A stretch of 64,000 nt of DNA, taken from the NCBI GenBank assembly GCA_016946835.1, contig JACVTC010000008.1, positions 1,930,001-1,994,000 on the forward strand. The letters run 5' to 3'. Origin of the DNA: Neocallimastix lanati (nom. inval.). Its lineage: Eukaryota; Neocallimastigomycota; Neocallimastigomycetes; Neocallimastigales; Neocallimastigaceae. Within the stretch, counting starts at the first letter, position 1, and each line of letters begins with the position of its first letter. Shown in pieces: positions 1 to 64,000 of the stretch. The translations under genes were made by a program, and so were the position numbers. The notes beneath the pieces are model-generated. The model searched no databases, had not been told where the DNA came from, and saw only the letters and a list, made by a program, of their open reading frames with translations.

Positions 1-16
1 TTTCATTATCTTTTAC

Positions 17-433
17 CTTAAATAAAGAATGCAACTAGTCTCACCTACTTGAAAATCTGGAATAATGTCACTATATTCCCATGCAATATTTCTAATATTA
101 AGTAATACAGGATTCCCTTTCTATAAGAGAATATACATTAATTTGTTGATTTATATTATGTTTAATTATACTGTTCAAATATTTGAATTTAACCCTTGAT
201 GAACAATACATCTATATATTTATTAGTTTTAATTTAAATATACCTGACAAGGATTAACTAATACTCTATTTGTTCCATAATTTATTTTTTTTTGAATAGG
301 AATGAAATTTACTTTCGAATTAAATTTTTCATTTGATTCACTAATCTGACTTAAAATACATTCACAAAAAATTAGTTGTTAAAAACAAATTTATATGTAT
401 TATACATCTTATTAATTTTCTAACACGATTTCA

Positions 434-484
<51 letters not shown>

Positions 485-752
485 AAGTAAAAATAAAATA
501 TAAAGTAAAAATAAAATATAAAATAAAAATAAAAATAAAAAATAAGATTAAAATTAAAATTAAAAAAAAAATATATATATATATAATAAAATAAAATAAA
601 ATATTTTTATTAATAATAATATATTCTTTTTCACATTACTAAAAAAAAAAATGAACCTTTTTTTAATTATTTAAAATTTACCTGTATGGTCTTTTATTAT
701 CACCTAGAAATTCAAAATCAATATCTTCAAATAAATATTCACTATCTGACAT
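17..752 (-). CDS. RAD10: RAD10/ERCC1-like DNA excision repair protein, 5' part, three exons
   Basis: This is the only recognisable host gene and it runs off the left edge. Minus-strand exons are 752-682, 349-244 and 120-17. Exon 1 opens with ATG at 752-750 and an acidic stretch (MSDSEYLFEDIDFEF). Exons 2 and 3 carry VLVNPCQ, KGNPVLLNIRNIAWEYSDI and IPDFQVGETSCILYL, which match the conserved central domain of Rad10/ERCC1, the non-catalytic partner of the XPF/Rad1 nuclease in nucleotide excision repair. Donors are GTAAAT, GTATAT and GTAAAA, and acceptors end AAG and TAG. The codon phase matches across both introns (350-681 and 121-243), which supports the model. The C-terminal helix-hairpin-helix part lies outside the window. 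A MULE sits about 220 bp upstream of the ATG. Family assignment is by motif recognition; exon borders are inferred. Confidence 0.83.
439..482. repeat. 44-nt poly(A) tract inside intron 1 of the RAD10-like gene
   Basis: An uninterrupted A run lies on the plus strand, so it is a poly(T) tract in the sense of the gene. AATAAA-like and AT-dinucleotide repeats follow to about 600. It falls within the 332-nt first intron; the second intron is only 123 nt. Confidence 0.9.
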
Positions 753-965
753 TTTATATTATTATATTTCAGTTTATTATTACATATAAATTTCTTATTA
801 TTTTAATAATAAATATTTAAGGGTTTTAAATTATTTTATTTCAAAATTTTAAAGTTAAATTTTCAATTTATAAATAAAAATTTTATGTAAATTTTATGAA
901 TTTTGTAATTATATTTAACCATAAACATTAATTAATTAATTAATTAATCACATGATATATCTATT
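753..965 (-). promoter_or_regulatory. Presumed 5' flank of the RAD10-like gene
   Basis: This AT-rich gap lies between the gene's ATG and the target-site duplication of MULE-A. It should hold the 5' UTR and at least the core promoter, but I see no distinctive element. A TTAA-type run (TTAATTAATTAATTAATTAA) lies near 930-950. Whether the MULE displaced upstream control sequence is unknown. Confidence 0.35.
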
Positions 966-975
966 GATATACGGG

Positions 976-998
976 GAAGTTGCATTACGCCAATTTTT
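976..998 (+). repeat. Left terminal inverted repeat of MULE-A
   Basis: It starts GAAGTTGCATTACGCC and continues to CGCCAATTTTT. It pairs with the right end (5942-5917 on the minus strand), with a few mismatches in the outer part and identity in the inner 11 nt. The 10-bp TSD abuts it. Confidence 0.8.
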
Positions 999-1880
999 CA
1001 CGTGATATATATAAATTTGTGGCTATAGCTATATTATACTACATAATATTATTTTATTGTATTATTTTGTTATTTCAATTTTTAAATTAATTATTAAGTG
1101 AATAATTAAATAAATCATATAATGGTTAGATTTTATGATTTTAATTCTTTTTTTTTAATAATAATTCTTTTATTTAAATGTTATTAAAAATATAAATATT
1201 ATTAATTATTTTACTTAAATGTTATTAATAAAAAAAACACATAAAAATATAAATGTTATTAATAATAATTCTTCTTTTATTTAAATGCTATTAAAAATAT
1301 AAATGTTATTAATAATAATTCTTTTATTTAAATGTTATTAAAAATATAAATATTATTAATTATTTTACTTAAATGTTATTAATAAAAAAAAACACATAAA
1401 AATATAAAGGTTATTAATAATAATTCTTTTACTTAAATGTTATTAAAAATATAAAACTAATAATAATAATTTTTTTATTTAAATTTTATTAATAAAAAAA
1501 TTATATAAAATTACAAATGTTATTAAAAATATAAATTTTATTAATAATAATTCTTTTTTTTTTTTAAAAAATTATTAAACGAAATAATAATTATAATGAT
1601 AAAACTATAAATTATACATTGTATTTGAATATTTATTAAAACTGTATAAATTTAATATGCTTTATAAATTAAATTATTGAATGACAGAATTCTGATTATT
1701 TCATTTGGTCATTCCTCATTTCTTAATTATTTATTATAAAGTAATATTTATATTATATTATTTAAATTAGTTAAACAATCAAACCACAAATTAATAATTT
1801 TATTTCTATCACATTTAGCATCAATTAACTTGGCTTCAATACTTTTGAAGCGTTCAATTAAGACACTGATTTCGTTAGCT

Positions 1881-3173
1881 TTATTTATTGCTCTTTTTTT
1901 TAATTTTCCAAATTCCTCTTATTTTTCTTTGATAATCATAATATGATAAATGTTCAAGTTCATTTAATTTATCTATTAATTCATAAAAAGATGGTTTTGT
2001 TGGAAATAAATTATTTAAATAATTATTGAGTGATTCTGAGGCATTGTTTGTTATATGTTCTATATTATTATAATAATTCCAAATTTTCATATCATAATCA
2101 ATTAAATATGTTTTATAAAAATATTCTAAAAATTTTAAAAATTGACAATAATTATTTTTAATGGATTTAATTTTAATTATAACATAAATATCAAATATAT
2201 ATTCAGGATTTATAAATGGTAAATTTGAAATAGCTTTATAATAAATAAATATATTATTATTATTTTTTACTTCATTATAGCATAATTTATTTTTTTTAAT
2301 TTCTAGTGATTTTTTATAATGCCAAATGCAATATTTAATATTTGTATTAGGAAATATTGTTTTTGCTGCTTTAGATATGGCCCTTTCAAAATCACAATGC
2401 AAATTTTTTGGTTCAATTCTAATATTATTGTTACATGTATTAGCATTTTTTTTCAATTTTTCAAATAACATTTTATATGTTTCTTGTTCTTTATTTTTTA
2501 ATATTGCAAAAGAAGTAGTGTAAAAACTATCTAATTCTTTAGCATAAGTTCTTGTAATAAATACTTGATAACTAAATTTAGGGGCAATAAAAAATGTACC
2601 ATCAACAAATATATCATCATTATATTCCCTAAATAATTTTGCTTGAAAAGGGGATTGAAAAATTATTAAATTAGAATTTTTGAATATCATAAAATTTTCA
2701 CCTCGCTTTGTATTATAATATTCAGATTCACTTGGAATTTCAGTAAATGTTGTTACATTGGATGGTAGTTTTTTATTTAAATTTCTTGATATTTGGGATT
2801 TAATTGAATTATATTCTGGACATATAAGTCCCATTTCTTTAGAAATTTTATTATATAGGGGTTTTATTTTTATACCAAAAGGAATTGAACTTTTTTCAAT
2901 TCCATCTTTAATTTTATGTTTCATTATAGATAGGGATACATCGTATTCATTTTCAGGATGATTATGTGAACTATTATACTTTAAAATTTCTTTCTTATCA
3001 TTTAAAATAATAAAAGATTTACATTTATTTATTTTTTTATATTCTGTACATTTATACACTTTGGAATTATCTTTTCTTTTATATGAAAAATTAAATTTAT
3101 ATTTTTTATTAATAATAATTTGTTCTTTTCCTTTGTTGGATTCACTTATATCAATAATTAAATTTTCTTCCAT
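1881..3173 (-). CDS. MULE transposase with FLYWCH zinc finger (MULE-A), C-terminus frameshifted
   Basis: The 430-residue protein begins at the ATG at 3173-3171. An N-terminal FLYWCH-type finger is visible with Cys42, Cys51, His70 and His72 (HNH at 70-72). A MULE catalytic core follows: VDGTF with Asp191, HCDFERAI with Asp261, CIWH near 282-285, and NNASESLN with Glu380 as likely DDE residues. The protein cuts and pastes the element through its terminal inverted repeats in the nucleus. The frame stops at KKKSNK. One base earlier or later, the sequence stays open as another 30 or more residues (INKANEISVLIERFK), and MULE-C reads straight into that frame. Copy A therefore has a +1 frameshift next to an A run. 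MULE-B encodes exactly the same 430 residues, frameshift included. Confidence 0.9.
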   Translation of the reverse strand: MEENLIIDISESNKGKEQIIINKKYKFNFSYKRKDNSKVYKCTEYKKINKCKSFIILNDKKEILKYNSSHNHPENEYDVSLSIMKHKIKDGIEKSSIPFGIKIKPLYNKISKEMGLICPEYNSIKSQISRNLNKKLPSNVTTFTEIPSESEYYNTKRGENFMIFKNSNLIIFQSPFQAKLFREYNDDIFVDGTFFIAPKFSYQVFITRTYAKELDSFYTTSFAILKNKEQETYKMLFEKLKKNANTCNNNIRIEPKNLHCDFERAISKAAKTIFPNTNIKYCIWHYKKSLEIKKNKLCYNEVKNNNNIFIYYKAISNLPFINPEYIFDIYVIIKIKSIKNNYCQFLKFLEYFYKTYLIDYDMKIWNYYNNIEHITNNASESLNNYLNNLFPTKPSFYELIDKLNELEHLSYYDYQRKIRGIWKIKKKSNK

Positions 3174-3630
3174 TTCTATATTTTTATAAATATTTTTTAA
3201 TTATATAATTATAATTATTATATTAATTATCCAATATTATTCTTAATATTAATTTTGAAAAATTAGTTCTTCAATTATTTGTAAAATAAATAAATAAATA
3301 AATAAATAAAGAATGTAATAATATAAGTACAAGTATATAAAATAAAATAAATATTAAATGTAATATTATAAAAGTACAAGTATATATAATAAAATAAATA
3401 TTTATTATTTTTTTTTTATTAAAGAATATTAAAGACAATTTATTTTTAAAAATAAAATGTTTTATTTAATTATATATGTTAGAAAGCAAAAAATCATTTA
3501 TATTTAATGAGATTATTAACTACCAATAATATTAAACTACATCATTAATTGATTATAATAAAAATGTAAAAATTTTTCATTTCGAAAACATTGATCTTTA
3601 ATATTCTTTAATAAAAATTAATAATAGATA
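3174..3630. other. AT-rich 5' flank of MULE-A transposase gene
   Basis: No coding signal is seen. It contains internal inverted pieces (TTAAAGAATATTAAAGA near 3420 against TCTTTAATATTCTTTAATAA near 3595). It is mirrored exactly in MULE-B at 8051-8507, so it is part of the transposon and probably holds its promoter. Confidence 0.6.
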
Positions 3631-5760
3631 TTTATTTTATTTTATTTTATTTTATTTTATTTTATTCAATCTGTACTTTATTTTTAATATTCTACTATTT
3701 ATTTTATTTTATTTTATTTTTATTAATACTTTATTCTTTTATATTACTTCATTATTTATTTTATTTTATTTTATTTTATTTTATTTTTATTAATACTTTA
3801 TTCTTTTATATTACTTCATTATTTATTTTATTTTATTTTATTTTTATTAATACTTTATTCTTTTATATTACTTCATTATTTATTTTATTTTATTTTATTT
3901 TATTTTATTTTATTTTATTTTATTTTATTTTATTTTATTTTATTTTATTTTATTTTATTTTATTTTATTTTATTATATTTTATTTTATTTTATTTTATTT
4001 TATTTTATTTTATTTTTATTAATACTTTATTCTTTTATATTACTTCACTATTTATTTTATTTTATTTTATTTTATTTTATTTTATTTTATTTTATTTTTA
4101 TTAATACTTTATTCTTTTATATTACTTCACTATTTATTTTATTTTATTTTATTTTATTTTATTTTATTTTATTTTATTTTATTTTATTTTATTTTTATTA
4201 ATTATCTTCATATTCTACTATTTATTTTATTTTATTTTTATTAATACTTTATTCTTTTATATTACTTCATTATTTATTTTATTTTATTTTATTTTATTTT
4301 ATTTTATTTTATTTTATTTTATTTTATTTTATTTTATTTTATTTTATTTTATATTACTCATTATTTATTTTATTTTATTTTATTTTATTTTATTTTATTT
4401 TATTTTATTTTATTTTATTTTATTTTATTTTATTTTATTTTATTTTATTTTATTTTATTTTATTTTATTTTATTTTATTTTATTTTATTTTATTTTATTT
4501 TATTTTATTTTATTTTATTTTATTTTATTTTATTTTATTTTATTTTATTTTATTTTATTTTATTTTATTTTATTTTATTTTATTTTATTTTATTTTATTT
4601 TATTTTATTTTATTTTATTTTATTTTATATTACTTCATTATTTATTTTATTTTATTTTATTTTATTTTATTTTATTTTATTTTATTTTATTTTATTTTAT
4701 TTTATTTTATTTTATTCAATCTGTACTTTATATTTAATATTCTATTATTTATTTTATTTTATTTTATTTTATTTTATTCAATCTGTACTTTATATTTAAT
4801 ATTCTATTATTTATTTTATTTTATTTTATTTTATTTTATTTTATTTTATTTTATTTTATTTTATTTTTATTAATATTTTATTCTTTTATATTACTTCACT
4901 ATTTATTTTATTTTATTTTATTTTATTTTATTTTATTTTATTCAATCTGTACTTTATATTTAATATTCTATTATTTATTTTATTTTATTTTATTTTATTT
5001 TATTCAATCTGTACTTTATATTTAATATTCTATTATTTATTTTATTTTATTTTATTTTATTCAATCTGTACTTTATATTTAATATTCTATTATTTATTTT
5101 ATTTTATTTTATTTTATTTTATTTTATTTTATTTTATTTTATTTTATTTTATTTTATTTTATTTTATTTTATTTTATTTTATTTTTATTAATTATATTCA
5201 TATTCTACTATTTATTTTATTTTATTTTATTTTATTTTATTTTATTTTATTTTATTTTATTTTATTTTATTTTATTTTATTTTATTTTATTTTATTTTAT
5301 TTTATTTTATTTTATTTTATTTTATTTTATTTTATTTTATTTTATTTTATTTTATTTTATTTTATTTTATTTTATTTTATTTTATTTTATTTTATTTTAT
5401 TTTATTTTTATTAATTATATTCATATTCTACTATTTATTTTATTTTATTTTATTAAATATGTACTTTATATTCATATTCTACTATTTATTTTATTTTATT
5501 TTATTAAATATGTACTTTATATTCATATTCTACTATTTATTTTATTTTATTTTATTAAATATGTACTTTATATTCATATTCTACTATTTATTTTATTTTA
5601 TTTTATTAAATATGTACTTTATATTCACATTCTACTATTTATTTTATTTTATTCAATCTGTACTTTATATTCATATTCTACTATTTATTTTATTTTATTT
5701 TATTCAATCTGTACTTTATATTCATATTCTACTATTTATTTTATTTTATTTTATTTTATA
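3631..5760. repeat. Very long (TTTTA)n microsatellite within MULE-A
   Basis: Near-pure TTTTA pentamers extend for about 2.1 kb, interrupted by recurring longer units: TTATTAATACTTTATTCTTT with TTACTTCATTATT, and CAATCTGTACTTTATATT with AATATTCTATTATT. The hydrophobic open frames seen here (Tyr/Phe/Ile-rich, for example 5459-6007) come from the repeat and are not genes. The matching array in MULE-B is shorter (about 1.3 kb), so the two have changed length since the copies separated, unless the assembly collapsed one of them. Confidence 0.95.
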
Positions 5761-5916
5761 TATTTTTATTATTATATTCTTTATTTATTTATCTATTTAT
5801 TTATTAATTTATACATTTATTTATTTTAAAATTAATTGTATTATAATTTTTTATGGCGTTAACAAAAAATTTTACAAGCCATTAAAAATAAATGGCGTAT
5901 TGAAAATTTGTATTTT

Positions 5917-5942
5917 AAAAATTGGCGAAATGAACCACATTC
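5917..5942 (-). repeat. Right terminal inverted repeat of MULE-A
   Basis: On the minus strand it begins GAATGTGGTTCATTTCGCC and reads into CCAATTTTT. The 10-bp TSD follows at 5943. The same terminus in the opposite sense begins MULE-B at 6556. Confidence 0.8.
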
Positions 5943-5952
5943 GATATACGGG

Positions 5953-6555
5953 ACTTTTATGTGCAATAATTTATAAGCAGTGGGTTTTTAAAATAATGGT
6001 AGTTTAGTAAGTTTTATTAATAAAATTATATTTTTCGTACAATTAAAATAATAATTCTCATTCCTAAAAATTTACAAGAAAGTTCGCTATTTCTAATATA
6101 TCTAATAATCTAATCTATTTATAAGAAATAGGTAATATATTAATTATATATTCTAATATATAGAAATATATAAATTTTATATGAAATGAAGTATTATAAT
6201 TATTATAATTATAATAATACATAAATAAAATAATTATTATCAAAAAGATATAAATTTAATATTTAATAATTATTATTAAATATACAAATATGTTACTACA
6301 CATATTTGTTTTATATCACTATATATTATTGGAGTTGCATTTCGGAATGTGGCTTTAAAAATTTTACATAAATTTTCATTTAGGAAAGTAGCTTATATTA
6401 TTTTTATAAATTTTTTTTTATGAATATTTAAAACATTAAAATAAAATGGCATATATAATTTCTTTGAAAAAATAATTATTATAAGTATTTAAAATGTGAT
6501 ACATTTCAAAAAAATTAATGATTTACAAATTGATATGCAGGGGGAGGTTGTATTA
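5953..6555. other. Spacer between head-to-head MULE copies, with old MULE-end remnants
   Basis: No gene is seen. Two stretches resemble MULE termini: GGAGTTGCATTTCGGAATGT near 6331-6350, and GATATGCAGGGGGAGGTTGT at about 6532, which echoes the left TIR plus TSD of MULE-A (GATATACGGGGAAGTTGC). The spacer may therefore descend from earlier MULE insertions at this spot. The rest is AT-rich filler. Confidence 0.5.
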
Positions 6556-6754
6556 GAATGTGGTTCATTTCGCCAATTTTTAAAATACAAATTTTCAATA
6601 CGCCATTTATTTTTAATGGCTTGTAAAATTTTTTGTTAACGCCATAAAAAATTATAATACAATTAATTTTAAAATAAATAAATGTATAAATTAATAAATA
6701 AATAGATAAATAAATAAAGAATATAATTAGTAGAATATGAATATAAAGTACAGA

Positions 6755-8050
6755 TTGAATAAAATAAAATAATATAAAATAAAATAAAATAAATAGTAGA
6801 ATATGAATATAAAGTACATATTTAATAAGATAAAATAAAATAAATAGTAGAATATGAATATAAAGTACATATTTAATAAAATAAAATAAAATAAATAGTA
6901 GAATATGAATATAAAGTACATATTTAATAAAATAAAATAAAATAAAATAGTAGAATATGAATATAAAGTACATATTTAATAAAATAAAATAAAATAAAAT
7001 AGTAGAATATGAATATAAAGTACATATTTAATAAAATAAAATAAAATAAAATAAAATTAAATAAAATAAAATAAATAGTGAAGTAATATAAAAGAATAAA
7101 GCATTAATAAAAATAAAATAAAATAAAATAAAATAAAATAAATAGTAGAATATTAAAAATAAAGTACAGATTGAATAAAATAAAATAAAATAAAATAAAA
7201 TAAATAGTAGAATATGAATATAAAGTACATATTTAATAAAATAAAATAAATAGTAGAATGTGAATGTAAAGTACATATTTAATAAAATAAAATAAAATAA
7301 AATAAAATTAAATAAAATAAAATAAATAGTGAAGTAATATAAAAGAATAAAGCATTAATAAAAATAAAATAAAATAAAATAAAATAAAATAAAATAAAAT
7401 AAAATAAAATAAATAATGAAGTAATATAAAAGAATAAAGTATTAATAAAAATAAAATAAAATAAATAGTAGAATATGAAGATAATTAATAAAAATAAAAT
7501 AAAATAAAATAAAATAAAATAAAATAAAATAAAATAAAATAAAATAAAATAAATAGTGAAGTAATATAAAAGAATAAAGTATTAATAAAAATAAAATAAA
7601 ATAAAATAAAATAAAATAAAATAAAATAAATAGTGAAGTAATATAAAAGAATAAAGTATTAATAAAAATAAAATAAAATAAAATAAAATAAAATAAAATA
7701 AAATATAATAAAATAAAATAAAATAAAATAAAATAAAATAAAATAAAATAAAATAAAATAAAATAAAATAAAATAAAATAAAATAAAATAAAATAAAATA
7801 AATAATGAAGTAATATAAAAGAATAAAGTATTAATAAAAATAAAATAAAATAAAATAAATAATGAAGTAATATAAAAGAATAAAGTATTAATAAAAATAA
7901 AATAAAATAAAATAAAATAAAATAAATAATGAAGTAATATAAAAGAATAAAGTATTAATAAAAATAAAATAAAATAAAATAAATAGTAGAATATTAAAAA
8001 TAAAGTACAGATTGAATAAAATAAAATAAAATAAAATAAAATAAAATAAA
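6755..8050. repeat. (TAAAA)n microsatellite within MULE-B
   Basis: This is the reverse complement of the MULE-A array, with the same interspersed units (for example AGTAGAATATGAATATAAAG and GAAGTAATATAAAAGAATAA), but about 0.8 kb shorter. Short minus-strand open frames here are repeat artefacts. Confidence 0.95.
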
Positions 8051-8507
8051 TATCTATTATTAATTTTTATTAAAGAATATTAAAGATCAATGTTTTCGAA
8101 ATGAAAAATTTTTACATTTTTATTATAATCAATTAATGATGTAGTTTAATATTATTGGTAGTTAATAATCTCATTAAATATAAATGATTTTTTGCTTTCT
8201 AACATATATAATTAAATAAAACATTTTATTTTTAAAAATAAATTGTCTTTAATATTCTTTAATAAAAAAAAAATAATAAATATTTATTTTATTATATATA
8301 CTTGTACTTTTATAATATTACATTTAATATTTATTTTATTTTATATACTTGTACTTATATTATTACATTCTTTATTTATTTATTTATTTATTTATTTTAC
8401 AAATAATTGAAGAACTAATTTTTCAAAATTAATATTAAGAATAATATTGGATAATTAATATAATAATTATAATTATATAATTAAAAAATATTTATAAAAA
8501 TATAGAA

Positions 8508-9800
8508 ATGGAAGAAAATTTAATTATTGATATAAGTGAATCCAACAAAGGAAAAGAACAAATTATTATTAATAAAAAATATAAATTTAATTTTTCATAT
8601 AAAAGAAAAGATAATTCCAAAGTGTATAAATGTACAGAATATAAAAAAATAAATAAATGTAAATCTTTTATTATTTTAAATGATAAGAAAGAAATTTTAA
8701 AGTATAATAGTTCACATAATCATCCTGAAAATGAATACGATGTATCCCTATCTATAATGAAACATAAAATTAAAGATGGAATTGAAAAAAGTTCAATTCC
8801 TTTTGGTATAAAAATAAAACCCCTATATAATAAAATTTCTAAAGAAATGGGACTTATATGTCCAGAATATAATTCAATTAAATCCCAAATATCAAGAAAT
8901 TTAAATAAAAAACTACCATCCAATGTAACAACATTTACTGAAATTCCAAGTGAATCTGAATATTATAATACAAAGCGAGGTGAAAATTTTATGATATTCA
9001 AAAATTCTAATTTAATAATTTTTCAATCCCCTTTTCAAGCAAAATTATTTAGGGAATATAATGATGATATATTTGTTGATGGTACATTTTTTATTGCCCC
9101 TAAATTTAGTTATCAAGTATTTATTACAAGAACTTATGCTAAAGAATTAGATAGTTTTTACACTACTTCTTTTGCAATATTAAAAAATAAAGAACAAGAA
9201 ACATATAAAATGTTATTTGAAAAATTGAAAAAAAATGCTAATACATGTAACAATAATATTAGAATTGAACCAAAAAATTTGCATTGTGATTTTGAAAGGG
9301 CCATATCTAAAGCAGCAAAAACAATATTTCCTAATACAAATATTAAATATTGCATTTGGCATTATAAAAAATCACTAGAAATTAAAAAAAATAAATTATG
9401 CTATAATGAAGTAAAAAATAATAATAATATATTTATTTATTATAAAGCTATTTCAAATTTACCATTTATAAATCCTGAATATATATTTGATATTTATGTT
9501 ATAATTAAAATTAAATCCATTAAAAATAATTATTGTCAATTTTTAAAATTTTTAGAATATTTTTATAAAACATATTTAATTGATTATGATATGAAAATTT
9601 GGAATTATTATAATAATATAGAACATATAACAAACAATGCCTCAGAATCACTCAATAATTATTTAAATAATTTATTTCCAACAAAACCATCTTTTTATGA
9701 ATTAATAGATAAATTAAATGAACTTGAACATTTATCATATTATGATTATCAAAGAAAAATAAGAGGAATTTGGAAAATTAAAAAAAAGAGCAATAAATAA
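8508..9800 (+). CDS. MULE transposase with FLYWCH zinc finger (MULE-B)
   Basis: It encodes the same 430 residues as the MULE-A gene: FLYWCH-type finger (Cys42, Cys51, His70, His72) and catalytic triad candidates Asp191, Asp261 and Glu380. The ATG is at 8508. The same extra base next to the A run near 9785 truncates the C-terminus. Mutation of this run therefore preceded the duplication, or was copied by gene conversion. The gene has lost the downstream end of its transposon at 9873, so this copy could not mobilise itself but could in principle supply transposase. Confidence 0.9.
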   Translation: MEENLIIDISESNKGKEQIIINKKYKFNFSYKRKDNSKVYKCTEYKKINKCKSFIILNDKKEILKYNSSHNHPENEYDVSLSIMKHKIKDGIEKSSIPFGIKIKPLYNKISKEMGLICPEYNSIKSQISRNLNKKLPSNVTTFTEIPSESEYYNTKRGENFMIFKNSNLIIFQSPFQAKLFREYNDDIFVDGTFFIAPKFSYQVFITRTYAKELDSFYTTSFAILKNKEQETYKMLFEKLKKNANTCNNNIRIEPKNLHCDFERAISKAAKTIFPNTNIKYCIWHYKKSLEIKKNKLCYNEVKNNNNIFIYYKAISNLPFINPEYIFDIYVIIKIKSIKNNYCQFLKFLEYFYKTYLIDYDMKIWNYYNNIEHITNNASESLNNYLNNLFPTKPSFYELIDKLNELEHLSYYDYQRKIRGIWKIKKKSNK

Positions 9801-9873
9801 AGCTAACGAAATCAGTGTCTTAATTGAACGCTTCAAAAGTATTGAAGCCAAGTTAATTGATGCTAAATGTGAT

Positions 9874-10549
9874 AAATAATTCAACAATTAAATCAAATAT
9901 CTCGAATCACAATTTAACGAATAATTTAAATAAAATAAAATATATATTTAACAGTGACTCAAATATTGTCAATAAAATGAAATCAGATATTAAACAATAT
10001 AATTTAAAGCATAATGGTATTATTAGTGATTATAAAAATAATAAATTTAATGATAATAAAATTGTTAATAAACAATTAAAACAGGCAACGAAAAATTAAA
10101 AGATTTTATTAAAAATAAATATAACAATGAAGAACTCTTATCAGAAATTTACAAAAATATAAAATCAAATATATTTTCAAATAATGATAATAACTCCTCA
10201 AATAATAATTCCAATACAAATAATAATTTAAAATCAATAAATAATTCTAATATTCCAATTAATTATCAAAATAATTCAAAGAATATTTCTAATGCAAAAC
10301 AGTCAAATAAAAATAATAAAAAGATAATTATTAAAGTTCAAGCCATAAATTCAAATAATTTACATATGCCTGAAAACATTAATCAAAATAGGAAAATTAA
10401 AAATCAAGCCACAATTAATACTTCAAAATTTTCAAAAAAAGAAGAGAGTGAGACGACAACCCGCGGATCCGATCCGGTGTCGTCGGTATCGTTGTGCAGT
10501 CGCCTCACAGCTCGACCAGCGAGCCATTTGGGGGAACCCCCGCGAGAAA
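9874..10549 (+). pseudogene. Copia-1 coding fragment, Asn-rich linker (left part)
   Basis: The sequence is strongly coding-like but has lost its start. An Asn/Lys-rich frame runs to a stop at 10097-10099. A one-base shift near 10080 gives continuous coding (NEKLKDFIKNKYNNEELLSE) that stays open to 10549, ending in a GC-rich stretch (GEPPRE). If the 13.7-kb LTR block (10550-24298) and its duplicated bases are ignored, this frame continues in phase into the copia reverse transcriptase frame at 24299. I infer that it is the region between integrase and RT of one copia polyprotein. The upstream part is cut off by MULE-B at 9873. No function can be assigned to the fragment itself. Confidence 0.6.
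10443..10549. other. GC-rich island inside the copia linker
   Basis: About 107 bp have clearly more than 50% G+C in a background near 20%. It includes CCGCGGATCC and two strong inverted repeats: GACGACA with TGTCGTC, and GGGGGAACCCCC flanked by CCATTT and AAATGG. It is translated in frame (TTRGSDPVSSVSLCSRL...). No ribozyme core was recognised. Origin is unknown: captured sequence, a structured element, or a residual cloning or assembly artefact. Confidence 0.6.
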
Positions 10550-11570
10550 TGGTAAAGAATGAATTAATAACCTTTATTTTATTATTAATAATTCTTTACT
10601 AAATTGTACTTTCCTATATTCTTCATAACCTAAACCTCATTGTAAATTTAATTTATTTTGATATAAATTAATTTTAATTTGTAAATAATGTAAATAAATT
10701 TTAATTAATCACTTTATTGTTATATTATTAAATATATGTATATATTAAAATACAATTGTAAATATTAAAATTATACTTTTAAGATACTAAATTATTAAAA
10801 ATATTAATTAAATATTATTATAAAAATTATTATAAAATTATTAAAATTATTAATTAAATATTATTCTAAAAATTATTATAAATTATTAATATTATAAAAT
10901 TATTAAAATTATTAAATATTATTATAAAAATTTATTTATTATAACTATTAAATATTATTATAAAATTATTAAGATTATTAATTAAATTTATTATTAAAAA
11001 TTATTATTAAAAATTTTTACTTATAAAAATTATTATTTAAATATTATCAAATTTATTAATTAAATATTATAAAAATTTTATTTTATTTTGAAAATAATTA
11101 CAAGTATTATTTAAAATAATTAAAGATTATTAAATTTATTATATTAATCTTTAAAAACAATTTATTTAACTTAAAAATATCAAAGAAAATAGTAAAAACT
11201 ATTTTCTATATATTTATTTTATAATTATTTTTAATTAAATTATATTTGAATATTATATTATTATATTTATAAAAATTAAAACAAAAATGAATTATTGATA
11301 TAAAATTAATTCAATAATTCTATAAAATTACTTAAATTATAAACAATTAATTATACTTTAAATTTATAAAAAAATATAAATATTGTAACAATTTCTTAAA
11401 AATTAAATATGTGTACTTTAAATAAAAAATTTTATATTAATAAAAAAAAATAAATAAATAACTTTTAAAAAAAAGAATTATTATTTTTTTTTATTTAAAA
11501 TCAAAGCAGGGTAATACCCGTCCCCCCCTGCTTGATTTTAAATATCTAAGTGTCAACCCCGAGTCTACCA
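10550..11570 (+). repeat. Solo LTR D1
   Basis: It starts TGGTAAAGAATGAATTAATA, ends GAGTCTACCA, and is flanked by GAAA (10546-10549 and 11571-11574). Near the 3' end a strong hairpin is formed by AATCAAAGCAGGG and CCCTGCTTGATT (about 11500-11545) around a poly(C)-rich loop. Three relatives occur at 14182, 27286 (inverted) and 61014. Non-coding, about 1 kb. The TG...CA ends and duplicated target identify it as an LTR. Confidence 0.8.
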
Positions 11571-11576
11571 GAAATG

Positions 11577-12525
11577 TGTAAGAAATAATAATTATTTATT
11601 AATAAATAATTACTATTTCTTAGTCTTTATAATTATTGATAATAATTATAAATTTATTTAAATTATAATTAATTCATACATTGAAATATTATTATCAAAT
11701 TTATTAAAAATATAATTATTCATACACTAAAATAATATTAAAAAATTTATTTAAATAACTATTATATATTCTTTTATTAATATTATTAATTTTATTTAGT
11801 TATTCATTTAATTATCAAGTTAATGTAAACATTAGTTTTATTTATTTTGTACATTGTACATTTAAAAGAACAATTAATAAGTTTCTGTATTTTTAAAGAT
11901 AGTTTTATGTTAATAAGTTTAGATTAGATTTTAAAAATAATATTTAGAAAATAGAATAATTTAGATCATTCCAGTTATTATTTATTTTTCCTTTTATTCG
12001 ATGATCTAAATTAAAATTTAGAAAATCGATATATTAAGGTTTTATCCAAATATAAAATAATATATTTGGTTTTACTTAATATATACGATGATCGATATGA
12101 ATAGAATATCGATCAAAACTTATCTAGTTTTTTCTTCTAATCTTTTTCTAGATAAGATAATTTTTAAGATTAGAAAAACTTTTTATTTAACCTTAATTTA
12201 ATAAAAAAATATAAAAGGGCTCTTGATTTCTCTTTAAGAAATCAAGAGTTATTATTATAAAAAAAAGATAGTTATAATAATAGCAATTTTATATTTTAAA
12301 CTTTAATAAATTAATAAAACATTTTATTCAAAAACATATTTTTTAAAACAAATTTATTCAAATATTCCTTCTTTTGCTCTTTGTGTTGTTATTATAATTA
12401 ATTTTATAATAAACTCGTTTTTAGGTAAAATTTTTATTTTTATTTTATTTCTCAACTTAATGAATTAGTCATTAAGTTGAAGTTAATAATCATATTTAGT
12501 GATAGAACTTAGTATGATTATTACA
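11577..12525 (+). repeat. Solo LTR B1
   Basis: It starts TGTAAGAAATAATAATTA and ends GATTATTACA. The 5-bp TSD AAATG (11572-11576 and 12526-12530) straddles the GAAA junction and the first two bases of the next LTR. A TATA box (TATAAAAG, about 12211) is followed at once by a 29-nt palindrome CTCTTGATTTCT...AGAAATCAAGAG (12220-12248). It is the same family as 29210, 61989 and 62975 and, inverted, 23436 and 59663. Confidence 0.82.
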
Positions 12526-12528
12526 AAA

Positions 12529-13386
12529 TGGTAAAGAACGAACATATAATGGATTATTAATTAGAATTTCAACTTACTTTAGAATCCATTATATTCTTCT
12601 TTACTTAATATTACTTTACTATATTTTCTATACTAAAATATTTTCTATACTAAAATATTTTCTAAATATATTTATTTTTTTTATATTTTTATTAAAAGTT
12701 TCTAAAATATTATCAATAATTTTATATTTTTATTATTAATATCAATATCTATAATTTAACCTTAAATTTTATTATTTTATTAAAGTGTTTATTATCAATA
12801 TTAATATTTTATTTTTATTTTCAAATATATTATTATTTTATTATTATATTGTATCAATATTAAACTTGTATTCTTTTTAGTATTTTATTTTATTTTTAAA
12901 TTGAGTATTTTATATTTTTATTCCCCACAAATAAAATCAAATCTTAATTGATTAATAATAAATATTAAATATATTATAATTTTTAAATTTATTTTATATA
13001 AAATATAAGAATATTATATTAACATTCTTGATTAAAATAACTTTATTTTTCTGTAAAATCTTTTTAAATTTTGTTTGTTACTTTTCGTATATATTAAATA
13101 ATTTAGTTTTAGTATATGAAAAATAATATAAAATTATGTAAACAAAATTTATTAAAATAAAAATACTTATGAATTAGTTAATTTAAATTAATATAAAATT
13201 TTAAGTAATTAGTAATAGTAAATATTTTTTTTTTAAATATGATAATAAAATGTAGAAAGGCTTTACATATTTATTTTTTTTCAAAAAGTATAAATAAGTG
13301 AAGTTTTTCAATAATTAAAATGTAGACAGAAAAAATATTAAAAATAAATAATTAAATAAAATTCTAATAAAACACGAACCATAACA
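12529..13386 (+). repeat. Solo LTR E1
   Basis: It starts TGGTAAAGAACGAACA and ends CGAACCATAACA, followed by GAAA (13387-13390). A TATA box (TATAAATAAG) lies near 13289. It is a diverged relative of D1 and of E2. Confidence 0.6.
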
Positions 13387-13390
13387 GAAA

Positions 13391-14177
13391 TAATACAGAA
13401 TGAACAAATAATACTAATTGTGCTAGAATAATATAAATTATTCTAACCTTATAGATTATTCTATTCTATATAATTGGAACTTTCCAATATTCTTCAAATA
13501 TTACTAAATAGAAATCTTAAGTTAATAAATCACTAATTAACTTATAATTCCTTTTTGAATTATCGATCCGATTCCATTATAATGTATTAAAAATCTTTAG
13601 CCAAGAATATTGTCCTTGCCCACTTAATATATTAATATTATATTTCTTTTGTATTATGTTATATTGAAAATAATCAAATCTATTTAATTAGTTATTAAAA
13701 TTTTCGTTATCAATTTAAATTTATTTTTAATTACTAAATTTAACTAAACCACAATAAAATATTCTGTATAATCTCTTTATTTTTATTTTATATATATTAG
13801 TATTAAACTATTATTAAATAATTAATAATTCAATAATATATAACTACTATTTATAACAATAATATTATTAACTAAAATAATAATTCAATTTCAATTTAAA
13901 TGTTTTATTTATAAAAATAATTAGTAATTAGTTTATTAAAAAAATAGTTAGGCTTTACAAATTTTAATTTGATAAAAAAATATAAATACATGTAATTTTA
14001 GTGAAATAAAATATAATCAATAACTTTCTTTTTATTAAATAAATAATTATATTATTATTTTTCTTTTATAAATTTATATAAATAAATATTGATTTTAAAA
14101 CAAATTATTTTTTTTATTGTAATTTTATTATTTGTGTTAATTATTATTATATTCCTAAAATTATATGAACCATACCA
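13391..14177 (+). repeat. Solo LTR E2
   Basis: It begins TAATACAGAATGAAC (the expected TG is degraded) and ends ATGAACCATACCA, followed by GAAA (14178-14181). It shares with E1 the 3' end and a GGCTTTACA...TATAAATA promoter block (near 13952-13988). The split of 12529-14177 into two units is inferred from this repeat and the internal GAAA. Confidence 0.5.
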
Positions 14178-14881
14178 GAAATGGTAAAGAATGAATTAAT
14201 AACCTTTATTTTATTATTAATAATTCTTTACTGTTAAAATTAAGATATAAAATAGTTTTATGATTAATAACGTTACTAGGTTAATATGCTGAATTATATA
14301 TTAATAATCCAACAATAATTAATTAATAATAATATAAAAATAATATAAGATAAATAGTTAAGTTATTTAAACACTTAATATCTAAGAATATTTTAAATAA
14401 TAATTTCTTTGAAGGATTTATGAAAATATTTATTTATTGAATTATTAGTATATAATTATTGTAAGTACAATAACCTTACAAAGAACATAAAAGATAGATT
14501 TTTACATCTTTCTTTTATACTTTGTAAGTTACATAATAATAATATTTAATTATAAGATATTAATAATATAGTAATATGAATATTAATAAAATATTAAGAT
14601 AATAACAATATCGATATGTTTAAAATATTTAATATAACTAAATAAATTTAATTTATAATTATATAATTAATTTGAATAATTAAAAATAGTAGTTAATATA
14701 TATGATGTAAACATATATATAAACATAATATAAATAAATACATGTGACGTCATATGTAGATAATTGAAATTATTAATATAAATCTTATTTACTAATATTC
14801 TCAGAATTATTAGGCCTAAGATAATTCCTTAAATATTAAATAAGAATTTATATTAATTATTAATTATTTAAATATATATAT

Positions 14882-15619
14882 TGTAAAATGTTCCTTATGG
14901 AGCAGATTACAATTACGAAAAAAAAACAAAAACAACACTATCAATAACAATACTCAAATGAAATTTATTTTTTAAAAAAATTCTTTTATTAATCACTTTA
15001 TTATAAAAATTCTTTTTATTAGTTATTAACTGCAAAATAGTTAATAACAACTACATTTTCTTTAATAGAATAATTTTACATGTATTTATATTTTTTCTTA
15101 ATTATATTATAATATACTATTTCTATTTATTTAAATATATATTCAATATAAAATAAACAAAAACTAATCTAAATTTAAATAAAGTTATAAAAAACTAAAA
15201 CTAATTCAATAAGCTTTTTATTCAATTTGTTTTGACTCAAATTGAATAAGTTCTTATTTATTATTTATTTATTATTCTTTTATTATTAATACTATTAATT
15301 ATATATTACTATTTAATTTTTATGATTATTAAACTAAACTAAAATTAAACTAAACTAAAATTAAACTAAACTAAAATTATTAATATATTTTATTACTAAA
15401 TTTTAGGTTATTTAAAAATTAATTTTATATTTTTAAATTTATATATTATATGAAATATAAATTTATTATTAATTTTCATAAATCAATTAATTTCATAAAT
15501 TAATATATTTTACATAATTTAATGCATTAGCATTATTTTGTAAACGTGAATTACATTAAATAATTTAATGTACAAAATAAATTAATTAATGTACTAAAGA
15601 TATTGATCATATCTTTACA
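14882..15619 (-). repeat. 3' LTR of Ty3-1
   Basis: Plus-strand ends are TGTAAAATGTTCC and ATCATATCTTTACA, 738 bp. It contains a perfect 12-bp-arm inverted repeat (TTATTCAATTTG / CAAATTGAATAA, 15218-15249) in the U3 part. The 5' LTR has the same length. Confidence 0.95.
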
Positions 15620-15629
15620 ATCTCGCCCT

Positions 15630-18600
15630 TTAAGTCGAGCTCCTGCGAGAATCATTTCTTGAGGGAAGTTCTATAACAAAGGGTTGATATTTATGTCTTA
15701 CAATGAAATCATTGGCATGATCATCATTCTTAATAGATTCTTGATCCTTTGTTCTTGTTTTATTTTTCTTATTTTTTCTAAAGTATTCCTGAATTAATTG
15801 TTTATCTAAAATTTGATCTTCATCTATCCAAGAGTCTTCATTTGATCCTTTCCAAGAGATAAGAAAACGATTCTTTCCTTTATAAGTTCTCATATTAATT
15901 ATTTTATCTGGAATCATATCGGAATTATTTGTAGTTAAATTTATACTCTTTCGTTTATTAACATTTCTATCTTCAAATTCATTCTCATAATAAGGTTCAA
16001 GTAAAGAAACATGAAAAATTGGATGACAATGCATATTATTAGGTAGTTTAAGTTTGTACGCTAAGGGACTAACTTTTTCAATTATTTCAAAAGGACCTAT
16101 CAATTGATCGGCTAGTTTTCTTTTAACATTCTTAGTAGTAGATCCTTTAAGTAACCAAACTTTTTTACCGACTTCGAAACTAGGGGAAGGAAGTCTTTTC
16201 AAATCGGCGTATTTTTTATAAGTTTTCTTAGCTTCTTCTAAGTTTCTTTTTAAAAATTCAATATTTTTATTAATATCTAATATTCTTTTTTCAGCTCTAC
16301 TTGGTCTTTCTGAGGATGGAATCTCAGGACTAAATTTAGGATTAAAACCATAGTTTGCGAAGAATGGTGATTGATTTATAGATTGATGTAAAGTATTATT
16401 GTAAGCGAATTCAGCGAAAGGTAGTAAATCGACCCAATTATTTTGCCTTTCATTTATGAAACAACGAAGATATTGTTCCAATATTCCGTTCACCCTCTCC
16501 GTTTGACCATCAGTCTCCGGATGGTAAGAGGTAGAAAGAGAATGAGTAATATCAAGAAGTTTACATAAGCGATTCCAAAATTCAGATGTAAATTGCGATC
16601 CTCTATCAGAAATAATAGAATCAGGGAAACCATGTAATTTAAAAATATTCGAGATAAAAGCATCAGCAGCAATTGAAGCAATAGGAAGACAACGAAAAGG
16701 AATAAAATGAGCCATTTTAGTCAAACGATCAACAACAACCATAATTGTAGTCATATCTTTAGACTTAGGTAATTCAACGATAAAATCCATAGAAATATCA
16801 GACCAAGCTCTATTAGGAGTGGACAAGGGTGAAAGAAGTCCATATGGCTTGTGTCTAGGAATTTTTGATTTACAGCAAACTTCACAAGACTTAATAAATT
16901 TTTTAACATCAAGAGAAAAATTAGGCCACCAAAAATTGCGGCTAAGTAATTCTTGAGTCTTAGAAACACCAAAATGACCAGCAGTAGGAGAGTCATGATG
17001 GAGTTCAAGAACTCTCGTTCGAATCGATTTAGGAACATAAATCAGATTATTAAAGAGTAAAAATCCTTCTTTATCAATCATAAATTTATTAATATTTTGA
17101 ATTTTAGGGTTAACAGCATTATTAATAGATAAGGATGATTTAACAGAATTATAGAATTCATCATTCTCAAGAGCATTCAAAATAGAATTAGCAAGGGTAT
17201 CATTATTAATAGTAAAACAGTTAATAACACGACAAGAAGAATTAAATTCAAAATTAAATAAATGATCACTTCTCCTAGATAGTAAATCAGGTTTACCCGA
17301 TTTTTTCCCAGATCTATAGACAATATTAAAATCAAAACGAGATAAAAATTCATACCATCTAATTTGACGTTGCGAAAGCATTTCCGGTTTTCTAGGAAAT
17401 GTTAAATTTTTATGATCAGTGTAAATAGTAAAGGGATGACGAGCACCCTCTAAAAAGTGACGCCATTGCTCTAAAGCAACTTTAATAGCGAGAAGTTCCT
17501 TATCATAAATGGGGTAGTTTCTTTGAGACTTGGTCAAACTCGAAGAAATAAAGGCAACTGGATGGAGATTGCCATCAACTTCTTGAGAAAGTACAGCTCC
17601 AACTGCAAAGTTACTAGCATCAGTTTCAACGATAAACGGTTTATTACTATCAGGATTAATTAATATTGGAGCAGATGTGAAAAGTTCGTTCAATTTAACA
17701 AAAGCATTCTGTTGCTCAGGTCCCCAAATAAAAGGTACATTTTTACGAGTGAGTTTATGTATTGGTAAAGCTATTTTGGCAAAATCTTTAATGAAAACTC
17801 TATAATAATTACAAAGTCCAATAAATGACTGAACTTCTTTGACATTAGTAGGTACAGGCCAATCTAAAATAGCTTTAATTTTTTCAGGATCAGGTTTAAG
17901 ACCATCTTTAGATATGATGTAGCCCAGGAAGGAGGTTTCCGTTACATCGAATTCACATTTTTCTAGTTTAACATATAAATTATTATCTAAAAGTTTTTTC
18001 AACACTTTTCTAACATGTTCATGATGTTCTTCTAAGTTATTTGAATAAATAAGAATATCGTCGATATATGAGATAACAAAATCATCTAAGTAGTCACTAA
18101 GAACATCATTTATAAAATGTTGAAATGTAGCAGGTGCATTCTTTAACCCAAAAGGCATAACAAGATATTCATAATGTCCATAACGAGTTCTAAAAGCAGT
18201 CTTATACTCATCACCTTCTTTTATTCTTACTAAGTTATATGCAGATTTAAGATCTAACTTAGTAAAATATTTAGCACCTTTAACTCTGTCAATTAATTCA
18301 CTTATTAATGGTAAAGGATATGAATTTCTAATAGTCATTTCATTTAATTTTCTGTAATCAATACATAATCTCAAAGTGCCATCTTTCTTTTTAACAAATA
18401 AGACAGGGGCACCAGCTGGTGATTTGGATTTTCTAATAAATCCTTTTGCTAAGTTTTCTTTAATATACTTTTTCAATTCATCCCTTTCTGCTTCTGTTAA
18501 AGGATAAATAGGACCATAGAATAGAATTGAATTATCCTTTAAATTTATTTCACAATCATATTCTCTATGGGGAGGTAATTTATCACAATTCTTTTCATCA

Positions 18601-20513
18601 AAAACTTCAATATAATCGAGATAACAAGGAGGAATAGAAATTTTATTATCACTATCGTTAACAATATTATTATTATCTAAATTCTGAATAATCAGACAGT
18701 TACACAAATTGTCTAACACACAATTTTGATAAGAAAAAAAATAGTTTGTTGGTTCGGCGACCAATTTACTTTCTTTATTTAAAATTTCATTTTTACATGA
18801 TTTAATAAAATTACATGATTTTTTGATTTTATCTATTGTACTAAGTTCTCTAAAATTACAAAAGTTAATTTTTTTTTTACTACAATCATTATCTTTAACA
18901 CTAATATTAATACTATCACTATCACTATCACTATCACTATCATTAATGGTTCTAACTTTTCTTCCACGGACGTATTCAGCTTCGCTTTCTGATTCGGAAT
19001 CCCAGAGGGGTTTACACTTATATGGAGTACTTGGTTCATAGGAATTTTCTTCTTCAGGTTCGATATCGATCTTACACTTCTTTGAACCTTTCTTGCTTCT
19101 ATTTTTGTTTTTTCTTTTTCTTTTACCATTATTACAGTTCCTAGCGCAATAACCAGAAGGAAAGGATATTTTTCTTGAATCATGATAATTCATTGGACAA
19201 TGCTTTTCAATCCAAGGAATACCTAGAATGATATCTACATCAGGAATATAAAGTGCATAGAGTTGAATAACTTCAAAATGGTTCTTGAATCGTAAGATAC
19301 ACTTTTCAGTTTGTTCGTAGATGGTAGAGATACCATATCCTAGTCCAGTAACATTGAAAGATCTTTTAACTTCATTCAATTTAATTTTGTTTTTATTAAC
19401 GAACGAAGGATGAATAAAATTCAAATCCGAGCCAGAGTCGATAAGAACCCTAACTGGAACTTCTTCAATATCATTTGTTTTTATATAGAAAGTAATTATA
19501 TTGTTCTTTCTTTTATTCATAGCATTTTCTTCATCAGTAATAGCTCTAATTTTTTGAGCATCATCGGATTCCTTGATCATTCTAATTCTTCTTAATTTTG
19601 CCGATGGAAGATTTTCATCTGTTTCTCTAATTTTATTCTTGTGTTTAACTCCAGAAGGTCTTTTTCTGTTAGGACAATTAAACTGTAAGTGTCCTGGTTG
19701 TTTACATAAAAAACAAAGACCTTTTTTCTTTTCTTCAGAAAAGTCTCTTTTATTTTCAACATATAAATTTTGATTATAGTTCTGGTTGTATCTTCTATAT
19801 CTATCATTTTTGATCCTAAATAAATCAACATCCATAGGATCATCACGACGACTACTATTTCTCTGGTTGTGGTTACTGTTTTGTTGCGAATTTCTAACTC
19901 GTTGCTGATTATAATAGAATTCAACAAGATTAGTTCGCTTTGACAAATTTTCAATTTGAATTACATCGGTATACAACTTGTTAAGGGAATCTGGATTTGG
20001 GTTAACAACGGCTAATTGTTCCCTCATTTTGTAATGTAATCCTTTAAGAAACATATAAATTTTGGCTGATTCGTTGAAGTCCGAATTTTGGCAAGTTGTT
20101 TTGAACTGGTTAATATATTCTAACACTTGCCCATATTTTTTCTGACGAATGGTATCTAATTTACCATTAGCCACAATTGTCTCCACTTCTGGATCCCCAT
20201 AATTAATTTTAAGTTCCCTCTTAAAATTATTTAAATTATCGATCAAGGGATCTTCATTATCCCATAGATTTGAGGCCCAATTTAAAGGATCACCTCTTAA
20301 GAATGAGGTTATAAATCTAACCTTTGATCTATCGTCTGGAAAGTCATCTGGGGTATCCTCAAAGTTCATATTTACAATTGTGAGGAACCCTTTAAGTTCT
20401 TTTCTTTCACCGTTAAAAATCGGTGGCTTACTGACCTTCCGTTTTTCTTCTCGTCCACGTTCTGCCATATCTTCAATGTGGAGGTTTCTTAGCCTAATAT
20501 TAAGTTCTTCCAC
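15630..20513 (-). CDS. gag-pol: Ty3-1 gag-pol polyprotein (1,627 aa)
   Basis: One uninterrupted frame begins at the ATG at 20513. Domains by residue: Ty3-type capsid (about 30-200), CCHC zinc knuckle [14 protein letters not shown] (267-280), aspartic protease [10 protein letters not shown] (Asp359), reverse transcriptase about 655-860 with YIDD at 816-819, RNase H with ETDAS near 963, integrase HHCC finger about 1172-1213, and catalytic Asp1243, Asp1303 and Glu1339 (D-x59-D-x35-E). A chromodomain-like C-terminus follows (about 1550-1595, LISWKGS...SWIDE), which in this family directs integration through histone marks. Gag and pol are fused, with no frameshift or stop between them, as in Tf1-like elements. 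The acidic Ser-Asp run near 525-535 is a simple repeat. It resembles the Ty3-3 polyprotein. Confidence 0.95.
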
Positions 20514-20800
20514 TTTGAAAAAATAAAATTAAAAGAATTCTTATATACGATTATTATTTTTATTTAAATTTACTATTATAATATTATGTAAAGTCGACTT
20601 GGCTCTAACCGCTTGAAATGGTGCCCGTCGAGTAAACAAAATTATTATAATAATAATAAGTTTAAATAAAAATAATCTCAAATATTCCAATATAATTAGT
20701 AATCACGGCGGCGACTTAATGGGTGCAATTATAATTAGTACTTCTTCAAATAGTACTTCTTCTATTATTACTTCTTGTTTCTTCTCTTAGTAATTCTTCA

Positions 20801-21010
20801 AATGGTAGTTTTCTAATAGGTAGTTCTCTAATTGGTAATTCTCTAACTGGTAGTTTTCTAACTGGTAGTTTTCTAACTGGTAGTTCTCTAATTGGTAATT
20901 CTCTAACTGGTAGTTTTCTAACTGGTAGTTCTCTAATTGGTAGTTCTTTAACTGGTAGTTCTTTAACTGGTAGTTCTCTAACTGGTAGTTCTTTAACTGG
21001 TAGTTCTCTA
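20801..21010. repeat. 15-bp minisatellite in the Ty3-1 leader
   Basis: About 14 units of a 15-bp repeat (GGTAGTTCTCTAACT type) lie between the primer site and gag. Because 15 is a multiple of 3, a Leu-Glu-Asn-Tyr-Gln-type frame stays open on the minus strand, but it has only a GTG start. The AACTACC core of each unit also occurs in the primer site. Confidence 0.9.
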
Positions 21011-21048
21011 ATCTCGTGATCGTAACGTGCTCCACTTTTTATAACAAG

Positions 21049-21059
21049 GTAGTTGTTAT
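21049..21059 (-). promoter_or_regulatory. Primer-binding site of Ty3-1, complementary to its own mRNA 5' end
   Basis: Directly next to the 5' LTR, the sense strand reads ATAACAACTAC. Its exact 11-nt complement GTAGTTGTTAT lies in the LTR (minus strand 21232-21222), 36 nt after the start of a TATAAATA box (21268-21261). The match is exactly 11 nt and stops on both sides, as in Tf1 self-priming. No TGG start of a tRNA-type primer site is present. Confidence 0.8.
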
Positions 21060-21797
21060 TGTAAAATGTTCCTTATGGAGCAGATTACAATTACGAAAAA
21101 AAAACAAAAACAACACTATCAATAACAATACTCAAATGAAATTTATTTTTTAAAAAAATTCTTTTATTAATCACTTTATTATAAAAATTCTTTTTATTAG
21201 TTATTAACTGCAAAATAGTTAATAACAACTACATTTTCTTTAATAGAATAATTTTACATGTATTTATATTTTTTCTTAATTATATTATAATATACTATTT
21301 CTATTTATTTAAATATATATTCAATATAAAATAAACAAAAACTAATCTAAATTTAAATAAAGTTATAAAAAACTAAAACTAATTCAATAAGCTTTTTATT
21401 CAATTTGTTTTGACTCAAATTGAATAAGTTCTTATTTATTATTTATTTATTATTCTTTTATTATTAATACTATTAATTATATATTACTATTTAATTTTTA
21501 TGATTATTAAACTAAACTAAAATTAAACTAAACTAAAATTAAACTAAACTAAAATTATTAATATATTTTATTACTAAATTTTAGGTTATTTAAAAATTAA
21601 TTTTATATTTTTAAATTTATATATTATATGAAATATAAATTTATTATTAATTTTCATAAATCAATTAATTTCATAAATTAATATATTTTACATAATTTAA
21701 TGCATTAGCATTATTTTGTAAACGTGAATTACATTAAATAATTTAATGTACAAAATAAATTAATTAATGTACTAAAGATATTGATCATATCTTTACA
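21060..21797 (-). repeat. 5' LTR of Ty3-1
   Basis: It is 738 bp, the same length as the 3' LTR. On the minus strand it starts TGTAAAGATATGATC and ends AACATTTTACA. The sense TATA box is at 21268-21261 and the inferred transcript start is near 21232. Confidence 0.95.
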
Positions 21798-22755
21798 TAT
21801 ATTATTTATAATTAAATAAATAATATTTGTTAACTATTGAAATGTAAATAACTGAAATTGAGATTTCAATTCAGTTATAATTTCAACATTTACTAAATTG
21901 TACTTTCCTATATTCTTCATAACCTAAACCTCATTGTAAATTTAATTTATTTTGATATAAATTAATTTACACTTGTAAATAATGTAAATAAATTTTAATT
22001 AATTACTTTATTGTTATATTATTAAATATATGTATATATTAAAATACAATTGTAAATATTAAAATTATACTTTTAAGATACTAAATTATTAAAACTATTA
22101 ATTAAATATTATTATAAAAATTTATTTATTATAACTATTAAATATTATTATAAAATTATTAAGATTATTAATTAAATTTATTATTAAAAATTATTATTAA
22201 AAATTTTTACTTATTATAAAAATTATTATTTAAATATTATCAAATTTATTAATTAAATATTATAAAAATTTTATTTTATTTTGAAAATAATTACAAGTAT
22301 TATTTAAAATAATTAAAGATTATTAAATTTATTATATTAATCTTTAAAAACAATTTATTTAACTTAAAAATATCAAAGAAAATAGTAAAAACTATTTTTT
22401 ATATATTTATTTTATAATTATTTTTAATTAAATTATATTTGAATATTATATTATTATATTTATAAAAATTAAAACAAAAATGAATTATTGATATAAAATT
22501 AATTCAATAATTCTCTAAAATTACTTAAATTATAAACAATTAATTATACTTTAAATTTATAAAAAAATATAAATATTGTAACAATTTCTTAAAAATTAAA
22601 TGTGTGTACTTTAAATAATAAACTTTTATATTAATAAAAAAAATAAGTAACTTTTAATAAAGAATTATTTTTTTTTTAAAATCAAAGCAGGGTAATACCC
22701 GTCCCCCCCTGCTTGATTTTAAATATCTAAGTGTCAACCCCGAGTCTACCAGAAA

Positions 22756-23429
22756 TGATAAATAACCAAATTATAAATTAAGAAAAATCAATAAAATGGA
22801 ATAATAACCCTCTTAATTAGTTATTGATAATTATAAAATAATATTTTAATAAAAATAAATTAAAAGATTTAAAATTATTAAATAAATATTATTTTAATTT
22901 AAAGAACAATGTATTATATATTAAATTATTCTTTTATTTTACTTTAACGATTTTAAATTAAATCTCAGTTTAAATTGATATTAATATTAATTAAAAAGAA
23001 ACTTATTAATAATAACAAAATTGTTTATTTTATCTTAAAAGTGTTTACTTAAAATAATTATATAGTTTTATTTTAAATAATTTAAACTTAAAAGAAAAAT
23101 ATAAAAACATGTAAATATTTCTTTAAAAATAAAGAATCTGAATTCAAGAATTAAAAATTTAAAATTTAAGTTTTAATAAATTATTTTCTTTTATTCTCAT
23201 TTATTTTAAATACTTTTTATTAAGAATATAAATATTCAAAATAATAAAAAGTACAATTTTATATTGATAAATAAAGTTTTATTATAAAAAAAAAACAAAT
23301 ATTCTTTTCTTATTTTAAACTGTAGTGTTTTAATTAACATTTTTGTGTTGATAACTACCCTTTTAATTGACAAATTATTATCACTTTTAGAAGTAAATTC
23401 TAAATTAAGATAATAATCAACATTTGTCA
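22756..23429 (+). repeat. Solo LTR F
   Basis: It starts TGATAAATAACC, ends AACATTTGTCA, and is preceded and followed by GAAA. It is the last LTR of the GAAA-separated series. Non-coding. Its family relation to D and E is uncertain. Confidence 0.6.
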
Positions 23430-23435
23430 GAAAAA

Positions 23436-24298
23436 TGTAATAATTCTATTAAGAACTAACTCAAAATAGAATTATTAACTACAACTTAACGACTAATTCA
23501 TTAAGTTGAGAAAATAAAATAAAATAAATTTTTTTACCTTTAATGTAGAGTTTATTATAAAATTAATTATAATAATAACACAAAATGTAAGAGAAGAATT
23601 GTTTGTATAAATTGATCTTAAAAATATGTTTTTGAATAAAATATTTTTATTAATTTATTAAAGTTAAAAATATAAAAATGTTACTATTATAACTATGTTT
23701 TTTATAATAATAACTCTTGATTTCTCAAAGAGAACTCAAGAGCCTTATTTATATTTTTTTATGAAAATAAGGTTAAATAAGAAAGGGTTTTCTAATCTTA
23801 ACAAATCTCTTATCTAGGAAAAGATTAGATAGAAAAACCTAGATAAGTTTCCGATCGATATTCTATCCATATCGATCATCGCATTAATTAAGTAAAACCG
23901 ATTACTTCTAAAAAGTAATTGGAAAAAATCTTAATTAACCGATTTTCCAATCTAATCTAATGATCGAAAATAAAAGAATAAAATAATAAAAGATATTTCG
24001 ATCATATAATTTATCCTTATATTAAAAATATAAAATTAAATAGTTAATAAAATACAGAATACATTATAAAATACAGAATAGAATACAATACAAAATACAT
24101 TAGTTACAGTAGAGAATTTAACATATTGTAAATATATTATTTAAAATTAATTAAATAAATTTTGTTAAATTAATGAATATTTAAAATTAAATTAAATAAA
24201 TTTAATAAATATTATATGTAATTAAATAAAGTTATAGTTATAATAACTTAACTAAGAAAATATAATTATTTGTTAGCAAATAATTATAGATTCTTACA
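23436..24298 (-). repeat. Solo LTR G1 (family B, inverted)
   Basis: Plus-strand ends are TGTAATAATTC and AGATTCTTACA, 863 bp, with TSD AAAAA. The reverse complement matches B2 (TGTAAGAATCTATAATTATT). It holds the same 29-nt palindrome next to the TATA box (23714-23742). It interrupts the Copia-1 frame. Confidence 0.8.
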
Positions 24299-26232
24299 AA
24301 AAAACGCCTTCTAAAGTGATAATTATTAATAAAAGAAAAGTTTTGAAAGAAAAATTAAAAAGGATTAGAATTCAAAAATCAAAAATCTCAAAAATTTTAG
24401 AGAAAAGAAAAGCACTAAATAATGAAACATCAAAAACAACTCCAAAATACATTGCAATTGTTAATTCTAATTATTTATTAAATAAAAGGAAGAGAGAGAA
24501 TGACTCTAGTACAGATCATAACATTTATAAAAAACAAAGAATTAAACATTTAATTAATTTAGGAAAACAAACATTAAACGATAATCATATTCCTATAAAA
24601 CAAAATGATAATTTTAACAAATCAAATGAAAATGTTAATACTGAAAATGAAACGAATAAAACAAGCAATGATACAAATAAACAAATAAATAGTATTGATT
24701 TAGATACTCCGCAAACATTCCTAGAAGCAGTAACTAGTGTTGATAAGGATAAATGGATAGAAGCAATATCAAGCGAGCTTGAAAATCTCTACAACAACAA
24801 AACAATGTCCTTAGTAAAGAAGCTACCTGAAGGAAGAAAACCTATTGAATACAAATGGGTATTCACAAAAAAATATAACGATAAAGGAGAACTTGAAAAA
24901 TACAAGGCTAGACTAGTAATCAAAGGATTTAAACAAATTGAAGGTATTGATTATGACAAAACATACTCTCCCACGTTATCTGTTGAAAGCATGCGCTTAG
25001 TCATCGCAATAGCTTCACTACATAAATGGAATATACAACAATTAGACATCAAAGCCGCATACCTAAATGCTCCTCTGAATGAAGAAATTTATATGACAAT
25101 TCCAGAAGGAGATCCAAACTATAAACACGGTTTTTGGAAATTGAACAAAGCCTTATATGGATTGAAACAAGCAGGAAGAATGTGGAATATAACAATCTCT
25201 AATTTCCTGAAGAGTATAGGTTTTACTCAACTTAAAAGTGAACAATGCTTATTTTTAAAATCAAATTCCCAAAAAGAAACTACATGCATTGTTGCATTAT
25301 ATGTAGATGATATGCTTATTACAGGCTTAGATAATGAAATAAACTCCACTGTTGAGCTAATTAAAAATAAATTTAAAATATCAAAATGTAGTCCAGTAAA
25401 TCATATACTTGGAATAACTGTTGAACCTACTGAATATGGATATAATATTTCACAAAAGAAATATATTAACGATATCTTAAAAAGATTCAAAATAAATGAA
25501 AATCAAAAATCCTCTACTCCTTGTGTAGGTGAAAACATTAAAGAAATTAATAACGAACCATTCGATAATAGTATCTATCAAAGCGCAGTAGGCTCTCTCA
25601 TACATCTAGCAAAATGTACAAGACCTGATATTGCTTGTGCAGTAAACAAAGCATCAAGAAAAAATAAAAATCCAAATATGACTGATTGGAAAAAGGTACT
25701 ACAAATATTTAAATATATTAACCAAACCAAAGACTATTACCTACAATACAAAAGAGATGGAAATCTTAATGGCTATACTGACTCCGACTTCGCTGGAGAT
25801 TTAACCAATAGCAAATCTACATCTGGAAATATCTACTTCCTAGCTTCAGGACCAGTTTTATGGATGTCAAGACAACAATAATGTGTCTCAAGATCCACTG
25901 CCGAAGCAGAATATGTTGCATTATCGGAAGCCGTCGCAAATGGTTTATGGTTAAAAAATATTCTTGAAGAACTATTTAACAAAAAATTCAAAATAAATCT
26001 CTATGGTGACAATAAAGCCAGTCTATATTCCGCCGAAAATTTCGCTATTGGAAAAAGACTAAGACACATACGTGTAAGTTACCATTTCTTCAAGGAACAT
26101 GTTGAAAATAACAATGTTATTTTACAACATATTAAATCAGAAGACAATCTTGCAGATGTACTCACAAAAGATGTCAACGGAAATAAAATGTTATTCTTCG
26201 CAAACAAAATTTTCAAGAAAAATCTTGTTTAG
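24299..26232 (+). pseudogene. Copia-1 reverse transcriptase / RNase H region
   Basis: This Ty1/copia pol C-terminal half is open from the LTR junction. It shows the copia RT blocks WIEAISSELENL, YKWVFTKKY, YKARLVIKGFKQIEGIDYD, LDIKAAYLNAPL, YGLKQAGRMW and ALYVDDMLI, then RNase H (GYTDSDFAGD). A TAA at 25879-25881 interrupts it, where related elements carry an amino acid after SRQQ. The same frame continues (CVSRSTAEAEYVALSE ... LADVLTKD) to TAG at 26230-26232, followed by a polypurine tract (AGGGGGGAA) and the 3' LTR. The stop is a single TAA, best explained as CAA to TAA. The upstream part lies at 9874-10549, across the LTR block. Gag, protease and integrase are absent. Confidence 0.88.
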
Positions 26233-26239
26233 GGGGGAA

Positions 26240-26547
26240 TGTTAAAATAATCACATTTTATTTTATATTTTTATATTATTAATATTATTCTTTTATATTC
26301 TTATATTATTATTAATATTATATTCTTATATTAATATTTTATTCTTATATTTTTATGTTGTGTAACATTTATCTATGTGTATTAATTCATAGAATTATCA
26401 CATGATTAAATATGTAATTTTTACTATAAAAAATAATTATTTTTATTATTTTAAAAAAATGAGTTCTTTACATTAATAAAATTTATGTATTAACTAAATA
26501 CAAAAATTAAATAAAGTTTATTATAAAAAACACACATACTTTTCTCA
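26240..26547 (+). repeat. 3' LTR of Copia-1
   Basis: It begins TGTTAAAATAATCAC right after the polypurine tract and ends about CTTTTCTCA. It is roughly 308 bp with many ATATT repeats. No matching 5' LTR is in the window. MULE-C sequence starts immediately after it. Confidence 0.7.
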
Positions 26548-27269
26548 AATTCTTTTATTTAAATGCTATTAATAAAAAAATTATATAAAAAAAAATATTA
26601 TTAAAAATATTAATATTATTAATAATAATTCTTTTATTTAAATGTTATTAAAAAAAATTATAATAATAATGATAAAATTATTAATTATAGAGACGTATTT
26701 GAATATTTATTTAAACTGTATAAATTTAATAAGCTTTATAAATTAAATTATTGAATGAAAGAATTTTGATTATTTCGTTTGGTTATTCCTCATTTCTTAA
26801 TTATTTATTATAAAATAATATTTATGTTATATTATTTAAATCAGTTAAACAATCAAACCACATATTAATAGTATTATTTCTATCACATTTAGCATCAATT
26901 AACTTGGTTTAAATATTTTTGTAGCGTTCAATTAAGACACTGATTTCATTAGCTTTATTTATTTGTCTTTTTTTTATTTTCCAAATTCCTCTTATTTTTC
27001 TTTGATAATCATAATATGGTAAATGTTCATGTTCATTTAATTTATCTATTAATTCATAATAAGATGATTTTGTTGGAAATAATTTATTTAAATAACTATT
27101 GAGTAATTCTGCAATAATAATATTATTGTTACATGTATTAGCAATTTTTTTTAATTTTTCAAATAATATTTTATATGTTTCTTGTTCATTATTTTTTAAT
27201 ATTGCAAAAGAAGTAGTGTAAAAACTATCTAATTCTTTAGCGTAAGTTCTTGTAATAAATACTTGATAA
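26548..27269 (-). pseudogene. MULE-C, 3' part (transposase C-terminal remnant)
   Basis: It is homologous to the MULE-A 3' flank and to the C-terminal transposase codons (compare 26700-27060 with 1600-2010). The region corresponding to MULE-A positions ~2035-2420 is deleted near 27110, then coding homology resumes to 27269. Here the frame reads past the MULE-A stop into ...NKANEISVLIER, showing the longer original C-terminus. The element is interrupted at 27270 by Ty3-T (TSD GATAA) and resumes at 52121. Confidence 0.8.
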
Positions 27270-27285
27270 TGTAACGAAACTCATA

Positions 27286-28312
27286 TGGTAGACTCGGGGT
27301 TGACACTTAGATATTTAAAATCAAGCAGGGGGGGACGGGTATTACCCTGCTTTGATTTTAAATAAAAAAAATAATTCTTTATTAAAAGTTATTTATTTTT
27401 TTTTTTTAATATAAAATTTTATTATTTTAAAGTACACACATTTAATTTTTAAGAAATTGTTACAATATTTATATTTTTTTATAAATTTAAAGTATAATTA
27501 ATTGTTTATAATTTAAGTAATTTTAGAGAATTATTGAATTAATTTTATATCAATAATTCATTTATGTTTTAATTTTTATAAATATAATAATATAATATTC
27601 AAATATAATTTAATTAAAAATAATTATAAAATAAATATATAAAAAATAGTTTTTACTATTTTCTTTGATATTTTTAAGTTAAATAAATTGTTTTTAAAGA
27701 TTAATATAATAAATTTAATAATCTTTAATTATTTTAAATAATACTTGTAATTATTTTCAAAATAAAATAAAATTTTTATAATATTTAATTAATAAATTTG
27801 ATAATATTTAAATAATAATTTTTACAATAAGTAAAAATTTTTAATAATAATTTTTAATAATAAATTTAATTAATAATCTTAATAATTTTATAATAATATT
27901 TAATAGTTATAATATATAAATTTTTATAATAATATTTAATAATTTTAATAATTTTATAATATTAATAAATATTAATAATTTATAATAATTTTTAGAATAA
28001 TATTTAATTAATAATTTTAATAATTTTATAATAATTTTTATAATAATATTTAATTAATAGTTTTAATAATTTAGTATCTTAAAAGTATAATTTTAATATT
28101 TACAATTGTATTTTAATATATACATATATTTAATAATATAACAATAAAGTAATTAATTAAAATTTATTTACATTATTTACAAGTTAAAATTAATTTATAT
28201 CAAAATAAATTAAATTTTATTATTAAGTTTAGGTTATCAAGAATATAGGAAAGTACAATTTAGTAAAGAATTATTAATAATAAAATAAAGGTTATTAATT
28301 CATTCTTTACCA
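27286..28312 (-). repeat. Solo LTR D2 (inverted)
   Basis: Plus-strand ends are TGGTAGACTCGGGG and TTCTTTACCA. This is the inverse of D1 and has the same GCAGGG hairpin (27318-27362). The left flank is CATA and the right end merges with CATAA, so a 4-bp CATA duplication minus two terminal bases fits. It lies in the 5' LTR of Ty3-T. Confidence 0.75.
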
Positions 28313-28315
28313 TAA

Positions 28316-29204
28316 TGTAAAGAATTAATTAAAAATATTTAATTATATTAATAATTAATTCTTTCTTATTGTAAAGAATTAATTAAAAATATTTAATTAT
28401 ATTAATAATTAATTCTTTCTACAATTAATAATAAAAAATATTATTAATTGAGATAAAATTAAAAAATATAATATAAAAATTGAAAACGAAAATTTAAAAA
28501 CTTAGAGTTTATTATAAGATTATAATAAACAACACTAAAAGTAGGTTAAGAGAATTTTAGAAATTATTTTATTATAAAAATTTTTTATTTAAAAGTGATT
28601 TTAAAATATTTGTGTTAATTATTATAATTTCTTATAATAATAACTCTTGATTATTTTTAGAAGAATCAAGAGTCCTATTTATATTAATTTGATTTCTAAT
28701 CTTGGAAAATTATCTCTATCTAGAAAAAGATTAGAAGAAAAAACTAGATAGATCTCGATTGGTGTTTAATTACATCAATCTTTAGTTAATAAGAAAACCC
28801 GAATAAGGGAGAAAACTTATTAACTAATTATATATTAATTTTATTAATATTTAATCACAAGTATAATTAAATAATTAATTCTTTTAATTATCTTAATTAA
28901 AAGTCCAAGAAATAATATAATTTAATTATTTCTTGATTAAATAAAATTATCATTTTAATACAATTTAATTTTTCTTAATTAAATAAAATTTAACATTATT
29001 TTAATACAATAATACATTATTATAATTTAATATATTAATTATTGATAATTTAATTTAATTTTAAAACAATAACATTAATTAATAATTACTATGTGACATA
29101 ATTAATAAAATTATTCATAAAATTTTATAAAATAATAAACTTTAAATATTAATTTTTTAATAAAGAATAATAATTATTTTGAATAATAATTATAATTCTT
29201 TACA
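28316..29204 (-). repeat. Solo LTR C
   Basis: Plus-strand ends are TGTAAAGAATTAATT and AATTCTTTACA, with TSD CATAA on both sides (28311-28315 and 29205-29209). The first ~51 bp are duplicated in tandem. It contains the 29-nt palindrome near the TATA box (28644-28672, CTCTTGATT...AATCAAGAG). It is a distant relative of family B in inverse orientation. Confidence 0.8.
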
Positions 29205-29209
29205 CATAA

Positions 29210-30208
29210 TGTAAGAATCTATAATTATTTTTAACAAAATAATTATATTTTCTTAGTTAGGTTATAATTAATATAACTTTTATTTAACTCATATTTCATT
29301 TATACAATTAATTATAATTAATAATTTATTTAATTATATATTAAAATTTTATTTAGTTTAATATTAAAAATTTATTTAATCAAATAATTTTTATACATTT
29401 AAAATAATATTAAATTTATTTAATTATTCACTTAATTATTAAATTTATTAGTTTTAGTTTTCTCTCACTTATTAAATCATAAACTAAAACACTATTCTGT
29501 ATTTTATCATGTATTCTGTATTCTATCATGTATTCTGTATTGTATTAATCATGTATTTTATTATTAATGTATTGTTTTATATTTTTTATGTAAAGTTCTA
29601 TAAAATAGAACTAAATAGATTAAATTTTAAATTTTATGATCGAAATAATTTTCATTATTTTATTCTTTTATTTTCGATCATTATATTAGATTAAGTAATC
29701 GGTTAATTAAGGTTTTTCCAATTACTTCTTAAAAGTAATCGGTTTTACTTAATTAACACGATGATCGATATGGATAGAATATCGATCAAAAAACTTATCT
29801 AGGTTTTTCTTCTAGTCTTTTCCTAGATAAGAGATTTGTTAAGATTAGAACCCCTTTTGATTTTAACCTTATTTTGACAAAAAAGTATAAATAAGGCTCT
29901 TGAGTTCTCTTTGAGAAATCAAGAGTTATTATTATAACAATTATTATATAATAATAATAACAATAAGTTTTAACATTTAAAATTTTTAATAAATAATAAA
30001 ACAAATTATTTTAATAAATCAAATTTTATAATTAAAACTTTTCCTTATCAATTTTAGTGTTTCGTCTATTATAATTCGTTATAATAAACTCGATAATTAG
30101 AAAGAACCATAGGTAAGTATGATTCTTTTCTAAACCTTTAATATTAGCAGTTAGAGCTAATATTAATGATTAATAATTTAATTATAATTTTTTAATTAAA
30201 TTATTACA
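29210..30208 (+). repeat. Solo LTR B2
   Basis: It starts TGTAAGAATCTATAATT and ends AATTATTACA, 999 bp, flanked by CATAA (29205-29209 and 30209-30213). A TATAAATA box lies at 29886, followed by the 29-nt palindrome (29897-29925). An upstream near-palindrome GATCGATAT...ATATCGATC and a TTATCTAGG / CCTAGATAA pair are also present. Confidence 0.85.
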
Positions 30209-30213
30209 CATAA

Positions 30214-31182
30214 TGTTAAGGTTCGGAGAGAGGGAAAAATAAAAAATAAGTATTAATATAAACAACAAAAAAAATAAACAAACAAGAAAATTAATAAACA
30301 AAATAAATTTTTGTTTTATAAATCCTTTATTAAAATTTTATTTAAAAATTACAATATTAAATTACAATATAAAAAATACAATTTTTTTACTGTTATTTAT
30401 ATTTTTTTTTCTTAAAATAATAGAAATGGTAAAGCCATTTCTTTGTATAATAAAAATTAATTATTAAATATTTTATATTAAATTTTTATTATTAATATAA
30501 TTATTCTTTAACTTATAATAAATAATACTTATATATTAATCTATTACTAATTATTTATTACTAATCTACTTAATTATATATTTTAAAAGACAAATTTTTT
30601 ATTTTACAGAAATTAATTCTGTGGTTTAGTAATATTTATTTAATCCTAAAGTTTAATTTTACTAAGTTTAGAAAAATAATATTATTTAAATTATTAATAT
30701 AAAATTTATAATCATTTCATCAAATTTATAATATAATATTTATAATAAAACATATAATAATAATATAATTATTTCCTTTTATGTTTAATCTTTTATTAGT
30801 AATCATTAATACAATTTTTTTTTAATTTGGAATTTTCCAAAGAAATAATTGATATTGATAAGTTTAATATTAATAAAAGAAATATTGATAAGATTTTGAT
30901 AAACTATAAAGAAAATTGATAAAATAAACTATATAATATTGATAAGGATTTTAATAATAATAAAATATAGATAAGAATAATAAAGGTAGCATAGATAAGG
31001 AATTAATATTAAATATACTTTTTTAAATAGTATAATTTAATTTGTACTAATTAGGAATATAGATTAATTTATTAGAATATAGAAAGTTCCAAAAGAATAA
31101 AGAATCAAATAATTTGTTTAAGGGTTAAATGAATCATTTAAGATGCATAACCAAAAGAACATTATTTGGGCATTCTTTATCA
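30214..31182 (-). repeat. 3' LTR of Ty3-2
   Basis: Plus-strand ends are TGTTAAGGTTCGGAG and CATTCTTTATCA, 969 bp. The adjacent minus-strand polypurine tract is AGTGGGGGCATCT. It is almost identical to 38122-39664 once the nested LTR is removed (about 972 bp). Confidence 0.9.
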
Positions 31183-31205
31183 AGATGCCCCCACTAAGAC
31201 TCAAG

Positions 31206-34200
31206 CTATACAGAAGCTGAGTTAAACTTTACTATATTCTTTAAATGGACATTGCGGTTCATTTGGATTCCAGATTTAGGGTCCACAAGAGTTACCGTAT
31301 TGAATTGTTTCTTTAATACTTGAAGGGGTCCAACAAAATATGGTTCAAGTTTGGTTCTAGAAAAATTTCGGACTAAGACTAAGTCTCCAGGCCTAATATT
31401 TTTAGCTTGATTCATGCTGTTCTTGCTTTCTCTTCTATTGGCCCAATATTTATTCGCATTTTTCACATTTGCAGCGGCTTCTGTTGTCCATAAGTAGTGG
31501 TTAACAAACTTTTCGAGTAAGATCTCATCAGATGACTTGTTTATTCCTATAGTAGGTCTTGCAGCGATATCGAAAGGTTGCTGGTCTTCTCTTCCATATA
31601 CCAGCTCGAAACTTGAATGATTAGTGACAGAATTCTTGGTAGTACGAAGGGCCCATAAAGCAGAAGGTAGTACTTCATCCCATTCCTTGTGCTTTTCACT
31701 TAGAAGTCGAAGTAATTTTCCTATCTCTTTGTTTCTATTCTCTGTGAGTCCATTAGTTTCAGGGTGATAAGTGGTACTAAATTTCACGTATACATCATAG
31801 AGATCGAGGAATATCTTGGTCATATCGGAAGTAAATTGGACACCATTGTCCGTAGTAATCACTTGAGGTACTCCATGGCGTGCAAAAACATTGATAAGGA
31901 ATTTTATAACTTCTTTAGAGGTTACGTTTTCTGTAGGTTCGGCTTCAACCCACTTGGTGAAATAATCGACTACCACCATAATATATTGATTGTTGTTGGA
32001 AGTTTTCTCTAAAGGTCCAATTATATCAAGACCAAGGTGAGTAAAGGGTCCTTCCACTTCAGTTGGAATATCTTCTGTTGGTTTTGGATATGGTTGAGGT
32101 TTATTCAATTGGCACTTTTCACATTTAGCTATAATCCTCTTAATGTCGTTTACCATACCATTCCAGTAATAGCTTTTCCTAAGTCGTTGATAAGTCTTGT
32201 GATAACCTTCATGACCGATTTGGTGGGCTTCTAGAATTAGCTTTAATTTTTCGTTAAGATCAGTAACTAATTTTCGGTAGATATTTCCATCTATGAAATA
32301 TTCAACACCATCGATTATAGTAAACTTTTCTTCAATAAATTCTTTTACTACTTTAGATAAAAGAGATTCGTCGACTTCTTTTGTAATTTTGGTAACTAAT
32401 ACCTTCTTGTCAGTGTCATTCTTCATTCTTGATAGGGCATCTGCAATAACATTCTTTTTACCTGATTCATAGCAGATTTCAACCCCCAAAAGGTTAGCAG
32501 CCATGCACCATCTAGTTTGTCTAGCATTTGTTGGTTCTTTCTTGTTGAACAGTCCGACTAAGGGTTTATGGTCTGTATATATAATAGTTTTATGAGGATT
32601 TCCCATTATATATGATTTGAATTTAGTTAAGCAGTAGAATAAGGCTGTTCCTTCTAAATCAGTTATTCCGTAATTTTTCTCACTTTTGGTTAGTGTTCGA
32701 CTCGTATAATGAATTGGGTGTTCTTTGTTAGTTTCTTCATTCTTTTGTAGTAGTACACCACCTACTCCATCATAGGACGCATCAGTTCTTATAATAAACT
32801 CTTTATTGAAAGAAGGGAATTTTAGAATTGGGGCATTCATTAATTTTTCCTTAAGCATTTTAAAGCTTTTCTCTTGTTCATCTTTCCATTGGTACTTAAC
32901 ACCTTTTCGCAATAACTTACAAAGAGGAGCTGTGATCTGTGCATATTTATCGATAAAAGTTCTGTAGTATCCAATTGCTCCTAAGAAGGATCGTAATTCA
33001 TGGAGATCAGTAGGTGCTATCCATTTTTTAATAGCTTCTATTTTGCTATCCAGAGGACTTAAGCCTTTGTCAGATACCTTGTGACCTAGAACTTCTACTT
33101 CAGATTGCATGAAAGAACATTTTTCAATGTTGATCTTGAGTTTATGTTCCTTGAATACGTCTAATACTTACTTAATGTGATCGAGATGTTCTTCAACTGT
33201 TTTTGAATAGATCAAAATATCGTCAATGAAGTTAAAAACAAATTCACCAATGTAAGGAAAGAGAATCTTATTCATTTCTCTTTGGAAGGTAGCAGGAGCT
33301 CCAGTTAATCCGAAAGGCATTACCTTGAATTGGTAATTACCAAACTTAGTAGTAAAACTGGTTACTTCAACGCTTTCTTCATCCATTAGTATTTGATGGT
33401 AACCAGAATAGAGATCCATTGTAGTAAAAATTTTGGCTCCATCTAAGCTATCGAAAATTTCATCAATATTTGACAAAGAGTAAGAGTCTTTAATGGTAAC
33501 ATCATTTACTTTTCGGTAGTCGATACACATTCTCCACTTTCCATTATGTTTAGGAACTAAAACTACTGGGGAGGATCACTCTGAATACGACGGTTCAATT
33601 AGTTTCTTATTGATCAATTTGGTAAGTTCTTCTTTTAGAATATCAGATTTATATTTGGTTACTCTATAATATTTCTGTTTAATTGGTTTTACACCAGGTT
33701 TTAATCTAATTTTATGTGGTGATAAGTCAGAAGGAGTTAATTCTTCAGATGAGGTGGCTATAATTACTAAATAATCCTCAAGCAGTTGTATAATTTGTTC
33801 TCTGAACATTTTATTAAGGGTGTCAGTGAACTTTTTGTTATGAATATATTCTTTAGGAGGTAAACCTTCTATTTTCTTAAGATCGTTGTTGTTTTCATCA
33901 GGTATTGCTTTTAATACACACATTAATTTTTCTTCTTCATCATAAGTGTTGTTAATTGGAGCTATCACATCAATAAGTCCATTATTATTCATATAACAGA
34001 GACTATACAATGTTGGATGGATAAATAATTTATAATCTACTAAAGTTTTTAAATTAATAAGAATATCATAGAACGGGTCTTCTTTATCAACTACTCTGCA
34101 TTTAGCTATCATTTCAAAGTTATTAATTTTTAAGGGAATTTGGACAATGTAATCTTCTGAGTATTCTTCATTTTGGGTAGCTAATCGAATTCTACCGCAA

Positions 34201-35191
34201 CTAACATCGATAGGTTCATAAGTTGTAGGAAGTTTATCCAAAAATTGCTGTGTTACAATATTAAGGTTACTACAGGAGTCCATTAAAGCTTTTCCTTTTA
34301 CTCCATCTACCTCAACGTCTACCATTGCGATATCATCTTCATTAGGTTCTATATTCTTACTCTTATATGTATGATCAATATTATTTACTAAGATAGTCGT
34401 AGCACAAACATTGTTTACAGCACCAGAAATTTTTGTTTGGTCTTTTTCAAATTTTAAGCCTTGTATGACTTTGGTCTTTACTTTTGGAGACACATCTAGT
34501 AGTTGGGCTAAGATAATATTACATTTGATGTTATTCAGATCTTCAATAACATCATAAGGTTTTTGATTCGCAATCATTTGAAGAATTCTTGGTACTCTTG
34601 CAGTTTTGGTTATAGAAGATTTATTATTAATTTTATCATTCACCAATTTTGTTAAAGTTTGTTCTGTTGTATTATCAGGAGTATTATTTGAATATCAATA
34701 ATATTATTAGTTTCTGATTTGTCAATTTCAATAGTTTTAACTTGTCTTTTTGAAGTATTAGCTCGTTCTTTATCACGTAGCTCTTTTTCTTTTTCTTTTT
34801 CCTTATTAATTAAAGGTTGAGTAAGTATTGATGGGTGAATCTGACTCCGAGTTGATTTTTGCTTTGGGTTTTCCATTAGTTCATTTTCTTTTTTCTTTCT
34901 TAATGCAGGTGTTGCAATTGGTCTAGGGTTATCTTTAAGACTTCGATGTATTTTCTTTCCTGGACTAGATTCTAGTTTGTCATCTTTTTTTCGTTTAATT
35001 GCAGCGCATAAATAACTTTCATTTTCTTCTAAGTCAGATTTACTTACTTTTTCAGTATGAAATTCTTCTTCATTTTCTGATTCTGATTCCATACTTATTA
35101 CTTCTTGAAGGTGATTTTGTTGTGGTTCTTCTAAGGTTGATTGAAATTTGACTGAAGCAATTTTATTGACGATGGGAGTGCTTCTTCTCCC
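31206..35191 (-). pseudogene. pol: Ty3-2 pol (protease, RT, RNase H, integrase), disrupted
   Basis: The frame entered by -1 slippage starts at about 35209 and runs to 34652 (basic Lys/Glu-rich linker). A frameshift near 34660 moves it to the frame 34646-31206. That frame has a TGA at 33578-33576 (expected Trp) and a TAA at 33170-33168 (expected Gln). Visible domains are an aspartic protease-like segment (ALMDSCSNLNIV), RT with CIDYRKVND and FIDDILIY, RNase H (RTDASYDGVGG), an integrase HHCC finger (HQIGH...CEKCQ), and D-x58-D-x35-E. The C-terminus (LVLVRNFSRTKLEPYFVGP) is a GPY-type end without a chromodomain. It would make the cDNA and integrate it if intact; this copy cannot. Confidence 0.88.
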
Positions 35192-35193
35192 TT

Positions 35194-36132
35194 TTAGTGA
35201 TTTAAATTTTTATTTTCGAAATATTCTTGGCGATTTTTATCAACAATCGCTTTAAGCTTAGGACAGTTATTCTGATAATGACCTTTTTCCGTACAGAAGA
35301 AACATGTACTAATAGTTAAGTTTTTCATTCGTTTTGTTAGATCTTCAACATCTGAATCTTTTACTGGCTTCCTTGGTTCTGAGAAAGATTTCTGTTTAAA
35401 TTTCTTTTTATTAAAATTGGAGGGCTTATTATAGTGAGGATAAGTATTTTCGTCTGAATCATAAGCAATTTTAGGAATAAGTCTATCTACTTTTTCCGCT
35501 ATTTCAAAGGCTTTATTGAGAGAAATATTATCCTTAAGGGAAACTCTTTTCCATGCCTCTTTATTATTTTGTAATGAGTCGGCATAGTCTAATACACTAA
35601 TTCGTTTTCTTCTTTTAATATCCAACTTGTGGTAAAGAGTTCGGTAGCGTATATTAAAATCTTTCACTTTTTCGTTCCTTTTAATTTTAAGTGCACGAAG
35701 TTCTCTGAGTAGAACATTTTGATCTTCTTTTAGGCCATAGAATTTTTCTAATTCGTCCACAATTTTGTCTAAACTTGGGAAATTATGAATATTGTCATCA
35801 CCGATGTTATTATCTTCGTCATTATCATCATCACTAAAGATATTATCATTTTCCATATCTTGGATGATTTCTCTTATTTCACCGGTAGAAGTCAAAATAC
35901 AAGCTATAAATATTGTTTCTGGATCAACCACTTGCTGATATCTGATCCATAATTTTAGTTCAGAGGCCCAGGATTTTATATCTAAGTTGTCTTTACTAAG
36001 TTTTTCTATTCCCTTAAGTTCCTTCTTTAAGTCTTTAAAATTAATTCGACTATTATTTATAGCTACTGGACTGGGAATAGAGGGTGATGCACTAGACGAG
36101 CCACCACTATCAGAAGAAGAGTTTTCCGACAT
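35194..36132 (-). CDS. gag: Ty3-2 Gag (312 aa)
   Basis: I start it at ATG 36132 (MSENSSSDSGG); the longer frame upstream begins with TTG only. A capsid-like helical region lies at about residues 40-215 (LRALKIKRNEKVKDFNIRYR is the typical Ty3 capsid block). A CCHC knuckle CFFCTEKGHYQNNC lies near residue 275-290. The frame ends ENKNLNH-stop. The slippery heptamer overlaps its last codons, so Gag alone and a Gag-Pol fusion would both be made. Gag packages the RNA in virus-like particles. It appears intact, unlike pol. Confidence 0.87.
   Translation of the reverse strand: MSENSSSDSGGSSSASPSIPSPVAINNSRINFKDLKKELKGIEKLSKDNLDIKSWASELKLWIRYQQVVDPETIFIACILTSTGEIREIIQDMENDNIFSDDDNDEDNNIGDDNIHNFPSLDKIVDELEKFYGLKEDQNVLLRELRALKIKRNEKVKDFNIRYRTLYHKLDIKRRKRISVLDYADSLQNNKEAWKRVSLKDNISLNKAFEIAEKVDRLIPKIAYDSDENTYPHYNKPSNFNKKKFKQKSFSEPRKPVKDSDVEDLTKRMKNLTISTCFFCTEKGHYQNNCPKLKAIVDKNRQEYFENKNLNH
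35203..35209 (-). promoter_or_regulatory. -1 ribosomal frameshift site between gag and pol of Ty3-2
   Basis: The sense strand reads A AAT TTA in gag frame, three codons before the gag stop codon. Slipping back one base opens the pol frame (SLKGRRSTPIVNK...). A small stem GGGAG / CTCCC with an 8-nt loop begins 11 nt downstream (35191-35174). The heptamer fits the X XXY YYZ rule. Spacing is slightly long, so a larger structure may be involved. Confidence 0.72.
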
Positions 36133-36509
36133 GTTTGAATTTATTGAAAGAAGTAGTAATGAATCAAGTAGAGTATACAAGGTTAATAGTTATATTAAAA
36201 AAAATATTTTTGTGTTACCAGGTAATAAAGATTTGATTAATAACCTCAATGTATTTTTCTTGAGTAGTAGAGTTTTATTTTTTTATAATAAATTAGCCAA
36301 AAGTTATCAATTTAATTATTTTGAATAAGTAGTAAACAATGGATTCAACAACCAAATAAATTTAAGATATAAACTAGCGTCAACTTGACCACCAAATATA
36401 TCAATTCGTAGAATAGTTAAGCTCGAATTCCCCTTCGACCCACTTAACGATGAAAATATATTAATAATTTACTAGTTGAGCTCGAATTCCTCTTCGACCC
36501 ACTCAACAG

Positions 36510-36551
<42 letters not shown>

Positions 36552-36966
36552 TTGAATTTACTTAAATTTATTTTTTTTTATTTAGAAGCTTATTTTTATA
36601 AAAAAAAAAATTAATTTAATATTGTTATTATCAAGTTGAATTACCGACCAAGTTATATTATAAACTACTAGCTTATGGGTCTTTCGTCCGATAATATTCA
36701 TTCCGTCACCTTATTCACGTGATCTATGTTCCGTCACACGCTTCAGGATCTTAATATTACCCCTACTATCCCCCTCTTGACAGCTAGTAAGGCTTGTTTA
36801 TGCTGAATATAACTTGTTTAATTCAATCTTGATAAGAAAAGAATATTTCAATTATCAATATTAAATTAAACAAAGTAGCTTCCTCAAATGTTCTTTTTCA
36901 ATTCTATTTAAAATTTTTGGATATTTATTAGAATAAAAATATTATTAATATTATTATTTGTATTAT

Positions 36967-37566
36967 TGTAACGAATCTTAAAAAATTAGAAATTAGAATG
37001 CTGGCATAGTGGTTAGTCACTATGACCTCAGCCTGAACCACTAGGGTTCGACTCACACCTTTACTAAAATTTTATATCATTTAAATTTTAAAGAATTTTT
37101 ATACTTCATTTCTGTATTTGTTTCTGTATTTGTTTCTGTATAAATTTCTGAAAAAATTAACAAAAGAAATTCTTAGAAATTAATAGAAACAAATCAGATA
37201 GAAATTCTATTTTAATTTATCTTTTATCATTATTTCTTTTAGATTCTTTTTAACCGAAAATAATCAATTTTTACGAAACTTTTTAATGATTTTATGGTTT
37301 TAAATTTTTATGGATTTAAATTTTGAAAAACTATAAATAGGAGTGAATTTCGCAGCCAAAAGATTCTAAAAATTGTGTTTTTATTAATTATTAAATTAAT
37401 TAATAAGTAATTCGAAATATTACAATAATTAATCTTTATAATTAATATTTTTAAATTTCTTAATTAATAAAACTATATTTTAAAAAACCAAATTACTTAT
37501 TAATCAAAAAGTGCTTACCTATTGTGTTACACTCTTTAAAACACGGATATTCCAATATTCGTTACA
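36967..37566 (+). repeat. Solo LTR of family T, with tRNA-like module
   Basis: It starts TGTAACGAATCTT and ends AATATTCGTTACA, 600 bp, with TSD ATTAT (36962-36966 and 37567-37571). It is homologous to the Ty3-T LTR but well diverged. A tRNA-like stretch begins 34 nt inside the LTR, and CTATAAATAG (about 37331) serves as TATA box further down. It is inserted in the Ty3-2 leader. Confidence 0.85.
37001..37060 (+). promoter_or_regulatory. tRNA-like Pol III A/B-box module (solo T LTR)
   Basis: The A box TGGCATAGTGGTTAG (37002) and B box GGTTCGACTCA (37045) lie 43 nt apart, the spacing found in tRNA genes. I cannot fold a full cloverleaf with a paired acceptor stem, so it is tRNA-derived rather than a functional tRNA. 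Confidence 0.75.
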
Positions 37567-38097
37567 ATTATAAAAAAAAATTTTTTTTTTTTTTTTATTT
37601 ATTACTCTAAAAAAAAGTTAAAATTTAAATTATAAAATACTTAAAAAAAAATTAAATTTTATCATTAATTAATTATTTCTTGAACAACGGCATTTCCGGA
37701 AATTTTCCGTACTTAAAACAGAACGTAGAGTGGTAGTATGTAAGTCAACCCAGCTCGCCTATTACGGCTTCATGTGGTGCTTACACCAGGCGCTTCTGCT
37801 TACTATTAAACAGAACGACCAGAGCTTAAGAATAATTGTCACTACAATTAATTCTTAAGAGTAATTAACCCGAAAACCCTCTACTTCTTGAGTTCTGAGA
37901 TAAGTACGCTTCTAAATCGTACTAACTCCAATGCCCAAGAAAAATAAAAAAAAAAGATAAAATTTAAAATTTATTCGAAGCTTCACGGATAATATAAATT
38001 ATCTAACACTTCGAAATATAAAAAAAAAAATTGTTTTTTTAAGAAAATTATATTTATTTTAATATTATTTATATTATCTTATTTTTAATTTTATTCT

Positions 38098-38114
38098 CCC
38101 CGATATCTCCACCA
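38098..38114 (-). promoter_or_regulatory. tRNA-type primer-binding site of Ty3-2
   Basis: The sense strand reads TGGTGGAGATATCGGGG, 7 nt after the 5' LTR. Its complement ends in CCACCA as a tRNA 3' end should (discriminator A, then CCA). The tRNA would have an acceptor strand starting GGAGATA; its identity is not known to me. Confidence 0.75.
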
Positions 38115-38121
38115 AATTTTA

Positions 38122-39664
38122 TGTTAAGGTTCGGAGAGAGGGAAAAATAAAAAATAAGTATTAATATAAACAACAAAAAAAATAAACAAACAAGAAAATT
38201 AATAAACAAAATAAATTTTTGTTTTATAAATCCTTTATTAAAATTTTATTTAAAAATTACAATATTAAATTACAATATAAAAAATACAATTTTTTTACTG
38301 TTATTTATATTTTTTTTTTTCTTAAAATAATAGAAATGGTAAAGCCATTTCTTTGTATAATAAAAATTAATTATTAAATATTTTATATTAAATTTTTATT
38401 ATTAATATAATTATTCTTTAACTTATAATAAATAATACTTATATATTAATCTATTACTAATTATTTATTACTAATCTACTTAATTATATATTTTAAAAGA
38501 CAAATTTTTTTATTTTACAGAAGTTAATTCTGTGGTTTAGTAATATTTATTTAATCCTAAAGTTTAATTTTACTAAGTTTAGAAAAATAATATTATTTAA
38601 ATTATTAATATAAAATTTATAATCATTTCATCAAATTTATAATATAATATTTATAATAAAACATATAATAATAATATAATTATTTCCTTTTATGTTTAAT
38701 CTTTTATTAGTAATCATTAATACAATTTTTTTTTAATTTGGAATTTTCCAAAGAAATAATTGATATTGATAAGTTTAATATTAATAAAAGAAATATTGAT
38801 AAGATTTTGATAAACTATAAAGAAAATTGATAAAATAAACTATATAATATTGATAAGGATTTTAATAATAATAAAATATAGATAAGAATAATAAAGGTAG
38901 CATAGATAAGGAATTAATATTAAATATACTTTTTTAAATAGTATAATTTAATTTGTACTAATTAGGAATATAGATTAATTTATTAGAATATAGAAAGTTC
39001 CAAAAGAATAAAGAATCAAATAATTTGTTTAAGGGTTAAATGAATCATTGTTAAGATAATAACTGAATTTCAATTCAATTTCAATTTCGATAATTCAGTT
39101 ATTTGAATTTCAATATTAATAAATAATAATAATATAATAATTATTATTAAATTAACTTTATTAAAATATTTAGGAATTAGTCTAGGCCAACTAATTACTA
39201 AATATTATTAACATATTGAATTTAATATATATTAAATAATGTAAACACGTGATTGTCATTAAATTAATTTCTACATATTATATTTTAATTATAAAATATA
39301 ATATTTAGCAATATTTGATTCTTATATTTTATTTATATTAAATATTTATATTATTATCTAACTTTATATTATCAATATCAAACTTATATTAATATTATTT
39401 ACATATTCATATTAATAATTAATATTTTAATAATTAATTATTTTATATAAATACATGTTTAAATTCTTTGATTAATCCTTTGTAGGATTATTGTAATTTA
39501 AATTATAGTAATAATTATATAAAATAATAATAATAAAATTTAATTATTAATAAATTACTATAATTTGGCATCTTGACCTAATCGTTAAGACCAAATTATC
39601 TAAAAACTTTGACAATCATTTAAGATGCATAACCAAAAGAACATTATTTAGGCATTCTTTATCG
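38122..39664 (-). repeat. 5' LTR of Ty3-2, split by solo LTR S1
   Basis: It starts TGTTAAGGTTCGGAG and ends CATTCTTTATCG (CG for the expected CA). Its pieces are 38122-39048 and 39620-39664. It matches 30214-31182 nearly base for base. Confidence 0.88.
39049..39614 (-). repeat. Solo LTR S1
   Basis: Plus-strand ends are TGTTAAGATAATAAC and AAAAACTTTGACA, 566 bp, with TSD ATCAT (39044-39048 and 39615-39619). The reverse complement is related to S2, sharing GGCCTAAG/GGCCTAGA followed by CTAATTCCTAAATATT-type sequence. Confidence 0.8.
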
Positions 39665-40224
39665 ATAATTAGTAAATTAGTAACTACGGTTCAATTGTAA
39701 GTTACCATAACCATCGGGTTGAACCCTTAGGGTTCGACACCCACTCTTTCCAAATTTTAATAACTTTTTATTTATTATAACTAGAATATTAAAGAAATTA
39801 CTAGTGTTTATCGGTTAAACAATTGAACCGATAAAACTAGAAAAATCTATTTTATTAATATTTTTTATCATTTTTTATCTAAGATTCATTTTCTAGAAAG
39901 AAAACTTGTTTTCTTTAATTTTCTTTAATTTTCTTTTATTTCTAATAATTACTAATAACAACTGATAACTTAAAATAATTAATTTTCCTGAAAAACTATA
40001 AATAGGTGTAAAATTTCATAATAAAATATTTTTACTTGTGCTTTTATTAATTACTTTTAAAGTAATTTAAAATATTACAATGATTAATTAATAAAATAAT
40101 AATTTATATTTTTACTAATAAAAAAACTTATTTTAATAAAACATATTTTGAATTACTTTAGTGTCGAGAACCTTTTGTGTAAAAAACCTTATAACAATCT
40201 TAAGTAACATTAAGATTTGTTACA
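39665..40224 (+). repeat. 5' LTR of Ty3-T, distal part
   Basis: It continues the 15-nt LTR start at 27270-27284 after the insertion chain. It begins ATAATTAGTAAATTAG and ends GATTTGTTACA. It matches 51548-52120 with a few substitutions. The tRNA-like module is at 39681-39746 (A box CGGTTCAATTG at 39687, B box GGTTCGACACC at 39731, 44 nt apart), the TATA box at 39997-40004, and the inferred transcript start near 40038. Confidence 0.87.
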
Positions 40225-41033
40225 ATAAAAGCACCCTTTGACAAAAAACACGAAACCTTCTCGAGACAAATCTACTCTTTTGGAATCTACTCTTTTAAGA
40301 ATCTACTTTTTTGGAATCTACTTTTTTGGAATCTACTTTTTTGGAATCTACTCTTTTGGAATCTACTCTTTTAAAACTTTAAGCAACTCTTGGGCTACCG
40401 CTAATAATTATATTATCACCAAAACAATATTTTTTCTGTGGAATACTTCCTTAAAAAATTCTATTCTTGAATCTAGTATCTTTTGGATTATTTCTTTTTA
40501 TAGGTTATCTACCTTTCTTTTGCATTCCTTCTTTACTCAAATTCTTGCCCAATTTTTCCTTAGATTCTTCGCTTACTCTTTATTATAAACATACTTTCAA
40601 ATTAAATTCTATCTACCTTTGGATTCCTCTTTGAAACTCTACCTATACCTTTTGGATTTTAATAAAAAAAAAAAAAATTTTATTATTAAATGAATATATA
40701 ACCCTAACCCTATATTCTATAATATATTTAGGTGAATGAATATATAGTATCTTAGATAAATATTATAATAAAATTAATTGAACTAATATACTATTTATTA
40801 GATAAATTTATAGTAAAATTAATTGAACAAATATACGATTTACTAGATAAATTTTATAGTAAAATTAATTGAACAAATATACTATTTATTAGATAAATTC
40901 TGAAAGAAAATTAAGTGGACATATACATAATTTTAGATAAAATTTAACTATAATCTAAGTGAAAGAATATAATATATTTTAAGATAAATTAATACTTAAA
41001 ACTAAATACATATATTAATAATTAGCTAAATAA

Positions 41034-41081
<48 letters not shown>

Positions 41082-41760
41082 TAATAAAATTTACTAATAA
41101 GGAGAATCTGTATAGACAATCCTTATTCTCTTTTATTCTTTTTATTTAATTCCTTAATTTTGTGTTGGCCCTCGCTGGTAGGCTCAGACGTAAGCCCTAC
41201 ATCTCAGCTCTTTCAGTTAAAATTCACTGAAAGAACAGCAACACAAAAAAAGAAAAAGAATTTTTAATTTTTAACTAAGTTTTCGTGTCCATATTTTTAA
41301 GGTAATACGATAAATATACTAGGAGCGGTTAGAGCTCATAAACAGAGTTTCGGCGGATATTAACTAGTTTCAGTAGGTTAGAAACTATAGTCGTTAATTA
41401 TTTGAATATAAACGGGCTTCAAAACCCTAGAGTGTAAAGAGAGTGTGGATTAAAAGAGAACCACATCCTACCAACCAACTTCAACAGTTCGGTGGTTGCT
41501 CTATTCGAATAAGCTCTGGCGAATAAGGAACTATAGTCACCGAAGGCTATAGGTTGGTCGTGAAGGTAAAGCGACATTAAAATATATAGTTTTTAATTTT
41601 ATTTTGAGGTCTAGTATATACCTCTAGTTAGTAGCTTTTGCCGGTTTTTTTTTTTTTTAGTTGTAAGGCATTAAAAGCGAAATTTAAATTGTATTTACCT
41701 TAAATAAAAGTTCTTCAATAATTAAATTATCAAATAAATCTATTTTGAAAAAGCAAGAAA
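40225..41760 (+). other. Ty3-T leader, with self-primer site, 15-bp repeats and poly(A)
   Basis: The first 10 nt (ATAAAAGCAC, 40225-40234) are complementary to GTGCTTTTAT at 40038-40047 in the LTR, a Tf1-like primer arrangement. Then come 15-bp repeats (GGAATCTACTTTTTT type, 40269-40376), AT-rich repeats with TAGATAAATT motifs (40740-40990), a 36-nt A run (41042-41077), and a GC-richer structured part (41160-41640, with CTTTCAGTT...CACTGAAAG as a hairpin). Frames in it are repeat artefacts. Confidence 0.7.
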
Positions 41761-44627
41761 ATGGAAGAAGATACCTTTTTAAATGCCAGTGCTACCAATA
41801 AAGATGGATTCGCTGGAGATCGTCGTTACTTGATCCCGAACGATTTAATAATGACCCAATAAAGGTTGTGTATATCATTTCTAGACTCTACGGCTCTGCA
41901 ATGAACTGGGCTGCTACTTTAATTGAAAATAACGATCCATGTTTAAATAACTATCAACAATTCACCTCAAGATTTAAAGATACTTTTGGGAGCTACGATT
42001 CGACTTTCATTGCTAACCAGAAATTGAAGACAATTAAACAAAGACGCATCGGTGAAATAACAAACTATATTCTCGAATTCAATAGATATTCTGACGAATC
42101 TTCATGGAATGAAGAAGCTAAAATGGATGCTTTCCTCAATGGACTTAATGACCAAATTGCTACCAAAATATATGAAATGTTTCCAGGACCAAGATCTCTT
42201 TTCGCATTACAAACTATTGCCTCTAGACTAGATAGTCGTATTCGTATTGCTGCGCATAGACAATTTTCTAATCCACAAAACAGATCAAATAATAATAATA
42301 ATAATGATAACAGAAATAATAACAGAAACAATAATAATAGAAGACAAAATAAAGGGGAAAAGCCTTTCAAATTCAATACCCGAGGTCCTTTGTCTAATGA
42401 AGAAAAGGAAAGAAGAAGAAAAGAACATCTTTGTGCCTATTGTGGATCAGCTAACCATTCCCTTGACCATTGCCCACTAGTAAACAGAAATAAAGCCTCT
42501 TCAAGCAGTTCTCATATCACTAATCTTGAACCTAAAACCATTCCAAGAATAAGAATTTCTGATCAACCCGATGTAAAGCTACCAATTTTTGAATTCTCTC
42601 TTAATGTTTCCAATATTTCTACAAAAACTAAAATTCTTCTGGACTGCGGCTCTCAACTTAATTTAATGGATGTATACTTCGCAAAAGAAAACAATATTCC
42701 TTACTCTAGTGAATGTAATCTCCCTAATGTATCTGGAATCGGCGGTATTCAGTCAATCATAGGTAAAACTGCACCAATATCCTTAAAATATAAAAACCAC
42801 ATATGTAAAACAAGTTTCTATGTTGTTGACCTTCCTTCGTATTGTGCTATTTTAGGCATTGACTGGCTAGAAACTCATAATCCCACTATAGACTTTGCCT
42901 CAAAAGAACTCTCTTTCAAATCCAACTATTGTATTTCCAATTGTCTTGTACTTCCCAGCGCCTTCACTACTTATGTTCCTTTAAATACTATTAAAAAGAA
43001 TGATAAAGAAGAAGAAGATAAAGAAAGTAATAAAGTAAATAAATCATTACCAAAGAAATTACTTCCATTTAAGGATATTTTTAGCGAAATATATGCGAAT
43101 GCACTTTCTCCAAGACCTGATTATACATCAAATGAAGAAGAACTGTCCTCTGACATTCCTTTCAACGTCTTAAAACCTGAAAATTTTTGCGCTACCACTT
43201 CCATTGCCTCTTTAAATGATCAAATACTCCATGAATATAAGAATGATAAATATTATAATGAAATCTGCAAAAAACTCAACTCTAAACAAGACTTCCCAGA
43301 ATCTAATAAATTTTCTTTAAGTAACAACTTCTTACTCTTTGATGGAAAAATTTATGTTCCCCTTAACTGTCGTTCTTCCGTATTAAATATCTGTCATGAC
43401 TCCCCATCTGCTGGTCATTTTGGTTTCAAGAAAACTTTCTCCTTAATCAATCATGACTTTTGGTGGTCATCTATGCAAAAAGATATTAAAGACTATATTA
43501 AATCTTGTGAAATCTGTTGTCGTTCAAAGGATTCTAGACACAAACCTTATGGATTTCTGAACCCCCTAGAAATTCCTGACCGACCTTGGACTTCGCTTTC
43601 CATGGATTTCATCACTGATCTCCCTTCATCTAATGGATATACTTGTATTTTTGTTGTTCTCGATAGATTCACAAAAATGGGTCACTTCATCCCATTTCCT
43701 AACGTTCCTTCTTCTGAAGATACTGCTAAGGCATTCATGACTCATATTTTCAGACTTCATGGATTACCAAATGAAATTCTTTCCGATAGAGGTACTCAAT
43801 TCACTTCTAAATTCTGGACTTCTATTTGCAAAACTCTCAATATCTCAATGAAACTTTCTTCTCCCTTTCACCATCAAACTAACGGTTTAACGGAGAGGGT
43901 GAACTCCGTTGTAGAACAATTTCTCAGATGTTACTCTAATTTTAAAGGTTCAAATTGGCATAATTATCTATTCCTTGCTGAATTCTGCTACAACAATTCT
44001 ATTCAAGAATCATTAAATAAATCACCTTTCTACGCAAATTATGGTTACAACCTTCGCTTCTCACCAGCTGTGCCAAGTTCTATTGATGTTCCGGGTGCTG
44101 AAGAATTTACAACAAACTTAGCGAAACTTTTCAAACAATTAAAAGAAAATTTAAAACAAGCAAGAAATAAACAAGAAAAATTCGCCAACCAACACAGAAT
44201 TAAAGCACCTGAATTCAAAGTAAACGACAAAGTTTGGATAAACAGTTCACTCATATTAAGAAATAAAAATAAAAAATTAAAACCAAGAAAGTTAGGACCT
44301 TATAAAATAATTGAAAAAGTCTCTCCAGTAACATACAAAATTGATTTTCCAAAAAATATAAGAATACACCCAATTATTCATGTATCAGAACTTGAGCCAT
44401 ACTATAAAGACAATTTTAAAAGAAAAAAGGAACCTCCACCTCCAATTATAGTTAATGATGAAGAAGAATATGATGTAGAAGAAATACTTGATAAAAGAAA
44501 ACATTATGGAAAGATTCAATATCTTATTAAGTGGAAAGGATATCCTTTATCTGAAGCATCTTGGGAACCGGAAGAAAACCTCAACTGTCCAGAAATACTC
44601 AAAAAATTTTATAAATCAAACAAATAA
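41761..44627 (+). pseudogene. Ty3-T gag-protease-integrase-chromodomain polyprotein, RT and RNase H missing
   Basis: The probable ATG is at 41761 (MEEDTFLNAS); a frameshift with a short deletion near 41830 moves to the main frame, which is open from 41832 to 44627 (919 aa counted from a GTG at 41868). Domains in the main frame: capsid (start to about 130), CCHC knuckle [14 protein letters not shown] (near 190-203), protease with LLDCGSQLN (Asp-Cys-Gly) and ILGIDWL, then a short linker. Integrase follows directly: HHCC finger (HDSPSAGH...CEICC), D-x59-D-x35-E (SMDFI, SDRG, TERVN), and a C-terminal chromodomain ([26 protein letters not shown]). Compared with Ty3-1, about 430 residues covering exactly RT and RNase H are absent, yet the frame stays open. 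It could at best be mobilised by RT in trans. Confidence 0.85.
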
Positions 44628-44936
44628 ACTTATATTTAGAAAATGAATCTATAATATTAATTATACAAAAATTTATATTTATTAATATCAAATTTATTTC
44701 TATTAATATCAATATCAATAATCTTTATTATTTTTACTTATTAATATAAATATTATTTAAATTCATGTAACCTTATTATTAATAATGTATTTTTATGTTT
44801 ATCATGTATTGAAATTTTACACCAAATAACTATCAAAATAATTTATATATTAAAATAATTAAATAAAATTTTCTTAGTATAGTTTAGCCTAGCTTTGAGA
44901 TTCGTCTGGTATCCGAATCCTAGAGGAGGACCATGT

Positions 44937-45863
44937 TGTAAAATATTTAATAATTTGAATACGTATTTAAATGTAATGTAATGTAAATTATTGTGGATAA
45001 AAATGTTTTCCAAATTTTTAATATAAATTTAAATGTATTCCAAATTATTAATTTAATTAATTTTCTCAAAAATGTATGACTAAATTATTTGGAGAATTTA
45101 CATCATTATTACTCACTTTGAATCATGAAACTTGTAAATTAAAAATAATTAGTCATGAAACTTGTAAATTAAAAATAATTAGTCATAAATTAGTTAAATT
45201 AAAGTAATCAAAGAAAAATTGCCTTTTCCGTTTGTTTACAAAAACTTGCCGTTTTGTTTATTTGTTTTTAGAAATATTAGATAGTTTTAAATAGTTTTTA
45301 TATTAAAATAACTCATAAAAATTCATGTAATTTATTATTAAATGTAATTACAAATATATAATAATATTTTAGTTAGTTTATTACAATCTATTCAATTTAA
45401 ATTTTAATTTTCAAAAAGTATAAAAAGAGTTAATTTTCAACTATTGAACGATAGTTGGAAAATAGTATAGAAAATAGTATAGTTTAGAATAGTATAGTTT
45501 AGTATAGATAATATAGATAGTATAAATTTTATATTTTATTAATTAGTATTATAACTATTATTAGAATAGTTATCTTTTATAAAACAAATTTTATTTTAAA
45601 TTTTATTTTAAAATCTTAACTGCTAGTAGGCTTTCCGGTAAAGGACCCTACGGTACCCAGTTAAGTGATTGTTGATTTTAGAATAGTTAAATTCAACAAA
45701 TAAGAAATATTAATAAAAGGATTTTTTTATAAAACAAAAAATTAAATTAGTTTTTTAGTTTTAGTGTTTTAGTTAATAATTAATTATAGTGTTGATATAA
45801 TAAAATAGTGTAAAATAAATTATAGTCTGTCCTCGCCGACCTAAGCTATTATTTTATTTTACA
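44937..45863 (+). repeat. 5' LTR of Ty3-3
   Basis: It is 927 bp, TGTAAAATATTTAAT to TTATTTTACA. The TATA box is TATAAAAAG at 45419 and the inferred transcript start is 45453. A direct repeat (AGTCATGAAACTTGTAAATT region, near 45125-45180) and a stable hairpin (45615-45665) lie within. Confidence 0.95.
45615..45665 (+). other. Stable hairpin in the R-U5 part of the Ty3-3 LTR
   Basis: CTTAACTG pairs with CAGTTAAG around an inner GTAGG / CCTAC helix with CTTTCCGGTAAAGG as loop. It is GC-rich in an AT-rich LTR and repeated at 51297-51347. In self-priming elements U5 structure helps primer cleavage; such a role here is inference. Confidence 0.65.
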
Positions 45864-45874
45864 ATTTTCCAACT
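45864..45874 (+). promoter_or_regulatory. Primer-binding site of Ty3-3, complementary to its own mRNA 5' end
   Basis: ATTTTCCAACT abuts the 5' LTR. Its complement AGTTGGAAAAT is at 45453-45463, 34 nt after the start of the TATA box. Complementarity is exactly 11 nt and ends at the LTR border. Confidence 0.82.
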
Positions 45875-46016
45875 CGTTAGATTAGTATAGTTTACCTTTG
45901 TGTAGGATAGACTAGTAATAGTATAAAAATTTTTTTTTTTTTGAAATAATAATTAAAAAGTGGATTTAGTAATACTTTATAGTTTAATTTATAGTTTAAT
46001 AAATAATAATAATAAG

Positions 46017-49000
46017 ATGAATTACATAAATATCAACAATCAACATCCAGGAGCTAGGGGAGACTTTGACGCAGCCTCTGAAGCCAGCTCCATGGAAATA
46101 GAAAATGAGGTTGGTAATAACGTCAATACCAGGGCACGCCTCATTCCGAAACCAAAAGCATTCTCCGGAAGAAGAAACGAACTACCAGCCTTCCTTGGTC
46201 AAATCAACCGATATTTTAAGTACAATTTAGACGAAGAAGCTGCTGCTGATGACGAATTCAAGATTGATATTATAAGTAGTTATTTGGAGGGAAACGCTGC
46301 TGAATGGTTTGCTGATCTAGTTAAAGAAGAAAGTCCACTATTGGAAAATTACGAGAATTTTATTGACGCTTTGCAACAACGTTACAAATCCTGTGCAAGT
46401 TCAGATGTCGCGAACAGTCGACTTACCAAGATACGTAGCCAACAATTTAGAACAATAGCCGAATACTGCAATCAGTTCGAGAAAATAGCCAGAGATTCAT
46501 CATTTAATGACGAAGCTAAAATCCATTTTTTCATTGAGGGTTTACCAACAAGAGAAAAAGAAAGAACCAAACTAATTTATCCTAGAATTAGAAGAATTAA
46601 TGAACTAATTAATGTTGTAGCTGCTAATGCTGAAGAAGATCGTCGTGTTAACGGAAATGACCCAATGGATATAGATCAAAGAAGAATTAGACCTTTTCGT
46701 AGGGATTTAGGATCAAGTCGTTACCAAAATAATTACCGAAGTAGCCAAAATTACAGGGATTCTTCACCAAAGAGGTCAACCAAACCGAAGAAGTGTTTTA
46801 TATGTAAGAGCACAAGCAACTTAAAGGAAAACTGTCCCAAGCAACAGGACAAAATTAGAAAAAGAGAAAAGATCTTACAGATTAAATTGAGCAAGAAAAG
46901 TTTAGCTCACACTTACAATGTTGTTTTTAAGTACAAAAATGGTTTTATTATGTCCGCAATTCTAGATACTGGCTCAGATCTTAATATTATGGATAGAGCT
47001 ACCGCCGATAAATACCAGATCCCAATACAACGAATCCGCCATGAGAAAAACGTTATCGGATTTAACGGAAATGGAACAATTCGTTATGAAACCATTCCAT
47101 TAACTATGGTCATGGGTCAACATATCGAAACCATTCAATTTTACATTTATAGTTTACCAAAAGGAATTTCGGTTATTTTAGGAAATCCATGGTTGAAGAA
47201 GCATTGCCCAACAATTGAATTTGATAAAGGTAATATCAGATTCAGTTCCCAATACTGCAAGAGGAATTGTTGTGCCACCGCTGAAGATATTATGAGAAGA
47301 ACAACTGAAGAAAAGAAGAAAAAAGATGAAATCCGCCGAAGTAAGATACAATTAGCTAGAGAAATTATTAATAATTATAATAATGTATTAGATAGTTTAG
47401 ATAATAATGATGTTAAAAAATTAGTCGATAATAAAAATAAATTATGTAGTAAAAAATCACGTAATATAAAGGCTATTATGAAAAAAGCCTTAGTTAAAAA
47501 AGAAAAATGTATTAAAAGAAAAGAATTAAATAAAGGAAAATTTGAAAATTATGCTTTCTGTTATGTTTTAAAAAATGAAAATAAAGATAAAAGTGTTATT
47601 AAATGTGATTATAATAATGAAAGTGTTAAAGAAAATAAAAGTTTGGAAAGAATACCAAAACAATATGAGAAATTTAAAAATGTGTTTGATGAACAAGAGT
47701 GTAACGAATTACCACCACATCGTCCATACGACTGTAAAATTAGATTAAAGGATGATGTTGACTTATTTTATGGTCCTTTATATCCATTAACGGAGGAAGA
47801 ACGTGAAGCTTTAAAAGAATATATCAAAGAAAATTTAGAAAAAGGCTTCATTAGACCTTCAACATCTCCTGCTGGTGCTCCAATTTTATTCGTTAGAAAA
47901 AAGGATGGAAGTTTAAGACTTTGTGTCGATTATCGAAGACTTAATGAAAATACTATAAGGGACTCCTATCCACTCCCTTTAATCACCGAGCTTTTTGACA
48001 GATTGAGAGAAGCTAAGTATTTTACTAAGTTAGATTTAAAATCAGCTTATAACCTGGTAAGAATACGTGAAGGTGATGAATATAAAACAGCATTTCGAAC
48101 AAGATATGGTCATTTCGAATATCTTGTTATGCCATTTGGTTTGAAGAATGCTCCAGCAACTTTCCAACACTTTATTAATGACGTTTTAGGAGAATACTTA
48201 GATGAATTTGCTTTTGCCTATATCGATGATATACTTATTTATTCTGAGACATTAGAAGAACACCGTACACATGTTAAGAAAATACTTAAGAAATTACAAG
48301 AAAGTGGTCTTTATGCAAAATTAAGTAAGTGTGAATTTGAAGTCCAGAAAACAACATTCTTGGGGCACGTAATATCCAATCAAGGAATTTCCATGGATCC
48401 GGATAAAGTTAAGTCTATCTTAGAATGGCCAATACCAACTACAGTCAAAGAAGTACAATCATTTATAGGTTTATGCAACTACTACCGAAGATTCATCCCA
48501 AACTTTGCTAAAATTGCTAAGCCGTTACACAACTTAACAAGAAAAGATATTAAATATGAATGGACTGAAGAATGCTCCGTTGCATTCGAAACTTTGAAGA
48601 AACTTTTTACCATAGAACCTATTCTTGCCCATGCAGATCCAGAATTACCGTTTATAGTAGAGACAGATGCAAGTAATTTTGCAATTGGTGCCGTATTATC
48701 TCAAAGAAATAAGGATACAAATGAGTTACATCCAATTTGTTATTATTCAAGAGGTTTAACAAAATCTGAAAAGAATTATCCAATATATGACAAGGAATTA
48801 TTAGCTGTCAAGTGTGCGTTACAAGAATGGAGACATTACTTAGAAGGGGCTAAGCATCAATTTACAATTTATACCGATCATAAAAATTTAACTTTTCCAC
48901 GTAAACCTGAGTTGTTATCTCAACGTCAAATAAGATGGAACTTATTCTTATCTCGATTTGATTACAAAATACAATATAGACCAGGAAAAGAAGGTGGAAA

Positions 49001-50585
49001 ACCAGATGCTTTTTCGAGAAGACCAGATTATGAAAATCAAGAAATAGATGATGAAAAAGAAACTTCAGCTTGTCTTACAATACAAGAAGCTACAGAAGAT
49101 TTATGTTTAGTTGCAATTCAAGGGAACTTAAAAGATGAATTGATAAAAGAAATTAAAGATGATGAAGTCATACAAGAATTAATCAAGATCAAAAAAGGAG
49201 AATCTACTTCTAATAATAAATATAAAAATAAAATGAAAGACTTTACTATTGACGAAGAAGGTTTATTATTATATAAGGGTTTAATTTTCGTTCCAAAGAA
49301 GATGAGAAATATTATCATTGCTATTCATCATGATAATCCAGTTCAAGGTCATTTTGGTATTCTCAAAACCAAAGAAATTATAAGTAGAAATTTTGTTTGG
49401 TTTAAGATGACTTCCGATATTGTTAAGTATATCGCATCATGCAAAACATGTGCTCAAGTAAAAGATGATCGCCACCGTCCTTATGGATTACTTCAACCTC
49501 TTCCCACTCCAAAAAGACCATGGTCCTCAGTCTCAATGGATTTTATAACTGATTTACCTAAGTCAAGAGACAAAACAGTTATAATGGTCGTAGTTGATAG
49601 ATTAACAAAGATGGCTCACTTTATTCCATTTAGGAGTATACCTACCACTCAAATCGCTGCTGATGTATTTTTTAGAGAAGTTTTTCGTTTACACGGATTA
49701 CCAGAAGATATTACTTCCGATAGAGGATCTCAATTCACCTCCGAATTCTGGCAAAGACTTTGTAGTTTATTAGATATTCGTCAAAATTTGTCAACAGCAC
49801 ATCACCCTCAAACAGATGGTCAAACTGAACGAGTTAATGGTATATTAGAACAATTTTTAAGGTGCTATATTAACAAAAGAAAAAATAACTGGATGGACAT
49901 TCTTCCTTATGCTGAATTCGCATATAATAACACATTACAACAATCGACTAATCAGACACCATTCTTCTCAAATTATGGTTTTAATCCAAAATTCAATCCA
50001 GTTATACCTGCTGATAGCAGAAGAACAAGTACCATTGACCATGTTGAACAAATAAGAAAAAACATGCAATTCCTCAAGAAAAATTTAGAAAAAGCTAAGG
50101 AAAGATATAAGAGATATGCAGATCACTTAAGAATTGTAGGACCAAAATTAAAAGTAGGTGATAAAGTTTGGTTAAAGCGTCCAGACTTACTTCCAAAAGG
50201 TCCTTCTAAATTGACTAACAGAAAACTCGGTCCTTTTAAAATTATTGAAAAAACAGGCCCTGTTTCTTATAAATTAGAATTGCCTGATACTATTAAATGT
50301 CATAATGTTTTCCATATTTCAAACCTAGAACCTTACAATGAAAGAGAATTTGATGAATCAAGTACAAGTACTATTACTCGAATTACTTCGATCGCTACTG
50401 ATACTGAAGGAAAGGAACCTTTGAAGATTGTTGCCGCTAAAGTTGTTAACAATAAACCTTTTTACTTTATGTTATGGAAAGGACTTCCAGCTACTGAATG
50501 TACTTGGTTGTCTGAAGATGAAATCACTGATCCTCAATTAGTTCAAGAGTTCAATAAAACAAATAGAGTTCCTTCTAGATTATAA
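46017..50585 (+). CDS. gag-pol: Ty3-3 gag-pol polyprotein (1,522 aa)
   Basis: I choose ATG 46017 (MNYININNQ); the frame is open 19 codons further up but from a GTG only. Domains: capsid (about 40-210), a zinc-knuckle-like CFICKSTSNLKENC near 260-275 whose histidine position is Asn, protease LDTGSDLNI (Asp317), RT with YIDD at 735-738, RNase H ([12 protein letters not shown]), integrase HHCC (HHDNPVQGH...CKTC) and catalytic Asp1175, Asp1235 and Glu1271 (D-x59-D-x35-E). The end is a chromodomain-like segment (FYFMLWKGLPATECTWLSED). The frame is uninterrupted. It is closest in this window to Ty3-1. The altered knuckle is odd for an otherwise intact element. Confidence 0.95.
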   Translation: MNYININNQHPGARGDFDAASEASSMEIENEVGNNVNTRARLIPKPKAFSGRRNELPAFLGQINRYFKYNLDEEAAADDEFKIDIISSYLEGNAAEWFADLVKEESPLLENYENFIDALQQRYKSCASSDVANSRLTKIRSQQFRTIAEYCNQFEKIARDSSFNDEAKIHFFIEGLPTREKERTKLIYPRIRRINELINVVAANAEEDRRVNGNDPMDIDQRRIRPFRRDLGSSRYQNNYRSSQNYRDSSPKRSTKPKKCFICKSTSNLKENCPKQQDKIRKREKILQIKLSKKSLAHTYNVVFKYKNGFIMSAILDTGSDLNIMDRATADKYQIPIQRIRHEKNVIGFNGNGTIRYETIPLTMVMGQHIETIQFYIYSLPKGISVILGNPWLKKHCPTIEFDKGNIRFSSQYCKRNCCATAEDIMRRTTEEKKKKDEIRRSKIQLAREIINNYNNVLDSLDNNDVKKLVDNKNKLCSKKSRNIKAIMKKALVKKEKCIKRKELNKGKFENYAFCYVLKNENKDKSVIKCDYNNESVKENKSLERIPKQYEKFKNVFDEQECNELPPHRPYDCKIRLKDDVDLFYGPLYPLTEEEREALKEYIKENLEKGFIRPSTSPAGAPILFVRKKDGSLRLCVDYRRLNENTIRDSYPLPLITELFDRLREAKYFTKLDLKSAYNLVRIREGDEYKTAFRTRYGHFEYLVMPFGLKNAPATFQHFINDVLGEYLDEFAFAYIDDILIYSETLEEHRTHVKKILKKLQESGLYAKLSKCEFEVQKTTFLGHVISNQGISMDPDKVKSILEWPIPTTVKEVQSFIGLCNYYRRFIPNFAKIAKPLHNLTRKDIKYEWTEECSVAFETLKKLFTIEPILAHADPELPFIVETDASNFAIGAVLSQRNKDTNELHPICYYSRGLTKSEKNYPIYDKELLAVKCALQEWRHYLEGAKHQFTIYTDHKNLTFPRKPELLSQRQIRWNLFLSRFDYKIQYRPGKEGGKPDAFSRRPDYENQEIDDEKETSACLTIQEATEDLCLVAIQGNLKDELIKEIKDDEVIQELIKIKKGESTSNNKYKNKMKDFTIDEEGLLLYKGLIFVPKKMRNIIIAIHHDNPVQGHFGILKTKEIISRNFVWFKMTSDIVKYIASCKTCAQVKDDRHRPYGLLQPLPTPKRPWSSVSMDFITDLPKSRDKTVIMVVVDRLTKMAHFIPFRSIPTTQIAADVFFREVFRLHGLPEDITSDRGSQFTSEFWQRLCSLLDIRQNLSTAHHPQTDGQTERVNGILEQFLRCYINKRKNNWMDILPYAEFAYNNTLQQSTNQTPFFSNYGFNPKFNPVIPADSRRTSTIDHVEQIRKNMQFLKKNLEKAKERYKRYADHLRIVGPKLKVGDKVWLKRPDLLPKGPSKLTNRKLGPFKIIEKTGPVSYKLELPDTIKCHNVFHISNLEPYNEREFDESSTSTITRITSIATDTEGKEPLKIVAAKVVNNKPFYFMLWKGLPATECTWLSEDEITDPQLVQEFNKTNRVPSRL

Positions 50586-50618
50586 GTCGCTCAGGGGCTC
50601 GACTTAAACAGAGGGGCA

Positions 50619-51545
50619 TGTAAAATATTTAATAATTTGAATACGTATTTAAATGTAATGTAATGTAAATTATTGTGGATAAAAATGTTTTCCAAATTTT
50701 TAATATAAATTTAAATGTATTCCAAATTATTAATTTAATTAATTTTCTCAAAAATGTATGACTAAATTATTTGGAGAATTTACATCATTATTACTCACTT
50801 TGAATCATGAAACTTGTAAATTAAAAATAATTAGTCATGAAACTTGTAAATTAAAAATAATTAGTCATAAATTAGTTAAATTAAAGTAATCAAAGAAAAA
50901 TTGCCTTTTCCGTTTGTTTACAAAAACTTGCCGTTTTGTTTATTTGTTTTTAGAAATATTAGATAGTTTTAAATAGTTTTTATATTAAAATAACTCATAA
51001 AAATTCATGTAATTTATTATTAAATGTAATTACAAATATATAATAATATTTTAGTTAGTTTATTACAATCTATTCAATTTAAATTTTAATTTTCAAAAAG
51101 TATAAAAAGAGTTAATTTTCAACTATTGAACGATAGTTGGAAAATAGTATAGAAAATAGTATAGTTTAGAATAGTATAGTTTAGTATAGATAATATAGAT
51201 AGTATAAATTTTATATTTTATTAATTAGTATTATAACTATTATTAGAATAGTTATCTTTTATAAAACAAATTTTATTTTAAATTTTATTTTAAAATCTTA
51301 ACTGCTAGTAGGCTTTCCGGTAAAGGACCCTACGGTACCCAGTTAAGTGATTGTTGATTTTAGAATAGTTAAATTCAACAAATAAGAAATATTAATAAAA
51401 GGATTTTTTTATAAAACAAAAAATTAAATTAGTTTTTTAGTTTTAGTGTTTTAGTTAATAATTAATTATAGTGTTGATATAATAAAATAGTGTAAAATAA
51501 ATTATAGTCTGTCCTCGCCGACCTAAGCTATTATTTTATTTTACA
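50619..51545 (+). repeat. 3' LTR of Ty3-3
   Basis: It is 927 bp, equal in length to the 5' LTR and matching it at every point checked. The hairpin recurs at 51297-51347. Confidence 0.95.
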
Positions 51546-51547
51546 CA

Positions 51548-52120
51548 TGTAACGAAACTCATAACTAGTAAATTAGTAACTATGGTTCAATGGTAAGTTA
51601 CCATAACCATCGGGCTGAACCCTTAGGGTTCGACACCCACTCTTTCCAAATTTTAATAACTTTTTATTTATTATAACTAGAATATTAAAGAAATTACTAG
51701 TGTTTATCGGTTAAACAATTGAACCGATAAAACTAGAAAAATCTATTTTATTAATATTTTTTATCATTTTTTATCTAAGATTCATTTTCTAGAAAGAAAA
51801 CTTGTTTTCTTTAATTTTCTTTAATTTTCTTTTATTTCTAATAATTACTAATAACAACTGATAACTTAAAATAATTAATTTTCCTGAAAAACTATAAATA
51901 GGTGTAAAATTTCATAATAAAATATTTTTACTTGTGCTTTTATTAATTAATTTTAAAGTAATTTAAAATATTACAATGATTAATTAATAAAATAATAATT
52001 TATATTTTTACTAATAAAAAAACTTATTTTAATAAAACATATTTTGAATTACTTTAGTGTCGAGAACCTTTTGTGTAAAAAACCTTATAACAATCTTAAG
52101 TAACATTAAGATTTGTTACA
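51548..52120 (+). repeat. 3' LTR of Ty3-T with tRNA-like module
   Basis: It is 573 bp, TGTAACGAAACTCAT to ATTTGTTACA. The A box TGGTTCAATGGTAAG (51583) and B box GGTTCGACACC (51627) are 44 nt apart. CTATAAATAG (about 51893) is the Pol II TATA box. The first bases are shared with the Ty3-3 TSD. Confidence 0.9.
51577..51640 (+). promoter_or_regulatory. tRNA-like Pol III A/B-box module (Ty3-T 3' LTR)
   Basis: It has tRNA-gene spacing between the A and B boxes, in the sense orientation of the element, in the U3 part of the LTR. A T run (AAATTTTAAT) about 20 nt after the B box could terminate a short Pol III transcript. Confidence 0.72.
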
Positions 52121-52723
52121 GATAACTAAATTTAGGAGCAATAAATAATGTACCATCAACAAATATATCATCATTATATTCTCTAAATAATTTTACTTGA
52201 AAAGGGGATTGAAAAATTATTAAATTAGTATTTTTTGAATATCATAAAATTTTCACCTCGCTTTGTTCTATAATATTTAGATTCATTAGGAATTTCAGTA
52301 AATGTTGTTACATTGGATGGTAGTTTTTTATTTAAATTTCTTGATATTTGGGATTTAATTGAATTATATTCTGGACATATAAATCTCATTTCTTTAGAAA
52401 TTTTATTATATAGGAGTTTTATTTTTATACCAAAAGGAATTGAATTTTTTTCAATTCCATCTTTAATTTTATTATTCATTAAAGATAGAGATACATCGTA
52501 TTCTTTTTCAGGATGATTATGTGAATTTTCATATTTCAGTATTTTTTTCTTATTATTTAAAATAATAAAAGATTTACATTTATTTCGGTATATAAACTTT
52601 GGAATTATATTTTCTTATATATAAAAAATTAAATTTATATTTTTTATTAATAATAATTTATTTTTTTCCTTTGTTAGACTCACATCAATAATTAGATTTT
52701 CTTCCATTTCTATCAAGAACTGA
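52121..52723 (-). pseudogene. MULE-C, 5' part (transposase N-terminal remnant)
   Basis: It resumes MULE-C after Ty3-T and encodes a decayed FLYWCH/MULE N-terminus (about 52479-52225 open, MGLICPEYNS-like region conserved as MRFICPEYNS). Frameshifts near 52232, 52580 and 52660 break it. Homology to MULE-A stops a few bases upstream of the start codon at about 52723. Confidence 0.8.
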
Positions 52724-52957
52724 CGATACTTGTACTGTGATTAAATTAATCCATTATTGGATTAATTAAATTTATAAAATTTAATGAAAAATTAATTAAT
52801 AGTTTTAACTTAATATTTAATTATATAAGTGAATCAATAGTAATTGTTTAAATAAATTTAGTTTAGTTAATGAATAGTTGAATAAACAAATTAAAAAATT
52901 ATTTAGCAGAATTGAAAAATAATAATCTACTATATGCAATAAACTTTTAAATTTAAT
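52724..52957. other. AT-rich intervening sequence
   Basis: No gene is seen. It has a near-palindrome AATTAATCCATTATTGGATT (about 52743-52766) and TTAGTTTAGTTAATGAATAG-type simple sequence. Confidence 0.4.
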
Positions 52958-53793
52958 TTAAATTTTAATAACTTCTAAATTTAGTGAAATTGTTATTTTT
53001 TCGCCTAGACTATTTTTGTTTACACTTTTATCAATTTCATTTCCTGGATTATCGTAATTAACATTTAAAATATTATTATATTGATTAATTATTTTCATAT
53101 ATTTTTGATGATTTTCATAATAAGTATTATCAAAATTCACAATTTGTAAATATTCTTTAATAATTTTCTGGATGTTATTGTTCTTTTTGTCGATTTCATT
53201 CAAACATTTCAATAATTTGTTCAATTTACAATTTGTTTTGTTTATTTTATCTTGAAATGATTCAATTATATATTTATCTATCGTAACAGGATTTTCATTT
53301 TCATTATTTTGGTAATTATTCGAAATATTATTTTTATTCATATTTGCTATTTCATTATTATGTATATTATTATTTATACTTGCTATTTCATTATTATGTA
53401 TATTATTATTTATACTTGCTATTTCATTATTATGTATATTATTATTTATACTTGCTATTTCATTATTATGTATATTATTATTTATACTTGCTATTTCATT
53501 ATTATGTATATTATTATTTATACTTGCTATTTCATTATTATGTATATTATTATTTATACTTGCTATTTCATTATTATGTATATTATTATTTATACTTGCT
53601 ATTTCATTATTATGTATATTATTATTTATACTTGCTATTTCATTATTGCGTATGTTACTATTCATACCTAAATTCTTATAGTTATTGTTATTATATTCAT
53701 TGCTATCATAAATACCATTAATAAAATAATTATTTAAATCATAATTAATATTATTTTCTTTTTGAAAAATATTTGTGTTTTCTGTTTTATTCG
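52958..53793 (-). pseudogene. Asn-rich repeat protein fragment, probably copia-derived
   Basis: The minus-strand frame is open from the LTR at 53799 to a stop at 52958; an internal ATG at 53665 gives 235 aa. It contains about eight perfect 12-residue repeats (EIASINNNIHNN, 36-bp unit, 53340-53650), followed by a charged, possibly coiled-coil tail (NKTNCKLNKLLKCLNEIDKK). The upstream part, across solo LTR S3, is copia Gag. I infer that it is the variable linker after Gag of a decayed copia element. No function is recognised. Confidence 0.5.
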
Positions 53794-53798
53794 GTGTG

Positions 53799-54550
53799 TG
53801 TAAAGATTTAATAAAATTTTTAATAATTAATTATTACATAATTAATTAATATAATAAAATTACATAAATTTATGATTTATGTATATGGAAATTAATTATA
53901 AATTTATGTAAACTTTTCATAAAGGAAAAATTATTATTTAAATAATTTTAGATAATAAATTTAATTTAAATAATTTATTTAAGTTAGTTGATTTAGTTTA
54001 GTTTATTTAAAATAGTTATTCTATTTAACTTAGTTAATTTAGTTTAGTTAGTTTAAAATACTTTAAAATTAATTTCGGAATAGTTTTAAATAGTTAAAAT
54101 TAGTTTAAATAGTTTTAAATTGTAAATATATAAACATTAGTATTAATAATATTTATATAATAAATAGATAATAAATGAGCTCTTATTGAATTTGATTATT
54201 ATTAGAAATAAATTGAAAGTTTATTGAATTAATTATTGTATCGTTTTATTTAATTTTTATTTAACAAAATTACTGAAAATTATTTTGTTTATAAATAAAT
54301 AGTAATATATGTAAATTAGATAGAAATAATATATTATAATATAATCATAAAAAATTATAAATACATGTAAATTTCTATAATTAAATCGATGTATTAGTTA
54401 TTGACTATCAAATAATTAATAACAATAAGAGATTTATTTTTAAAATTAATAAAAGATTATTTAATAAAAAAAAAAGAATTTTTTATTACGTGTTTTAAAC
54501 TGTTTTGTGTATTTTGTTATTTGTAATCTGTTTCTTCTAAACTCTTTACA
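53799..54550 (-). repeat. Solo LTR S3
   Basis: Plus-strand ends are TGTAAAGATTTAATA and TAAACTCTTTACA, 752 bp, with TSD GTGTG (53794-53798 and 54551-54555). It is a distant relative of H1/H2 and of the Ty3-1 LTR (shared AACAGATTA... start and TAAATCTTTACA end). Confidence 0.82.
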
Positions 54551-54564
54551 GTGTGTTATTATTT

Positions 54565-55820
54565 TTAAATTTGCTTCTTCATATCTTCTAATATTTCATC
54601 GACTTCTTCTGAGATACTGTATCTTATTTCCAAGAAGTTTAATTGTTTCTCTGGTAGTCCTTTAAACAAGTAGTTTAATTTTTCCCTATTGCTAAGTTTA
54701 TTATTTAATTTTCCTAACTTTTGCGTGATTTCTGAAAATTCTTCGATGTATTCTAAAGTTTCTTTATCACTTTCGGCCCTCATATTTTCTAATCTTCTGT
54801 AGAGTTTTTCATTGAATTCTTCTTCGTGATATTTCTTCTTGAGTACCTTTAATATTAAGTATGCTGAATTTTTCTCTTCTTCTTTACTTCTAATAAAGGA
54901 TTTTATTTTTGTATCAGCAGATTTTCTTAAAAAACTCAAAACTTTGAAGTTGTTCATTTTATGTTCCTTAATTTTGTTTTCACCTTCTTCAGATAAGATA
55001 TCATTTTGTAATGAATCCGTCAATAAAAAACAGATTATAACAATAAAAAAACACTACAATTTAAACAAATAAAATTAAAATAATTTCTTTTATTAATAAA
55101 TTCTTTTATTAATTATGAACTTCTCTTATGTTATTAACTGTAAAATAGTTAATAACTAATACATCGATTTAATTAAGAAAAATTACATGTATTTATATTT
55201 TTTCTTATTACACTATTAATATATGATGTTATTTAATAATATATATAAAACTATTTATTTATAAACAAAAGATTTTTTAATTAATAATTTTTATTATTTA
55301 TTAATTTACTAAAACTAAAATTAATTTTTTAAACTCTTTATTTTATTTATTATTTTAATACTTATAATAATTTTAATTATATATTTAATATTGAAAAACT
55401 ATTTTTATAAATATTAACTATTTAAGATTATTCCTAAATTAATATTTGACTATTTAAAACTAAACTAAATTAACTAAACTAATTAAAAAATATTTTCAAT
55501 TTAAAAAAATAATTAAATTTTATTTCAATAAATTTTATATTAAAAAAATAATTCATATACATTAAATAAATTAATTGTACGAAAAATTAAGCTATTTAAT
55601 GTATTAAAGATTTATTAAATCTTTACACATTTCCTCTCTTATCTTTGGTTGTATATTTCTTCTCTACTTCTTTTACTATATCATCCATGTTTATGTTAAC
55701 GTATTCATTTAATCAAGCGCCTTGGAGTTCGAGGATAATGACTTCATACCATTCATCGTAGTTGTCTTCAGTTAGGACATATTCCATCCTATTAAGAGCT
55801 ATTCTAGTTGTTCCGGTCAT
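54565..55820 (-). pseudogene. gag: Copia-2 Gag (UBN2-type), split by a solo LTR and with a stop
   Basis: The start is ATG 55820-55818 (MTGTTRIALNRMEYVL...). An in-frame TGA at 55715-55713 falls where Trp is plausible. The frame runs to solo LTR H1 (55007-55627) and continues in phase after it (DILSEEGENK) to TAA at 54567-54565. The second part shows a copia Gag signature: YLILKVLKKKYHEEE, RAESDKETLEYIEEF and LFKGLPEK. Total about 210 residues plus the interruption. It would form the particle of a Ty1/copia element; it is now dead. Confidence 0.78.
55007..55627 (+). repeat. Solo LTR H1
   Basis: It starts TGTAATGAATCCGTC and ends ATTAAATCTTTACA, 621 bp, with TSD CATTT (55002-55006 and 55628-55632). 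It differs from H2 by one A in a homopolymer as far as I can see. Confidence 0.9.
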
Positions 55821-55827
55821 TTTATAA

Positions 55828-56580
55828 ATGTATTAATATATTACTAATATTATTTAATGAGTTTGTTTATTAATTACAAATTGTCAATTACTATTTTTAA
55901 ATACTAATTACTAAATTATATAAGAAACATTCAAATACTAATTTCCTAATTCTAATGTGTTTCTTATTTACTTATGTGTATATTCAAGTGTTCTTAATCT
56001 TAAATATCCTAATTATAATAAGTTGCTAAATTACTAAATTACTAATTGCTAAATTGCTAAATTACTAAATTACTAAATTACTATGTTAATAAATTATTAA
56101 TTGCTAAATTGTCAAATTATAGAGTTAATAAGTTACTAAGTTACTAAATTACTAAATTACTAAATTATTAAATTTCCTAATTAACTAAGTATTCTAAATT
56201 TCTACACAAACTTATCGAGTCAAATGAGACTCTTAATCTGTTAAAAATCTCAATATTTGTTTATTTATTAACCTTATTTATTTGAAGGAAAAGGATTATT
56301 TTTTAAGAATACATAATTTAATGTTATTTATACATACAAAATACATTTGATGGATAATACATATTTTAATACATTAAATACATGTTTTAATATTAACTAT
56401 GTAAAAGAGGCTTATAAAAATAAAAATTTTTTAAAACTATATTTATAAACTACATAAACTATATATTCATATAATATATCTTATTTATTTATAATAGACT
56501 ATTTAATATTTAAAATTATAATAAAAGTTGTAATAAAATAAAAATATTAATTAAAATGGTAATTAAATTTATAAACTAAA
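55828..56580. other. AT-rich stretch with short tandem repeats
   Basis: No gene is seen. (AAATTACT)n-like repeats lie at about 56030-56170. It may be the 5' leader and LTR remains of the copia fragments on either side. Confidence 0.4.
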
Positions 56581-58674
56581 AATACTAATTTTCTAGCAAA
56601 TTTAGACAATTCAAATGATCAAAACCCTTTTCCAATTTTTAATACTCAAAATAAAAATAATCAAAATGATAATTATAATTCAAACGTAAATATTTCACAG
56701 AACAAAAGTAATGAGGAGAATATAAGTGACCAAAGGGTAAACAAAGAAATAATAAATTAAATGATAATGAAACTTCAAATGAAGTGTTGAAATTAAGTGA
56801 AAAATCAAAGGATACTAAAAATATTTTTTAAAGAAAAGAAATCTAAAATACAATTTAAATAATAAAAATAATGATAATAACGAAAAAATTATAAATGAAC
56901 ATAATTTAAGTACTCTTAATAATATTGACAATGATGATGACACTAAAATATTTCTGTAATGAATCCGTCAATAAAAAACAGATTATAACAATAAAAAACA
57001 CTACAATTTAAACAAATAAAATTAAAATAATTTCTTTTATTAATAAATTCTTTTATTAATTATGAACTTCTCTTATGTTATTAACTGTAAAATAGTTAAT
57101 AACTAATACATCGATTTAATTAAGAAAAATTACATGTATTTATATTTTTTCTTATTACACTATTAATATATGATGTTATTTAATAATATATATAAAACTA
57201 TTTATTTATAAACAAAAGATTTTTTAATTAATAATTTTTATTATTTATTAATTTACTAAAACTAAAATTAATTTTTTAAACTCTTTATTTTATTTATTAT
57301 TTTAATACTTATAATAATTTTAATTATATATTTAATATTGAAAAACTATTTTTATAAATATTAACTATTTAAGATTATTCCTAAATTAATATTTGACTAT
57401 TTAAAACTAAACTAAATTAACTAAACTAATTAAAAAATATTTTCAATTTAAAAAAATAATTAAATTTTATTTCAATAAATTTTATATTAAAAAAATAATT
57501 CATATACATTAAATAAATTAATTGTACGAAAAATTAAGCTATTTAATGTATTAAAGATTTATTAAATCTTTACAATTTCAAATAAATTAAATTTAAATGA
57601 AAGTAATCAATTAGAAAATTTAATTTTAAATGAGAATTATTAAAACAATAATATAAATAAGTCACAATATTCAAAGAAAAGAAGGTCTACATGTATAAAT
57701 GAAAATATAACTAAAAAGTCAAAATATTTAAATTCAGCTGAAATAATAAAAAGGTAACATACTATTCAAAATTAGAATTAAGAGAACCACAACAATTTAA
57801 TGATTTTTATAACAAAAGGGACAAATTAGAGTGGTTAAAAGCAGTTAATAATGAATTGGTGAATATGAGAAGCCTAAAAGTGTACAAATTAGTAGATAAA
57901 GTTCCTTCCAATGCAAATATAACTACACAGTGGGCATTTACTTATAAACGAGATTCTCAAGGAAACATAATGAAAAGAAAATCTAGACTTGTTGCTCGCG
58001 GGTTTACTTAAATAGAAGGTACGGACTATACATATACCTTCTCTCCAACACTTGGACAAGATTCCCTAAGAATATTATCAGCTTATGCCGCGCAAATTAA
58101 TTACGAAATACATCAATTAGATGTGAAAGCAGCATATTTAAATGCTGACTTGGAAGAAGAAATATACACGGAAGCACCGGAAGGGAATGATAATTATAAG
58201 AAAAAATATTGGAAACTAAATAAAGCTCTCTATGGACTGAAGTAAGCTGGACGTGCCTGGAATAATACATTTAATGAAGTGATGACAGAATTCAACTTCA
58301 TTAGATTAAAAAGTGAATCATGCGTTTATGTGAAAAAGAATAGAAAAGGTAATGTAACTTGCTTATTGGCTATTTATGTAGATGATATTCTCATAACCGG
58401 TGTTAAAGATGAAATATTAAAAGCTAGAAAATGCATAAAAAGTAAATTAATATTACTGATGTAGGTAAGGCAGATTATATGATAGGTTTTAAATTTGAAA
58501 AACAAAATGATGGTTACTTAATCCATCAAGAAAAATATCTTAAAGATATTTTAAAAGGATTTAATATTGAAAATTATACACCATGTTCAAATATGGTGCC
58601 AATAATAACCAAAGAATTACGAAAAAGAAGGTTTGATGAAAACCTATATAGGCAAGCTATAGGATATTTGTTAT
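56581..58674 (+). pseudogene. Copia-3 pol remnant, split by solo LTR H2
   Basis: 56581-56954 is a decayed Asn/Ser-rich coding-like linker with several frame breaks. After H2 the linker continues, and from about 57780 a copia RT is readable: WLKAVNNELVNMRSLKVY, TTQWAFTYKRD, LDVKAAYLNADLEEEIY, LAIYVDDILITG. TAA codons at 58009-58011 (GFT-stop-IEG) and 58243-58245 (YGLK-stop-AG) stand where copia RTs have Gln. A frameshift lies near 58460. It ends at YRQAIGYLL, cut by an LTR at 58675. Confidence 0.8.
56955..57574 (+). repeat. Solo LTR H2
   Basis: It is 620 bp, TGTAATGAATCCGTC to AAATCTTTACA, with TSD ATTTC (56950-56954 and 57575-57579). Nearly identical to H1. Confidence 0.9.
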
Positions 58675-59042
58675 TGTAAAGATGTGATTATCCCGATCAC
58701 ATTTTAAATTAAAAAATTTTTCTTGTGTAATTCAAAAATGTAAATTATTCTTTGATTTATAAAATAATAAGCAAAGTAAATAAATCATATGAACTAAATT
58801 TTTGAATTATATTCTTTAAGCCACAAGATAAATTTTTAATGTAATAATTTTTATAAAATTTAATTCTGAGAAAATTATTGTTGTAAAATAATTTAAAAGA
58901 ATTAATTAAAGTATAAAACAAAATAAATTAATAATTTATTTTGTGAAAATTAAGTTTTAAAATTTAATCATGACTCCTTTAACATTGTTTTTAAATCGAA
59001 AATAAATAAAGACTTTACTTATAATATTAAAATAATAAATAG
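58675..59042. repeat. LTR-like fragment
   Basis: It begins TGTAAAGATGTGATTATCCC directly after broken copia RT codons and extends at least to the T-family LTR at 59043. A matching end was not found, so it may continue after 60365 or be truncated. Confidence 0.45.
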
Positions 59043-59581
59043 TGTAACGTGCTTCTATTGTAACGGCGGGACGTGGTATAGAAACACAGAAAGGAGAAAA
59101 CTCAATAGGTTTACACTATCTGTATAAATAATTCGTTTTATTAAAAAAGATTTTTTATTAATTATAAAATTTAAAGTAATTATTAATATTAATCAACAAG
59201 GTAATATTTCGAATTACTTATACGTTAATTATTATTAATAAAAGCACGAAGAAAAATATTTTCATTCGTGAAGTTCGCACTATTTATACTTTTAACGGAA
59301 AAACAGTTTTAACATGTAAAAATAATTTTAAAGAAATATTTAGAAATATGTTTGTAATAATTAATAATGTAAAGTTTCTAGAATATAGATTTTAATTGAT
59401 GAAAATGAATCTTATCGAAAAAAGAATAAAATAATTTATATAATAAGAATTTCTAAATTCATTTCGGTTGAATTACGAACCGAAGTATTCTTTAACTTTC
59501 TATAATTTATACAGAAAGAATATTCAAGAAGATATTATTAATAATTAATAAAATAATTATTTATGCAAAATGGGTTGAGGT

Positions 59582-59636
59582 GCGAGTCAAACCCATGAAG
59601 TATTGGTCATGGTCAATGTAACTAACCATTGAACCA
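59582..59636 (-). promoter_or_regulatory. tRNA-like Pol III A/B-box module (inverted T LTR)
   Basis: On the minus strand the A box is TGGTTCAATGGTTAG (59636-59622) and the B box GGTTTGACTCG starts at 59593, 43 nt later. A short ATTG / CAAT stem surrounds ACCATGAC at the anticodon-arm position. Confidence 0.7.
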
Positions 59637-59662
59637 AAGTTCTAATTTTACTAACTTGGTAA

Positions 59663-60350
59663 TGTAATAATTCTATTAAGAACTAACTCAAAATAGAATT
59701 ATTAACTACAACTTAACGACTAATTCATTAAGTTGAGAAAATAAAATAAAATAAATTTTTTTACCTTTAGAGTAGAGTTTATTATAAAATTAATTATAAT
59801 AATAACACAAAAATGAAAATAAGGTTAAATAAGAAAGGGTTTTCTAATCTTAACAAATCTCTTATCTAGGAAAAGATTAAATAGAAAAACCTAGATAAGT
59901 TTTCGATCGATATTCTATCCATATCGATCATCGCATTAATTAAGTAAAACCGATTACTTCTAAAAAGTAATTGGAAAAAATCTTAATTAACCGATTTTCC
60001 AATCTAATCTAATGATCGAAAATAAAAGAATAAAATAATAAAAGATATTTCGATCATATAATTTATCCTTATATTAAAAATATAAAATTAAATAGTTAAT
60101 AAAATACAGAATACATTATAAAATACAGAATAAAATACAATACAAAATACATTAGTTACAGTAGAGAATTTAACATATTGTAAATATATTATTTAAAATT
60201 AATTAAATAAATTTTGTTAAATTAATGAATATTTAAAATTAAATTAAATAAATTTAATAAATATTATATGTAATTAAATAAAGTTATAGTTATAATAACT
60301 TAACTAAGAAAATATAATTATTTGTTAGCAAATAATTATAGATTCTTACA
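59663..60350 (-). repeat. Solo LTR G2 (family B, inverted, internally deleted)
   Basis: The ends are as in G1 (TGTAATAATTC / ATTCTTACA), with TSD GGTAA (59658-59662 and 60351-60355). About 175 bp covering the TATA box and the 29-nt palindrome are missing near 59812. Confidence 0.85.
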
Positions 60351-60365
60351 GGTAATAAGTTTAAG

Positions 60366-61013
60366 GTATTATTTATTTTATTTTCTTAAACTTATTTTAT
60401 ATCGTTTTACCTTGTTTTATTTTAACAAGTTTTACCGATATTTAATATTTAAATTTACTTAATTATTTAAAAAAAAATGTTTTATTGAAAATTTATATAA
60501 TATTTAATCTATATATTAAATATTATAATTTTTTTATAAATAATTAAAAATAGTTAAATACTATAATATAAATAATATAGTTTATAACTTTATATATATT
60601 TGTTATAATAATAATTTTTATTTAATATTTTTTTATAGTTGATTATACAACGTTGAGAAATATTTTTAATTGTTATAATTCATTATTTTTCTAAATAAAT
60701 TCACTTAATAAATTTCATAATTATTTCTCAAAAATTTTATAAGTTAATTTATATGGAACTAATTATTCCATATAAAAAATTTTTATATTTATATTATTAT
60801 TATAGTTGGTGTAACTATATTTTCCAATCAAATGTATATAAATATTATTATTAAATAATATTATTATAATAATAAAAATTATTATAATTATTTAATATTA
60901 TGAATAAGATTATTATTAAGTTATTACTATTTAATTATTTTAATATTTAAAATATTAAAAAATCTTTTACTATTTCTTAATATATATTATTATTATTTAT
61001 CATTGGTAAAGAA
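60366..61013. other. AT-rich sequence without recognised features
   Basis: No coding frame, LTR end or repeat could be assigned with confidence. ATTATTA-type simple sequence dominates. Confidence 0.4.
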
Positions 61014-61981
61014 TGAATTAATAACCTTTATTTTATTATTAATAATTTTTTACTAAATTGTACTTTCCTATATTCTTGATAACCTAAACTTAATAATAAA
61101 ATTTAATTTATTTTGATATAAATTAATTTTAACTTGTAAATAATGTAAATCAATTTTAATTAATTACTTTATTGTTATATTATTAAATATATGTATATAT
61201 TAAAATACAATTGTAAATATTAAAATTATACTTTTAAGATACTAAATTATTAAAATTATTAATTAAATATTATTATAAAAATTATTATAAACTATTAATA
61301 TTATAAAATTATTAAAATTATTAAATATTATTATAAAAATTTATATATTATAACTATTAAATATTATTATAAAATTATTAAGATTATTAATTAAATTTAT
61401 TATTAAAAATTATTATTAAAAATTATTACTTATTATAAAAATTATTATTAAATATTATCAAATTTATTAATTAAATATTATAAAAATTTTATTTTATTTT
61501 GAAAATAATTACAAGTATTATTTAAAATAATTAAAGATTATTAAATTTATTATATTAATCTTTAAAAACAATTTCTTTAACTTAAAAATATCAAAGAAAA
61601 TAGTAAAACTATTTTCTATATATATTTATTTTATAATTATTTTTAATTAAATTATATTTGAATATTATATTATTATATTTATAAAAATTAAAACAAAAAT
61701 GAATTATTGATATAAAATTAATTCAATAATTCTATAAAATTACTTAAATTATAAACAACTAATTATACTTTAAATTTATAAAAAAATATAAATATTGTAA
61801 CAATTTCTTAAAAATTAAATATGTGTACTTTAAATAATAAAATTTTATATTAATAAATAATAAATAATTTTTAATAAAAAGAAATTTTTTTTTTTTTTTT
61901 TTTTATTTAAAATCAAAGCAGGGTAATACCCGTCCCCCCTGCTTGATTTTAAATCCATACGAATCAACCCCGAGTCTACCA
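61014..61981 (+). repeat. Solo LTR D4
   Basis: It starts TGGTAAAGAATGAATTAATA and ends GAGTCTACCA, with the GCAGGG/CCCTGC hairpin at about 61910-61955. No clear TSD (TCAT against AACT), so one side may be rearranged. Confidence 0.78.
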
Positions 61982-61988
61982 AACTGAA

Positions 61989-62967
61989 TGTAAGAATCTA
62001 TAATTATTTTTAACAAAATAATTATATTTTCTTAGTTAGGTTATAATTAATATAACTTTTATTTAACTCATATTTCATTTATACACCTAATTATAATTAA
62101 TAATTTATTTAATTATATATTAAAATTTTATTTAGTTTAATATTAAAAATTTATTTAATTAAATAATTTTTATACATTTAAAATAATATTAAATTTATTT
62201 AATTATTCACTTAATTATTAAATTTATTAGTTTTAGTTTTCTTTCACTTATTAAATCATAAACTAAAACACTATTCTGTATTCTATCATGTATTCCGTAT
62301 TGTATTAATCATGTATTTTATTATTAATGTATTGTTTTATATTTTTTATGTAAAGTTCTATAAAATAGAACTAAATAGATTAAATTTTAAATTTTATGAT
62401 CTAAATAATTTTCATTATTTTATTCTTTTATTTTCGATCATTATATTAGATTAAGTAATCGGTTAATTAAGGTTTTTCCAATTACTTCTTAAAAGTAATC
62501 GGTTTTACTTAATTAACGCGATGATCGATATGGATAGAATATCGATCAAAAAACTTATCTAGGTTTTTCTTCTAGTCTTTTCCTAGATAAGAGATTTGTT
62601 AAGATTAGAACCCCTTTTGACTTTAACCTTATTTTGACAAAAAAGTATAAATAAGGCTCTTGAGTTCTCTTTGAGAAATCAAGAGTTATTATTATAACAA
62701 TTATAATATAATAATAATAATAATAGTTTTAACATTTAAAATTTCTAATAAATAATAAAACAAATTATTTTAATAAAACAGATTTTATAATTAAAACTTT
62801 TCTTTATCAATTTTAGTGTTTCGTCTATTATAATTCGTTATAATAAACTCGATAATTAGAAAGAACCATAGATAAGTATGATTCTTTTCTAACCCTTTAA
62901 TATTAGCAGTTAGAGCTAATATTAATGATTAATAATTTAATTATAATTTTTTAATTAAATTATTACA
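61989..62967 (+). repeat. Solo LTR B3
   Basis: It starts TGTAAGAATCTATAATT and ends AATTATTACA, 979 bp, with TSD CTGAA (61984-61988 and 62968-62972). It is very close to B2. The 29-nt palindrome is at 62657-62685. Confidence 0.86.
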
Positions 62968-62974
62968 CTGAATG

Positions 62975-63918
62975 TGTAAGAATCTATTATTATTTTTAAA
63001 TAATTATATTTTCATAGTTAAAGTTATAATTATAACTTTATTTAATTATATAATATTTATTCATTTAAATATTATTAATAATTTATTTAACTCCATATTA
63101 AATATTCATTGATTTAATACAACAAAATTTATTTAATTAATTATTATTCATACATTTATAAATAATTATAGTTTATTTAATTATACATTTAATTATTAAA
63201 TTTATTAATTTTAGTTTATTTATTTAATTAAATTGTAAACAAATATATTATGTATTCTAATATGTATTTTAATAATGTATTCTGTATTTTGTTTATTAAT
63301 ATCATTATGTTATTTTCCTTATTTGTAAATTTATAATTTTATGATCGAAATATCTTTTATTATTTTATTCTTTTATTTTCGATCAATTACATTGGATTAA
63401 CGAATCTGTTAATTAGGGTTTTTCCCAATTACTTCTTAAAAGTAATTGGTTTTACCTAATTGATACGATGATCGATATGGATAGAATATCGATCAAAAAT
63501 CTTATCTAGGTTTTTCTCTCTAATCTTTTCCTAGATAAGAGATTTGTTAAGATTAGAAAACATTTTTTAATTTAACCTTATTTTTCAAAAAAGTAAAAAT
63601 AAGGCTCTTGAATTCTCTTTGAGAAATCAAGAGTTATTATTATAACAATTATAATATAGTAATAACATTAATAAATATTTTATATTTCCATTTTAATAAA
63701 GCAAGTTTTAATAAAACAAATTTAAAAATAAAACAAAATAAAATAATCCTTTCTCTTGACAATTCTGTGTTATTATAATTAGTTATAATAAACTCTTTCT
63801 TATAAAAGATAAGTATATTTATCTTTTTTGCTTTCTCAATTTAATAATAATTATTATTTAATTATTAAGTTGTAGTTAATAATTTAATTATAATTAATTT
63901 TATAATTAAATTATTACA
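62975..63918 (+). repeat. Solo LTR B4
   Basis: It starts TGTAAGAATCTATTATT and ends AAATTATTACA, 944 bp, with TSD GAATG (62970-62974 and 63919-63923), two bases offset from the B3 target. The 29-nt palindrome is at 63605-63633. Confidence 0.85.
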
Positions 63919-64000
63919 GAATGTTAAAGAAGAAGCAAATATTGTTAATTTGGTCTCAAATCTAACAAATAATGTTGAAATTACAACTGAATTAAATTAT
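63919..64000 (+). CDS. Coding-like fragment at the window edge
   Basis: After the last LTR an open frame reads VKEEANIVNLVSNLTNNVEI and runs off the window. Composition and codon pattern are less AT-skewed than the LTRs. It could be a host gene or a transposon linker such as copia Gag-Pol; it is too short to identify. Confidence 0.4.

Follow-up and report, generated by a model that had tools for sequence, protein, structure and literature searches.

The LTRs of the T retroelements of Neocallimastix lanati carry what we take, with a probability of roughly 0.83, to be a used tRNA-type (type 2) Pol III promoter whose A and B boxes are recognised in the same way as those of tRNA genes. The evidence comes from a stretch of 64,000 nucleotides of contig JACVTC010000008.1 (hereafter the window) and from searches of the 199 Mb assembly (762 contigs), and the steps backed by computation are the boxes, their spacing, a nearby T-run, conservation between LTR families and recognition of the module by several families of other retroelements. 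The suggestion of the earlier note that this module in a Ty3-like LTR works as a Pol III-type promoter gains its main support from the last of these, since insertions lie at a fixed distance upstream of the module just as they do at tRNA genes.

Four LTRs in the window contain the module. T1 is a solo LTR (36967..37566, forward strand) with the 5-bp flanking repeat ATTAT, seen by eye; T2 (39665..40224, forward, 5' bound approximate) and T3 (51548..52120, forward) are the 5' and 3' LTRs of one element and, being so, are not independent (98.9% identity over 565 bp); T4 (59067..59661, reverse, bounds approximate) is broken at its 5' end. The first ~15 nt of the LTR are missing from T2 and T4 because another element adjoins the module there. 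The four copies had been described as members of one family, a view that has to be corrected to three families (T1, T2/T3 and T4), and a fourth module family, T5, known from two copies, was found outside the window beside elements of another family, U. In T1 the A box TGGCATAGTGG occupies positions 37002-37012 (forward) and is followed at 43 nt by the B box GGTTCGACTC (37045-37054, forward). The T2 module (39687-39740, forward) combines a weakened A box CGGTTCAATTG (39687-39697), which differs from that of T3 at two positions, with the B box GGTTCGACAC (39731-39740) at a spacing of 44 nt, and T3 has the A box TGGTTCAATGG (51583-51593, forward) and, 44 nt away, the same B box GGTTCGACAC (51627-51636, forward) with the first TTTT 14 nt beyond it. 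In T4 (module 59584-59636, reverse) the A box TGGTTCAATGG (59636-59626) and the B box GGTTTGACTC (59593-59584) are 43 nt apart. The measured spacings of 43, 44, 44 and 43 nt are thus those first proposed for these LTRs. LTR position 36 is the first base of the A box in each of T1, T3 and T4, and all modules are located upstream of TATAAATA, a TATA box kept in T1, T3, T4 and T5, which agrees with the placement of the module about 30 nt inside the LTR and ahead of the TATA box.

This architecture matches that of the tRNA genes of the host. The two boxes are 43-44 nt apart in five LTRs and 43-46 nt apart in 14 of the 15 host tRNA genes examined, the B box of the 15th (locus L088) being unmatched. 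A TTTT follows the B box by 13-23 nt in all five LTRs and by 12-36 nt in 13 of the 14 host tRNA genes with a matched B box, which is weak evidence in such an AT-rich genome (window GC 9-31% per 4 kb). To the boxes at tRNA-like spacing and the downstream T-run, the footprint described below adds, indirectly, the third feature of a type 2 promoter, namely the placement of TFIIIB upstream, read as the target of Pol III-directed integration. The idea that the boxes resemble promoter elements by chance draws on the looseness of the A-box motif, which is general knowledge, and we give it almost no credence: the B-box motif GGTTCGANNC is present three times in the window against 0.12 expected from shuffled sequences (the fourth window module has GGTTTGA in its place), the spacing is fixed in four families, and chance offers no account of the footprints. 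A real tRNA gene in the LTR was rejected as well. ARAGORN predicted 0 tRNA genes in the window and Rfam matched none of its tRNA families there at E up to 10, so that tRNA models recognise no cloverleaf in the window; nor did Rfam match a 5S family at E up to 10, which separates these LTRs from Cassandra with its 5S promoter. Of a tRNA gene, only the promoter boxes remain in the T LTRs.

The elements that bear these LTRs are protein-coding. The T2/T3 element contains a 941-aa ORF (41802..44627, forward) with gag, integrase, SH3_Tf2-1 and chromodomain matches and a weak aspartyl protease match below the Pfam cut-off. Gag, integrase and C-terminal chromodomain (in the window copy only) and a 5-bp target-site duplication place it among the Ty3/Metaviridae chromoviruses. 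No reverse transcriptase or RNase H match was found in this ORF. Both are present in the close homologues P0001-P0011, while P0012 (995 aa, 63% identical over 99%) and P0022 (868 aa) also lack reverse transcriptase, and the form without it may be a recurrent, mobilised type. Another close homologue, P0020, is labelled Orpsp1_1, which we take to stand for Orpinomyces. No relatives of the module or of the T ORF were found in the viral contigs. T LTRs start with TGTAACG and end with GTTACA, are preceded on the 3' side of the element by a purine-rich tract ending in GGACCA and are followed on the 5' side by ATAAAA(A/G)CACC. Duplications of 5 bp were seen by eye at seven T pairs, including GCTAT (L007/L008), ATTAT (L012/L013), GTTAT (L021/L026) and GTGAA (L067/L068), and LTR-to-LTR spacings in the genome match lists are about 4.5-6.7 kb; the first-look candidate numbers in the genome searches were 707, 868 and 1372, which are not confirmed copies. 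Close by in the window, a tandem repeat of 36-bp units (53221-53760) lies inside an ORF on the reverse strand (52958-53830).

The primer-binding site ATAAAAGCAC (40225..40234, forward) comprises 10 nt complementary to the presumed RNA start (R) within the LTR. In T1, T3 and T4 alike, the first 10 nt of this site are the exact complement of the presumed start of R, and where T1 departs from T3 and T4 it does so at corresponding positions of the two stretches. Judged by this pairing, T elements are self-primed in the manner of Tf1. The TATA box kept in all four families makes it very likely that Pol II transcribes their genomic RNA from a start beyond the module. That the tRNA-like stretch serves as a primer for reverse transcription is disfavoured, as the primer-binding site pairs with the R start of the LTR itself. 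Some T4 LTRs (for example L063:2090-2129) display a second terminal motif, with TTTACA or GTTACA followed by a stretch resembling the primer-binding site, ATAGAAGCACC, and then GTTACA, as if a primer-binding site and a new LTR end had been gained once via aberrant reverse transcription.

The strongest support for recognition of the module comes from the elements that have inserted next to it. Sequence ahead of the A box was read in 30 T4 loci, many of which lack the canonical LTR start, and the pieces that replace it look like the ends of other LTR elements, U (969 bp), V (872 bp LTR) and others, in both orientations. These loci had been picked by whole-LTR matches, so a new sample was drawn for T4 and T1 with the final ~250 nt of the LTR as the only query, and the best 40 matches each to this 3' part were read, the best-scoring copies being the youngest. 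Nineteen of the 40 T4 LTRs are interrupted at LTR position ~12-19 and 21 are intact to position 1, with no interruption at positions 20-389 among the 40. In T1, interruptions at position ~9-15 affect 11 of 40 LTRs and 6 + 23 copies are intact, none of the 40 being interrupted at positions 16-356. Just upstream of the A box, therefore, 30 of the 80 LTRs are interrupted, and 25 of these 30 junctions are distinct by our own count, L134/135/164, L133/162 and L172-174 being apparent duplicates; small contigs may be haplotype copies. Most upstream pieces end LTR-like in CA, which L176 lacks at the expected place; element types at these junctions were set by short end motifs, so that "U-type" includes relatives of U. 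Random placement of all events over the stretches read has p ~1e-30 for T4 and ~1e-19 for T1, values that include the duplicates and are indicative only. As a control, the 927-bp LTR of a further family, N, in which no B-box match was found in the scan, was sampled via its middle (40 matches, 20 fetched): none of the 19 copies readable there is interrupted at positions 11-20, and one of 20 is interrupted near position 200 (L194). The comparison of 30/80 with 0/20 gives p = 0.0006 (Fisher; 0/20 was entered, 19 copies being readable at the position).

The window itself holds examples of these events. T2 is interrupted by an unclassified element end, and an N element (44937..51545, forward; LTRs 44937-45863 and 50619-51545, ORF 45957-50585 with reverse transcriptase) is nested in the T3 element, with the 5-bp repeat CATGT on either side (by eye) and its right end 37 nt upstream of the T3 A box. 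Next to T4, a U-related LTR (59663..60350, reverse; outer bound provisional), which matches the U of L049 at 72-75% along two stretches, ends 26 nt upstream of the A box. Elsewhere, two U matches sit in T4 LTRs (L042 and L049), and at the first of them (L042/L126) T4 sequence and the 5-bp repeat CTTCA are found on both sides of U. Some LTR copies begin ~20 nt ahead of the A box, and these were at first considered to be retrotransposed Pol III transcripts, similar to SINEs. This was rejected because the upstream pieces look like U/V LTR-element ends in both orientations, because several copies run on into the primer-binding site and because the U inserts at L042 and L049 have 5-bp duplications.

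The families that interrupt T LTRs are also found at tRNA genes. Among 27 U insertions tallied with 125 nt of flank a side, eight lie beside a predicted tRNA gene (three for Trp, of which two are near-identical, and one each for Glu, Arg, Ala, Met and Thr), two have a T5 module and 17 have neither; in this last group L077 has an uncalled tRNA-like A/B pair (by eye), many adjoin the start of another LTR and a few look ordinary. The U insertions beyond the tally (L127-L131; two with both flanks, one half-read) have no predicted tRNA. For V, sampled as ten elements picked as LTR pairs out of 40 matches, six lie within 125 nt of a tRNA gene (two for Glu and one each for Trp, Pro, Val and Thr), three, including two duplicates, show by eye an A/B-like pair that is unclassified, and one has none. 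The ten N places read, several of them picked for a visible T LTR start and thus not a fair sample, comprise two upstream of tRNA genes (L228, L238), six at T LTR starts (three of these duplicates), one within a tRNA-Ser gene (L236) and one at neither (L237), where no Pol III gene was present in the flank read beside N. As background, one tRNA gene was predicted in 244 kb of T-family loci, and no predicted tRNA gene lies within 150 nt of any of 14 intact T 5' LTRs.

The distances kept at the two kinds of target are the same. U-type ends lie 21-25 nt from the A box at tRNA genes (n=8) and 21-26 nt at LTR modules (n=11); V-type ends, 21-22 nt (n=6) and 20-26 nt (n=13 junction types), respectively; and N ends, 35 and 37 nt at tRNA genes and 36, 37 and 38 nt at LTRs, all with a tolerance of ±1, the first base called by ARAGORN being off by one in some tRNAs. 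Constant distances specific to each family are the expected behaviour of a protein complex positioned by A/B boxes. It could be argued that the cluster of insertions results from a preference of the invaders for local DNA sequence or for LTR ends rather than from Pol III factors, as the sites are AT-rich and near LTR ends. We consider this very improbable, because the T4, T1 and T5 sites and the regions upstream of tRNA genes differ in sequence and share the distance to the A box, and the module-free N LTR is not struck at its 5' end. Moreover, U/V-type and N distances differ from one another, each being equal at tRNA genes and LTRs, and a cause in the site sequence is hard to hold when two integration systems keep their own distances at both kinds of target. 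Since the same retroelements insert upstream of LTR modules and of tRNA genes at equal distances, TFIIIC and TFIIIB very probably assemble, or have assembled, on T LTRs in vivo, and on this analysis the cell very likely treats these LTRs as tRNA-type genes. The footprints are a record of past TFIIIB-like recognition, which is distinct from transcription.

Several further observations were made around these insertions. At least three other LTR families, U (L049), V (L053) and N (window 44937-51545), sit at Pol III genes at family-specific distances, and the ends of still more LTRs often adjoin them in what resembles nested stacks. At L236, N lies at the 3' end of a tRNA-Ser-like B box and not upstream of it, and a V-type end immediately precedes this gene. 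At L208, L211 and L224, A/B-like boxes were seen by eye ~21 nt away from V ends, in unclassified sequence that perhaps belongs to another module-bearing family. One contig has a long series of tRNA-Arg(TCT)-like genes, partly at ~540-bp spacing (L069; G000:C555 ~330000), of which the 63 best matches were scored and three sequences were read as tRNA-Arg; first-look tRNA candidates in the genome number 9278, unscored.

The earlier note held that the boxes persist despite divergence elsewhere in the LTR, and this stands between families and in part within them. An alignment of T1, T3, T4 and T5 has a mean pairwise column identity of 0.50, so that about half of the positions differ. Among the best non-overlapping 12-nt windows the TATA box leads with 0.94, followed by the R start and two other blocks at 0.92 and, in fifth place, by the B box at 0.88; a value of 0.75 is reached by the window GTGGTTAGTCAC, whose start falls in the A box. 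The proposed comparison of substitution rates in the boxes and the rest of the LTR, made on a non-random sample of 64 T4 and 46 T1 copies, came out in favour of both T1 boxes (A box 0/506, B box 1/460, rest 77/12260) and of the T4 A box (1/704), which are nearly invariant, but not of the T4 B box, which is not conserved above background within its family (15/640, with 208/19186 in the rest).

Two other readings bear on this conservation. The conserved stretch might act as RNA, as part of the 3' U3 of the genomic RNA, forming hairpins for packaging or reverse transcription. Predicted folds of the module RNA have z-scores of -2.8 (T4), -1.5 (T1), -2.3 (T3) and -1.3 (T5) and contain hairpins rather than a cloverleaf; nevertheless, these scores are modest, the hairpin registers differ by eye and the insertion footprints are left unexplained, so we assign this role a low probability. 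The module might instead be a relic with inertia, in which an ancestral LTR acquired a SINE or a piece of a tRNA and young copies still bind TFIIIC with no gain to T, the conservation reflecting youth and common descent. Such an origin by SINE insertion into an LTR is proposed by Kojima for elements of this kind (PMC10886601), the best 40 matches per query are indeed young (93-100% identity), and the T4 B box varies within its family. On the other side, in four families that differ at about half of the positions the B box ranks with the best-conserved blocks, as does the A box to a lesser degree, and this holds although insertions at the module break 19/40 and 11/40 LTRs at places upstream of the TATA box. 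We regard the relic as unlikely, if a serious contender, and prefer a promoter that is in use.

If the module is used, several related Ty3/chromovirus LTRs would contain a type 2 Pol III promoter ~35 nt inside U3, the rest of the tRNA being absent. By analogy with the Ty3 and Dictyostelium literature, TFIIIC would bind the A and B boxes and place TFIIIB ~20-40 bp upstream, as at a tRNA gene; Pol III would then make an RNA of ~80-110 nt, stopping at the first T-run. The genomic RNA would come from the separate Pol II TATA promoter further downstream and be self-primed, and the module would form a second transcription hub within the LTR. Most likely, the module would be kept because assembled TFIIIC/TFIIIB holds the LTR open or insulated, with the side effect that the LTR becomes a landing site for other retroelements.

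Ty3 is stated to interact with TFIIIB and to integrate upstream of tRNA genes, and Ty3 of yeast and Tj1 of S. japonicus, both LTR elements with insertion sites immediately ahead of Pol III genes, are the models for U, V and N; however, the targets named for them are host Pol III genes (PMC4600332), whereas U, V and N also use the LTR of another element. Self-priming is stated for Tf1, Tf2 and Tj1 (PMC4600332). Tj1 thus shares its mode of priming with T, but a predicted tRNA gene within 150 nt is missing at 14/14 intact T 5' LTRs. In Dictyostelium, A/B boxes without a tRNA on the rDNA have been inferred to be sites of Pol III complexes from insertions of TRE5-A (PMC5391098). The logic is that of the T footprint, although TRE5-A is a non-LTR element that inserts ~47 bp upstream and the target there is an extrachromosomal rDNA element, not a dispersed LTR (PMC5391098).

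As a precedent for the promoter, Cassandra had been named. It does share a Pol III promoter in the LTR with T, but the promoter is of 5S type in a non-coding element of 565-860 bp, and Helenus/TRIMp3, with a tRNA-like A/B-box sequence in LTRs and fungi among its hosts, is the closer tRNA-type precedent (Kojima 2024, PMC10886601). Helenus and T have in common the tRNA-like A/B sequence in the LTR and, in fungi, 5-bp target duplications; they differ in that Helenus elements are non-coding TRIMs of 311-1263 bp with tRNA-derived priming (PMC10886601), while T has LTRs spaced ~4.5-6.7 kb apart and, in the window copy, gag, integrase and chromodomain, is apparently self-primed and has a Pol II TATA box. 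In the same study, Helenus and Ajax are short non-coding elements whose LTRs have Pol III-type promoter sequences, the Helenus Pol III promoter is expected to make the template RNA, its function is stated to need experimental validation, and the weak processivity of Pol III is argued to make autonomous counterparts use Pol II promoters (PMC10886601). Recognition of the T module is backed by independent insertions, whereas the function of the Helenus promoter is described as unvalidated (PMC10886601). Judging from their sequence, T elements unite the two kinds of promoter within a single LTR and are themselves coding, which sets them apart from Helenus and Ajax. We know of no tRNA-type target footprint at foamy-virus LTRs. 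These LTRs are reported to have Pol III microRNA genes and provide a case of Pol III-directed, LTR-encoded small RNAs from a protein-coding retroelement, in vertebrate retroviruses (PMC7693620, PMC7104284). No report of such a dual-promoter coding LTR was found among the best matches, by title and start of abstract, in the open-licence PMC literature.

Pol III promoters in LTRs are known from short non-coding elements, where the tRNA-type case was recognised by its similarity in sequence. T, by contrast, is a coding element of full size with a Pol III-type module beside its Pol II promoter, and independent insertions act as a natural footprint of its recognition, which offers a route from sequence to Pol III promoters that tRNA finders miss. 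A wider reading, which we hold tentatively and at somewhat less than even odds, is that hundreds, perhaps thousands, of dispersed Pol II-driven LTRs of coding elements are tRNA-type Pol III hubs under selection and landing sites at the same time. The element itself would use the hub for open chromatin, as a boundary or for a short regulatory RNA, and the set of LTRs would amount to genome-wide artificial "tRNA genes", making one mobile element the habitat of others. Why an element keeps a module that draws invaders into its own LTR becomes a testable question, and the finding points to an ecological link among retroelements, in which the target sites of some families are supplied by another.
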